From assembly GCA_950295325.1 (NCBI GenBank), contig OX485803.1, positions 74,725,554 to 74,789,553 of the forward strand: a stretch of DNA of 64,000 nucleotides, given 5' to 3'. The notes below the pieces were generated by a model. It saw nothing but the letters and a program-made list of their open reading frames with translations, did no database searches and was not told the DNA's origin. A program made the translations under genes and the position numbers. The stretch comes from Polytrichum commune. Lineage: Eukaryota > Streptophyta > Polytrichopsida > Polytrichales > Polytrichaceae. This document shows, piece by piece, positions 1-64,000 of this stretch (position 1 is its first letter; the number at the start of each line of letters is the position of its first letter).

Positions 1-1170
1 CACACAAACCACATCACTACACAAAATAAGAGCCCACACTAATGTAGATGGCAATGAACAAGCATATGCACTAGCCAAAGGGGGGGGGGTGCAAACTAGC
101 CCATGGGCATGTTGTTGCACCATATGAACTCGCACAACCTCCAAAAAAATTAGTGGCACTAAATGCAATACACACCAAACAAAGGCCCCATTGGACACCT
201 CGAAGAACATATCCTCAAATATGACAAAAGACACAACTTTGCAACTATGACTGATTAAACCACCAATTATACAAATGGCTTGAAAACAAAGATATGAACA
301 AAACCTTATCAATTGACTTTTGGAAAACCCCCATGATCACAAACAAATAAAAAACATGCATGATTAAAATTTGAACTGGACAATATATGTGCCACGCTCT
401 CAAACAATTGTTCCTTGATAGAGAAACCTACCCATCACACACATACCATATGTGCAATTCAATGGATGCAAATACATGGCTACATGTACTCCTCAAATGC
501 AAACAACAACACATCCATGCGTTCATAACCCAAAAACACAACAAAGCAATATGTGAACTACGATAACTTCTTATATTAAACAAAATATCTAGACACTACA
601 CACTCATGAATATAATAACTCACAACAGACAATCCCAAGGGAACACAGTACGAGCATGGCTACTTCCATGTATCTGCAACACCCAAAGATGCCACTATAA
701 TGCCAAGCTTAAGCCCAACTTACTTCGTGTCATGGGCCATACGATTTATTGGATTTACATACTATAATGATAGATTCCCACATAAGCCCTCAAGAGTATA
801 CCCACAAATCTACCAACCGCTCATCAACAACATTGCAACGAGAGGATGGAATGTAGCCCCAATCATAGTCTTAGCTACAAGAGCTGGAGCCACCTCGCAT
901 ATCCCGTCAATGAAAAGTTTGGAAACTAAACCAAAACTCCCGTCGCTAAAATCAAAATCATAATTAAACAAATCAACACAATAGCCACACAATGCGCACA
1001 TTCCATACCAGCCCACAAAATAACACTAGAAAGTAGACAAACCATTGCAAACCTCCACGACCTACCATAGACCAAACCATCCACAACTTAAACACCATAA
1101 TTAAAATCCTCCAATTTAGCAAGTAAGTCATGTGCATCCCACTACCAATCCCCACGCCCCATTGCAAAAT
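1..1170 (+). pseudogene. Decayed LINE ORF2 3' end (RNase H tail to stop), truncated by window edge
   Basis: Read in pieces across several frames, this stretch aligns with the C-terminal third of ORF2 of the large LINE at 43.9-54.9 kb, in the opposite orientation. Near position 30 the RNase H end reads RAHTNVDGNEQAYALAKGG; the intact copy has RAHVNIDGNEKADKLAKEG, so the last catalytic Asp is Tyr here. Further pieces match the post-RNase H region with the Cys/His knuckle (about 430-530) and the terminal domain (700-963, IATRGW and ATSHIPSMK). The matching stop is near 1068. Many stops and frameshifts show it is dead. It supplies the uninterrupted outgroup that reveals a nested insertion in the 44 kb copy. 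The 5' part lies outside the window. Confidence 0.85.
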
Positions 1171-2334
1171 CCCACAAGAATAAAAGATTGGTAGTGGCAC
1201 AAAGCACTTTTAACTTAACTAGCGATTGTTTGGGGATAGGCCAATGGCTGATACGCATTTCATGCCTACACTCACATTTAGTAGTATTAAATCACTTCAC
1301 ACGTACCCACTCAAACGAATTCACAAAAATCAAACATGTACCAAATATAGGGCACAAACACTCACTTCCAACCAATATGGAGCCAATGACATGGTGCCCA
1401 TCCTCTCCCAAAATACACTTTATATCCTACTTCCCAACACCAATACACCCTGGGACAAATATTCACCTACTACATTTACAAAATACAAGTCATTATTTGG
1501 AAACCAACATTTGTACCTATACTTCATGTTTATGATAATTGTCATATTTTTGCGATACCAAAAAATGTCAACTACATATTGTAGGTCAACATCAATCAAA
1601 GAACTTGTCATGTATCTACAAGCAATCTAACCAATGGGTAAAAGATAAGTTGAGATTATGTCTTGGCAAGAGGGCATTATTGGATATGTAAGTAAGTACA
1701 CTAAGTAGTCCTATCATTGTGGGCCACAAGAATTTTCTCATGATTCTCCTAATGAGAATTAATGTGGGACACATTAATTTTCAACCCACGCTAAATATCC
1801 AGCAAAAAAATGTGGGCATATTAATTATTTTTCTATAAAATTAGAGTAGGTGGTTATTTTATTTCGTACTACCTTTATCCCAAACCTAATATTTAATGTA
1901 TTGGTTGAAAGTCTTCGTGAAGACTTAAGAAAAAACTTGGAGTCTTGGACCCATGTTATTTCTAGCCTTACTAGAAAAGTAGTGTGGCCCATGCTAATTA
2001 TTTCCGCACTAATTTTCCATCCACACTAATAAGACTATTTAGTGCGGCTGTCGGTTTAGCCCATTCATTGCCTTTTGGGTCCTATTGTACTTACTATAGA
2101 TGAACCTTCTACCCTTTCCACTTTGAGCGTGGAATCAAAGTCAATGGAACCCAATGGAAGGAGAATTGAATTTGGCACAACATGGAGTGACGAACTTAGT
2201 CGGTAACTTGGCTTGGAGGCCAAGTTTTCCTCTTACATCAAAGTTCCGGAAAGTTCCGGCGGGTTCCATTGGAACATGCATGTGAGTGTTGGGGCCAAAC
2301 AAAACACTTCAATTGCACGAGGATTAGGGCTGCT
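1171..2334. other. Gene-free AT-rich stretch
   Basis: Only short, frame-inconsistent ORFs occur here, with no recognisable domain. Several variants of the words attagtgtgg and actaattttcc near 1750-2040 suggest decayed foldback elements, but I could not define ends. Confidence 0.4.
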
Positions 2335-2835
2335 TCACACTATGGACAAAGGTCGAGAGGCCGTCGATTCCACCAATCAGATTGCAAGAAACCAAGAATT
2401 CAGCCTCTCAATCCTTCACACTAGAGGCCAAAGTCTAAAGGCCATCGCTCTCCAAAATGGCAACATGGTAGTATTTTGTGACTAAGGTGACATACTCTCA
2501 AAGGAAGTTTGGGTCAGACAGGAATGGAAACACAACCTATGGTCGAGAGGCCATCGATTTTTTTCATAGATATATTTAAATTTTAAAAAAATAACAAGAT
2601 CTTGGCCGTCAAATTTTGGGGGGGGGGGGTTGGGTAGGGAATAAAGTGAGATGTTGCTTCTTTCTTTGGACTTTGGGCTTGGCCTTTGAAGGCTTCACAC
2701 TATGCCCAGCTGAAGGCTCCAAATCTTATATTTTATTGGCTCTTTTCAACCCATTTCTTTAAACTCCCAACAAAGTTTGGCCATTCAAACCCACAACCTC
2801 TCGACTTGGATGGCCATAGTGTGAATCGGCCCTTA
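2335..2835. repeat. hAT-like MITE, copy 1
   Basis: The left end begins TAGGGCTGCTTCACACTATGG. The right end, read on the other strand, begins TAAGGGCCGATTCACACTATGG, and both arms continue into a GTCGAGAGG block, giving about 38 bp of imperfect terminal inverted repeat. Length is about 500 bp with no coding capacity. The TAGGG terminus is typical of hAT elements; I did not find a clean 8-bp target duplication. A second copy of the same size is at 7266-7770. A G12 run (2618-2629) lies inside. Confidence 0.65.
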
Positions 2836-4290
2836 TTGTAGCACCATGGCAAGTTTGGTGTTAGTTATATTATTGTGGGAATTGTTAATTGTTTTAACAT
2901 TCTTGTAGAAGAATTCATTAAGAAAAAGAAAAATCATGACAAATTATTTCCTTTATTGAAATTATCTAAACAACTGTGAGACTATGGGTTTATATGGCAA
3001 GACCCGTGAAGTTATATATGTGCTATTTATATAGAAAATTTAAACTATGTAACTTATATGGTATTTGAGATGGGTGAAAATTTATTGTGGGTTAGTCAAA
3101 ATCAAGCCATAATTGAGCCAAATTTGAGCATGTGCATGCCATCTAAAGCTTGGTAGGCCAATCTTCACTTGAGGCTCTAAATCCTGCAAACAAATATAAT
3201 GTGGGCCACACTAAATATCAATAATCATTGTATACATGTTTGTATAATGAGGCTCGTTACAAGTACATTGGTTATCCCAATTAGTGTGGGTTATTATTTG
3301 GAGTTATGCAATGTTATAACTATTTAATAAGAATATAATGTTTTACCAAACGAAGTCATTTATTTTCTACAATGTTCAAACAAGCTATTGAACGTTTGTT
3401 TGTAAATTTTGAGCTTTTGAGTAAGACGTTATTACATGGCATAAATCCAAACAGTTGAACGTGGTAATTGGGATAGTTGGTGTAGCTTTCCCAAGCTCAC
3501 TTTATTCCATTCCTCTATAATAAGCTAATATTAAAGCTTCCTTAACCTCTAATGTCCCATCTGGATTCTTTTGTCCACATGAGTTTTTTTTACACTATGT
3601 GTTTAATTATAAAAAATTGGGGGGGGGGGGAGGGTGTGAATGACATTATAATGACATATTTGACGTTAAATTATATATAATTGAAATCAACTTTAAGTCA
3701 ACTTTTGTGTGACAATAAATGGCATATGTGACTACTTGTGAGAGAAACAAATGGACAAAAATAAATAAATCATAAGGAGTTATTCTTTGTATATAAATAA
3801 ATAAATCACAAATCTCATGATTTGTGTTTTGACCACTGAGCATTTTCACTAGTAACTGAATACAATAGAAACATCAAATTCTTTGAAGAAATAGGTTCCC
3901 ATGTCCGAAAGTTACTTCTCATAAAACAAAGGGGGGGGGGGGGTTGCAAGTCAACTTTCTTGTAAGGTATATATGCAAATTCTACATGATGGCTTGAGGG
4001 GGCTTGACCCTTGGACCATGCAATGTCCCAAACTTACTCCTTTGGTAAGATGAATTGAAAGAATTGCAAACTCATTTTCATGACGTTACAAACCAATTTA
4101 GCAATATGTTATACTGATTTTATTGGAATTATGAACCAAGTTCATTATATATGTAACCAATTTAGCTTGAACTTTCAACCAATTTCACTACATGTTGTGA
4201 ACAATTTCATGATTTGGTATCCATTTTCACAACTTCACAAAATCAATTACATGAATTGTATGACTTTATTTCACAAAGCATGATACATCA
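2836..4290. other. Gene-free stretch with a foldback element and G-runs
   Basis: A foldback of about 210 bp lies at roughly 3271-3480, with arms sharing TATCCCAATTA in inverted orientation. G homopolymers of 12-13 nt are at 3619-3630 and 3931-3943. No coding signal was seen. Confidence 0.5.
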
Positions 4291-5110
4291 TGTATAAGAT
4301 TCTTCTAATCGCTTCCCACGACTAACTTTACCAAAAATTCGATTGACCTCTCTTATCCAACCTTGGACTATGTCTACAATGATTGCTTGTACATCATAGT
4401 TAATGTGACCTACTATTGTTTGATGGTTTTGGGATTCATTATGTGATGTGTCCAAATACCCATTTTGCAGCATTGACAAATGGAAGTAGACATGTCCAAC
4501 ATCTTTAAAAGATTATTGTATTTCACGAGGTTTGTAAAACGGGACATCGTCCATGACGACGAACCTTTGTCTATCAAGGCTAGGAATGACCTTGGTCTAA
4601 ATGAATTCTAAGAACTTGTCTACATTGATGGCACTAAGTGTGATGTTGTGTGCAATGATACCTTCACGACCAACTGCAACCACCAAAGAAAAAAAATTCA
4701 ACCCCTGTGAGTTGGATGAATTCATTGGCATCTTTGTCCTTGATGAGCCTTTCCAAATCAACGTGTCAAATATAAATTGAAAATGACGTCACCCATGTAT
4801 TCAACACCAACCATATTGTCACCGAGCTCTAAATTTTTTTTGACATCACTCTATACGCTCTCTGAGATGTTCTTCATTGTTATAATTATTTGGTTCATAA
4901 CGCATGAACTCAAGGATAAATCCAACTTGACTTCAAATGGCTTTTGAAACACAAATGATAGATACATGGCGTGGGAATTGAAAAACTTCATTGAGCTAAC
5001 AATGGAGAGATTCTACGATGATGTTTGGATCTCCATCAAGCCTCTCTACCAACCATTGAATGTGCTCATCTCGTAACTTGGATAGCGAACATCGCCTCCA
5101 TGATTGGGCA
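4290..5110 (-). pseudogene. Relic of an IS630/Tc1-type (DDE_3) transposase
   Basis: Conceptual minus-strand pieces, in order, show an N-terminal helix-turn-helix-like stretch (DEHIQWLVERLDGDPNI near 5070-5010), an R-YEPNN-type segment (about 4900), then GREGIIAHNITLSAINVDKF (about 4670-4620), FVVMDDVPFYKPREI (about 4575-4530) and FKDVGHVYFHLSMLQNGYLD (about 4510-4450). This order and the VVMDxxxxxK block match the DDE_3 catalytic core of IS630/Tc1 superfamily transposases, where the block is normally MDNxxxHK and is followed by a hydrophobic LPPYSPxLNPIE segment. Here His is lost and the LPPYSP block is degraded. Internal stops and frameshifts mark it as dead. It is clearly different from the Tc1-like element at 56 kb. 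Terminal repeats were not identified. Confidence 0.6.
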
Positions 5111-5577
5111 TTAATTGGTTGTTTTCTTCATAATCTATAGCTATGCTCGTGATAGTTTTGTACAAATATCCATATTGTTTACTTGTGTTGGCATAAGTTA
5201 AGCCCTAATTAAAAATAGAATGTATGATTCGTGAGCGAAGTGCATCGTCCATGCAATTATATCTACACGACCAACTATGCATAGGATACTAAAATGAGTT
5301 GGTTTAGAAGAACAAACTATAATCCTAAATGAACAAAAAGCTAATTGTAATTTGAAACTAACGCCAATTCTAATTTGAATCAGCATAGAACAACACAAAG
5401 CCAACTGCTTCGAATCAAGAAACAAATACAATAAAACAATGTATCGCTCACAACCAAAACCCTAACCAATACAAAAAGTACACCCTTCAAACACTACAAC
5501 ATATAGAAGGCATTAACTCATTCAATATATCTCTGAGAGACAAAAACCCGAGGAGGAGATGATCCAAGACTACATTG
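5111..5577. other. Gene-free stretch
   Basis: AT-rich sequence upstream (relative to its orientation) of the DDE_3 relic; it may be the relic's 5' flank. No coding or structured signal was seen. Confidence 0.35.
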
Positions 5578-5761
5578 TTTATGGTATTTAGTGTCACTTC
5601 CTATTTGGAGTTACGCATTGTTATAACATGTGGTTGTTAATGTAAATTTTGACCAAGTAAATACATTAATGTTTGTAGTGTCCAAACAACCAATTTAATC
5701 TATAGGAAAACATTATAGCACAACGTAACTCCAAATAGTAAGTGATACTAAATACCATAAA
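5578..5761. repeat. MITE (foldback) with ~50-bp terminal inverted repeats
   Basis: The left arm begins TTTATGGTATTTAGTGTCAC and the right arm on the other strand begins TTTATGGTATTTAGTATCAC. The similarity continues through a TATTTGGAGTTACG block, about 50 bp in all. Total length is 184 bp. The GGAGTTACG plus TATAAC block recurs in foldbacks near 3300 and at 59194-59790, so these are related families. Confidence 0.75.
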
Positions 5762-5943
5762 GGGTGTATTGAGCTGTAGATTGTTGGATTCAATAATTGC
5801 CCAAGGGGTTTGGTCATTGAGCTTGGACAACACAAAGCCACTCTTGAGTATTGGGAGTCCTCTATGTTGTTTTCAATTGAGGATAAGCAATTACAATATT
5901 GCATGAATTGCTTCCAAATCAATTTCATTGTCAAACCTAGTAC

Positions 5944-6265
5944 TACTAGTAGAAAACTATGTCCAAAAAAATTGGCTGCGGTTTTTTGACCAATTTGATC
6001 TGCAATCGCTAAACGACTACATATTTTATTCTTTCTCGTTTTGCGATTGAAGTTTTAGGAATTTGTAGGGCATGTAACATACCGTCGGAAAGGTATTTTC
6101 AAGGCATTTCCAACAGTATAGTAGACGCCCCACAAATTTCTAAAATTTTGATTACTAAACCAAAAAAAAAAAAATGCATTTGTTTAGCGACCGTAGATCA
6201 AGCTGGTCAAAAGAATCGCATCCAATTTCGGGTGCGGTTCTATTTGGCATAGTTTTCTATTAGTG
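5944..6265. repeat. CACTA-type MITE
   Basis: The right end read outward is CACTAATAGAAAACTATGCC and the left end is TACTAGTAGAAAACTATGTC, followed by matching CCAATTT and GCGG blocks. The element is 322 bp, AT-rich and without an ORF, and has a smaller palindromic core around 6050-6130. CACTA termini suggest mobilisation by an En/Spm-type transposase; no such transposase is in the window. Confidence 0.65.
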
Positions 6266-7265
6266 CACGAAGACTATGTTTGTGAAACGGGGAGGCGAGA
6301 AGTTGAGAATACGAGAACCACATAGTGCGAAAAGATTTATGAAATTGGTTCAGAATAATCACGAAGTTGGATAGAGGTAAAAGTCCACTATCGTGAAGTT
6401 GAGGTGTGCCATATGTCAAGTCAGTTTAGAAGACTCATGAACTAACTCAGAAGATTAATGAAATTGGTAGAACACTCTAGTAACATTGGTTGGAAAGTTC
6501 ATGAACTAGCTTGGAACCTTCGTGAAATTGAGTTTGCAATTCAATGAAATCATCTTACAAAAGGAGTAATTTGAACTAATGTAGGCATTCAAAATTCATA
6601 AGTAACGCACTTAGTATCACAATTGTATGAAACTTGACATGTAGACAATTATCACCATTATGTAACCCTATAAAACATTCATTCGTAAAAGTTGTAAATC
6701 ATTATATATTTTTTCATGTGAATTACCGTTTCTTTCGGTATCATCAAGATCCAATCATCAAAAGCTCTCATCTATTATCAAGCATCATAAAGCTACATGT
6801 GCTAAGGATGCTCGTGGAGTTCTCATACCAAAGCTATGTAATCTCTATGTTACCTTGAACTAAGAGTTGATCTAGATCAAGGTTTTCTTATATGGAGTTC
6901 ACCAAGTTCTCCGAGTGCACTAACTATATGGATGTAATGTTCAAATCAATCTCGACAAGTATGCATGTTTCCCAAAGTTGCTTCCTTTATAGCCTTGCAA
7001 CCTGCATTATTACAATGTGTGCTAATGCATGGAAAATGAAATGGTTCTCCCTATAAAGCCATTAAATGAGTAAAGAAAAAAAAATCTCAAGTTTGATTGT
7101 AAGTAACTATATTTTCCATTGAAATTCGATCATAAAACTTTATGTGACATTCTTCTAGAGGGCTTCGGGATATTCATTTGCTAACATGTTGACACCATTC
7201 ACACACAAATCCAATTGTATGATAGGGCCCATAGTTGGAAGTACCAACAATGGCCAAACACACCT
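6266..7265. other. Gene-free AT-rich stretch
   Basis: ORFs are short and overlap without frame preference. No domain, RNA gene or clear repeat boundary was seen. Confidence 0.35.
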
Positions 7266-7770
7266 TAGGGCCACTTCACACACGAGACTGAGAGCCCGTG
7301 ACCATTACACTTCAAGCACTCTCATTGGTGGATAAGGCGGAGCCGGTCCAAGTTCTCTTCACTCTACGCTTGAGGGACCAACGGAGTATGTAAATGCGAG
7401 ATGGATGTAAAGTCTACATGGATTCCTACGTGGCATCAAATGGATCATGTCTCATGGTCACTTGGACTATTTTCAAAAACCACTTCTTGGGGGTAAGTCT
7501 GACACAAAACCGGGAGACTATGGCACTCCACATGTTCACAACCATTGATTTATTCTATTTTATCATGTGTGAGGACCCGCATGAATAAAAAATTCATTGA
7601 AATAGCATTTGATTGAGGGCATGGTCACATGTGGCTTCACACTACACTTGAAGATCCATAGCCACACTACGTGATTTTGGAGGTGTGCTGGGACGGCCTT
7701 TGGACACTTTCTTTTGAGCTCTCACAATTTCATGGTCATGGCTCTTGGCTTGTGTGTGAAGTGGCCCTTA
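7266..7770. repeat. hAT-like MITE, copy 2
   Basis: Left end TAGGGCCACTTCACACAC; right end on the other strand TAAGGGCCACTTCACACAC. The arms stay similar through GAGCC and TGACCAT for about 40 bp. Length is about 505 bp, nearly identical to the copy at 2335-2835 and with the same TAGGGC-TTCACAC terminus, so both belong to one family. No ORF with coding character. Confidence 0.7.
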
Positions 7771-8719
7771 GTGGACCTAACCAAGATTATGGGAGACCAA
7801 CAAACATTGTCATGTTTATTGCCATTTTGACCTTATTTAAGCTCCATATCATTTGGAACAATGTGTATCACTTTACATATTTTTACAAATGTAAAAAAAG
7901 CTTGATTCTTTCTACTAAGTTGATCATCATGTGGATATTGGTTGTTATATACTTATAAATGTCACACATTCCATGAAGTACTCTAGGAAATTAGCTTTTG
8001 AACTCCACCTTTATGTGCATTTAGTCCCAAAGATAAGTCTTCACCTCTAAATGTTCTAAGGCTTATTTTTTACGTGGAGGATTTAATTTCGGTTGTGGAT
8101 ACAAAACTAGTTATCCCACACCGAATGGTCTTGAATTAATTGTGTGTGTGTGTGTGGGTGGTGGGGGGGGGGGGGTGAGCTCGGACTACAATATCTCATG
8201 CACCACAATATTTACACCGACACTTTTCAACATCACAATGAATTTTTCACAATTTTTTTGAAATGCTCTAGCTCTGCTTCATACCTTTCCAACTACCAAA
8301 CTACCTTCACCATGTGAGAAGACATTTGGGTACATATGATAGCAACACATGTAGTACTCAAACTTTCCATTCTAGCACACAAGGGGACATTATTCCAGGT
8401 GCTCGTGTCACATTGAACCACTGGGAGTTGTAGATTGGCTCATGATTATGACACTAGCAAGGCCAAGCCAATGATAAACGCCTTGGGTGATCAATATTGC
8501 ATGTCATGACATACGTTGTATATTATATGACAATTGCCACATGTGCGTTGACATGATACGAGAGACTAATGCCCCCATATTTCATTTCCATACTTCTGGC
8601 AAGTACGTTGACTACTCAAACTTCGATTCTTTATACAACAAACAGAGATCACTGTTGGTTCTCTTGGACACTTTGGATTAAGGTAAACTTGTGTGAATCT
8701 AACGTACCAATAATATGAA
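7771..8719. other. Gene-free stretch with a simple repeat
   Basis: A short (GT)n tract at about 8140-8157 runs into a G13 run (8163-8175). Nothing else could be recognised. Confidence 0.4.
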
Positions 8720-9040
8720 CACCTAGACTTGAGCGGTATGTGATTAAGTGTGGATCTAAGAATGGACACAAGAAAAACACGTGCATAGAAGAGATTGGAG
8801 AATGTGCTCAAAATATGCTAACCATTCTACGCTCAATATAGTCAACATAATTTGAGGGGGGGGAAGAGGACATGTATGACCATTTAATGAACACTGAAAT
8901 CTTCAGTTTGATAATAAATGAGATATTCATATGAGCTCCATTAACTATGAGGCAATAACCATGGTTGGCCATGGTTTAGATTTACTAATTATCTTGCACT
9001 AATTGCATATTTTATATCCGATGAGAAGTAGGTGCAAAGA
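8720..9040. repeat. Dispersed repeat, copy A (partner at 57230-57545)
   Basis: Shares an ordered series of words with 57230-57545 in the same orientation, including ATGCTCAAAATATG, GATATTCATATGA/GATATTCATGTGA and GATTTAGATTT, with an overall similar but diverged backbone. No coding content was recognised. Probably an old uncharacterised transposon family. Confidence 0.5.
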
Positions 9041-10290
9041 GTAAAATTTCCAAATAACACACATAGTACCTTATGGCTTCTTGGACTTTAAAATCAATCT
9101 CATTTTATTTCCTTTCATTGGGAAATTGGGACAGGTCCCTCTGCCCATAGTAGAATGGGAACTTCATAAGGAGCATGGGAACAACAAAGGGAACATGTGA
9201 AGTCCGCGGAGAACGTAGGAAGGCGAAGCTTGGAAAGCTTCCGGAAAAGAGCGATGGCGGCTGTGGCCGTGGATTCATCAACACGTCCGCTTTCCTTTCC
9301 GTCCAAGACTAGCTTTATACCACATTTCTCCTCATTCATTCCTCGTCACGACGATCTTTTCCTCGTTCATTTTGGTGCAGATTTGCGCACATACGAGGTT
9401 CTTGAACATTCCTGAATGTGCCTCAAAACCTCCGAAAGAAAAGATTTCGCAACTTCTTATTAGTTGCAGATGGGAGATTGCGTTTTTAGTTACTTGCTGG
9501 AACAAATTCATTTTGAGAGTCCATTGCGCGTGCAGAATTTTCTTGTGAGACGCATCGAATTTGCGGAAAGGTTTGCAATGGGAACCGGTGTCCTTAGGGG
9601 CAGGTGTAGGGTTTGAGAGAGATTTTTTGATTGCAGAGTTCGGTTTGCGGAGAGAGGGGCAGGCTAGTGGCTCTGGAGAATACATTTGAGTTGGAGCATT
9701 GAAGAGGTCCATTGAGATCCTCATGTGTCAGATATGGCGAGGGTTGGGTTTAGGTTTTAAGGTCATGTTCTTGAGGTGGTCGCGCAAGGTGATGGAAGAG
9801 TGACAAACATGTGGTTCTTGGAATCATCGTATCATAGGTTATGTTATGGAATATTCGATGGAGATTTAAGATTATAGAATTGGGTAACTAGGGTGTAAGG
9901 ATCAGCTGGAGTGTGTATCCTGAGAATGTAGATTCCAAAGGAGGATTTGCAGACCAGATTCTCGGGCTTTGCACGTGAATTGAAAGCTAGGGCTTGTGAA
10001 TTGCTGTTCCTCCTCATGTCTTTGCAATGGAAACTCAGCAGACGAAAAGAATGTGTGATTGGTAGCTGAGACAGGTTAAGAAATGGGAGGAGAAATTATA
10101 ATCTTCTTTCTGAAGAGGCCATATATGTCAAGAGTTGTTCAGCATAAAAGAGTACTTACAGCCTGAAAGCCGACATGAGGAGATTAATGAGGCAAGAACA
10201 GGGATAATCCTAGGGTTTTAGAGTTTAGGGTTTAAGGTACATTTGGATTTACTCCGACATCAATCTAGGATAGGCAAAATTGAGGCGCCT
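9041..10290 (+). promoter_or_regulatory. Probable promoter and 5' leader of the carrier gene
   Basis: Base composition rises here, and from about 9200 the sequence looks transcribed. An ATG at 9254 opens a short frame (MAAVAVDSST...) that closes at 9415, which could be an upstream ORF or an unrecognised first exon. Repeated TAGGGTTT words near 10210-10235 resemble telo-box motifs often found in plant 5' regions. I cannot place the transcription start. Confidence 0.3.
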
Positions 10291-13200
10291 ATGGTGGAGG
10301 AAAGCATCGTGAGCCCACGGCTCGAGTCATCTACTAAAGGCTTTTTCTGTAAGTTTCACGATTCACTCAATCATGTCCCCCTCCATGAACATTAAGGTAT
10401 TAATCTAGTATGTCTGGGCAATTTGAGCTTTCCAAGAGTGTTAATCCGGGGTTGAACTGCTTACAGGTATATGTAGGTTCATTTCTGAGCTGGGCTTTCA
10501 TGACCCGAGTGACATGACATTCCCAATGCTGTCTTTGGTCATAGTTATCGATACCCATAGTGTATGCTATCAGATTGTATTGGATAAGTTGACATGATAT
10601 GTGTGCATAGAGGATGTTTAGAATCTGGAATGACGAGGAATTCACAAACTTGAAGAGTTAGTTATGTCCACCCTACATATGCTTTGTGTCGAGACTGTAC
10701 GAACGGACTCTAATTTTCACAGGTGAAATTCGTATACGTATGAGTGCTCACATCCTCTTCTGGCCGAGATGTCTTTTTCCTAGATTCTACCATGTCAAGT
10801 GCTTAACGGTATGCTTGTGCATTCAGCTCTCATCACCTCTTCAATGATAAGGTGGCTACCTGTGAGTGTGATAGCATCTATTTCTGATAATTATGAACAT
10901 AAGGGTTAGATATGTATCATGTACAGCAGCATCTGGATGTTTACTTTCATGGATCCTCCACAACCACACGTCTGACTAAGCTACCGGTTTTTTCTAAATG
11001 TGGAGCAGCATGGAGAGAATTTGCTTGGGGTGCTCTGGCCAGTGGCTTTGGAGAGACATTGATGCATCCAGTGGACACTCTGAAAACTCGGATCCAGAGT
11101 GGCCAGTCAGGAGTAACCTTGCAGGTACGTTTAGTCATTTCTTTGAATTCTCCTGTATAGAGGTGCAGTTGTAGAGAATTATTGTATTCCAACCACCTCT
11201 TGAAGTTTAGCATTACCAATCTCATTCACTAATAGAAGGAGTGGTTTTTATTTTGGGTTCATTATGCCCATTTCCAGTTCAGTGCCAGTATGTTGTTTCT
11301 CATGCGCAAGCATTATAATATAGAAGCTTCAGAGTTCTTTTCTATTCTTTAAGATTGCATCATGAATCTAAGACTGAACAGTTTGTCAGTATGGCAATGA
11401 TCTGCTTATACCTTTTAAGTAATTATGTTGGAATGAACTGGGGATTTTGCAGAAGCAAAGCGACATTGGCCATGCCTTGAAGAGTATTGTTGCCATGGAT
11501 GGTGTTCGTGGTAAGTGACTTTAAGAAGCCACTGGTTGCTTTGCAGTTCTTAGTATATGCACTTTAATTTTCTAGTGAGTCATGTCCTGAAAGTATTTCA
11601 GGGCTTCCTTTATTTTCATTGTCATCATTCTTAAAATCCTCCAAGAGAGTTGCTGAAGACTGGTCTTTGCAATGTCTAAGGATTAGCAAAGAAGGTAGCA
11701 TGTATTCTATTGAATGAATGACTTTAAATAGCAGAATACGAACCAGAATTATACCTTGCTATTGACTTGTTAGTGTTGTTCTTCCTTAAGGCTCAGAGTC
11801 AAGTTAATTGTTGTTGTATTGACTTCACACATAATGGTTTGTACATCATTGCTTTTGTTGGGGTGCAGGTCTATACAGGGGTGTTGTGCCAGGGATAACA
11901 GGCTCAATGGTAACAGGTGCCACATATTTTGGTTTCATTGAATCCACGAAATATTGGTTGGAGGATGAGCGTCCTAATCTTGCTGGGCCTTGGGCTCATT
12001 TTGTGGCTGGTGCTGCTGGTATGTTTCTGTTCTCTTCATACTTTTGAAGTTATTTCTTGACAATGGATATTCTCTATCTCATGTGCAAGTTGATTTTTTG
12101 ATTGTTCCAACATTGAATTATCTTCAGATCCTTTCATGCAATCATTTTTCTTGATCTTGGTTTGAGCCTGAGATGGTTTCCCCTCTTCTGAGTATTTCTG
12201 CTGATCTCTGCCCTTGCTTTAACTTTATTTAAAGTTGAAGTTAATTGACATTGAAAGCACTTGTCTTTGACCAGGGGATACGCTTGGTTCAGTGGTGTAC
12301 GTCCCATGTGAAGTTCTTAAGCAGCGGATGCAGGTACATCTTGAACATGTTTGTTGAATTCGTAGCCTTTCTTTTACATGCTTTGCATGTAGCAATCATT
12401 CAGCATCCATAGGGGAATGTGTGTATGAGTTGCATGTAACTATTACATATGCAAGACTCTTTCAGATAGAAATTGAGCCTGTAGCAGAGATGATTTGATT
12501 CAAGCCAGGTTGTCAGATTAAGAATTAGAGATGTCATTGGTTCTTAATTTTGGTGCTATCCTATTTTGGGAGCTACATGGAACATGTAGCAAGTTGCACT
12601 ATCAGTGGCTTCCTATCTGTTTCAAACAAAATCAATTATTTTAAAACTTGGAGTTATGGAAGTTTTATGCACTATTTCAAATCACCTATCCATCTCTTCT
12701 CGTTTTACTATTTTTACATCTTCTAAATTGAAGCCACATTTTGTGTGTGTTTTGTATGTTTCAATATAGACAAGATCATTTCAAACTTGTTTTAGTGTCA
12801 AGATAAGGCTAGACTTGCTTAAGAAATCTCTTATGAAGTTGTTGCATTTGTCTCAAGAGTATTTTCAAATGTATTTACGTTTGACCTGTTTTGAGTGTGT
12901 CTGTGGGCCTATTTTGTGCATTTTGGCAGATCCAAGGCAGCAGTAAAGCTTGGCACCGCAAATATGGATCATTTTCAAAAGTGTTGACACCAGGCTTACA
13001 ATACTATACTGGGATATTTCATGCTGGGCGAGTGGTTGTGAGGCATGAAGGACTTGCAGGCCTGTATTCTGGGTACAATATTCAATTGTGCTTATTTCAT
13101 GCTGTTGAAATGTGGTCAAACTTCTCAGTCTGATTGTAAAGTCACAAACTCTTGAAGAAAAAACACAACCGTTTGCCTTCCTTGCAAGCACATGATTACT

Positions 13201-14848
13201 CTTTAAGTCCCATGTGTGAGTAACTGATAAAGATCATGGATTAGCAGGATTTCATCAGCAGGTGTGCTGTACAGGGTCTGTAAGAGCTTTAGGTTATGAT
13301 ACACTAGCTTTTTTCATCCTTGTTATGCTACTGATCAATCAATAGTGATACTCTTCTGTATAGTTATGTAGTTTGTTATTAGATTATATTCTTAACATTC
13401 ATGTGTTGAAATTACAGGTACTTCTCCACCCTTGCAAGAGATGTCCCTTTTGCAGGTCTTCAGGTGAGGGTGTTCACCTTCCTCATTGTCGTGCATGCCG
13501 AAGTCAAAGATTTAATCTCCTAACTGCACTTTTTGGCTAGGATGGGCCCAAACCTGGATTACATATTTTAAGATCTATAATGTTTTGATTGTGGTGTCTA
13601 TTTTTCCTAGCCAATTCAAGATGTGTTTTTGGGTTTGAAGTGTACTGCAGTATCTCATATTTAGTTCAGTGGCTCTGCATGGCAGGATTTTCAAAGTGAG
13701 CATGCTCTACACTGCTATCAGGCTTTTGTTGGAATTCAAGACATGTATTGAGAGAATCATCATAATTCACATCACTGCCTGGTTTCATTAATAAAGGAAT
13801 ACATTGTGTTGTAGATTATGCTCTATGAAGGCATGAGGGCGTCTGTGGAGTTTGGACGGCAAAGATGGTGGGCACCCTCTGTATTGCAACCTGTTGGTCA
13901 TCTCAAACATGAGTTCAACTCGTTTGAGGAGCTAATTATGGGAGGAACTGCTGGAGGTAGTGCATCAAAAACTGCATGATAAATTTTCTACTTTGTAGTT
14001 GGTGTGAAGATGAGAAGTTATGAATTGACTGGATAATGTGGACGGCTACTGATCTGAGCACTCTGAAGAGCTCTAGCACTGTGCCTGGTTGAGAGATCAT
14101 TTTGTTTATAAGTCCGATTAGTGTATTCTTGTGAGAACAGGACCTGGTCATGTGCAAGCCCCCTTTTTGACATCGATGTGTCTGTTTTGTGCATTTGGGT
14201 TCTGCAGGTCTAAGTGCTTTTTTGACGACTCCCATGGATGTCTTGAAGACAAGGCTTCAAGTTCAAGGATCTCATATTAGGTGAGGTTACATTACTTCAA
14301 CTCAAGTACATAGATGTCGTTTCATCCAAAGGATGGCACAGCTCCCATAAATGTGGAGTAATCCTGTTTTGCTGTTGCCAAGTTTTCTCTCTTCTTGGTC
14401 TCTGCAGAAGAAAGTCACAGCAAACTTTTTAGAGTTATTCAAGATCATGCTTCTATGTTATTTTGCTACTGACCAGTTCCAACTCATTCAATTTCCTTTA
14501 ACTAGAATAATTTGGAAGTGGATTCTGATTGATGGTCAACATGCATGTCTTATGATCAGATACAAAGGCTGGTTAGATGCATGTCAGATAATCTGGAGAC
14601 AGGAAGGTGTGAAGGGGTTCTTCAGAGGAGCTCTGCCGCGGGTTCTATGGTTTGTACCTGCATCAGCTATTAGTTTTATGGCAGTAGAATGGTTGAGAAA
14701 AGAATTCAACCCTAAGCCTATTCTTCAGATAGATACCCAACCTAGTTTCCCCATTGATATCACAAGCACATTGTCTGTCCCACCTCAGGGCTCAACGGAT
14801 CCTATCAGGGTTAACCCTCCTCAAGAGCAGGAGACGTGTAAACCCTAG
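10291..14848 (+). CDS. Mitochondrial carrier family (SLC25-type) protein, spliced
   Basis: An inner-membrane metabolite carrier with the three tandem two-helix repeats of the family. The signature P-x-[DE]-x-x-[KR] occurs three times: PVDTLK, PCEVLK and PMDVLK. Coding exons inferred from GT-AG sites that keep one frame: 10912-11124, 11453-11510, 11869-12018, 12275-12333, 12930-13072, 13418-13463, 13815-13956, 14208-14280 and 14560-14848. They sum to 1173 nt (390 aa from the ATG at 10912). A further 5' exon, 10291-10348 (MVEESIVSPR...), could splice in frame to 10910 through gtaagt...ttag and would lengthen the N terminus. From memory the sequence most resembles the plant carrier subgroup of Arabidopsis At1g74240, related to S-adenosylmethionine-type carriers. 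The substrate is not deducible. The C-terminal 50 residues (Pro/Gln-rich) follow the last helix. No mutations were seen. Confidence 0.9.
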
Positions 14849-15184
14849 GTGTAGATCATATCACTGAGTTGATGACCAGTTGTATCATCTAAGTTTTGAT
14901 ACTCCTTTGATGAGCTCTTTTTGGAATTTAGCAGCATTCTTAATGGATCTGCTGCTTTGAGCCTAGAATGGTGCAGGACTTTTGTGCATTATTGAGAAAT
15001 TCCTATCAGTTTAGATTCTTCTGGTCGACTGGTAGAGTTGAAGAGATTAAGAGCCCCAACAGGGCCAGGCACATGTAATTACAGAAGAGACGAATCTTTG
15101 AAGATCTTATTCCATCAAGAGCATGGTATGGGCACGATGTTGTGTTTGATTTTTCGGAGCCCATGATTTCTGCTTTGTTAATGT
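14849..15184 (+). other. 3' UTR of the carrier gene
   Basis: Non-coding sequence directly after the carrier stop codon, ending where the MITE at 15185 begins. No other feature was seen. Confidence 0.5.
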
Positions 15185-15527
15185 CTACATTAAATATTGT
15201 ATTTAGTGTCATGTGGTATTTTATGTCACTGTGGTAACTTTTCTAATGACACTGCTTTTGAATAAGTTATAAGTGCTGGAATCCCAACTTTACAAAGTAT
15301 AGTATATTCTGCATATTAACGTATCTATACGAGAATATTGGCATGGATGATTGAAACTTGTATGGAAAATCACTTAGTAAGTGATAGTAATTGCAACATT
15401 GTAAATCCATAATGTCCAAAATGCTTTACAAAGGACGACAAATAATGTTAGGTTACATTTAGTGTTACTGACACTATACAGCAAGACAAATAGAATTCGT
15501 GACACTTAATGCAAAGTTTATTGTAGT
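15185..15527. repeat. MITE family B, copy 1 (just downstream of the carrier gene)
   Basis: Left end CTACATTAAATATTGTATTT, continuing AGTGTCAT. The right end on the other strand reads CACTACAATAAA and then GTGTCACGAATTC. Internal words such as GGATGATTGAAA and ACAAATAATGTTAGGTT are shared with copies at about 16001-16358, 17289-17660 and 59287-59679. It has no coding content. It may provide the 3' UTR or polyadenylation region of the carrier gene. Confidence 0.75.
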
Positions 15528-16000
15528 GATTGAGAGGGGCATGATTTCATGACTTTGATGGTCATATCCTGATTGGTGACTGTAGGGTGAAAGTTGGAGA
15601 GTATCATGTATAACAATGCTTACCTAATCACTCTTATGGAATTGGGTGAGGTAACACCTTGAGGGATTGTCATGTATCAAGCAACTTTTGGAGTTTGAAA
15701 ATCATGCAGCTTTGACATGGAATTTGAATGTCATCAGTCGCCTCCAAATCATGATAGATGGGAGATCAGCAGTGATTCAAGTCTAAACCCTAAACCCTAA
15801 ACCCTTTAGTTGCAAGAGTTGATGACTAAAACTGCTCTGTTCATACAAGAAAACAAGCTACAATAACAGTCGAGCAAAGTTCCAGAACATGTATTGGTCC
15901 ACACCAATGTTGGATGGGTATATAGGTGAAGGCATGGTGTCTATAATCAACGTCAATATAGTGGTACCAAAGAACCTACATGTGGGTGTCAAGATTGTAG
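15528..16000. other. Gene-free stretch with a short telomere-type repeat
   Basis: Three consecutive plant telomere units (CCCTAAA type) at 15784-15805. No gene was seen. Confidence 0.5.
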
Positions 16001-16358
16001 TAGTGTCACCAATTCTATTTGTCTTGCTCAATACTATTTGTAAACCGCCCGTGTAGTGTCACCAACACTAATTCTAAACCTAACATTATTTGTCATTCCA
16101 TATAAAAAACAAAGCGTTATAGATTTACAATGTTACAATTAGTATCACCTCTTGACTAGTTTTTTTTTAATCCAAATTTCAATCATCCATGACAATATTT
16201 CATTTCATACATGTTAGATGCAAAATATACTAAACTTTGTTTCAATTATTGACATAACAATAATTGTAAAGTTAATCACCAGTTGTGTCATTAGAAGAGT
16301 TACCACAATGACATAAAATATCATATGACACTAAATACAATACAATATCTAGTCTAGT
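16001..16358. repeat. MITE family B, copy 2 (inverted orientation)
   Basis: Carries the family B words on the other strand: GTGTCACCAATTCTA, CTTGCTCAATAC, AACATTATTTGTCATTCC, TTTCAATCATCCATGACA and, at the right end, ATGACACTAAATACAATA. The left terminus seems shortened compared with the copy at 17289-17660. Confidence 0.7.
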
Positions 16359-17288
16359 CAATACTGATATTTGTTGGGTATATCAAGGTGAGAGAATCTT
16401 TGTAAATCCAAGTGATTATTTAATAGGTCAATACCATCTAAACAATATTGATTCTAGGGTGATTGTAATTGGGTATGAAGGTCCTTGCATGAATAGATAA
16501 ACCCAAATGGAATAAAAAAAAAATCCGTGAAACATCCATGCTTGCATGCTATCAAAAAAATTGAAACCCTCATTATAGATATCCAAATGGTATCCAAGTG
16601 TTGACTAAAAGTGTACACAAATGACACTCGTCATTAGTATGCTCAAGAACATCTTTCTCTTGCATATTAAAATGTAAACACATGACAATTATCATTAATA
16701 TGCTCCATAATATCTTCCTTTTGTATACTAAAACACAAGACTATCATCTCAAGTATCCCAACGTGTTATGCTAAATGTCATAATGTGAGTATTTTTTCAC
16801 TTTGTAAAGTTACTTATGTTGTCGAATAGTATATATTGGCAATTAGCGGACATGACACTTTGGTATTTGTTTTTCCTTCTCATGTGTGCACCTAATTGTA
16901 AGTAAGCTTTTATGGAAGACATTCTTGCAAATTATGAATGGCTTGGACCCTAAAATATCGTAAAAATGACTTAAACTAATGTAAACACTCATAATGCATA
17001 TAAAATATTCACTCATACTTATATTATATCAACATTATTTCTCATTCAAATCAGCATTTCCCTTTCCTTATCATCCATACACAGTCCTTCCAAAACTCTC
17101 ATCTTTATACATCATAAAACCTACATGTGCTCAAAATGCACAAAGAAGTTTCAACCCAAATGAAGCTATCATTGTTCTCTAAATTTATAGGAAACCTGTT
17201 TATTTTAGAAATACAAAAAAGCTCACCAAGTTATTTGATGACACCAACAGCTTGGATTTTATTATCATAAATAATCTCTATACTTGCA
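16359..17288. other. Gene-free AT-rich stretch
   Basis: Contains an approximate local duplication near 16615-16740 around the words GACACTCGTCATTA/GACAATTATCATTA and TGCTCAAGAACATCTT/TGCTCCATAATATCTT. No gene was seen. Confidence 0.4.
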
Positions 17289-17660
17289 ACTACACCAAAT
17301 ATTGTATTTAGTGTCATATGGTATTTTGTGTCCATGTGGTAACTTTTTTGACGACACTTCTCACGAATAAGTTTTCAAGTCCTGCCATCGCAACGTTAAA
17401 AGTATGGTATATTCTGCATCCTAACATTCTATAATAAAGTATTGTTATGGATGATTGAAATTTGGATGAAAAATCTATTAGTAAGTGACAATAATTACAA
17501 CATTGTAATCTATGATGCCCAAATTTTATTAAAAAAAGAATGACAAATAATGTTAGGTTCACATTTAGTGTTGGTGACACTACATGGGCGGTTTACATTT
17601 AGTATTGAGCAAGGCAATTGATTAGAATTGGTGACGCTAAATACAATATTTAGTGTAGTG
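17289..17660. repeat. MITE family B, best-preserved copy
   Basis: Left end ACTACACCAAATATTGTATT; right end on the other strand CACTACACTAAATATTGTAT, each followed by TAGTGTCA or TAGCGTCA, giving inverted repeats of about 28 bp. Length 372 bp. The CACTAC start is CACTA-like. Confidence 0.8.
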
Positions 17661-18830
17661 TTGGTTTGGTATCATTTAAAAAAAATACCGTTGGGAGATC
17701 ACAACGAGGATTTCATTATTATTTTTTCGATACTAGTAGGGCATGGATATTTGATGGTATTTTTGTTTCAATCCATTCATGTCTATATATCTGTGTGACG
17801 ACCTTCATGCCCACGCAAAATCACCCTAACATCAATATGATTTAGAAGGGTATCAACCCAACTGATAACTTGGGTATATAAAGATTCTCTCACCTCAGTG
17901 ACATAGCCACCAAACAACAAAGTTTGACTAGTTTTACAAATCTAATACCCATGAATAGGTTCTTTGATAACATTATTAATATTGGTAAATGGTACCATGC
18001 TGCATTCACCTGTATAGGTACCATGCCAACCTTTGCTTGCAACCTTCATTTCATTGGAAATGAACAATGTGTGTTACTATGTGGAAAAGGCTTGGGAGGG
18101 TGAGTTGATAGCAAAACCCAAAACAAAACACAGGTTTTCGGTTTCAGGTTTGACACCCACGATTGGGAAAGCTGGTGTTTGGATAGGTAGTGTGAACTAA
18201 AAGGCTTGTGTCCGCCTTGTGGATAACTCAGCTCAGCTCAACTGAACTCAATTCCCTCGCCTTCTTCCCATCTTAAAGATTTGCCAAGCCTTTACCCACG
18301 CAGGAATAATCTTACATGCACGCCTGTGGCAATTCGGAAGCTAGGTTCACGGAATTGGCGTTGCAATCCATGCGCTCCTTGCAGAGAATTATATTAATTT
18401 ATCACAAGGCTCAGCCGGGCTGTGGTTTTTTGGGGCTTTGGGAGTTGGGTTTTTCTCGGGGACAATAAAACCTGTTGCTGCAATTTTAATTTACTCCGGC
18501 GAGTCTGTCTGTTGCAGTTGCTTGTGAGGATGAGGTAGGGTTGGTGCATACTCGATGTGTGAGGACGGGGAGCAGGATTACAGGGTAGGGTGTGGTGTCG
18601 AGGCAATTTGGGATTCAATGTCTCATGAGAAAAGTGTGTGAGAGATGCATATTCGCTTTTGACTTTGTGCTGGATTTGCTTGAGAGTATCGATAAGATAA
18701 GCCCAATGGGGCATAATTTTGGCAGTGGTCTCGGAGGATCATTAGTGCAACAACATCGCAGTTCTTATTTTTCTACTGGAATTTCAGAATCGGATGTAAC
18801 TCTCACATAGTCCTAAATTCCGGGCACACC
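17661..18830 (+). promoter_or_regulatory. Intergenic region and probable promoter/5' leader of the PPR-SMR gene
   Basis: From about 18100 the composition becomes more even. Pyrimidine-rich and GAGA-type words occur before the ATG at 18831. The ORFs here show no homologous counterpart. No defined core promoter element could be assigned. Confidence 0.35.
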
Positions 18831-21800
18831 ATGCCTTACATGAAAATGCGATCAATTTCGGCCATTTCGCCAATGTTGACGTTCACATCCACTCCGAGGC
18901 TAGAGGTAGAGTCTACAGTAGTCTTTTGTAATTCATCATTCTTTGTAAGGTCTCGTAACAATGGGAATTTGTGGCCGTCACCTACTCGTGACCGTGTATT
19001 CAAAGCTCCCGGAAGAGTTACGAAAATGGTTTCTGCCCAGTCTCTTGTGGCCTACAGGCCTTCCGTCTCCACCCTAAGAACTTCTTCTGCAAATGCTAAT
19101 GAATCTGAAAGCTCGGCTGGGAATGGGGACTCTAAAGTTCCTAGGCCGAAGGTTTCTGATTCGCCATTGCTCCAATTTAAGGCCTTAACGTCGGCTGAGC
19201 TGAAACTATATCTGAAATCGAAGCGGAAGCGAAGGTTGAAATATTTCACTCATTTAGCTGGATTGCTAGCAGGCGAGGGTCACATGCGGGAATTCACCGC
19301 GTTTCTCAAGGTTCGTAGTTTCTCTCTTGGTTTTTTGGAGTCCCAAAGGCTGGCAAAAACATGGAGTTGTAAAAGTACAGGGTTGGGTTTAGGGTTTTGG
19401 ATAAGTCCTTGTAATTTTCTGTCAATGGCTGGATAGCTCTGCAATGGAGGCATAGAAAACTGCAATTTAGATACGCTGATACATCAATTATTTCACAAAG
19501 GTTTGACTAGGAGTTTGAGATTTCAAGTTTTATAGCATCTAGAAAATAAGCTGTCTCACAGGAACCAGAGTGATACATTTTAGGTCATCTCTCTATTGGA
19601 AGAGGGATGCCAGGTGTAAAGGCTACATGTCACTCAAGAATCGCCCTTATTTTTAATTTGTGTGTTTTGTAGATGCTGGCAGCAGAAGGCGTCAATAAGG
19701 AAATATTCACGGGTTGCTTAGACTCCACCCAAGTCAATGCGGGATTATGTATACTTCTTGTAGGAGGGAACCTTGACGAATTTGTAACTCTAATGGAGGA
19801 GCTAACGAAGGCGGGATACGAAGCATGGCGGTTCGCAGGGAAAGGCTCGCGGGAGCTGTTGGTTAATGAGCTTTCAGAGCTTGTAGCTAATGGGAATACT
19901 GAACAATGTGTAAAACACATAAAGTCTCTTTCAGGTCCTGCTTTCCTGCTTTTTCTCAGTTTGTTTGCTCGAGTCATGTGTAGGGAATTGGCAATTTTGT
20001 CCCTTGAAAGTTGAGTAGTCCTTTGTTAGGCGCCTTCAAGTTACAGAAATTACAAGATCACATACAAATATGGTTGACATATGTTGTCTGAGGTGGGGCC
20101 ACAAAAATCGTTCAGTATTGATTATTGCTGTGCAATTTGTTGCTTTGATTATTTGTACATCTGGCGTGTAGCTACCTACAAGAGTCCAATCTTGTTTGTG
20201 GTGGCAGCGGTTTTGTTTTGTTTTGGAGTTTGATTTCAAGCTTCCAGATTGTGCTCTTGGGATATCAAGCAAAGTTTCACACTGGTCATTGGTATATTCT
20301 TTGGGGAATCTCAGATTGTGGGTTTCTAGTCAAAAAATTGATTGATCCGGCGCGTGTGATTGCAAGTTGTGGAAAGGAACGCAACCTTCCATTGTTCCAC
20401 AGGTGTGAAATGTTCCCTGAACCTTCCATTGTTTCACTCTTTTGTATTCTGTTCTATACTGGCCAACTAATTCAAAGTATATATTTTTATGGTCTTACCT
20501 TTACTTCTTCAAACAGTATGAAACAGTGCTGTAGAAGGCTGGCATCCACCATAATGGTTGCTACTTATAGTAAACATGTAAATATCAGCAGCAATCATGT
20601 AATTTGGTCTCTTCAATTCTCCAATACATAGACATCATCTTCACAAGCAAGCAAGTTAGGATTTCATGATAGTTGCAACTTGCTGATCTACTCAGTGCTT
20701 GAAGGTTGTGAATTCCTTATACCTACTTCAATATGGTGCAGCTTTGCCAAACTTCTATCACGGAATCCCTGGCACTACAATCTTATGATACGTGAATTTG
20801 GGTACCACCATGACCTTCAACATGCATTTGCTATCTTGGAAATCATGAAAGAAGAGGGAGTTGCACCTGATGTATACACCTACCGAGCTTTGATTGACAC
20901 ATGTGGTCGTGCGAACGAACCCTCCAAAGCAGCTGTTGTATTTAAGGTGTGTTGGTTGCCACACATTTTGTTGTAACTTCATTTGTTTATGATTGGACAT
21001 CAACATGGCAGTCATAGCTCTTGCGTTCCTGTACAGTGTTGGTATTGTTATTCTGGCACTCGCTTGCTGCTTTCTCTTTCTCACAATCCATCAATGTGTG
21101 CAACTGCCAATAATTGTTCACAGTGTCTTCCCTGACTCCGTCAAACATAGTACATTGAATTTTTGAAATGTTAGAGTTTTCCAGGTTTTCTTTTTGATAG
21201 GGTTGACAAGTGCAACCAAATCATGAAGGCATACCTCAACAGAATCCACATCAACCATCAGGCTTCACCATGCACCTTGTGTATTCTTTTGGTGAAGACT
21301 CAATTGTAATGTGAGCATTGTGTTTCCTACTTGTACTCAACCTTCTTTCTGCTGATTTTTGATTGATTGGTTGAAATGCAGGGCATGCTTGAGACCGGAT
21401 TCAAAGCCAATGTGTTTATCTACAACAGCATGATGAATGTTCATGTTGGGGATATAGACGAAGTTCAATATTATTACCAACACATGCAGGTACTCATGTG
21501 GACTATTGGGACGATTCACTAGCCAGGAAACCTAAAACGTTCTTTAGTGGATAAAGATACTTCAATTGGAATTTCCCAACAATGGCAATGGGACAAGCTA
21601 ATTGGGGAAGCAGGGTGCAGGAGTCCGGAGTGGCAGCTGATTTGACCACCTTCAATGTACTGCTTAAGGCATGTGGAGCCAGTGGCCGGGCGGAGCTGGC
21701 GCTTAGCTATTACATTGACATTCAACAGAGGGATGACTTAATTATGGACGTTGTTACTTACAGCACCCTCATTAATGTATGATAACTACAACTGCAGCAA

Positions 21801-23906
21801 CGTTATCTCCGGCTAATTTCGTACATTAGGCAGTCTTCCCATATATGCTCATTATAATAGTCAATTTTATGGCATAGTTTCAAGTGTTTTGTTTATTTCA
21901 CAAAAGATTGAGAGTTTAGACCCTCTGGTAAACTACTGTGCAGCATGTAATATATCCTCTCTATCTATCTATCTATCTATCTATCTATCCTATGTATGCA
22001 AGCTCTGGGTAATGCCACCTTGTAATTCATTCCTGTGTGGTGCTAATGATGCCCTATATCATTGCCTACAGGTTCTTGGACGAGCAAAGATGTGGAATGA
22101 AGCTTTGCAGGTGAAATCTGATATGCTGGCTGCAGGGGTTACACCAAATGTAGTGACGTGGACTTCTATCATTGGTGCATGTGCTGCAGCAGGCCTCGTA
22201 GAGCAATCCTTCCGCGAATTTGACAAAATGGTGATTGCAGGTTGTCACCCTAATGTGAATTGCTACAACATGCTTCTTCACGGATGTGTAAAGGTAGTAA
22301 CCTTGTCCTTCCTCCCAGAGAGTTGAATTCTCTTTCCACTCTATTGCTTATCATATCTATCATGTTGACATTCAACAATATGGTAGAGATGTAGAAACTA
22401 GAAGTGAATTTAGAATTTCCGGACAATGCTGCCCATGTTTTCTTTGCAGAAAGACCTATAGTATAAGATACTTTAGACTGTCTACCAATGGAAATATACC
22501 ACTAAATAACTGTTACCAGTGTTTTTACATCAAGGTTGTAATAGTATGGAAACAATTTTGTTGAGTATTCTTCATGTACAAAAATTGTGTTGTGCTTAAT
22601 GATCTACTATGTTGTGACTGTATAGGCCAGCCAGTACGATCGGGCATTTCAGCTGTTTCAAGAATGGAATCAAACTGGTCGAATTCGTTCCTCAACTGAA
22701 CTTTGTAACCTCCCAGATAATCTGACAATGACATACGAACTCATAGCCGTAACTGAAAGGTATCCTTCAGAGAATATGGATCAAGAGAAACTGGGGTTAA
22801 CCAGAGCAATTAATGTAAGGCATGCAGCACAAAGTACTCAGGTACTCCCAAATCTAGTTACATACAACATATTGATGAAGGCATGTGGGTTGGACACCGA
22901 GCGAGCCAGGGTATTAATGGAGGAAATGGAAGACGTTGGAATAGCTCCAGACCTGAAAAGTTGGTCAATATTGATGGATGCATATGGAAGCAAAGGTGAC
23001 CTGGCAAGCGCATTGAAGGTACATGAGGAGATGAAATCTGCTGGATTTGAACCGGACGTCATTGGCTTCACCGCCTTGATCAAAGGGTGTGTCCAAGCTG
23101 GAGAACCGGATATGGCTTTCAATTTTTTTAAGCAGATGAAAGATGCGGGTGTTCGGCCCAATTGTGTGACATATGACGCCTTGCTTCGAGCACAACGAAA
23201 CTCTGGGAAGTTTCATGAGGTGCAGAGAGCATTAGCGGTGTACGAAGAAATGCGTGAAGCGGGTTATGCGCCGAATGACTTTCTCTTGCATGGCTTACTG
23301 AAGGAATGGGCAGAAGGCATCTCACTTGCCCCACGGCCTTCGACCGCAAGCTCAGGATATACGAGTAATGGAGACTTCGATAAGGGCATTTCAGAGTACA
23401 CAGAAGCGCTGGTTCAAAAAGTTGCTGTGTATGCATGGGAAGATTATCTCACCAAGGACCTCACCATAGATTTGCATGGGTTGTCGAAAGGTGAAGCAAG
23501 GACAACAGTATTGGCGGTCCTTCGCATCATGAAAGAGAAATACATGCTTGGAAAGCCAGTGGATGAAGACCTCATCATTATTACAGGGATGGGGAACCAT
23601 AGTGAAATCAAAGGTGTATCGGTCATCCGAGAAGTTGTCATTAAAGTGTTGCAAAAAGAACTGGGTCTACCTGTCATGTCTGTTCCTTTTCACAATTCTA
23701 GTCGAAATACCAGGAAGGAATTGGCACAAACAAGTGGAGAAGAAGAGAAGGGCTCTGTAGAGCCAATAGTAGGAGGAAGTGTTAGGAAGGATGGTTTAGT
23801 CGAGATTAAACCTCGTAAACCATCTAATTCAGGTAGGTTGAAAGTAACAAAGGAGGCTCTTAATATGTGGTTGCAGAAGAAGACTCCTATCATTGATCAA
23901 ATATAA
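18831..23906 (+). CDS. PPR-SMR protein, probably chloroplast-targeted (At5g02830-like)
   Basis: Pentatricopeptide repeat protein with a C-terminal SMR domain; such proteins bind organellar RNA or associate with plastid nucleoids. Eight exons keep one frame through GT-AG sites: 18831-19310, 19673-19934, 20330-20402, 20742-20946, 21382-21489, 21621-21776, 22072-22293 and 22626-23906. They total 2787 nt (928 aa). The first ~100 residues are rich in Ser/Thr/Arg and poor in acidic residues, as in a transit peptide. PPR motifs run from about residue 280 to 740 (for example GVAPDVYTYRALIDTCGRAN, GFEPDVIGFTALIKGC, GVRPNCVTYDALL). The SMR domain has DLHGLS near residue 783 and ITGMGNHSE near 822. Family assignment rests on domain order and recalled similarity. 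Exon 3 (20330-20402) and the 21776 junction are the least certain. Confidence 0.9.
21957..21990. repeat. (CTAT)n microsatellite in a PPR-SMR intron
   Basis: About eight CTAT tetranucleotides inside the intron between the exons at 21621-21776 and 22072-22293. Confidence 0.9.
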
Positions 23907-24099
23907 CTACAGGGTTGTAAATTTCCTTTGCAATGACTTACTCTCAATTGAGGTGCAGATGATAAGGTTGGGGTTCATCCTAACCTTTGCTTATTACCCT
24001 TGTTCACTTCTTGGAGATAGTTGGTAGTATGATAATGTAGTTCACCACGGTGCTGCAATTCTATGGTGAGATTGATATACCCCGAAGTACTGGCGTTCT

Positions 24100-25856
24100 A
24101 TGTTAGCCCTAATTCTGAGGCATTTTGAGGAGACTGAAGTTCCTTTGGTTCCCAAACGAAGAGAAAGGCCAACCTATAACAACAAAGAGGTAAAAGAACA
24201 TGTAAAGTAGTGTGAATTACGAAGCTCTAGAAAATGTTCTGTGGGAACATTCAACAAGCAAGGATCATGACAAGTAGGATAAATATGACAGGCAGAGTCT
24301 GTGGGATGGATGAGGTGTCTAATCTGTTGGTCTTGAGAAATTCCAAACCACTTGAGAAATACACATTATTCTTCTGAAATGTCCAACCACTTCTCAACTT
24401 CTCATTAGAAAGCAACCTCAAGGAAACATCTTGGCCTTCAAGGGGGTTATGTCAGTACCAATGATTACCAGACGATTGAGCATGCTATTGAACACATCCC
24501 AACTTTTGAAGAAAAACTAAACTCAAAAAAAGGACAGTTTTACACAACTACTTCTCGGGATAAAGATTCTATCTCTATTTGGAGACATCCAGTACAAACA
24601 CCATGGTACACCGCATCATCACATTATCAACCTTCTACCTGCCTATATCATCTGCGTTGTCATAAATCCTGAGGAATTATTTTACATGGAGTCAAAATTG
24701 AAATTCACTTGACCACCTGCAAGATGAAGAGCTGACTGGTGGTGGGTTCTCATGGCTGGAGGCTGCAGAGTGAAGTGGAAACAGCCTTGGCACGCATCCT
24801 GGGCCTCAAGGTATCAGCCTTCAACCTTTACCTCTGTAGTATGAAAGCCACAAAGAAATATATGCTTACAATAGATTTCTACTGTCTCTGACAATGTGAT
24901 CACATCATTTCGTCTATTTGCATATCTTGGAAGAATTTATATTTTCCTCAAAGAGGAGAGTGAAGATATCATAGCATTCGTAAGCATGTGTAAGGACGTT
25001 CTCTTTTTATTCTAGCTTTAAGAATAATATTTCAAGGATCAAGGTCCTCGATTACATGCATGAATGCCAAGCAATATGAAGTGGCACGTTCTCATTAGTT
25101 GAGACCTGATTGTTGCTTATCTTTGGGACACTGTCTTCTTCCATCTACCAAGATTCAATTGAAAAGGTGTGTTCCAAGTGGAATCATTCTTAGGTTATGT
25201 GGATTACCTAAGAGTTATTCTATCTGCAACAGATTCTAAATAGGCAACTTAAGAATGTTATGATGATGCCTTTTCAAATTGAGGGCATCTACAAGGCCAA
25301 GGGTAGATACATATATAAGAGCTTTTTGTCTGGTAATGGTCCACATAATATACGCGAATACTAATTTACATTGCAAGTAAAGGCGACAGCAAATCATGAG
25401 ATTCACAGAGTGACACAAATTGCAGGATGTGGTAGGACTGCTTCTATTTGATGATGATGGCAATGTACTCCGTTCTACAATAGCCGAGGTTGGTAAACTA
25501 TCTCCTAGCATACAGTAATTTATGAGCATAACATCTTCTTTTCGGACGCACATTATGAACTGACTACAGTGGAGGTATACCTATGCTTTGATTGATTTGA
25601 GTGACAGGAAGAAGTTGCCAAGTATGTGGTTGAGATCCCAGCTTTGGCCATAATGTGCCGCAGTGCGGTTCGAGAACTGGAACCCAAGAATGACCTTCAA
25701 ATGATCCGGATAAAGAGTAGAAAACATGAGATCATGGTGGTTGTTGAAGAGAAGTTTACCCTAATGGCCATTCAAGAGTATCCAGGTTTCTGGGTAGAAC
25801 CACCTCCTCCACCACCTCCTCCAAAAGACTCAGATGATGAGTATGATACAGATTAG
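24100..25856 (+). CDS. Dynein light chain, roadblock/LC7 family, spliced
   Basis: Roadblock/LC7 light chains sit on dynein intermediate chains and help assemble cytoplasmic or axonemal dynein. Four phase-0 exons: 24100-24189, 24769-24810, 25426-25488 and 25608-25856, giving 147 aa. The core runs from EVETALARILGLK through DVVGLLLFDDDGNVLRSTI to SAVRELEPKNDL and RIKSRKHEIMV. It follows animal DYNLRB closely in order and spacing (EVEETLKR..., KGV.G..VVN..GIPI.ST, STVRDIDPQNDL, RIRSKKHEIMV). The domain has extra residues at both ends: a basic N terminus ending RPTYNNKE, and a tail of eight prolines followed by DSDDEYDTD. The usual family length is about 96-105 aa. The first exon is inferred from an in-frame ATG and a gtaaaa donor and is less sure than the other three. 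The donor after exon 3 (gttggt) is non-ideal. Only 193 bp separate it from the PPR-SMR stop codon. Confidence 0.85.
24978..25265 (+). repeat. Intronic repeat, copy 1 (partner upstream of PAP2-B)
   Basis: Lies in the intron between roadblock exons 2 and 3. It shares ordered words with 31640-31910 in the same orientation: GTAAGGA.G.TCTCTTT, ACATGCATGAATG, CTTCTTCCATCTACC, TCAATTGAA.AGGTG, TGGAATCATTCTTA and ACTTAAGAATGT. Similarity is clear but diverged. Confidence 0.7.
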
Positions 25857-26389
25857 TTAATATATCTAATCAAGGGCTTCGATAGTGTATGGACTTTCCA
25901 AATTGGGCCAAAGTAGAATGCACTTCTTCATCTAGTCCATGGACATGATGCCCATTTTTGGAATTATATACTTGACCTTGTGTGTTTGTACAAAGCTGCG
26001 TGAATTACTGGGGATGCAAGGATTTGATGTGGAGCATGCCTCCACCTTAGTAAAATAATATTACTAAAATAACAGAAGTTTTCACATCTTGATGTCAGCA
26101 TGTACCCAGGTCTCTAGCTCAAGAGACATTTGTGATGGCTGTTGTTGTTTCTTTTTTGTTACACAGCTTCGTGACCATAGCAGGTTCACATGCATTCATA
26201 GTGGTCTCGAAATCTTAATCGTACACATTATCTTGCAATCGATCATGAAGCATCACAATTCATCATATCAATCTTAATCAATATTGCGAACAGATGTGTG
26301 CAGGTATTCCTGAGTTCCTTGACTTTCCTTGATTCTTGACCTGACATTATTCATGAAAGACGCTGATTAGGGTTCCATAATGAGTCCTG
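25857..26389 (+). other. 3' UTR of roadblock gene and intergenic DNA
   Basis: No second gene was seen in this interval. Confidence 0.4.
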
Positions 26390-26620
26390 GATATTAATGA
26401 AATCTCAATCAATCTGCCTCAATTTGTTCATGGCAAGAACGATCCACTGCAGTGCCAAGCTCTGCCTCTCACCGATTGTAAGGTTGTTATCCCCGATTCC
26501 CAGTCCTTTTGGCCATGAATGTTTTGATCTATTTAAATCTCCTGGCTATGGTGCTGCGTGACCTCACCGGTTGTGACCGGTCTTAAGCCGTGGCGATGTC
26601 CTGAGACAGGAAAAAACCTG
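26390..26620 (+). repeat. Inverted-repeat partner 1 flanking PAP2-A
   Basis: The reverse complement of this stretch matches about 30355-30590 in order: GGCTTAA, GGTCACAACCGGT, ACGCA, CATGGCCAAA, CAGAGCTT.GCA and CTTGC.ATGAACAA. The short palindrome-like word ACCGGTTGTGACCGGT is at the centre of the best match. Confidence 0.65.
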
Positions 26621-26897
26621 CCCTAGCCCTAAATCCTTACGGTCACACCAGATTCACTCTTATGTGTTCATTCTCCAGCAGCACTTTTGTCACGTGACTA
26701 TTTGGAAACCAGATAAGGTAGTCACTGTGGCCAAAGATTTCGGTGACACTAATAAGCTGCAATGTCATGTGTGTCGTCACGGGGTAACATTTCTATGTTG
26801 CAAGTTGCTGTTATCCTGCAATAAAAGCACATCTACAGGTGCCACTGAGTCCACATTTACCGCATCATTTTGTTTGGTAGTTTATTTCTTAGAGCAG

Positions 26898-27035
26898 AGG
26901 GAGGAGGTTTTGGCTGCAGTTTTGAGAGCCAAGAAAGATTTCCTTGACAGAAATATGTGTCTAGGACGCACTCCTAAACTCGGCAAAGTGAATCTGGGGC
27001 ATTTGCAATCCAACCCATTGCCATCCACGCTGTAG
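26898..27035 (+). CDS. Possible terminal coding exon of an unidentified gene
   Basis: After a pyrimidine-containing acceptor (ttagagcag) an open frame reads REEVLAAVLRAKKDFLDRNM and ends HLQSNPLPSTL before a TAG. The amphipathic, charged composition looks like real protein rather than chance ORF, but I do not recognise the family and could not find convincing upstream exons in 25.9-26.9 kb. It may be a 3' exon left by rearrangement, or chance. Confidence 0.25.
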   Translation, partial: REEVLAAVLRAKKDFLDRNMCLGRTPKLGKVNLGHLQSNPLPSTL

Positions 27036-27753
27036 GCAGAGAGGTTAACATCCGGATCAATAACTCTGGATTGAGTAGAGGATTTGTTGTTGCCCTACTT
27101 TTAACTCTTCCGGGCCAAAATCTTTTCGAAAGAAATACTTACCGGAAATGGTAGCAACGTGGTATTGATCACAGGGCGGCTTGCTAATAAGGTTGAAGGT
27201 TGAAGAAACCCTTTGCTTTGTGACAACTTTTCCAACCAGGTATGTGGCCTTCCCGAGCTTTCGAAATCCTCAGACAGATGCAAGAAATTAGCCTTTAGAG
27301 GATAGAACTGTGTAAGCCTAGCATCGTCGTAGAATGATGTACTCGAATTAGTCTTGGGAAATGAATGTGTGCTTCTCCAAGGTGTACAGTAAAGTCCAAT
27401 TTTTGCATTTCTTGCGAGGTGCAACGTGCATCCATGCATTTGACAGCACTTAAAAATTGTCCCCTGTCTCTATGGTTTCACCAAATATAGATGGGTTACA
27501 TTGGGATTCCTCGAAGAGAGTTGGTCGAGCACATTATATTCATTTTCCCTCATTCTGAAATGCCAAACATTGTCAGCTGGAAATAGGGCTTTAATTTTCA
27601 GAGACTACTTAAAGTTGCACAAATGTAAAAATGGAACTCAGCAAAATGTTTACAACCTGTGTGGAGTTGCGTTTTATGTTACTCCATTCGTAGAGAATAA
27701 CATCAAAGGTTATGGAATGCAGGAAAAATTGAACAGAAGACGTGGGTATCACC
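27036..27753 (+). other. Upstream region of PAP2-A
   Basis: No homologous coding sequence. It should contain the promoter and 5' UTR of the phosphatase gene that starts at 27754. An in-frame TGA at 27730 excludes a longer N terminus in this exon. Confidence 0.4.
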
Positions 27754-29261
27754 ATGAAGAACGGACTCCCACCCTCGGGTGCCCGGACTGCAAAAACTTC
27801 CAGGGGATTTTCGAGGGCTACATCAAGGGTGCAAACTCCAGAACAAAGCTCTGAGACGTCGACTGGCTCCAAATTCCTAGATAATGTTCTAGGGTTTGAC
27901 AAAACTTTTTCCAAGTGGGTTCACGAGAACTATCTTACAGATTTCACATATGCCTTCTTACGCTTCTTTGAATATTCAGGTGCAAAATCTCATAAACCTT
28001 CATCCTTTTTGAGCACCAAGAAATTAGGACATTATGACACGCCAGCTGTTGGGAGCATTTGACAAAATTCGGGAAGAATAGGCCACTTGTCATTGGCATA
28101 ATTGGTGATGTGAAGGTTTCCTGTTTTCTAATGGAAAATTTTGTGCATTTGGGTTAGCTAATTAGCGTGCACATGTGGCACTCATTTTGATCAATTCTTT
28201 TAGCGATTTGTACTACATTTGTCCTTTCTATAGAATTATCTCTTTAGGAGGTTTCCAGTCACTAGGGCATGGAATGATAAGGGCTTTGGGGAGCCGAACC
28301 ATCAAATGCAGCATTGTAGGTGGTCCTCAATGGACAGAAAGCACTTATGATTTATGGTAATAGTTATTTGAGGATCTTCTTCAGTTACACTGCACAAGTC
28401 TGAAGGTTTTCATTTGTAATTAGGGCACCAAGTCATGCGAGTCCTACTGCCAGCTGAATTGAAAGGCTTACCCATGGTTGTTCAGATCAGAGGAGCATTC
28501 AGAGTGTAGGAAATTGCTCAGTAAACCCTTTGAAGGGTTTATGGTCTGTTGATGTTTCTCTAATTTCTTACAAGTAACAGCTTGTGCTAAGATGCATTTC
28601 CATGTGTTCAGGTGACGGTCTATTCTGGCTCCCAGCCACAGCAGCATTTTGGCTGTCCCCAGGAGCTGGCCGTCCTGAGACGCGCATGTTTGTCTTCAAT
28701 GTGTTCATAGGCTTGATTTTCGATCTGTTTGTGGTTGGATGCATCAAAGCTGTGGTGAGAAGGAAACGACCGACGTATAACAGGGGACACTTGGTGGTTG
28801 TGTCAATGGATCATTGGTCATTTCCCAGTGGACATTCAACCCGTGCCCTCATGATAGTTACCTTCATTTGGCTCTACCTTCCCATGTGGCAGGACCTGCT
28901 GAAACGTCATTGGAACCCTTATCTAGTTGTTAGGTATGAAGAGAATATCTTCTTGTCGGAATACGTTCTACCTTCTATTGAGAATTGGATAGTCGCAATT
29001 GCAAATACTGTTTTGATCATCTGGGCATTGGCCACATTAGCATCCCGAGTTGTTTTAGGTAGGCACTATTTTTTGGATGTCATTGGAGGGGTGGTGATTG
29101 GCATTCTTGAGACACTTGTTGCACATTATCTTTTGTATGTGCCTCAAAAGGTCTCAGAGTTGCAACATGCATGGGTAATCTCCAGGTTCAGTCTATACGA
29201 GGAAGCTGTCTTGAGGTTTTTCCATGGACAGTGGTTTATCACTCACTTTCAATTGAGATAG
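27754..29261 (+). CDS. PAP2 family lipid phosphate phosphatase, paralogue A (LPP-beta/PLPP6-like)
   Basis: Membrane phosphatase that removes phosphate from lipid phosphates. Two exons, 27754-27979 and 28612-29261 (phase 1 intron between Ser and Gly of FEYSG-DG), give 291 aa. The catalytic motifs are complete: C1 K-x6-RP (KAVVRRKRP, near residues 121-129), C2 PSGHS (about 147-151) and C3 SR-x5-H-x3-D (SRVVLGRHYFLDV, about 219-230). Hydrophobic segments surround them, as expected for a multi-pass membrane enzyme with its active site at the membrane face. The phrase VDHWSFPSGHS-like (MDHWSFPSGHS here) and the FD..F..WVH start resemble plant LPP-beta and animal PLPP6. Tandem paralogue B lies 2.7 kb downstream. 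The start was chosen as the first ATG after an in-frame stop. Confidence 0.9.
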
Positions 29262-30354
29262 TTGAGTTGCCTTGTATTATATTTTTCAAAGTTACATATT
29301 GCTTCTAGGGTTGCATATGTTTGAAGACTCAAACAGACATGCAATGCTGTGCATTCAGTCTTTACAACAATTTGAGCATTTTATATTCCTGATGACTTAG
29401 GCTTGAATGATTGTTGACAATCACTTTGCAGTTAGAGAGGGCTCAGGATACAGGAAAAGAAGATTGAGACCTGTGAAGATTTCAAGTATCTGTTAACTTC
29501 TAGGGTTCATATAGGCAAGTTCTGCAATTTATAGGCATTCTGTTATGAGGTGAGTGTCTACAGAAGCAAGTATGTAATGGTAACATCAAATGGTTCACTA
29601 TCCAGTATGTACTATGGACGCACCTTTTATGAATGTACCTTCTGTGTCTCACGCTTAAATATCCTTTTTGGAACCTACGTTCTCTTCACAATCACCTGGG
29701 AAGTACTAACACTTTCTCATGAGACGGTTGACCCCTATAATACATTAGATCATTGATCTTGGTCACCTGGACCTTTAGAGTTTAAAGGAGTTGTCTGAGG
29801 TGGTCTTACTATGCTCCAGACTGCACGATAATCACCTTTCTGAAGTCGAGGCCACAGTGCAAATTTTCTGTCAGTTTTGGGAGCAGCTAATGCAAGAAAA
29901 GGTACCCTGCTCTGAGATTGTGCAGGAGACGGCCACATTTCAAACATTTATTTCAACGGCTGTGTCTTTGTGCACATTAATCCTCTTGACCTGTGCACAC
30001 TAATTCACTGGTATCATCAAATAGACGGTATTACATTCACCAGCGTGCCCCTCCGGACCTGTGAGGAAAAAGGTGTCTTGGAGTTTTTGACAACATTTTT
30101 CCTTGACGTCTAGATATATTTGAAGAGTTTGGGTTGCGTGTCTTGTATAGAGCCGGTCCAAGGCTTTAACTTAGGGGTTGCCACGTGTTTTCTGATACCA
30201 TACTGTGGGGCAAATGTTGGAAGAGCTATGATGTCATTGTGTCCTGAGCAATATGTAAGATGAGATCTGCAATTGTCACAAAATGCATGGAGTTTGGTGC
30301 TGCAGATTTTGACATTTTGATGTACTTAGGACAGGTAATCCAAGGGTATCGCAA
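29262..30354 (+). other. 3' UTR of PAP2-A and intergenic DNA
   Basis: No gene or defined repeat was seen. Confidence 0.4.
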
Positions 30355-30590
30355 ATGTGCAGCCTCTGGCTTGGGACCTGGCCATGGCTTAAAAGACTGG
30401 TCACAACCGGTCAGGTGACGCACCCAGTGAAGCCCATCCACCATGGCCACGAGATTCAAACAGAGTAATCTTATCCATGGCCAAATGACAACAGACACAT
30501 GGGGCGGCACCGAGAGCCAGAGCTTCGCATTCCAATAGGTAATGAAGTTCTTGCAATGAACAATTTCACGGAAAGGGAGTGTCCATTAAG
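30355..30590 (-). repeat. Inverted-repeat partner 2 flanking PAP2-A
   Basis: Inverted and diverged copy of 26390-26620; the best block is GGTCACAACCGGTCAGGTGACGCA versus the partner's GGTGAGGTCACGCA version. Together the two copies enclose the PAP2-A gene. Confidence 0.65.
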
Positions 30591-31639
30591 TTTAAGCATG
30601 ACCGTTATGACTTTACGTTGGAGTAACCACGCAGGGTTGGCTTGGAGTTTGCTCAGAAAGAGAACAACAATGTCACAGGTGCATTGGTCGATGTAATAAT
30701 GTTTCCTCAGTGGGTTCATTGGGTAAACCCAAGTGGCACTTATGATTCATGGATGTTGACATGGCGAGGGAATCAAGGTATTCAGGCAAGTTAGGAGTAA
30801 GTGAATGCGAAGTGTGCTTAATGGTGGATTGCAAGATGATGGTTAGGATGCAGGAAAGGAAATCCAAGATCACTGCCGATGCAACTGACCTCGTCTTATA
30901 AGATGCCATGAATCTGTCATGCTGCATGTCTGAAGGGGCCCAGCAGAAAAATTACAAAGACTTTGGTTGATGTCTGTTGCTATTCTGGAGATGTCTCTAC
31001 TCTACATCAGAAGTTTCTCCTTGAGCTACAGAACTGGGTTGATGCATCAAGATGTGAGACCCTCTGCTTTATTTTATTCTGATTCTTTGTCGAGATGGAG
31101 ATGTGCTCCCCATGAGGCATGCAATTCTGAGGTAGGTCTTTGCACACCTTTCTATAAGTCTTCTGTCATTTTGGTGCTGTCTATTCCTTGAGAATGTCTT
31201 TGTTCAGAAACTTTGTTTTCTACTTGAAGATATTAGGCATATCAGATGTTTCAAGTTAACTTTCTAGGGTTTGGGCACCACTTCGCTTTTGAAGACAGCA
31301 GTCTTTTATTATGGCAATTAACTGCGTCATGCATTTTAGGGTTGTTCTGTTGCTTCTGCTTTGGATGAAGAAGTGTGCTCATTCCTTACCACACTTGACT
31401 TAATAGCTACAGATGAGTTAGTCACAAGCAGAGGAGATTGTCAACACATGTGACGGTAGTTGATCTTATGTATTTGGTCGTTAATTGTGTTGATGTTGAT
31501 TTACAGACAATTTTAGTCTAACACAATCACACAAATGACCTATATTTGATAGTTATAAGTCGTGATTGATAGTGGTCCTCAAGTCCATATGGGTGAAATG
31601 TTTGACCTACTGTGCCGACCAAGGTTAGCATTGACAGTT
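30591..31639 (+). other. Intergenic DNA, possible 5' leader of PAP2-B
   Basis: A donor-like TCTGAG/GTAGGT at about 31131 and an acceptor TAAATGCAG at 31935 could bound a 5' UTR intron of PAP2-B. No coding signal. Confidence 0.3.
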
Positions 31640-31910
31640 TTTAGGCATTTGTAAGGATGCTCTCTTTCTAATCTTGCTTCAAGAATAAATACATGCATGA
31701 ATGTGGAGCACAGTCAATTAGCAAGCTTGCATTAGTTGACACCTCATTGTTACCTAATATCTTCGGACACGAAGCCTTCTTCCATCTACCTAGCTTCAAT
31801 TGAAGAGGTGCAGGTAAATGGAATCATTCTTACGTAATTCGAATGACCTAAGAAGTTTCCATTTGCATTGGGACCTAAACAGGCTACTTAAGAATGTGAT
31901 GAATACTGAG
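31640..31910 (+). repeat. Repeat copy 2, immediately upstream of PAP2-B
   Basis: Same orientation as its partner at 24978-25265, matching the words listed there. It ends about 75 bp before the PAP2-B ATG, probably within a 5' UTR intron. Confidence 0.7.
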
Positions 31911-31984
31911 ATTGCATTCCTTGAGTTAAATGCAGGTCCAGTTTAATGAGCAGTGAAACCTTGATTGATCAATAAGACGTAGAC

Positions 31985-32932
31985 ATGGTGCAAGTAAATT
32001 TACGCCGAACAACAATACGACAGCCAAAAAGAGCACTTGATCCTGACTTACTGGCCGTGCCGATACGGAGTGCAGGACCTTCCTCAATTTCAGCAAGTCC
32101 CTCCTCCCCCGCACATCAAATTATTCAGAACTGTCAAGCTAGAAATAACCGCGACACTCCCCAACCAAGCTTGCTTGACCGGATTGTAGAATTTGACAAG
32201 AGATTTTCAGCCTGGGTACATGAGCAAGGCCTAGGGCTTTTCTTCTACGTGTTTTTACGAACACTGGAGTTTTCTGGAGACGGCGTGTTCCTCATCCCAT
32301 GCGCGGCCGCGACGTTTCTCGCGCCGACTCCAAAACTCACACCTCAGCTTCGTATGTTCTTCTTCAACCTTTTCATGGGGTTCCTCTTCGACTTGATCTT
32401 TGTGTCCATCATTAAGAAAATAGTGCGGCGGCCGCGGCCATCATACAACCGGGGTCATTTTAAGACTGTGCAAGTTGATCATTGGTCATTTCCGAGCGGC
32501 CACTCGACACGTGCCTTGATGGTTGTCACCTTTTTTTGGCTCTACCTTCCCATGTGGAGAGACCAATCAGCCCGAATCTGGATGCCATACGTTATCAGCA
32601 AAATAGAGAGACATATTATTATACTCGATGAGTTTGTGCCAACAGCTGAGAATCTTCTGATAAGCATCATTGCGTGGGTGGTCACCACGTGGGCCATTGC
32701 CACCACCACATCACGAATTATCCTGGGGAGGCACTTTTTTTGTGATGTCATTGCCGGATCACTCTTAGGTGTATTTGAGAGTATTTTTGCACACTATCTT
32801 TTATATATTCCAGGAGAAGTGTCTGAATTTGTCCATCAAGTCATCAATGAAGCTTTTGGGTGGCTGGAAGATCAAGCTTGGAAAGTGTTTCACGGAAGAA
32901 ACTTTACTATAGAAAAGATTTCATCCAGATAA
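31985..32932 (+). CDS. PAP2 family lipid phosphate phosphatase, paralogue B, intronless
   Basis: Single open frame of 315 aa, closely similar to paralogue A over the whole membrane domain. Motifs: C1 K-x6-RP (KKIVRRPRP, residues 144-152), C2 PSGHS (170-174), C3 SRIILGRHFFCDV (243-255); all catalytic residues are present. The N-terminal 65 residues (Arg/Ser/Pro-rich) are not conserved with A. At the position where A has its intron, the frame reads straight through (EFSGDGVF). The absence of frame damage and the conserved motifs argue for a working gene. Same predicted role as A: dephosphorylation of lipid phosphates in an internal membrane or plastid; location is not deducible. Confidence 0.92.
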   Translation: MVQVNLRRTTIRQPKRALDPDLLAVPIRSAGPSSISASPSSPAHQIIQNCQARNNRDTPQPSLLDRIVEFDKRFSAWVHEQGLGLFFYVFLRTLEFSGDGVFLIPCAAATFLAPTPKLTPQLRMFFFNLFMGFLFDLIFVSIIKKIVRRPRPSYNRGHFKTVQVDHWSFPSGHSTRALMVVTFFWLYLPMWRDQSARIWMPYVISKIERHIIILDEFVPTAENLLISIIAWVVTTWAIATTTSRIILGRHFFCDVIAGSLLGVFESIFAHYLLYIPGEVSEFVHQVINEAFGWLEDQAWKVFHGRNFTIEKISSR

Positions 32933-34276
32933 TAATCAGCAGATAATTTGCAGCATCAGCTAGGCCATTGACTCGACCATTCGCCATGTTGCCCAAGTTA
33001 TAGGCAATGGCTGACTTGAGAAGAGGCTTGATCTGGACACGAAAAGCGAGGTGAGGAAGAGTTATTACTTGCCCGCAGGAAGACATGTATATATTTGTGA
33101 AAGGAGATTGGTTGCAGCGAGCACCAGGAGAAGATTATCCTTCCCTCAAAAATGTGCTTCCCTGATCATAAGGGAGAGCTTTGGACATGTGAGGATTGAA
33201 ATTTTGTTCAGAGCTTTTTCCAGGAAGGTGCATGCCTTCAAAGAATGTGACATTCTAATAAGCAGAGGCAATGACGAAAGCATACCTACACGGTGGTTGA
33301 CACTAACAGAAGAATCCCTCTGCATTCCTGTGAAGCTTATCTGCACAGATTCCCTTCTTGCCACTGCACAGGATTAGAACCTCAACTGTATATTACTTGA
33401 ACACTGCACATGCCCTAATGCAACAATTTGAATGTATTCAGTAGGTTTTTTGACAGGGATATTACAGGCTGATGTCCATCCTTGTTCCTTTATTAATTGC
33501 TCCAGGGTATGATAACCACAATATCCAATGTTGTGGACTAAGTACCAGGAAAAAATTTGGGAGAGCTTGTCTATTTTCTTACCACTAAGGGCATCAGGTA
33601 TGTGGGTGTTAATTCAGTTCGTTTGTTATGTTCTCGAACTTCTACCGATAAGATTTACACAATGGAACTTGTGCATTAGCAAATCTAAGATGAAGCATGA
33701 GCAGAAATCTGATTGAATGTTGGACCTCCCGTGATTTAGTTACGTTTATCGGAAGTGCATGTTTGTTGATTCCTGAACTGGGATACATAGGTCTGCCAGA
33801 TTGTGTGCATTATTTAGTGTGGCATAGTTAATAAAATTTGAAAACATAGTTCAATCTCTTTTAAAGACATGTCTTTATTGTGCTTGTTCTTTGATCACCT
33901 AAACACACACCAATCAAATATAAGTGTCCAATCAAGAAAAGTAATTGAATAACACCTGCATACGTTAGCTAGACAAGACCTGCTTGAAAACCATTACATG
34001 AGATACTATGGTGTACAGGTAAATTTATCAGAATCAAAAGTGGGGCTCCACTAACAATGATGTACTTTGCATATTGCTCACTGTGCTGAATGGACATAAC
34101 CTTAACTCAACATTGGTAGCCATATTTTTTAGAATGCCTTCTAACTATTGGAGTCTATCCCTGATGCATATGGTTCGAGGAGAGGAATTGTGATCGGTTT
34201 CAAAAACTAATCAGTGTTGAATGCAAGGTTGTGAGACCTCAGATATGTTTGTAGGCAATTGACCTAGATAAATCAA
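32933..34276 (+). other. 3' UTR of PAP2-B and intergenic DNA
   Basis: Contains at 33620-33790 a dispersed sequence that also occurs at 58845-59005 (shared words AACTTCTACC, AGATTTACACAA, GAAGTGCATGTTTGTT). No gene was seen. Confidence 0.45.
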
Positions 34277-34632
34277 CATGTTGGTAAATCAATCTCAGTA
34301 CATGAGTTAGATCAAGAAAAAGTGTTGGAAGGTCACCGATCCAACAGTACAACATCAAGGTTGTAAAATTAATATGTATGACATCTACAAATTCAGCTAT
34401 AAGGACATTCATATTCTTCTCCTTTGACACCTATGTAAACCTCAATTCACCTAAATATGGTACCGGCAACTTGCACGAGTATAGTGCAATAAAGGCCATA
34501 ACACATGTACAGGTTACCAACCCATAGTTAGTGAGGGGTTAAGCTTTGTGGGGGTACCACAGTTAAAGAGACAACACTACTAGCATACAAGTCCTACTTT
34601 CATAGATGACCTTCCATTGATTTACCAACATG
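34277..34632. repeat. Foldback element with 17-bp perfect terminal inverted repeats
   Basis: Left end CATGTTGGTAAATCAAT, right end ATTGATTTACCAACATG. The flanks on both sides share a ~30-bp word containing ATATGTTTGTAGGCAATTGACC (left flank 34237-34264, right flank about 34638-34663), with a third variant at 35060-35085. Confidence 0.65.
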
Positions 34633-35926
34633 AGACTCATATATGTTTGTAGGCAATTGACCAAAAATTGAATATGTGAGCTTCACAACCTACTTAGGAC
34701 CATTCCACATATAGGAGTTACCAACCCCAAATATCTATTACTCATTTTAGTTGATTCTAGCATAACATTGGCTCTTCTTAAAGTTCATATTGTTCGAGTT
34801 TGCATATGAAGGGTTAAGCAAAATGTTCAAGACCTACTTGATCGATCCCACCTTGGCCTCTTTGTTCCCTCATCTATCTCTTTTATTGGAGAATCTTCCT
34901 TTTATCTTGTGCCCTGCTTGTCCTCCTTCATTTAGCTCCTTCTTGACTTTTAACCAAGAATATGACCTAGATGTGAGGTTAGCTGAAGGTACATGGAAGG
35001 TCATCTATGAAAGAGCTTGAGATATTAAACATGTTCAGACCCTGCACTACAAACATATGGTCGTGAGACTCAGATATGTTTGTAAGCAATCTTAAGGTTG
35101 ACCCCATGGTTGTGAGTTTTTTTAAGATTGATAATATAGACAATAAGCCAAGGAAGTAGTGAGATTAGAAGGTTGTTGAAGGCGGCAACCCAAGGAAATG
35201 GTGGGTGGAGAGGGATGGGATCCTCTGCATCATAATAACACGTGTTAATCGTGAGTCTTTGGGAGACTTTTGGGAGGGTAGCCATGTGATCAAAGTTGTG
35301 CTTTTGGTTATGGATGATCATTGGAATCTCTATACCAGTAATCAATATTGAACTAGAAGATGTGTGCGCATGTGCTTGAATAAACATCCCAACATACTAC
35401 AAGATTATGTACTCAAGTTGTGTAATACTAGACATTGGAGTGCAAAACCAACCTTCAAAGACCCTCAAGGCAAGCTATAAAATCCCACTCCATATACCAT
35501 ACTACAGAATGCGTTGGTTTTTTAGTGTGACTCCATTGAATAGCACATGTCCTATGTGACTTCCAAAGGACATTTCAATGTTGTTGTTTTCTTTTGGTTC
35601 ATTTTGGGTAAATTAAGTGGAAACACCACTAAAGTCACATAAGACACATTCCATTTTATGGATGTGCGCTTAAGAATCCCACATTTTGTAGTAGTGGCAT
35701 TCCCCACTCTTTGATTAAGTAATGATACTTGTAGCCACAAATTGATGGAACATGTACTACACCCATTCTCCCATGTAGTGAGGGTGGGAAAATAGTGCGT
35801 GTGGGAAATTAGTGAAGGTGATACTAAATTTCTTTGCATTGAATTAGTGCCACTAGAAGATTTAGGGTTTCGGGAGCCCAAAGTGTCGAAGTGCCGGAAC
35901 CTCTCAAAGCAAGCTCTCTTCAATTT
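34633..35926. other. Gene-free stretch
   Basis: No coding sequence recognised. A third copy of the ATATGTTTGTAGGCAAT-type word is near 35067. Confidence 0.35.
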
Positions 35927-36142
35927 CTTAGTGTTGTTGTAAGATGCCTGAGGAGTGAGTGACTCTGACTCAAAAGAAGAAACTCTTCGAGCTCACTAAA
36001 ACAAAATATGCACTCTACAAACACCTTATAACACGCACTAATTCTCTTCACATGTATGATAAATGAGCATGTATTCATGAATTTAGTATCACTCTGTATA
36101 AATTTCAGCCAGGTCACTCCTGAGGCATCTGACAACACTAAG
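35927..36142. repeat. MITE with ~30-bp inverted repeats
   Basis: The left arm CTTAGTGTTGTTGTAAGATG leads into CCTGAGGAGTGA. The right arm on the other strand is CTTAGTGTTGTCAGATGCCT leading into CAGGAGTGACC. Length 216 bp, no ORF. Confidence 0.7.
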
Positions 36143-37064
36143 ATGCCTCATGTTAGTACTACATGAACTAAATGGGATATTTAGTGTAGTGGAATTTGCA
36201 CAATGAGTTGGTCCTTCATATGTATAAACTCATTTGTATGGTATATTGTAGAGTACTGCTGGACTTTAAGGATACTAAGAAAGGAAGAGATCCCTTCCTT
36301 ACCGTTTGGAGCACTGTAAAGTCACGCCACTCCTTCTCCCTTTTATCTTACTCTCCCATCACTCCTAACTCTGGGCACAGAACCAAATTCCATCACTCAG
36401 TCAGGTGTATTTCTGAGAAAATCATAATGTCAACAGTTGGGAGCAGTAATTCCTCTGGGAAGTTAAGCCACTTCAAGTCAAACATTTCGTGTTCAAATCT
36501 CAACTTGCTCTTCACGGATGTGTGACTCTGTTTTCAAATCCGTGGCGATGTGTTGAGGTACGTTGATGAGTGTAGTTAATTCAGCGTGTCCGGGTCCTGA
36601 ATAAAGATGACCTAATTAAAACGATTGAAGCCAAATGTTCAATTTCTGTGAATCTCATTGATAATTGAAACTACTTACCCAAAAGCTTCATTTCTTTCGT
36701 CAATGGAAGAGTTTGCGTTGGAGGCTTTGAAATCATTCACTGGTGCCATGGCCCAGGTGCAGCTTTGATGGTGTTACATTTGTGAAGGAAGAATGGAACC
36801 ACTTAAAATGCTACCGGAAAGCCAGTCAGTTGAACCCAACGAGATGATGTATTTCAATTGACGACGACACTCCCTTGTGCCCTTTCGACGCGTCAATTTT
36901 ATATAACCATTGATCATTATGTCGAGCCCCCATCATGTGGAAATTGCCCGTGAATTTCAACAAGCTGGAAATTTACGACACCATCAAAGTTATGTAACAC
37001 ATCCAACAGCATATTATTCAATCACTACCGGACTAGATTAAATTAGCTCAAAAGATATCGAATC
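36143..37064 (+). promoter_or_regulatory. Upstream region of the F-box/kelch gene
   Basis: Non-coding; holds the presumed promoter and 5' UTR. No defined elements could be assigned. Confidence 0.35.
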
Positions 37065-40013
37065 ATGACGCGAACATCATCGATTGTACTCATGGATCAT
37101 GAAGAGCTTCTTCCGGGCTTGCCGGATGCGGTGGTGATGCATTTTGTGTTGCCAAGGTTACCATGGTACACGCGGCCGCGCATGCTCACGATTTCCAAGG
37201 CATGGAGGGCCGCGTTTGCGAACCCGGGCCTTTTGGAGCCCCGCACACGCGAACTGTACAAGCCCGCGGGCCTCTTCCTCATCCACGAAGTGGTGGGCGA
37301 CCCGAGTGCGCGAGGTGCGGGGATTAGTAGCTGTAGTTATGATTATAATAATTATATCGACGATGGCACGAATATGAATGCTTCATCGAGTGGTCACCAA
37401 GATCATCATCAAAACGAAGAACTCTCGATGAGCATGAAATTATCTCCAATAAGTGCACGTCTCTCGTCGCAAGACTCGGATGATGAGTCCACCGATATTT
37501 TCCTGTTGCGGAAATACGCGATCAAGATGTACGATTTCCATAGCCGGTCGTGGCACCGCCTCCCACCCATTAACTCATACCCGTCCGAGATCCCATCCCG
37601 GTGCAGCTTCGTGTGCATGAACGGGAAGCTATATGTGATGGGTGGCGTGCCGGATAGCACCAAGGAAAAAGAAAGCGCCGAGATGCACATGCTCAATGTC
37701 GGTTCGGTAAGGAACTAAAACTATTTGATTTGCTAATTAATTAGCAAGCTCCTCCTTCCGACCCTTTTTCCCCCCACAAACAATCGATTTCAGAATACAA
37801 GGAGTTTCGAACTTTGGGGAAACATGCATACCTCTGAGTAGGGTAAGTCCGAACATGGGGAATGGATCTCATGGGTCAACTCATTAATGGGTTTCGTGAG
37901 ACCCGCTCACTAGGTTTTGTTCACTTTATTACATGTCCAAAAGCTCCTTTTGAAGTTTTGGAACTGATGTCTGTCTGTGATTAGGGCTGCAACTCATGCG
38001 AGTGTCATACACAATTCTCATTCACAATTCTCATGGTGTATGACATCTTATTATGGATCTTTAGTAGCACCAATTTGCAGGATGCATAGAAAATACCAAA
38101 CCCAACCCTTCAATATACAAGACTCCGTTGCCAAACCAATCAAAAAATAGAAAACGCATGGTCCCTCATCCAGAGGCTAAACTGGTTTTTTCCAAACAAA
38201 CATTTAATTATAATACAATCAAAAAATCCAATTTTCTTGTCATAAATTATCGAGACGTACTAAATTTGCATCTTTCCATCAGCCTGACTTCTCCGAAATC
38301 TTTATATGATATGTGTACACAACCATCAGACATATTATAGATGCCCAAAACATTGTTATTATCCAAGGAATTGCCACCCCGGACAAATCAGGAACCCGGA
38401 TGTCATTCTCTCGCATGCCGGAAAAAAATATTGACAGTATGTTGTATTACACCGCTCTTGAAGCTGCAAGCTGGCCATATAAAAATAATGCATGTGTACA
38501 GAAGAAGTTTGTTCTTGATTAAGCAGGATGAAGAATCGTGCATGACATCTTATTGCATTATCAGACAATATTACAACGCTAAATTAAATTGAAGCATCTT
38601 CTTGCAAATTTCTTGCATGTTTACGGAAGAAGTTCTGTCGCAATGAATTGTAAGCAGAATGAAGATGACATTGTGCACACCGGGCCTCGAACACACAGGG
38701 GCATTGGTGGTGGGAACAATGTGCAAGCATGCATTTCTCAAGGGCTTATGTAAAATGTATTGCCAGAGCTGATGAGGCTGCAGCACCGGCGGGGGCGGAG
38801 CCGGGGGGACAAATCTACGTCGTCGGGGGCACGTGCCCGGCTGAGGTTTACGATGCGGCCGACGACCGGTGGGAGCGGCTGCCCGAGATGGTGGATGTCC
38901 AGTTCTTCTGCACTGGCATTCTCGGCCTCGACACGCACCTCTTATATGCTTACGGCTACGACATTCTCGACCCCGATTTTTTGATCGAGCCCGACGTGAA
39001 CTCCGCGCGCGTCTATGACCTCGTGTCCCGAACCTGGAGCAGTGTGGCTTTCGATTTCAGCCGCTGCTGCACGTCCGTCTCGGGGCGACTCGTGATTGAT
39101 ATCGTCGACGGTATCCTTACCACGTATGACATGATAAACCACACGTCCATGACGCTCGATGGAACGTTGCAAGTATGTCTTCAATCGATTGTTTAGTAGC
39201 TCCCAATTCTCAAAATGATATCGCTACTATGGTTCATGCCATCACATTACCAAGCCCTGGCACCTAATTTGCTGTTCCCTGATTTCTATGATAGGAAGAT
39301 CTGCATAGGTGGCCGTTTCGCCGGATCAGTTCATGTTCAAATTTAACGTTGAATGTGGGCGGGCGACTATCTTTCAAGAATCTTGAGGGCAATAAACCCC
39401 CGCTTAATTCCAGGGCCCAAGTAACTTGTAGACTTGGTTTCGTAATATTATGGTCATTTGGTTCTCATAGAAAGTTCACTTTTATTCTTTTCGATGCTCT
39501 TGATACACTTGGTGAAAATGACATCAATGATATCAAGCATGAGCTTCCCAGAGACTGACATGCAATTCTGGCTGAAATCGAAGACGTTGCCATAAACCAG
39601 TTATTCCTTGTAATGGAGCTTTGCAATTTGATCAAAGCATTAGCTTAATTTGTGAGAGCGTGGTGAAGAGGATGTTCACATTGCTTGCAATTACTGCTAA
39701 TGAGCTTGCACATGATGAACAGGCGGATTTAGATCCCGAGGAATTTTCAATGTCAGAAGAATTTTGCGAAGATGGAGAGTGTTGTCGACCCTCGACCTGC
39801 CAGATCTATGATCTCGTCACAGTCGACATTGTGAACCAGCCCTTGCAGGTGTACACCCTTGCTTCCCGGAGTGGCTACCGCTTGCGCCAATTGTGGCGAG
39901 GCACTCTAGATTTCGATGCGTGCAAAGTAACGTGGGATAGAAACATTCATTGTCCTTTTAAGCTCCCCCAACTAGACTCTGAAATTTTGTCGGAGATTTG
40001 TTATCTTTATTGA
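37065..40013 (+). CDS. F-box/kelch-repeat protein, spliced
   Basis: Substrate-receptor type subunit of SCF ubiquitin ligases: an F-box binds SKP1 and kelch repeats bind the target. Exon 1 is 37065 to about 37706. It has the F-box (LLPGLPDAVVMHFVLPRLPW then ISKAWRAAF, residues about 14-55), an insert of Ser/His/Asp-rich low-complexity sequence, and a first kelch segment with CSFVCMNGKLYVMGG. Exon 2, about 38784-39172, has GGQIYVVGG, AEVYDAADDRWERLPEM and ARVYDLVSRTWSSVAFDFS. Exon 3, 39723-40013, ends at TGA 40011-40013. The exon 2-3 join is clean (phase 0). The exon 1-2 join is unsure: the best donor (ggttcg/gtaagg) and best acceptor (ctgcag) differ in phase, so a small exon may be missed or the gene may be damaged. 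Exons 1 and 2 are strikingly GC- and CpG-rich relative to the introns. Confidence 0.75.
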
Positions 40014-41956
40014 TTGAACGAAGAACCTGTGTATCATAAATGAGGAGATCATAAGTTGTTCTTAGTATGGGCAAGTAATCAGTGATCCAAACTACAGATG
40101 ATTGTGAGTTGATACGAATTGATAACAAAGCTCTTTTTCTCATTGATTAATCAATGAATGAATGTGAAATTCTTTTCAAACACTACACCACTTTAGATTC
40201 CAAGATGTGTGACCATAATTTTGGAGCTCAGTTGACTGATGAGAACTAACCGATGATGAGAAAAGCATGCGCACTGAATTGCAACGAACTTGAGACTTTC
40301 AAAGAAATTCGTGACATCTCAGTGGATAGTCTTTATTTCCTAAATGGATTTCGCAGACATATACAAGTCTGAACTGTACTTGTATAAATAACATTCATTA
40401 AACTAATTTTATGAACAAAATAATTATAAAATACCCAATACTTATTCATATTATTTACTTTTTTAAATAGCATTAGCTCAATTGTCATGCAGCTCCTTTG
40501 AAGTCGGCAATGCATGTTCATGGATGTATGCTTCATGGCAAACAAATAATTTATTTGTTGGAAGCTTCTCGAGTTCTTTCTAATCACACCATCATGATGG
40601 CCTCCTAATTCCTAGCCGTTCAGGTGCAATGATTAGTCAAAGACTCATGCCATCCACGTTCACTAACACCTTCATGTTGATATTTGATGTTTTCTTCCTC
40701 GAGTCTTGGACCTAGGAAGTAGTTTTATGCTCTTTGGATTCTGGAAGTGACATTCATTTAGGCACTCAACTTGGTGGTGATTGGGAATGATGTCTTTGGC
40801 AAATAAGTATTTCTTGTAGCCTATCATTAATGGTTATGGCATTGGATGTACCAAAAAAAATTTGAACTTTGTAACAGAGTTTCTTATATGACTTGACAAA
40901 CCATGTACACGTCCTCGTATATAATATACAAAGTTGGGTTTAGGCTTCAAGATTTGTGTTAGGGGATGGGGGCACTCATATATAGGAGCATGTACATGAC
41001 ACATGGATCACCATATTCGTTAATTTGGGATTTTTTTAGCATTTTGAGACAATTACAAATATAAGAACATGGATAAAATCACACATATATTGGAGAATGT
41101 TGTAAGATGCAAATACTTTGAAGCGGGTGTTCATATCAAGAACCCAATTAAGAACTCATATCAAGATGGTTTAGGTAGGACGACCCAAACATTAGACCAT
41201 GTTGTTGTGGTCCATATATTAATTTGAGACAAGAGAAAGTCTCAAATAAACGAATATAGTGATATGGGTGCACAAAAGGGTATTTAATGAGCAACATGTA
41301 CTGCAAAACATGCCTTTTATACCCCTATTATATGCATTTATTTTCAACTTTATGTGTACAAAAATGTAGGACTTGAGTATTGAATAATATGAGGGGTAGT
41401 TAGAGGGTTGATTGTAAACTTAAGCCTCCAATAGTGTAGGGTCGAGAAAATAAACAATATATTCATTTAGCCCTCCTCAATGCAATTTTTTATCCCTCAT
41501 CATCCTTTCCATTTAAGCGTTGAGTAGGGGTTCGGGTGTAGGTTTAGGAAGAGGCGGTTAACAAGCTTAACAAGGCTCATATTTCACATATTTCATATTT
41601 CGCAAAATTGAACCTTCACACACATGCATGCAACATTCCCCCTTCCAACTCCATCTTCTCCATTTGTTTAGCAAAGGGAAAGCCCCCCCCCCCCCCTTCA
41701 AACCAACATTTGAAAATCCAAAAGGGGTTATTTCACATGGTCATTGAAAATATAAACTTTATATGTTACTAAGCAGGATTCAAGTTTCGACCAAAAAAAA
41801 CACACAATGAGCTTGTGTGCACATTCAAAATCATTGCAAGTGCCCATTATAATTTATTTATTTTTAATTTATTTTTAATCTTGTCAATCATTGTAATTCA
41901 ACTTGCACAAGCAACCATGATGTTGAGAAAAGGAAGTGAAGCGGTAAGATTATGTA
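40014..41956. other. Gene-free AT-rich stretch
   Basis: The 3' flank of the F-box/kelch gene, then AT-rich DNA. A C14 run is at 41683-41696. No gene was seen. Confidence 0.4.
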
Positions 41957-42207
41957 CACTAGAAGAAAACTTGTCCATTGTAACCATCTGTTGCAACTCG
42001 GCCATTGCGACTTATGGCAAGATAGTGCATATATACATCATTTTGGTTGGCAACCAAAGTGTTTTGATTACTCATTGTCCAAAAACCGCAACCAAAAATC
42101 TTAGGTTTACAATCAATATGATTTATTTATGCATTTTCTCATCATGAGTCATAATTAATGACCAAGTTGCATTGGATGGTTGTAATGGACAAGTTCCTCT
42201 TCTAGTG
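41957..42207. repeat. CACTA-type MITE, 251 bp
   Basis: Left end CACTAGAAGAAAACTTGTCC; right end on the other strand CACTAGAAGAGGAACTTGTC. Both then read CATT and, with a small offset, AACCAT. No ORF. It lies 43 bp from the next MITE. Confidence 0.75.
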
Positions 42208-42250
42208 ATATGTGTGTCAGTTGAATCCTTAATAAAAAGCCCCCTCTATG

Positions 42251-42480
42251 TACAATGACTCCAAAAACCGAGTCTATGCAAGGAACTTCAAACTTCAAAC
42301 TTCAAATGACGATGCCGGAAACAAGAGTGATCAAAATCAAAAGCTATAAAAAAACAAAAATTGTAGAGTATAAAGTTCTACCCACCACTATAATGATAAA
42401 ATCATGATTTCAATTACAACAAAGTAGATAAAGATGTTGAAGAAAAGTATGTACATAGACTCGGTTTTTGCACTACAATG
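42251..42480. repeat. Tc1/mariner-type MITE sharing TIRs with the transposon at 56 kb
   Basis: The left end, after a TA, reads CAATGACTCCAAAAACCGAG then TCTATGCA. The right end on the other strand reads GTGCAAAAACCGAGTCTATG. The same motif, including the CAATGACTCC start and adjacent TA, bounds the 5' side of the Tc1-like element (56898-56925). The 230-bp interior has no ORF and no similarity to the transposase gene, so it is a non-autonomous derivative or independently captured TIR pair. Confidence 0.8.
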
Positions 42481-42891
42481 AAGAAGACACTTAAAAATCT
42501 ATCCATCTCCCTTTTGCAACTAAAACAACTACAATTTGATCAAACATGCTATGAGCCCAAAATGGGGGCTCACATTTGTTTTATGCTTAGAATTTAGTTG
42601 AAGTTGCATTTGACGTCATTATTGAAACATCAAAAAGTATAAAAAAGAGTGAGGTTGGGGGTGGAATTATGTTTTAGGCCTTAGGCTTAGGTAGGGTGGT
42701 TAATTAAAGGATTAGTGGCATTAGGGGGTTGGTTGAATTTATTTGAGAGTGTGTGTGTTAAGTAAGGGGAAGGGCCTTGGGGTTTAATTGTTTGAATTAA
42801 GGCCTTCCCGTGTTGGTTTAGGGGTTAAGGGTTTAGTGGATAGGCTTGAGTTATTTTTAGTTGGAAGGGGTTTAAGGGATGTGTGGTTTTA

Positions 42892-42893
<2 letters not shown>
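42481..42893. other. Gene-free stretch
   Basis: GT-rich strand asymmetry (TTAGG and GGTT words) from 42640 on; no gene. Confidence 0.4.

Positions 42894-42934
<41 letters not shown>
42894..42934. repeat. (TC)n microsatellite
   Basis: About 20 uninterrupted TC dinucleotides. Confidence 0.97.
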
Positions 42935-42936
<2 letters not shown>

Positions 42937-42956
42937 CGGCGAGCCGGGGCGGCAGC

Positions 42957-43205
42957 TGGGTTGAGCTTTCGGCAGATGGATTGAGCATTCGGCAGCTGGG
43001 TGAGATTCTGTAGCAAAGCTAGGTTGAGCTTCGGCAGCTGGGTGAGATTCTGTAGCAAAGTTGGGTTGAGCTTCGGCAGTTGGGTGAGCTTTTGTAGCAA
43101 AGCTGGGTTGAGATTCGGCAGCTGGGTGAGATTCTGTAGCAAAGCTGGGTTGAGCTTTCGGCAGATGGATTGAGCATTCGGCAGCTGGGTTGAGCATTCG
43201 GGAAG
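42957..43205. repeat. 42-bp minisatellite, about four units with mirrored end units
   Basis: The unit starts GGGTTGAGCTTCGGCAGCTG, then GGTGAGATTCTGTAGCAAAGCT. Full units run from about 43001 to 43153. Shortened units with GCTTTCGGCAGATGGATTGA stand at both ends (about 42966 and 43153). 42 bp is a multiple of three, so all frames stay open with a 14-residue period on the minus strand; this is a by-product, not evidence of a gene. Confidence 0.85.
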
Positions 43206-43860
43206 CAGGCTGCTAGCATTTTCGGAGGTTGAATAATGGAGTGGGGCCAGTAGTGTTCACACTATATCACTTTATAATTTAGTTAATTAGGTTTATTACA
43301 GAATAGTGATTGAGATAATTAGTTATTAGTAAGTGAGGGGATCACGAGGAATTAGATGGGGGATTAGGGGGTGACAATAGAGAAGAGCGTTTTTCAATGC
43401 TTGTACTAATGTCATGGAACAAATTGGTGTGCCAAAGTTGATGGGAAATGTAATGGATTTTAATGACGTTGGGAAGAGGGAGTTATGTGAACATGAATGT
43501 GATCCCCATGCCCTCACCCGGACTACGACGCATAAGGGTGGGCGATTTGGCCTCACACATGCTAGCATACAATCTTCTACACTCCTCTAGACTAATAGAG
43601 ATGCAAACTTCTTGCACTCGAACCCAGAGAGAGAAACAACTTCGGTCTCCGGAGGAGACCGACGTGAGTTAAGTGTCTGTTCGATCCACCTCCAATCCCA
43701 TGCCCACAGGACAAGGGTATGGAGGAAAAGATCTACTCCCCCCTTTCGAGAGTAGACACTTTAGACACAAGAAACCAGTAACACGGAACCACAGAGAAGA
43801 GAAACAACTTCGGTCTCCGGAGGAGACCGACGTGAGTTAATAACATGGAACCACACCTTA
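43206..43860. repeat. Non-coding stretch with a 42-bp direct repeat containing a hairpin
   Basis: Identical words beginning GAGAAACAACTTCGGTCTCC occur at 43631-43672 and 43799-43840. Each contains the stem-loop CGGTCTCC-GGA-GGAGACCG. The second copy is itself flanked by TAACACGGAACCACA and TAACATGGAACCACA. No gene was seen. Confidence 0.75.
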
Positions 43861-43903
43861 TATTATACCCAGTGACCCTTACCTGTAACTTTTAAGTTTT
43901 GAT

Positions 43904-46900
43904 TTATGGGGGGTCTAGAGTGAGGGGAAGCGGTTGGTGGTTTTCTATTCTCCTTTTGTGGAGGAGGATAGACATGGCATATTGTATTGCGATGGTATTA
44001 ATATTTTTAAATGTATTTTTGATGGTAGGCATGGGCATTTTGAAGTTAGTCTCGAGTAATTTCATAGATGGGATGTGAGCAGTAGCTCTGGCACCAGCAG
44101 TGATGACAATAAGTGGTTCGATTTTCCATCCTCTGGAGGCGATACTAGCAATTAGTGGTCTGTATTTGTTATTTTTTGCTTCAACTGCCTCTGGGGAGAA
44201 TCTGCTCGGGGGGGGGCAGTGTGTTAAAAAGTTAAGGATATAGGTGCGAACAACCACTATTTTATAGGGGGGTATTACTTTCAATTCTTCTTCTTTTTTC
44301 ACATGCTATCATTATGCAAATTTCTACTTTGGGTTAATAGAAAAATGGCTTGCATTACTTATAATTCCAAATTACCTATTATTCCATACCCTATAGTACT
44401 TTAAAGATGTCCAATGTCATTTTTGATACCCTATATTACTCTGAAGTCCAATTATAAAATTTTGCCCCCATGTTTTTAAAATACCCTATCATTTGTTCGC
44501 ACGTATATTGCTACTCCAACCAATGACTACCCCCCCGAGAGAATCTGTCATTGCAGTATGTGAATTCAATAAATTGTATGGTGAGGTTAGGGTCAATGTC
44601 TACGGGAGGGTCGTTTTGATATGGTAATCCCCTAACACAAAGGATATCAGGTCTAAATCTTGCGTTACAGTGGCATCTTTGTGTACCACATGTGCAGGGG
44701 AGTAGCCAATTGGGAACTGTGTTTTCTTGAGGATTGTTATTGAAGGTGCCAGCATTCATGAGAGTAAAGCACCGGGATTTTTCGGATGAGATTAGGAGTT
44801 TCCTAATTTCCCCAACTGCTTTGTTATGTCTTTTAACTCGAAGTGAGTGTATATGTTGATGTTTACATGCAAGTAGTACATGAAGCCATGTATCTGGTTC
44901 ATTTGAGTTACATATGGGGCACGTAATAGAGGGATATCTTTGGCAGCCGAAAAACAGTTGTTTCCTAGCATTACCCATGTAAGTTCCTGTGCGGAATTTA
45001 ATGAGGCATGATTTTTGTTTGTCGGTGATTGAAGGATTTTCCCAAAATTCGTTCAACAGCTCTTTGTCTATATCTACATTTTCTGTCCATTTACAAATGT
45101 TGGGGGTGTGTGTGGCCATGATTGCTAGGTTATTTTCTCTGTCATATTTTTTAATTTGTTTCTCTAAGAATCTGACTGGGCCTTTGTCTGGAACGTCTAT
45201 CATCGAGGCCCAGACATCCTTTTGGTAATAGTATGGGGTGGCGTGGGCATGTTCATATGGGTGGGTGGCAATTCTGTGTTCTAATTCTAATCCTTCTTTT
45301 GCTAGTTTATCTGCTTTTTCGTTGCCGTCAATGTTGACGTGTGCTCTAACTTTGTATAATGTGATTGGTTGTGTCCGATGTTGAAGTATTTGTACCATGG
45401 AGGCAAGTGTGGTTCGGTCTAGGTGGCTATTATGAAGGGTGGGGTGTTTAATTTGTGTGTTGAGTAGGTATAATACATTTAGACTGTCTGTGAATATGAA
45501 TGCGGGTTCGTTAGGATATTGTGTATTGATTATTCTTAGTGTTTTGTGTATAGCTATCATTTCTGCGCGTAATATGTTTTGATGTCCGTGTAGTCTTTTG
45601 GTAATATTTAAACCTTTGGGGCTATAAATACCATATCCAGCTCTTTCTCTTCTCCATACTCCAGGGGCAATTTCTTTGGGTTTTATAAAGGAACCGTCAG
45701 TGTAGTAGCTAAATTGTGGGTGGAATTTTAGAGGTAGATTTGTCTGGTAATTTGGGAGTTGTGGGGCAAGTGTGGTGTTATGTGCGACTATTTGTGGGTA
45801 GTTTAATTTAGACCATTTTTTACTGGGGTTAACAGTGGTATTTGAAGGGGTGGGTGGTGCAATTTGGGTGTGACTTTGTGTTATTTGGAGATTATTTGCT
45901 AGGTCCTTGAGTTGCTTCATTTGTTCGTAAGTACCAATGTTGTTGGTTTGATGGTGGATGCAGAATATTTGTATAGTAGATGGTTCTTTCCTTGTAGTAT
46001 TGAGTTCTGGGGGTATTATGGGTTCCTCATATGTGATCGTATCGGCGGCAAAGTGGGCGATAACGTGCGTGTCTTGGAATGGACCTATGTATGGGTTGAA
46101 GTTTTTGTACCAATCAGTATCCGGTGTTATGAGTATAGTGATTGTATATGGGTTGTTTTTGGCTGCCAGGCGAGCCCAGTGGATAGCTTGTTGTAATTCC
46201 GTTGCGTTGTGGGGGTGGGCGTAGCCAATTCCTTGCCATTTATGGTCAAATGCTTTCCCGAGGGATCCAAATATTATGTCTCGTGCGAATGGTGAGTAGA
46301 ATTGGGTGAATTGTGTGGGGCATGTAACTGGAGATGGAAAATATGAGTGGTTGATATTAAATGTAGTTATTAAGAGATCTAATATTGGGGTTGGAATTGT
46401 GTATTGGGCTCGTTTGAGTGGGTCATTTTTCGGAATGCGGTATTTGTATCTTTGGTATAGCCATACAATTTCAATTTCGAATGATTGGGTAGGTGGTTCT
46501 AGTCTGTGAGTGGAATGTTCTGTTTGTTGATATTGTTGTCATAACCATATTAATCTAGTTTTTGGGATGGTGATGAGGTGTCGGCCACTATCTTCGTATA
46601 TGTGAGCGACGTCAAATTGTATTTGGATAGTGTCAGAATTTGTTTCGATGTCATTTTCTAAATTGCATTCATTAATAGAAATGTGTGCCAGTGGAATAAT
46701 TGTGGTAGGTGTGACGTGTCTTGTATCTCTTTGTTGTTCTATGGAGAAGTGGGCATTAATAATGTTTAGGAAATGTTTGTGTTGTTTTCCTGTGTAGTAT
46801 TGGGAGAGTAGGTCGGTGTTGTGGTTGCTTGTGTTGGCATCACAATAGGGGTATAAGTCTCTTTGGGTTTGCCATTTATTATATGTATTGTTATTTGTTG

Positions 46901-49900
46901 TAGTCCATTGGCATAAGTATGATGTGACTGTTCTTTTTATTCCGTTAGGGTCGTTGGATTGTCGTTGTTTGTGATCGAGTATTTTGTGTATGAGAAATTG
47001 TTGGGGGTTTTTAATCATGTTGTTGGGAGGAGGGGGTGGATGGGGGATGGGAGGGTTTGGAGGGTGTATAGGGGGAGTCGGTAAATGAGGTAGGATGTTG
47101 TGGTGTCTTATTGTGTATTTGGTTTTGAGGGATCGTGGTGGATGGTGGTGTTGACATGTTAGGGGGCATTCCTGGTCACAGGGTGGATGACAAAATAGTT
47201 GGTTAGCAATGTTTAGTGCACTTTTGATGAGTTTAGAAGGGTTGGAGTGGTAGATTTTAAATTCGTCTAAGTTCATTAGAGTGGTGCCATTAGACATGGG
47301 TATTTGGTCTAGTTTTATTATATTATGTACTAGCAATTTGTGTAGTAATTTAAGTGAAGTGTTTGGGCTTAGACCGTGTAGTTCTTGTGCTTCTTGAGTC
47401 CACGCAATTTCGAGTGGGGATGGGTTTAATAGGAAGTTGTTTATAGTACTTTTTAGGTGGACTCCGGCTTTATGCTTGAGCAAGAATAATGTTCTAGTGA
47501 TAGGTGATCTGACACAGTGGTGGTATTTAATGCGGGTTAAATCCTTAGATCCTCCATATTTGGCAAGTATGTGTTGTATTAAGCCGGCATAGATTTTGCC
47601 AATTCTTCCTTTATCATTTAGGGCATTTTGTAGTTGTTTTCCAATACATCTTAAATAGGCATTTTGTAGTGAGAATGCTTCAATGCCGAATAGGTTACGT
47701 GGGAGTTGTGTAGCAATGTTAGATGTACATTTGGGTATTCCGCATATCGTTTTATGGAGTGCTATAATTCTTTTGTCAATTTTTTTGATAGCCGGTATGG
47801 AATATGGTACTGCGTAGAAGCTGTATGCTATTCCAGCACGTATGACTGTATCTGCCATATTGATTTTTTGTTTCATAGTTGCTGGGCATATAACGAGAGC
47901 TTGGCATTGTTTGATTACTTTAGCTGTAGTGGTATTTATTTGTGTTTTCCATTTGAGTGAGGGTGCAAGGTTTATTCCTAGATAGGTGTATGGTTCGTGT
48001 TGATGTAGGGTTGGTATAGGTTGGTTTTGATAATTTATGTTAGTGGCTTGGATTAGGGCTTTGAAAGTTATGGGATTCAGTTTGGATTTGTTTGGGCATC
48101 CAGTCACTGCACACTTGGGTATTCCGAGATCCATTCCTGCCCATTCACAGAATTTGTCTAATTTGTTTAGTTGTGTTTGTAGTGATTCTAGTTTGTTGGC
48201 AATTGCCGTTAGGTCATCTACATATGCTGCTGATGAGATTTTGATTTTGGATGTACCAAAAGTATATCCATTGTCCCCTTGTTGTAACCATCTAAGGAGG
48301 GGTTCTAAAAATATTATAAATAAGTATGGGCTGAGAGTGTCTCCCTGTATTGCACCTCTTTGGATGGGGATCGGTAAGGTTTTGTCGAAGTGTTCCCCGA
48401 TATATATGGTGGAGGATTGTGCTTATATATTTTCTATGAGGTATATTGAGTCAGTGGGATATCCTAGATCTTTCATTATGGCTAAGAGTCTGGCATGGTC
48501 AATGGAGCCGAAGGCATTTTTGAAGTCAATATAGAGTATGTATATGTCTTGATTCGTGAATCTTGCGTCTTCTAGTGTTGCGATAAGTAATTGAATTTGT
48601 CTAGAGGTACTTCTTTCCGTTCTGAATCCTTCTTGACTATCATGTAGTATTTGGTGTCTTTCTCCGTATGCGGATAGTATAGAAGTTAATGTGTTTGTAT
48701 AAAGTTTATATATGGTGTTAGCTAGTGCAATAGGCCTGTGGTTTGTAAAATGTGATGGATTTCCTTTTTTGTATAATAAAACTGTTAGGCTAGTTTTTCA
48801 TGATGCGGGAATTTGTTTTTGTTTGTAGCATTCTTTAAAGAATAGGAAGAGTAGTTTGTGGAAACGTGGGGGCATATTTTTTAGAATTGAGTTGGGAATT
48901 TTATCAGGGCCTGGGACTTTGTTATTTCCTAGATTTTTGAGACAGAAGTCGTAGGTTTCTTGGTCAAAGTATGTATGTAGGGGAGTTTAGGGTTCTCCTC
49001 GTTTATCAATTGTGTATCTATCTAAGTCGTGCCATGGATATTGCCTTACTCCGCATGTACAGTGTGGTGGGTGGGTATTTTGGTAGTGGCATGTGGGGAC
49101 TGTTGGGCGGTTACTAATGGATTGTTGTGTGTATATTTCTAATGCGATGTTTTTAGGGTTAGTTAGTATATTGTTGTGTTTGTCCATGATGGAGTCCAGA
49201 GGTGAGATTTCGGAGTTTTTGAAAACTTTTCTGTTTATTTTTTTTGGACTCTTTTCATACATCTGACGGTATTTTGATACAACTTTTAGGATACAGTCTT
49301 TGGTGTATTTGGTGGTGATTTTCCTGGCTTCTTTGTTGGCAGTTTTTGCAATGACAGCTATGGTATTAATCCATTCATTAGTAGATATAGTTGTTGTGGG
49401 TGGGTATGGGATACTTACATATTGGTGGTTACGGATTTCGTTTAGGATGGGGTGGGTTAGCCAGTGTGGGTCGTGTTGTGTAATGTATATAGTTTTCCTA
49501 ATGAGGTGGTATGTGGTAAGGTGTTTTTTCCACTCTTTAGCTAGTTTTCGTGGTAGAAACCCTCCTTGTTGTGATGTTCTGTACGTGAGGTTGGGTAGTG
49601 GGGCGGCTTTACAGGTTTTTTTAATGGTTTCTGAAATTTTGTTAATAATGTTATCTAATGAAGTGCAGGCTTCTTGCCATTGATCAGGGGTTAAGTATTG
49701 ATGATTTTCTAGTAGTGTGGTAAGTTCCTTTAGTTGTGTAGAGTTTTCTTCGAAGAATATTATGTTAAATTTTTCTATGTTTTCTGGTGGTATCGGGTTT
49801 AGTATTCTATTTGGTGGTATGTTTGTGGGGGGTGGGGGTCTGGCTATAAGTGTGTTGTGTGGGATGTGTAATGTGACTGGGTAGTGGTCTGAGTTTAGGT

Positions 49901-51575
49901 TCATAGTTGTGTTTGTAGTGGAAGTAAATTTGCTATTGTCTGGAGATTGGATGTAGAAACCATCTATTAGACTTGTTGATGTATAATTATAGTCCCCTTG
50001 TCGGGAAAGACTAGTGTTAGTTGGTATGTATTCAAGGTTAAGAGATGTGGTAAAGTGTTTCCATTGTAGATCCTCTTCTTGGGGAGGGGTGTGAGTGTTG
50101 TTAGTATGTCTTCCTTGGAGTGCAATGTCTCTGTTGAAGTCACCATATAGTATGTATATGTGGTTTGGATTTGTAGTAATTTGGTTAGTGATTTCGGTTT
50201 TGAGAAATGGGATAAGGCATGTGTATTTTAAGTGTGTGGGCATATACATGTGTACGATTAGCCATGGTATTGAGGGATGGTTGTTTATTTTGATTATTTG
50301 TAAATACGGGAAGATGTTTGCTGACGTGGGGATTTTGGTGACATTTCCAGGGAATGCATACTTGTTATGGATAAGTGTGAGTAGGCCGCCTCTTCCAGGG
50401 GTGTAGGGCAATCTTTGTTGTATGCATCTTGTGAGAGCATGTGTGTTGTTAAAAATAAGTTTGAACTCAGGGAATAGGTTCTGTATGTATTTTGTGGATT
50501 TGTTTGCTGTAAGTTTGGTTTCTTAGATATGTATGAGTGTTGTATTGTTTAGAGAGTTATTGATTAGGTTTTGTAAGTTTGGTAGTGCGGTGTTGAGTGA
50601 GGAGGCATTCCAAGTTATTATATTTGTTTCGTGATTGGTGTTAGTGTTGGTTCTAGGCTGTGGTGTGGGGGTGACTGGGGGTGGAGGCGGGTGTGAGTAT
50701 TCGTTAATATTTTCTAGGCAACGGAGTGATTCAGTTATTAATTGATTTGGGAGAAAAGGGAATTTGCTTTGAAGAGTGGTGGGTGTAAGTGTGATCTCTT
50801 GGTTGTGGATAAATTTATATAATTCTTTATGTATTGAATTTTTGGGGTGTATTATATCTTGGTTATTGTTTGTAAATGTTGTGCTTGGGTGTGGTGTTAG
50901 AATGTGTCGCTCGGGGGGGTTGGAAAGGTTGGCTAGTCTGATGAGTAATGTGTTTGTCCGTATGTTGTTAAAATGATAAATATGGGGTTGGGCTAGTATA
51001 TTGTTGCATGTGTTTATTGAGGGGTGTATAGTAATGGTAAGAGCATATAACATATGGGTTAGCGGGGAATGACTTTGTGTTATGATGTATTGGTGTAGGT
51101 GTGGGTATGTAGTGATTGTGTGGTGGTGTAGGGGGTGTGTGTGCTTGAGTATGGGGGCAAATGTGTTTGCTATGTGTTGGTATTCGGGTTGTAGTTTTAT
51201 TGTGTTTGGGATGAAATATAGTTTAGCTCGTTTTTTGTGTGTAGCGGGGTGTGTCCGGAGAACATTAGGCATTGGTCTTGGGTTGGGTTCTATGTCTCCA
51301 CATTGTAGTAGAGTTAACTTGTTGATGAAGTAGTATCCACGGAAGTGAAGTATTTTTGGTTTTTTCTTATTTGTTTTTTCGTATTTTATTGTTATGAATT
51401 TGGCTGTGGTAAAGAGGTTGGGTAGGGCGGGTGTTATGTTTTCTAATTGTTTGGGTAAGAAGTGTGTATGTGTGTTGTCTTTAGTTATGTGATTTGTTAT
51501 TGCATTAGGTTTCCATTTGTTTATGAAGTGGTATTTGCTATTAGTTTTATGGCGAGGCCGGTAGGCCGAGGCCAT
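43904..51575 (-). pseudogene. LINE ORF2: 2A-like / endonuclease / reverse transcriptase / RNase H
   Basis: Starts at ATG 51575 (MASAYRPRHK) and ends at TAA/TAG 43904 once the nested element is ignored. A 2A-like CGDIEPNPRP is at about residue 92-101 (51302-51273). Endonuclease: IHI-stop-ETK (50523), YGDFNRD (about 50144) and NSDHYPV (about 49892). RT: RGAIQGDTLSPYLF (about 48350) and catalytic YVDD (48213-48224). RNase H: YTDGS (45698), RAEM (45563), FTDS (45488) and NEKADKLAKE, so all four acidic residues are present. Knuckle: CPIC...H...C (about 44930-44880). One frame is kept over the whole length, broken only by stops at 50523-50525, 48987-48989, 48798-48800, 48423-48425 and 46539-46541. 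Host-unrelated; function would be target-primed reverse transcription. Confidence 0.88.
44205..44539. mobile_element. Nested 335-bp DNA element in LINE ORF2, with target duplication
   Basis: Flanked by direct repeats of agaatctg (44197-44204 and 44540-44547; nine bases if the preceding g is counted). Ends are inverted: CTCGGGGGG... and ...CCCCCCGAG, with a second matched block ATATAGGTGCGAACAA/ATATACGTGCGAACAA about 33 bp inside each end. The word ATACCCTAT is repeated several times inside. No ORF. Removing it with one duplication copy rejoins LINE ORF2 in frame (CNDRFS then PEAVEAK), as in the uninterrupted relic at 700-800. An 8-9 bp duplication fits hAT or Mutator-type elements. Confidence 0.85.
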
Positions 51576-51689
51576 TTTGCTTTTGGGTGAAATTTTGTGT
51601 TTTGTGTGGAAGTGAGTTGTGCTGTGAGGCAAAGTTTTGGGTGGGGTTTGAGGTTTTGGTATGGGTATGGGTTGAGTGTTTTTGATTTA

Positions 51690-53110
51690 TTTTTATTTGC
51701 TTTTTGGTGTTTTATGGGTACGAGTTTGGGTACGGTAGAGGGATTGGATGTTATGTTTCCTAAATGTATGGATGAAAAGTGTGTGTATGTGTTGTCTTTA
51801 GGTATGTGGTTTGATATTTTGCTAGGCTTCCATTTGTTTGTGGGGTGGTATTTATTAATAGTTTTGTGGTGAGGCCGGTTGATTTTTGGGGTAGATTTTG
51901 TGTTTTGAGTGAAAGTTGAGTTTTACTTTGCAGTGGAGTGTTGGATAGGGTTTGAGGTTTGGGTGGGAGTTGATTATTTGTGGCTTTTTTTTGTTTGTTT
52001 TTTGGTATTTTATGTGTTCGTTTTTAGTTATGGTAGAATGGTTGGGTAGGGTGTGTGTTATGTGAGGCTTCCTCTTGATTGTGGAGTTATATTGGTACTT
52101 TGTTTTGTGGCGAGGTAAATAGGCCGAGGCCATTTTGTTTATTTGATGAATCTTATATTTTGAGTGGAAGTAGAGTTTTGCTTGGAAGCAAATTTTTGGA
52201 TGGGGGTTAAGGTTTGGATGGGGGGGGTGTTTATGATGGAGTTTGAGTTTTGGATGTGGTCTTTGTTTTGGATATAAGCTATGTTTTGGGTATGCTTTGT
52301 ATTTTGGGTGGCATTCATTTCTTGGGTAATATCTGTATTTTGGGTGAGGCCTTTGTGTTTTGTGTTTTGGATGAGAGGTATATTTTGGGAGGGTGTTGTA
52401 TTTTGTTCGGAAAGTGTGTTTTGGGTAGTTGTTATTGTATGGGTGATTAGTGTAATTTGGTTTGTGGGTAGATTTTTGATACATACTTGATGTACTTGAT
52501 GTAGTGAAGTAGTATCCATATAAGTGACGTATTTTTGGTTTTTTCTTTTTTAGTTTTTGATATTTAATGAGTGCAAGTTTTGTTGTAGAGAAAATGTTGG
52601 GTAGGGTGGGTATTATGTTTTCTTTTTGTTTGGGTAAGGGGTGCGATTTTGCATAGTTTTTAGGTATTTGATTTGGTATTGAGTTAGGTTTCCAATTGTT
52701 TGTGAAGTGGTGTTTGTAATTAGTTATGTGGCGAGGCCGGTAGGTATTATATTTTGGGTGGGTACTATGTTTTGGGTGGGTATTGTATTTTGGATGGGTG
52801 CTATATTTTGAATGGGTACTGTATTTTGGATGGGAACTGTGTTTTGGATGGAAACTGTATTTTGGATGGAAATTGTATTTTGAGTAGATATTGTATTTTG
52901 GATGGGTACTGTATTTTGGTTGGGTCTTTTTTTGATGGAGTTTGTACAGGTATGAGGTACAGAATTTGTATTTGTTTTTCAAATAGTATTTTGGACATTG
53001 AAGAATACCATGTGTAGTATTGTGGTATTTAGTATTTATTCTAGTATGTATTTTGTGTATAATATTATATCTGTGTACGTGTACGTATACAATGGAGTAT
53101 TGCAATAAAT
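51690..53110 (-). repeat. Tandem modules and minisatellites between LINE ORF1 and ORF2
   Basis: The module that opens ORF2 (RPRHKTNSKYHFINKWKP ... LPNLFTTAK ... KKKPKI) recurs, diverged, at about 51690-51878 (in another frame), 51980-52132 and 52500-52743. Each copy is followed by sequence with GAGGCC and TTTTGG words. Only the ORF2 copy carries the 2A-like motif. Between copies lie runs of an 18-bp unit (TTTTGGATGGGTACTGTA on the plus strand), most regular at about 52750-52925. Confidence 0.75.
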
Positions 53111-53138
53111 ACTTTTTACCTCGGCGATTTGTGGTCAA
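51855..53138 (-). other. Long Tyr/Lys/Pro-rich open frame overlapping the end of LINE ORF1
   Basis: A 427-codon open frame that overlaps the ORF1 stop in another frame, with TTG rather than ATG at its nominal start. It encodes many HPKYST/HPKYNT hexapeptides (from the 18-bp repeat) and two copies of the PRHKT module. It could be a LINE-encoded linker reached by frameshifting or re-initiation, or simply a repeat that stays open because its period is a multiple of three. I favour the latter but cannot exclude the former. Confidence 0.4.
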
Positions 53139-54873
53139 TCCACATTTGGTTGGTCGTTTAGCATAAGGTTCGGGCTTACCAAGCCGGTAATTTGTTGCAT
53201 CCCTGTAAGTGCCAAGGTCAAAGTGCTTTGGATGTCCCTCATTTGCTTTTTCAATTTATCATTGATTTCATCCGCGTAGATGTGGGCCTCTTTTACTATA
53301 TCATCTTTCAAATCCTTCATGTCTTTGTGTAATTCGGTTTTGAGTTTCTTGTTACCTTCTTCAATTGCCTCCTTCATGATGATAAAAACGTCTCCCTTTG
53401 TTGCACTTGCTTCCCCTTGGCTTTGATTTTGGATTGCTTCAATTGTGTTTACCAAACAAATGTTAGTATCTTCAAAACCAAATTTGACCAGTAATTCTTT
53501 GGAGGGTTTTTCATTACCTTCAAGACTTCGACGGTGTGGGGTAATTTCCACATGGTAAGCTCCGATTTTTGCTTCTTTCCCTACGAATTTCCTATACACA
53601 ATGGGGTTAAGGCATTCCACATTTGCACTTCCATTATGTCTCAAGCCATCTTGTTTGTGGAACCAAATAGATACCACATTTTTGGTTCCCAAAATTTTGC
53701 AAATTTCAAGAGAAGTATCATCAATATTCATCAAGATGGGGAGGTTGCAGAAGGTGAGGGTAAGAGCTTCTTTCTTTACCTTTTGCTCCAAGGTGAGAGA
53801 GGGGCCTTTCTTCACTTGGCCTTCAAGGATTAGTTGATGTGTTGATACTTGGAGGGTTTGGATTTTCTTGGCTTGGTGGGGGGAGGGAGCAACAATGTAA
53901 GCATGGTTGTTAGGGGTGCTCTTTTGCACCTCTACTATCTCAAAATCATGGCCTCTTCTAAAACTACTTTCTAGTATATCAAGAAAGAGGGCATGGGATG
54001 ACACTCCAATCAATGTGTCATTAGAGATTTTGATGGAGAGGTTGTTGTTTCGAGCAATTGAGTGATATGATTTACACACCTTACCAAGGCTTCCAATATT
54101 TGAGTGGGGCTCAAGGTGGAGAATGAAGGGTCTAAGGCTTGTGAGTAGGGCAACTCCATCAGTTTCGGGATGAAGGAGGTGAAGTTTGACTATTCCAGCC
54201 CATACTCCCTTTTCCCCACCCCTCTTAATACTCATGCATAAAATTGAAATGGGTTCAATAAGGTTGGTGCCTAATGGAATTTGCATAGTATTCAATCTTT
54301 TCTTAACAAGCTCCTTTACATGATTATGGAAGAGGGGGTTGTTAGGGAGCTGAAAATGAATGGCAATTTGGAAGTCCAAAGACATGCAAGAGATAGGGTC
54401 AGTTTCAATCACAGATGGGAGTTGAGTAAGGTTAAGGTGCTGCCCAGGGGGTCCATCATTTCTCTCACCGGGATAAAGTATCTGTGGCACTCTGGGGTAG
54501 GAAATGCTTACGTTTTCTAGTTCTTCTGCTTCTTTGCGGGGGATGCCTCTGGTGACTCTATCAGCGATGGTTTCGTAAGTGAACAGCTCGTCCAGTCCTT
54601 GCTCTGCCGCAAGCTTTTCCATAGCCTTGAACCCAAGCCAGAGTTTGAGCTTCTGTTTGGAGATGAGTTCCGGCCCTTGAGCTGCTGTTCGGGGCGACTG
54701 TCTCTGCTGGGAAGTTGAGGAGGGGGATGTCCCAACACGATCTCTGGTCCTCTTCCCGCTTGCGGCTCCTTTGGGCTGGTTCTTAGCCTTATCAGCTAGG
54801 AGTTTTTTTCAGACTCTGAGAAGGAGAGTCTACCTCCATGACGTCTTCGTCCACTTCGAAGGCTTTCGACAAG
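53135..54873 (-). pseudogene. LINE ORF1 (RNA-binding-like, coiled-coil)
   Basis: The main frame runs 54622 to 53135 (495 aa), but its coding character extends upstream. MALSKAFEVDEDVMEVDSPS opens at 54873 in another frame and meets the main frame at an A7 tract near 54807 (LKK then LLADKAKNQPKGAA), so a single-base slip separates them. The middle (TLTFCNLPILMNIDDTSLEI to VECLNPIVYRKFVGKEAKI) has the pattern of an RRM. The last ~90 residues (EAIEEGNKKLKTELHKDM and on) are a likely coiled coil, followed by the stop at 53135-53137. Such ORF1 proteins bind LINE RNA. Bounds of the RRM are by eye. Confidence 0.75.
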
Positions 54874-55654
54874 GCCATTGGGATCGGATTTGTTGTTTCT
54901 CCTCTGTCAGATCTTCGAATTCGGAGATGTTGATGATGTCGCCGGGAGTTGTGAGGGTCAGTCTTGTCAACTTGGGGTGGGCCGCTTATCGCTCGGTGTA
55001 GATCGCCGTTGTAGACCACTGCTCCCGCTGCTCTTGGATCGCCGCTCCTGCTTGCAAATAAATCTAACTTGTTGTGTGACCTACTAAGGTTAAGGGCTGG
55101 ATCTAAAGGGGGTGAGTCTGTGCTGGGTTGAAGAAAGAGGGAGAATGTGCTTGCGATGTATATGAGAGAAAGAAGGAGGCTCCTTCTGTGTGATGTATAA
55201 TCTATTTTCTAGACAATGTGTTCCTGGTTCGGAGCAGTGACCGGGAGTATCAGTGTGTCTATGTCCTTGGTGTTTCGCTTCCACCCAAATGTGGTGCTTT
55301 TAATCTCAGATCTAGAGAATTTCAAGACATGAGGATGGAGTTTTCAATCACAATGCTACCAACCGAGCCCCAGCTCTTCAGAATGCTCTAATCATGAAAT
55401 CTAACTGCCATTCCTACCTGATTGAGTTTCTGGATCTGATACTGAGCATTCACACGTACCCCTCCAACACTTCTAAGCACCTCTCCAAACACCCTGACCA
55501 ACTGTTCTCAAATGCGTGCGGGGTAACTACAAGTCCAGCTCCTAGCAGCACACACACCGATCTCAGCGGCTACTCCACAGTCACTCACCTCCCCAGGGTT
55601 TCGGAGCCCCTTAGCAACACCTCATTGGGCCGCCCTTCTACTCCACACACACAC
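54874..55654. other. Probable LINE 5' UTR and unidentified sequence
   Basis: On the minus strand the frame upstream of ORF1 stays open to 55019, but this is probably leader. 55280-55650 has an even composition, rich in CCTCC and CACACAC words; it is not matched to anything else in the window. The junction with the Tc1-like element is around here. Confidence 0.35.
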
Positions 55655-56623
55655 TCAATCGGCAACTAACCTATAGGGTGTCCAGTCTTTATGTTGGATG
55701 GATGGGAGGTACGTTCGCACTCGAACCCATATTTGAAGAATACCACTATGAAGACTAGAGTATGAGTTTAATCGCCGTTTCAGTAAAGCCCATATGTGCT
55801 CAATAGGATTTGAGTCAGGGGAATGTGCAGGCCACTCTAAAACACAAAATGGTTGCTTTCCAAACCATTCTCAAACAATCTTGGTTGTATGCACGGCAAC
55901 ATTGTCTTGTTGAAAAATGATTTCTTCAAGATTGAACCCAAATGCAAGCAATGTACTACACAAATCTTGCTCTAAAATTGCAATGTAGCCTCTAGCATTC
56001 AAGTGCCTTTGTATATTATGCAATGACCCCAATCCTCTACAAGTCAAACAACCCCAAAGCATTATAAAGCCTCCACCATGCTTCACAATTTGGTTCACAA
56101 CACGCATAGGGATGTTTTCTTTGTCCCCTATCCAACACCAAGTCCTCCCATATGAATTGAAATGACATATTTTAGTTTCATCACTAAACACCACCCGCTC
56201 CCAATCACTCATAGTCCAATCTTTGTGCATTTGAGCAAAGGGAAATATGTCTTTGATGTTCTTCCGACTCAAAGCATGTTTTTTAACCTTCGTAAAAGAA
56301 GGCAATCCTTGTTCTCTCAATGCATTCCTCAAGGTATTGTCGCACATCTTTACACCCATCTCTCTTCGAAGCACTTTTGATGCCTCTATTGCAGTTTCGA
56401 AACTGCCAACAATAACTAGCGGTGAAGCATAACGCTTCTCCCACTCTGTTAGGACCTTAGGTTGACCTCCTTTAGACAATGCTACACTCGTAGAAAGCCT
56501 CTTTCTCACTCTATTAACTATAGATTGTCCCAAACCCACACTCTTTGCAATCTCTCTACTGCTCCTCCCCTTCTCTATCAAGGCTACAATATTTTGCTCT
56601 TTCTCTCGTGAAATGGGTCTCAT
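55655..56623 (-). pseudogene. Tc1-like (DD34E) transposase with one nonsense codon
   Basis: From ATG 56623 (MRPISREKEQ): N-terminal paired helix-turn-helix region (REIAKSVGLGQSIVNRVRKR), then the DDE core with VFSDETKI (first Asp), FQQDNVAVHT (second Asp) and, after an in-frame TGA at 55871-55873, EWPAHSPDSNPIEHIWALL (Glu). Exactly 34 codons separate the second Asp and the Glu, the Tc1 spacing. The frame ends at TGA 55655-55657. The TGA lies between KIV and EWFGK, so the last third, including the catalytic Glu, would not be made. No other damage was seen. The protein would cut and paste DNA at TA sites. Confidence 0.9.
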
Positions 56624-56925
56624 CTTTCTATACAACCTCCATAAAGCCACGAGTATTCCACACGATGAAGAAACAAGAAAATGAGAGCTCTCAAAGAAGG
56701 TAGCAAGCAACGCCTCAAAAACTGAGTCTATGCGACGTTGACGTCTCTCTTCCTCTCACCGAAACCTTAGTGAAGTTGATGACATCACCATGACATCATC
56801 TGAAAGTCAACCTCTAGTTCTCTTACAATTACATTTTACATTTCCTAAATATATCATTATCTTTTTGTGAAATGCCCATGAAAGTCCTTGTTTGATGCAT
56901 AGACTCGGTTTTTGGAGTCATTGTA
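55655..56925 (-). mobile_element. Tc1-like transposon, 5' end intact, 3' terminus not found
   Basis: The 5' terminus is at 56898-56923 with GCATAGACTCGGTTTTTGGA then GTCATTG, followed by TA. A second inverted copy of the motif (CCTCAAAAACTGAGTCTATG) lies at 56713-56732, upstream of the transposase, so a 213-bp TIR-bounded unit sits in the leader. No matching terminus appears below 55655, so the 3' end is truncated or replaced. Confidence 0.75.
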
Positions 56926-57229
56926 AGCTTGTTATGGATGAATTTTTTTGAAAAAAAAATCAAACTCATTCTATACATATTTTCCATCCATCTTTCATCC
57001 ATCCCATTCTCTCCACTCCATACTATTACATTTATATCCAAACAATTTTATCCCCTCCCCTCTCTCATTGTGGACTCACATGTGATTCTACAAGCCTAGA
57101 AAGGCACACCTCTCATGCTAGAAATTTATTATTTAAATCATTCTAATATGACTTAGGAACTTATTAGCTTGACGAACGTAAAGGTCCCAAAGTAATTTAA
57201 GACGTGCCTAATTTGATTATTTATCTTAA
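56926..57229. other. Gene-free stretch
   Basis: AT-rich, nothing recognised. Confidence 0.4.
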
Positions 57230-57545
57230 TCAAACACCTATGTTTGAATGGAATGTGGTAACTTAGATGTGATTCCAAGAACAAATACCAAAAAAACATG
57301 TGTGTTAAAAAGAGATCAACCTATATGCTCAAAATATGATAAACATTCTAGATCAAATGCTCCACATAATTGGGGGGAACTGTACAACCGTCTATTGAGC
57401 ACATGAACCTTCACTTTGATAATGAATAAGATATTCATGTGATGTCCAAAAACTGCGACAAAAATGATGGTGACCTTGATTTAGATTTGCTACCCCATCT
57501 TGTACTAATCGTGTGTTTCATATCCTAAGAGAAGTGGGCTAGTTA
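57230..57545. repeat. Dispersed repeat, copy B (partner at 8720-9040)
   Basis: Same orientation as its partner; shares the words given there, with the order kept. Confidence 0.5.
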
Positions 57546-59193
57546 AAAGAAAGTCAAAAAAATCATTTAAGACCCATGTTGAGATTCCATGATCCCTACT
57601 TACCACAACCCTATTAATATGAGGAACATGTTTTTTGTGTTTGAATGAATAAGGGATATGCTCGTACGGGTTCAACAATTCCCTTTGACTAGAATCAAGT
57701 TGCCAAAAATAGATCATTACAATAGTCTCCCGATGATGTCTTTGAGACAACGTAATCTACTTTGCACTTAGAATACCTTTTACAAAAATTGCCCTTGGAC
57801 AATAAGGGCTAGAAAGCCACTTTATTCGGGTGCTTTTGTTTTCAATGCGGCTTTAGAACAACAAAGTGTGTACCTTCATGGAATGTGGACGATATATGGA
57901 AGAGAAGGTTCTCCAAGGATAGATTGACCACTAACCAAGCCTACAAACATACCAAGGTGGACTAGGCTTGAACGAATGCTAGTATTGGGTTACTTAGGTC
58001 CACGGATTGGCTCTTGAGAATTCGAATATATTATTGAGCAAATCCAATGGAAAGTATGAGAGTTGTTGCTTCTTTTGGAAGTCAAGGTGAGTATCTTTTA
58101 AAATGGCCAAGTGTCATTGTTAAGTTTTCTTCTGTGTATGTGTATTACATAGTCAAATATGTACCTATATGTTAGACACCATTATTCAACCCTCTTTCGC
58201 TTAAGATTGTCTCATGGAGCCTTCTATTTTTGGGAAAAAAAATCCACTTCATGGCTTCATCATGCAATGGAGGTGGCGTCCTTCTTGAAATAAACATCCC
58301 TTTCAATTTCAAAAATATGTTCATGAAAGATTCATGACATGCTTTGGATTTCAATGTAAGGGAATGACCAACCAATGTGCGGTTGGAGCTTCTAGGATGT
58401 CACCAAGGCTTGAGGACCAAGGCAATCTTGCTTGCCCGTGGTCATTGGCATTTTGGTCAACACCCCAAAGTAAACATGTCCCCAACATGGGATACAATAT
58501 GAGAGGCACCCTCCACCCAATCAATAAACTTTCACTCCTTCTAGAACATGAGTTAAAAATTTCACATGTATGTACTAAAATTTTGAGCTCCTGTATCTAA
58601 TCCTAACGATGAGCATATTCCATCCCGTCATGAAAAAATAGCCGAAGAAAACAACAACATGTTGTCACTAGTTGCCCCTTCATGCAGACTTCCACTTTGC
58701 GACTATTAGATCTTCTTAAGTTTCATCAATCTCCTAAATTATTTTCCTCGCAATGTATATTGCAATTAGCTAGGATGTTGGTGATACTGAACGATCAAAA
58801 AGTCTAGGGTAAGGTTTGTGCGTGTTATTTGGTTCATTTTCCATTTTCTCCAACTTCTACCATTTAGATTTACACAACAAAACCTTTGTTGCATTATCAA
58901 GTCTACTATGAACGTATGCAAAAACCAAATTGAAAAACGGACCGCCCCTTATTTAGTTATGGTTATCAGAAGTGCATGTTTGTTTGATTGGTTTTAGAAA
59001 TCATGTTTGTTGGTTTCTTAACGAATCATGTTTGTCTAATTAAGAAAAGGAGCCACTTAAGACTCATCTACCTTAACAAAGAGGAATAGGTTCAAGGAAG
59101 CAATAAGTTAGAGAGGAGCGGGCCATTCTCGACACCCAACTCCTGCCTACAAATAATCTCCAACTTGGGGGGAGGAGACCCTCCAAGCTACAT
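57546..59193. other. Gene-free stretch with a further dispersed repeat
   Basis: 58845-59005 matches 33620-33790 (same orientation). No coding sequence was seen. Confidence 0.4.
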
Positions 59194-59790
59194 TTTTGTG
59201 TCTAATTAGTGTGGAATATCATTTGCAGTTATGCATGGCTATAACATTTTACTAAGAGTATCATTTTTTTACCCAAATAACATAAGTACATTAAATATGA
59301 TATATAGTGTCACCAATTCCAAGTGTCTTGCTCAACACTAATTGTAAACCGCGGTACAGTGTCACCAACAGTAGACGCTAACCCAACATTATTTGTCATT
59401 CCTTGTAAATTTTTAGGGGGATTATAGATTTACAGTGTTGCAATTGCTGTGATTTAGAGTGTTGCAATTACCAAGTGATTTTTCATCCAAATTTCAATCA
59501 TCCATGACAAAGTTTCATCATAAGTTGCTGACAAGTGAAGGTAGGATTTTGGCCAATGGATGAATTCATCCATCATCCGTGAGAATATTTGTAAAATTAT
59601 TCATAAAAAGTGTCCTCCGAAAAGTTACCATAGTGACATAAAATACCATATGGAACTAAATATCATATGTAGTGTAGTTAGTATGCACACTGAAGAATAT
59701 GATATAAATTAGTTGGTAAAGAACGATAATGTCGGTAAAAGTTATAGCATCACGTAACTCCGAATGGTAATCTACTCTAATTAGACAAAA
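59194..59790. repeat. Foldback element interrupted by a family B MITE
   Basis: Outer arms: TTTTGTGTCTAATTAGTGTG at the left, and on the other strand TTTTGTCTAATTAGAGTAGA at the right, followed by matching CAGTTATGC/GAGTTACGT and GCTATAAC blocks. Inside, 59287-59679 is an inverted family B MITE (CACCAATTCCAAGTGTCTTG, AACATTATTTGTCATTCC, TTTCAATCATCCATGACA, AAATACCATATG). Confidence 0.7.
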
Positions 59791-60212
59791 CAATGTAATC
59801 GTTGGAGAGAGGAAATTCCAACGAGTAGCTTGGGTGTGGGCTTGGACAATCCCACAAGGGTGAAGCTAGGAGCCTCGAGAACCACTAGCCACCTCTAAGT
59901 GGAGGTAGGAACAGTTGAGGGGCTAATCACACTAGCCACTACTAGCACCATCCGTCAGAATCTCCAACTATAATAGTGTGAAAAGTAGTGGGCCATGATC
60001 TATTTCTCAACATGATCCCCCGCAATTTCACCGCTGGAACTGGACTGAAACGTTGGTGTGACTGGGGCATGAGGAGATCATAGTCACATCACAAAGCAAC
60101 TATTGTCACTTCAAACCCCCGAGGAGTAAGGTGTACAAGGAGGCACCAGGAGCCTCAAATTATGGCTAACAAATTGCAAGGCTTAGTGCGCAAGTTCCTC
60201 TTGAGCAGATTT
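59791..60212. other. Gene-free stretch
   Basis: Contains a phrase (GGGCCATGATCTATTTCTC, then GATCCCCC) of the kind found in plant retrotransposon borders, but I could not tie it to an element. Confidence 0.3.
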
Positions 60213-60295
60213 GGGCGAACCAACCCATACAATCGTTCCTTGTTGGATGCTTGAACCCTTGCCTCCAAGGAACCAGTGTATGGGTTGGTTCGCCC
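60213..60295. ncRNA. Candidate small-RNA-type hairpin (or minimal foldback)
   Basis: The left arm GGGCGAACCAACCCATAC pairs perfectly over 18 bp with the end of the right arm (GTATGGGTTGGTTCGCCC). Then come a 5-nt internal mismatch and 7 more pairs (TTCCTTG/CAAGGAA), around a 23-nt loop (60243-60265). This is the size and shape of a plant miRNA or siRNA foldback, but equally of a tiny MITE. No expression evidence is available. Confidence 0.3.
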
Positions 60296-61079
60296 CAACC
60301 CTCTTGAGCACATATTGAATTCGTAAAGTAACTTGGAAGTTATTGTGAAGCCATTCCTTTATTGAAACTAGTAGGGTCACTTCTTTTAGAATTACCTATG
60401 AAATTACAAATTATCACGCATAATATTCATGGGCTTAATGACCCCAAGAGTAATCTTAAGGAAAGACAATTTGTTACTTCTTTAACACGAAGGGTGGACT
60501 CATTTGGTAATGCTCGAAGGGCATAAATTAAGAGGAAGCTTATGGGGAACTTTGGCAACATGGTTGTTTTTAAGAAAGTGGAAGGAGAAAACAAGGTAAG
60601 AGAAATGTCAACAGCCAATGGGTAACAAGTGGAACCTTGAAGAAGAACCAGGATACTGTATTAATATGGTGTCAATGGAGAAATTTGCAACAGAAAATTG
60701 TCTAATGTTAGTAGCAGGGGATACGATCGAGACTTAGGTGTGTTCACAAGGGAGTTTGTGTAGTGTGTGGTCCCCCTTATTGGAATTCAATAGGACTAGA
60801 GATGAGACTCTACAAGCAAGAAGGCGTATGAATAATGCTTGAAGTGAGATGGTCTCCTCCACCCCTTGTTTTGCCCTTTATTGCTCATTTTTAATTTGAT
60901 TCATACAACCAATATGGGATAACTCTTCTCCCACTACAGACCAGCCTTGGAGGTTTGTATTATATTTCTATGACTACAAGCAAATTATTGCTCCATCTTC
61001 AACACTCTCACTTTGCCAATAGTCAAAGACTTGTAATACTATTGAGTTTCTCAACCCTATAAAGTGAGGTTCTAACATT
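60296..61079. other. Gene-free stretch next to the Copia relic
   Basis: May hold the missing RT/RNase H or 3' LTR of the Copia relic in degraded form; nothing was recognised. Confidence 0.3.
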
Positions 61080-63960
61080 GCCCATAAGATTCCACATATC
61101 GTTTCTAATTGCTTCACTCCAACTCAAAGGACCTTTAATTATTGCCACATTGACGCATTCCTCACCATGTTGAGGCAAAATGTAGTTCTGCCATCATTCT
61201 CCAAGCGGTCGCTGCTCCCTCGTGGGATATCGCCACTCATTGCTAAATCCTTCAACAATAACATCGTCATTTGCGGGTCATTTTCGTAGGTTTACAATTG
61301 CAATTCTATTACCTCCTATTTGTTTATTGTCATCCACAAATTGTCCACCACCAATAAACAACAATGATTTGGAAGATTTGTCCACCACTACCACCGTAGG
61401 GTTTTTATATCTCCCACTTAGACACATCTCCAAATCGTTTCTAATGCTCTCACTTTCTTCCTTCAAAACAACATCTCTATTTTTGTATGATTTACTTTGT
61501 TTCCAAACACATCAACCTATACACGCCTTCATACTTTCGTAATATCCAAGAAATACGTAATTGATTCCTTCGTGTTGAACTTGCCCCTCTTATCATTTGG
61601 GACCATTGCACATGTAATGCTTCCAAACATACACATGTGTGCAACGCAAGGCCTCCTCCCGCTCCACATTTCTTTGGGTGTGACAGAATGCAAGGCCCTC
61701 ATCGGACATTGGTTTAGTATATAAACCGTATTTGTCACCGCTTCCGCTCAAGGCGATTTCTCAAGTTTTTGAGCTTTGAGCATGTGTTTTGTCATTGCGA
61801 CAACGGTTTTATTTGTACACTCCGCTAGTCCAATGTCTTGAGGTGTGCTCCCAATGCCGTGTTCCATTTTTAAAAAAACTTCAAAATATTTCATAATGGA
61901 GTTCCCTCCCCTCATCCACCGAAACACCTCGATTCGTGCTCCAATTGCATATCTACAAATACTCGGAACTCCTTAAATCTCTCAAGCCACTCTCCTTTGG
62001 ATTTTATCATTTAAACCCACATCTTCTTTAGAAAATCATCAACAAAAGTAACAAAATATTTTGTCCCTCCCATGGACGTGTTTCTCATAGGGCCACAAAC
62101 ACCCGAATGCACAATCTCCAATGATTTTGTCGCTAATCACTCCTCATCGTTGCCCAACTTTACCGCATATTGCTCACCCACAGTGCATGCTTCGCAAACC
62201 AGTGTAAAGATGGGATGAGAGGTTTTACTTAGATTCATGCCCCTCATCATGCTTTGGAATGCAAAAATGTTCCTCACATCCATTGTCCAAGTCAGCGGTG
62301 CCAAAGCTCCGTCAGACCGCCTCCCGCACATGAACACACAAAGTTGACCACATCCGCTCCGCATACCTCCGTGAAGGTCATTTGATATAAATTTCCTTCG
62401 CGTTGAGTTATTGTAACCATGTCACTGTACGAACCTCCCACAATGCATTGGTTTACATGAAATTGCACATTCAACACGTTCGACAAATGTTTGCTTACCG
62501 AGAGCAAGTTGGTTTGCAACTTAGGTACGTGAAACACATTCATTATATCAATTCTATATAGTTTGCATCTCGTTTCAACTCTGACAACAATAGATCCCAT
62601 ATTGATAACTTTGGTCATGCTATCATCACCCAAATGCACATTGTATGAAAAATTACCTCGTAGGTGTCGAATGCCGCCCTATGCAAAGTCATGTGCTTGG
62701 TGGCTCCCAAATCCATCATCCATTTGTAAATGCTCCTCAAATGCGTTTGTGTTGCGTTGCAAATTCAAATTCGCCCTCATTTTTCATATTTTCAGCATTC
62801 TCCCTCTCATTGTTGTTTGTTTTATAGCAAAATTACACAACGTAGTCCGGTTTGCCGCAATAAAAACATGTTCTTACGCCTTGCCGCGAAAGTAGATTAT
62901 CTGCTTTGGTTTGACGCGACACCATCGTTGCGTCTTCGCCTTAGGGCTCCTTTCCCTTGCGCTTTGATATCTTATACATCAAACACGCCGTCATGTAGTT
63001 TATCGTCAACTCCTTCATCGTATTTTCTAAAGCGGTGATCAAGTATTCGTACAAGGTTGGCAACCTCTCAAATAAAGTCATGACGATATTTTTGTTCCGC
63101 GTCGGTACCTCCAAACACGCAATTTAATCCACAAGCGCTTTGGCCTTGTTGATGTGGTCCAACAAGTTGTCGCATTTTTTCATTTTGCATGTGAAGAATT
63201 TGTAGCGAATAAGGAGGATACATAACAAACTTCTTGTCTTGTGAATGTTGCAAAGGGTCTTCCACGCCTCTACCGATTTCTTTGCACATCTTTATGTGCA
63301 CAAGTCACGGGGGGATCACTCCATTGTCAAGTTGAACACCACGTGCGACCAAAAAAAATCTTCTTTTGGTAAGTTGCACCACCAAAATGGGTCAAAATTT
63401 TATCAATTGTTTTTCATGAGTAGATATACACAATACCTATGACATAGTTAAAAGTGGTAACTAAATTTGATGATTTGTTTTTTTCATAAAACATACCATT
63501 TCTAACTAGAATGACACAGAATTGAACTAAAACAATTACTTAAAAAATAAAGATGACTAAAAATTTCAAAAAAATATGCAAAAGATACTATCAATGGTTA
63601 TGTATTTGTAGAAAAAATATCATAAATTTTAAAATTATATATGGCATGTAATATAGGGGTAGCAAACTTTGTCCGCATGTGGTGTCAACTTGACAATGAA
63701 GTGACCTCCCCGTGGCACAAGTTGGTTGTTCATCAAGTTGATGCCAATGATGGATATGGCATTTTTTACATGTCTTTGGTACTTTTTCAACACTTTGGAA
63801 TCCGCATTGTAAGGTGGAGCCTTCTCCGATGCATCTACAATGCCCCAAAGGTCCATAGATGCCAAAACCATCTTCATTTTGAACACCTCAAGGCTAAATT
63901 TCTCTCCATGAAATTTATCTATGTTTCTAACCTCTTGATCTAAGATATGCCATTGTAGTT
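61080..63960 (-). mobile_element. Ty1/Copia retrotransposon relic (gag, protease, integrase, start of RT)
   Basis: Minus-strand pieces in canonical order. Gag N terminus: MVLASMDLWGIVDASEKAP near 63870. Gag UBN2-type segment: HINKAKALVD then VMTLFERLPTLYEY at 63180-63010. Zinc knuckle remnant: CFYCGKPDYVV then FCYK at about 62870-62825. Protease-side segment: VFHVPKLQTNLLSVSKHLSN at about 62550-62490. GAG-pre-integrase: ISHPIF...CEAC at about 62240-62170. Integrase: LEIVHSGVCGPM (62115-62080), FVTFVDDF (about 62045), then YILNQCPMRALHSVTPKEMW and SGRRPCVAHMCMFG (61730-61600). The linker to RT is GPLSWSEAIRNDMW (about 61135-61095). Frameshifts and stops separate them, and the first integrase Asp is Gly, so it is dead. 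LTRs were not found. Confidence 0.85.
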
Positions 63961-64000
63961 AGTTTTTTGCTATCACTTAAAACAACAACAACACTATATT

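Follow-up and report, generated by a model that had tools for sequence, protein, structure and literature searches.

A decayed 2A-like sequence in a Polytrichum commune LINE probably belongs to a conserved StopGo peptide located N-terminally in ORF2 of a large group of moss retrotransposons

The stretch of DNA analysed here, which we call the window, is 64,000 nucleotides long and comes from the moss Polytrichum commune (GCA_950295325.1, contig OX485803.1, positions 74,725,554 to 74,789,553). It carries, on its minus strand, one copy of a two-ORF LINE whose second reading frame contains a short sequence resembling 2A (StopGo) peptides. In window coordinates, the features of this copy are as follows.

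43628..55625, minus strand: LINE extent in common with a sister copy, L044, in three pieces that are 97-100% identical
43794-43840: short gap in the extent shared with L044
53135..54622, minus strand: ORF1, 495 aa, no recognised domain
51276..51575, minus strand: leader peptide, from the nearest in-frame ATG to 2A position 18, 100 codons
51273..51317, minus strand: 2A-like sequence LTLLQC-GDIEPNPRP; the minus strand reads LTLLQCGDIEPNPRP
51273-51299, minus strand: 2A core GDIEPNPRP, with an Arg codon (AGA) where Gly is expected at 51276-51278
50688..51275, minus strand: conserved domain of ~195 residues directly after the 2A (alignment A3)
49875..50590, minus strand: APE region of ORF2 (upper limit by eye), with PF14529 at 49875-50261, E 2.2e-5
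48000..49000, minus strand: reverse transcriptase (RT) region of ORF2, with the catalytic box YVDD in the translation
45288..45710, minus strand: RNase H domain, PF00075, E 1.4e-13
44510..44930, minus strand: CCHC zinc knuckle and probable restriction-like endonuclease (RLE; RPDI...EFTYC), limits by eye

The ORF2 frame runs through the APE, RT, RNase H and CCHC/RPDI blocks and is broken by a few stops. An extra 334 bp (44205-44538), with ~9 bp shared at its edges, lies inside the probable RLE domain, where it splits the K..KY part from RPDI...EFTYC; it resembles a later insertion. Because of the stops in ORF2 and this extra stretch in its last domain, the window copy looks dead, judging by its sequence. 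Its PF14529 match scores below the curated cut-off, in keeping with a decayed copy, and relatives pass for PF14529 or PF03372. The coding strand of ORF2 is rich in A and C and poor in G in 8/8 stretches of the LINE group (A 0.38-0.40, C 0.25-0.28, G 0.11-0.13; A 0.38 and C 0.27 in the window stretch). The region that separates ORF1 from the leader (51633-53138, minus strand) contains an array of an 18-bp repeat and diverged tandem copies of the leader unit (PRHKT...KKKPK...GYYF), and an ORF at 55871-56710 (minus strand) resembles, by eye in translation, a fragment of a Tc1/mariner transposase.

The first-pass annotation of this DNA had described a degenerate 2A-like motif in ORF2 of a LINE, ahead of the endonuclease and behind a leader of about 100 residues. 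The motif is indeed present at 51273-51317, and the endonuclease, RT and RNase H lie in the same frame. Counted from the nearest upstream in-frame ATG, which begins at 51575, the Arg is residue 100 of ORF2, in agreement with the annotation; it is position 18 of the 2A, and with it the window copy fails the core criterion (D/G/C/N)(V/I)ExNPGP. We collected sister copies by a DNA search with a 451-base query around the motif, which itself accounts for 27 of the 451 bases. Scoring 40 of 379 first-look candidates gave 65 rows, comprising 40 places with the query region, one of them in the window, together with 25 weaker hits on related upstream repeats. Gly occupies position 18 in 38 of these 40 copies, the exceptions being the window copy (Arg) and L018 (Glu); NPGP is intact in 36, the strict core D(V/I)ExNPGP in 33, and (D/G/C/N)(V/I)ExNPGP, which admits the accepted Gly12 and Asn12 forms, in 35. 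Sister copies therefore carry the Gly that the annotation had expected in place of the Arg, and the D-x-E-x-N-P block, on whose conservation its reading hung, is kept in them and also in distant families with other leaders. "Degenerate" is an apt word for the window copy and not for its family, and we rejected degeneracy as a family trait.

A degenerate DNA pattern for GD[V/I/M]ExNPGP, GGNGAYRTNGARNNNAAYCCNGGNCCN, gave 137 + 124 = 261 matches in the 407.8 Mb genome, whose 64 contigs include seven of 42 to 78 Mb. Neither of two controls, the same letters read backwards and the pattern with its codons in reverse order, had a match in the genome. Forty motif loci (L048-L087), fetched for codon diversity from the first 100 matches listed, were selected by motif and are uninformative on its frequency. 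All 40 have the ~195-residue domain after the motif, and all belong to one LINE group; their leaders vary between families, and most of them end in a Leu-rich stretch. Upstream stretches such as LLQCG, LLLLSG and LLLLCG resemble the Leu-rich (A/S/C)G viral classes that are paired with Asp12.

Selection on the motif was estimated as pN/pS over 110 codons in 34 of the 40 copies found by DNA similarity, one having been dropped when its core was missed by the search expression and five for a stop in the stretch. In these stop-free copies the leader (codons -60 to -13) had a ratio of 0.51. The ratio was 0.11 over the 12 codons that precede the core, 0.10 within the core itself, where the free position was excluded, and 0.14 over the next 41 codons; for the same four segments, eight subfamily representatives gave 0.54, 0.10, 0.05 and 0.15. 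Selection is tighter at the motif than in the rest of the leader, and in the window leader, too, constraint is weak except in the final 12 residues ahead of the core. Among 47 core sequences that we compared (listed GGNGAYRTNGARNNNAAYCCNGGNCCN matches, picked by pattern and ending two bases into the final Pro codon) there are 32 distinct 26-mers, which differ in synonymous codons and at position 15. All fixed core positions show synonymous variation apart from Glu14, whose codon is GAA throughout. For cores picked by pattern this shows no more than that codons differ where the peptide stays the same, in keeping with conservation of the peptide and not of the DNA.

Loci were also gathered without selection for the motif: the post-2A domains of two families served as genome-wide queries (150 scored of 707 candidates and 150 of 756), and motif presence at the C1 and C2 matches was judged against the listed GGNGAYRTNGARNNNAAYCCNGGNCCN matches. 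Of 64 family 1 loci, 40 carry the strict core where it is expected, 39 of them to the exact base and one with an offset of 13 bases. In family 2, it is present in 6 of the 36 loci used; 11 of the 47 C1/C2 rows of that search (four family 1 loci and seven partial rows) had been left out, and one of the seven partial rows has the strict core, making 7/43 in all. The GD[V/I/M]ExNPGP pattern is found in 46 of the 100 loci used from both families. Among the 24 family 1 loci without the strict core, 13 have His14 or His16, four have Lys14, five have another single core change and two have no proper core. The 30 corresponding family 2 loci comprise 11 with Gln14, five with His14 (one of them, L130, is one residue out of register and was read by eye) and 14 with single changes, frameshifts or losses. 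The commonest form is the strict core in family 1, and Gln14 is the commonest single form in family 2. Upstream of the core, QCG, KCG, LSG and LCG are common in family 1 (by eye), a context that suits Asp12 2A forms; in family 2 the context is often HG or GG (His or Gly, not A/S/C), which suits these forms only partly (again by eye). Position 15 is mostly Thr or Pro in the LINE cores versus Ser in the matching viral classes.

According to the available sections of a viral survey, His14 and His16 variants are more than 95% active in natural contexts and Gln14 is 26 to 56% active, and Lys14 is absent among the forms that these sections list as active (PMC12846837). In the moss, Lys14 (GDIKPNPGP, GDVKPNPGP) occurs in L111 (C1:51775957-51776196), L114 (C2:1298023-1298262), L146 and L151. 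Several Lys14 copies have long open frames, among them L111, L146 and L151. The presence of Lys14 in long-frame copies and of Gln14 in family 2 suggests that skipping is reduced or lost in some lineages, or that these forms are tolerated by the ribosomes of this plant.

The elements that carry the motif meet the features of non-LTR retrotransposons, with an RT (PF00078), 5' truncation, target-site duplication and a simple 3' tail (LTRs were not searched for separately). Full-length copies L040 and L043 are ~10.5 kb long with TCTA-repeat ends, L041 is 5'-truncated and has a 10-bp target-site duplication, and a TCTA-repeat 3' tail is present in 4/4 copies examined. PF03372 is above cut-off in L145 and L149, and PF14529 in L149. 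The RT of L041 matches PF00078 with E 8.3e-31, and the solved structures nearest to the RT are R2 retrotransposon proteins (E 2e-31), followed by 8c8j (E 6.8e-17), which we take to be human L1 ORF2p. Downstream of RNase H, RPDI...IQFIEFTYC follows the CCHC knuckle in 4/4 sequences, with K..KY in the three that reach it. A profile of the C-terminal region compared with PDB sequences at E up to 10 retrieved R2Bm alone, at the CCHC knuckle and the RHNK block and weakly (E = 1), and an AlphaFold model of this region was too weak to use (pLDDT 33).

In the parts available of the relevant accounts, the combination of APE and RLE marks Dualen (PMC4640811), and the tails of green-algal RandI elements are (ATT)n and (CTATTT)n (PMC3747384). 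Going by their domains, the moss elements appear to be two-ORF LINEs with an APE, an R2-like RT, an RNase H and a probable RLE, resembling Dualen/RandI, with the clade not settled in the absence of a tree. Like the Dualen/RandI LINEs of green algae, as far as these are covered in the same partial sources, they have a microsatellite-type 3' tail rather than poly(A) and appear to unite APE, RT and RNase H with a probable RLE in a single element; they differ from them in their land plant host, in a PCIF1-like domain between RT and RNase H, and in their 2A sites, of which those sources make no mention for Dualen/RandI (PMC4640811, PMC3747384, PMC8226300). For flowering plants, the accessible portion of one of these accounts lists only L1 and RTE, and it does not cover mosses (PMC3747384). 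Identity as plant L1 was rejected: plant L1 is described, in the part available, as having the CCHC upstream of an archaeal-type RNase H (PMC5348765), whereas here the CCHC is downstream of RNase H and the RNase H matches PF00075. Membership of the I group, considered from the combination of RNase H and APE, was dropped in view of the CCHC and RPDI..EFTYC after RNase H and of an RT that matches R2 best, again without a tree.

The PCIF1_WW-like domain (PF12237) between RT and RNase H was found in L041:7904-9997 (plus strand; residues 4-78) with 33.6 bits against a cut-off of 31.1, and residues 1684-1770 of the L149 ORF2 match PF12237 below cut-off (26.8 bits). NPPF, the catalytic motif of PCIF1, was not seen in this domain in L041 or L149. 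A PCIF1-bearing retrotransposon was not found among the literature matches listed (titles and abstract openings). Apart from the LINEs, at least 14 chlorophyll a/b-binding matches of the same score lie within ~95 kb at G000:C5:1751760-1846160, a large tandem array. The genome has 58 matches to this family in total; ranking behind a multi-domain LHCI chain, which has the top score over two stretches, PDB chains 8htu_U and 7xqp_a of Physcomitrium photosystems are the closest to one of these proteins, in keeping with a land plant and probably a moss.

To describe the region ahead of the motif, we used ten N-terminal regions. These had been picked for the length of their frames or on a suspicion of tandem motifs and do not form a random sample. 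In four of the ten (L146, L150, L151 and L153) the ATG of ORF2 lies within the last 8 bases of ORF1 (stop counted); no such overlap was seen in L145 or L148, and the other four have broken frames or an ORF1 that is not clear. Termination-reinitiation occurs in other LINEs, and because the ORF2 ATG overlaps the end of ORF1, these sequences suggest that ORF2 may be started in this way here. From the ATG at the end of ORF1, the open frame gives a leader of ~550 residues before the first 2A in L146, ~420 in L151 and ~165 in L153. In the window family the leader would have 100 or about 230 to 280 residues, depending on which start is used, and some sister copies are open further upstream. The leader of about 100 residues given in the first-pass annotation thus holds for the window copy from its nearest ATG and does not extend to L146, L151 and L153. 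Six of six leaders examined, all selected for their long frames, are free of stops in the coding frame, against 14 to 38 stops in each of the other two; the longest frames that stay open through the 2A and the domain after it have 2919 and 2924 codons, the latter in a Lys14 form. No domain was recognised in the leader. Leaders start with a hydrophobic stretch in L146, L151 and L153 (19-residue Kyte-Doolittle means of 1.3 to 1.7), and the best 19-residue window near the start reaches only ~0.9 to 1.1 in L145, L147 and L148. The post-2A domain is predicted to form the N terminus of the released polymerase protein; its AlphaFold model was too weak (pLDDT 60), and the one match that Foldseek returned for it, at E 7.1, is not significant.

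The number of motifs per ORF2 varies. There are three 2A-like sites in one 648-codon frame of L147, two in L152, L153 and L154, and one in the other six of the ten regions (two of them Lys14). In L147, L153 and L154 the motif is repeated within ORF2 without a full post-2A domain after each copy. Leaders were also compared in eight pairs chosen by eye. Over the 25 residues before the core, L098 shares 19/25 with L123 and 2/25 with L099; over the 20 residues after the core, it shares 6/20 with L123 and 20/20 with L099. On this alignment evidence, the leader of L098 is exchanged at the 2A junction.

Together, we put at roughly 85% the probability that the motif in the window is a degraded version of a 2A (StopGo) peptide that is conserved in the N-terminal region of ORF2 across a large group of two-ORF LINEs in a land plant. 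Our data establish the presence and position of this peptide, its conservation at the protein level, its variant spectrum, the open frames, the tandem copies and the exchange of modules at the junction. We also think it very likely that ribosome skipping at NPG/P separates the leader peptide or peptides from the polymerase, an inference drawn from sequence without a translation experiment. The ribosome would make a leader ending in a Leu-rich stretch and (G)DIExNPG and would then fail at the next Gly-Pro bond; the leader would be released, and synthesis would resume from the Pro to give an APE-RT-RNase H-RLE protein separate from the leader. Where an ORF2 contains two or three 2As, several small leader products would result. 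As for purpose, we infer, and offer only as our opinion, that a variable and partly hydrophobic leader is kept off the polymerase and that leader cassettes become swappable.

A chance resemblance in a single low-complexity, A/C-rich open frame can for practical purposes be discounted. An A/C-rich strand does favour open frames and codons for Asn, Pro and Thr, but the motif is not a chance match because the genome holds 261 copies and no match to either control pattern, a result that refutes this explanation. The motif is, moreover, conserved across families with differing leaders, and the six long-frame leaders are stop-free in the coding frame only. A second alternative, which we regard as unlikely though less easily dismissed, gives GDIExNPGP a conventional role in the structure or binding of the ORF2 protein, such as that of a capping loop ahead of the next domain, and no influence on the ribosome. 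In its favour, the block and the adjoining domain are both conserved in protein sequence, and long-frame copies with Lys14 do exist. However, the residues kept and the substitutions found (His14, Gln14, His16 and the free position 15) track those of viral StopGo sites, and the Leu-rich stretch ahead of the core is as constrained as the core itself, unlike the remainder of the leader. The repeats in L147, L153 and L154, which lack a full domain after each motif, and the exchange of leaders exactly at the junction also speak against a purely structural role.

The skipping reading has a variant that does not exclude it, in which weaker forms (Gln14, perhaps Lys14) set the share of leader-polymerase fusion, maybe with different targeting of the fused product. 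Gln14, partly active in viruses, is frequent in family 2, some leaders start with a hydrophobic stretch, and the sea-urchin 2A signal sequences, in the portion of their description available, offer a precedent (PMC4981915). We nevertheless consider this variant possible but doubtful, given that the strict core is the commonest form in family 1, that the starts of L145, L147 and L148 are only weakly hydrophobic and that different targeting is surmised without a prediction or an experiment behind it.

Odon is said to have described, in 2013, 2A-like sequences in animal APE-type LINEs and in trypanosome L1Tc, located N-terminally in the polymerase ORF before the endonuclease. The moss LINEs have the same arrangement, including the 2A core with its Leu-rich lead-in, and differ in being hosted by a land plant, in their R2-like RT and probable second (restriction-like) endonuclease, in having up to three 2A-like sites per ORF2 with leader exchange at the junction, and in their core forms, with His14 and Gln14 frequent and some His16. 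A variable number of 2A-NPGP sites in one ORF, separating unrelated short peptides without known relatives, is likewise described for Paavivirinae picornaviruses in the available part of one report (PMC11512398); the moss elements are plant retrotransposons and not viruses, and no relation is implied. The sea-urchin sequences, as far as the accessible text goes, similarly have a hydrophobic region alongside their N-terminal 2A, by which product made without skipping may be sent to another location, but the 2A signal sequence in the sea-urchin NLR genes has 26 residues (PMC4981915) and the moss LINE leaders have ~100 to 550.

The available text of two papers indicates that 2A constructs work in plants (PMC12846837, PMC4981915), and one of them that a natural sea-urchin 2A functions in N. 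benthamiana (PMC4981915); as of 2026 the other, in the sections available, finds no evidence of natural StopGo in plant viruses even though 2A works in plants (PMC12846837). No report of a plant LINE with a 2A was found among the literature matches listed (titles and abstract openings); the main 2A surveys were outside this scope, and prior publication is not excluded. We lean, with some reserve, towards the broader proposal that a land plant uses natural StopGo on a large scale, with the ORF2 of a dual-endonuclease LINE giving rise to two to four proteins by way of one to three 2As and the junction serving as an exchange point for leader cassettes. The 261 core motifs, together with the purifying selection measured in the LINE family, indicate where natural plant StopGo should be sought. 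They are also a source of numerous native 2A sequences from a plant, some of them in rare core forms (His14, His16 and Gln14), whose efficiency can be measured on plant ribosomes. Both the number of 2As and the identity of the leader vary within one transposon group, so that the role of 2A leaders in LINEs becomes testable. If our interpretation is correct, plant biology would include a natural use of 2A, with transposons rather than viruses as its carriers.
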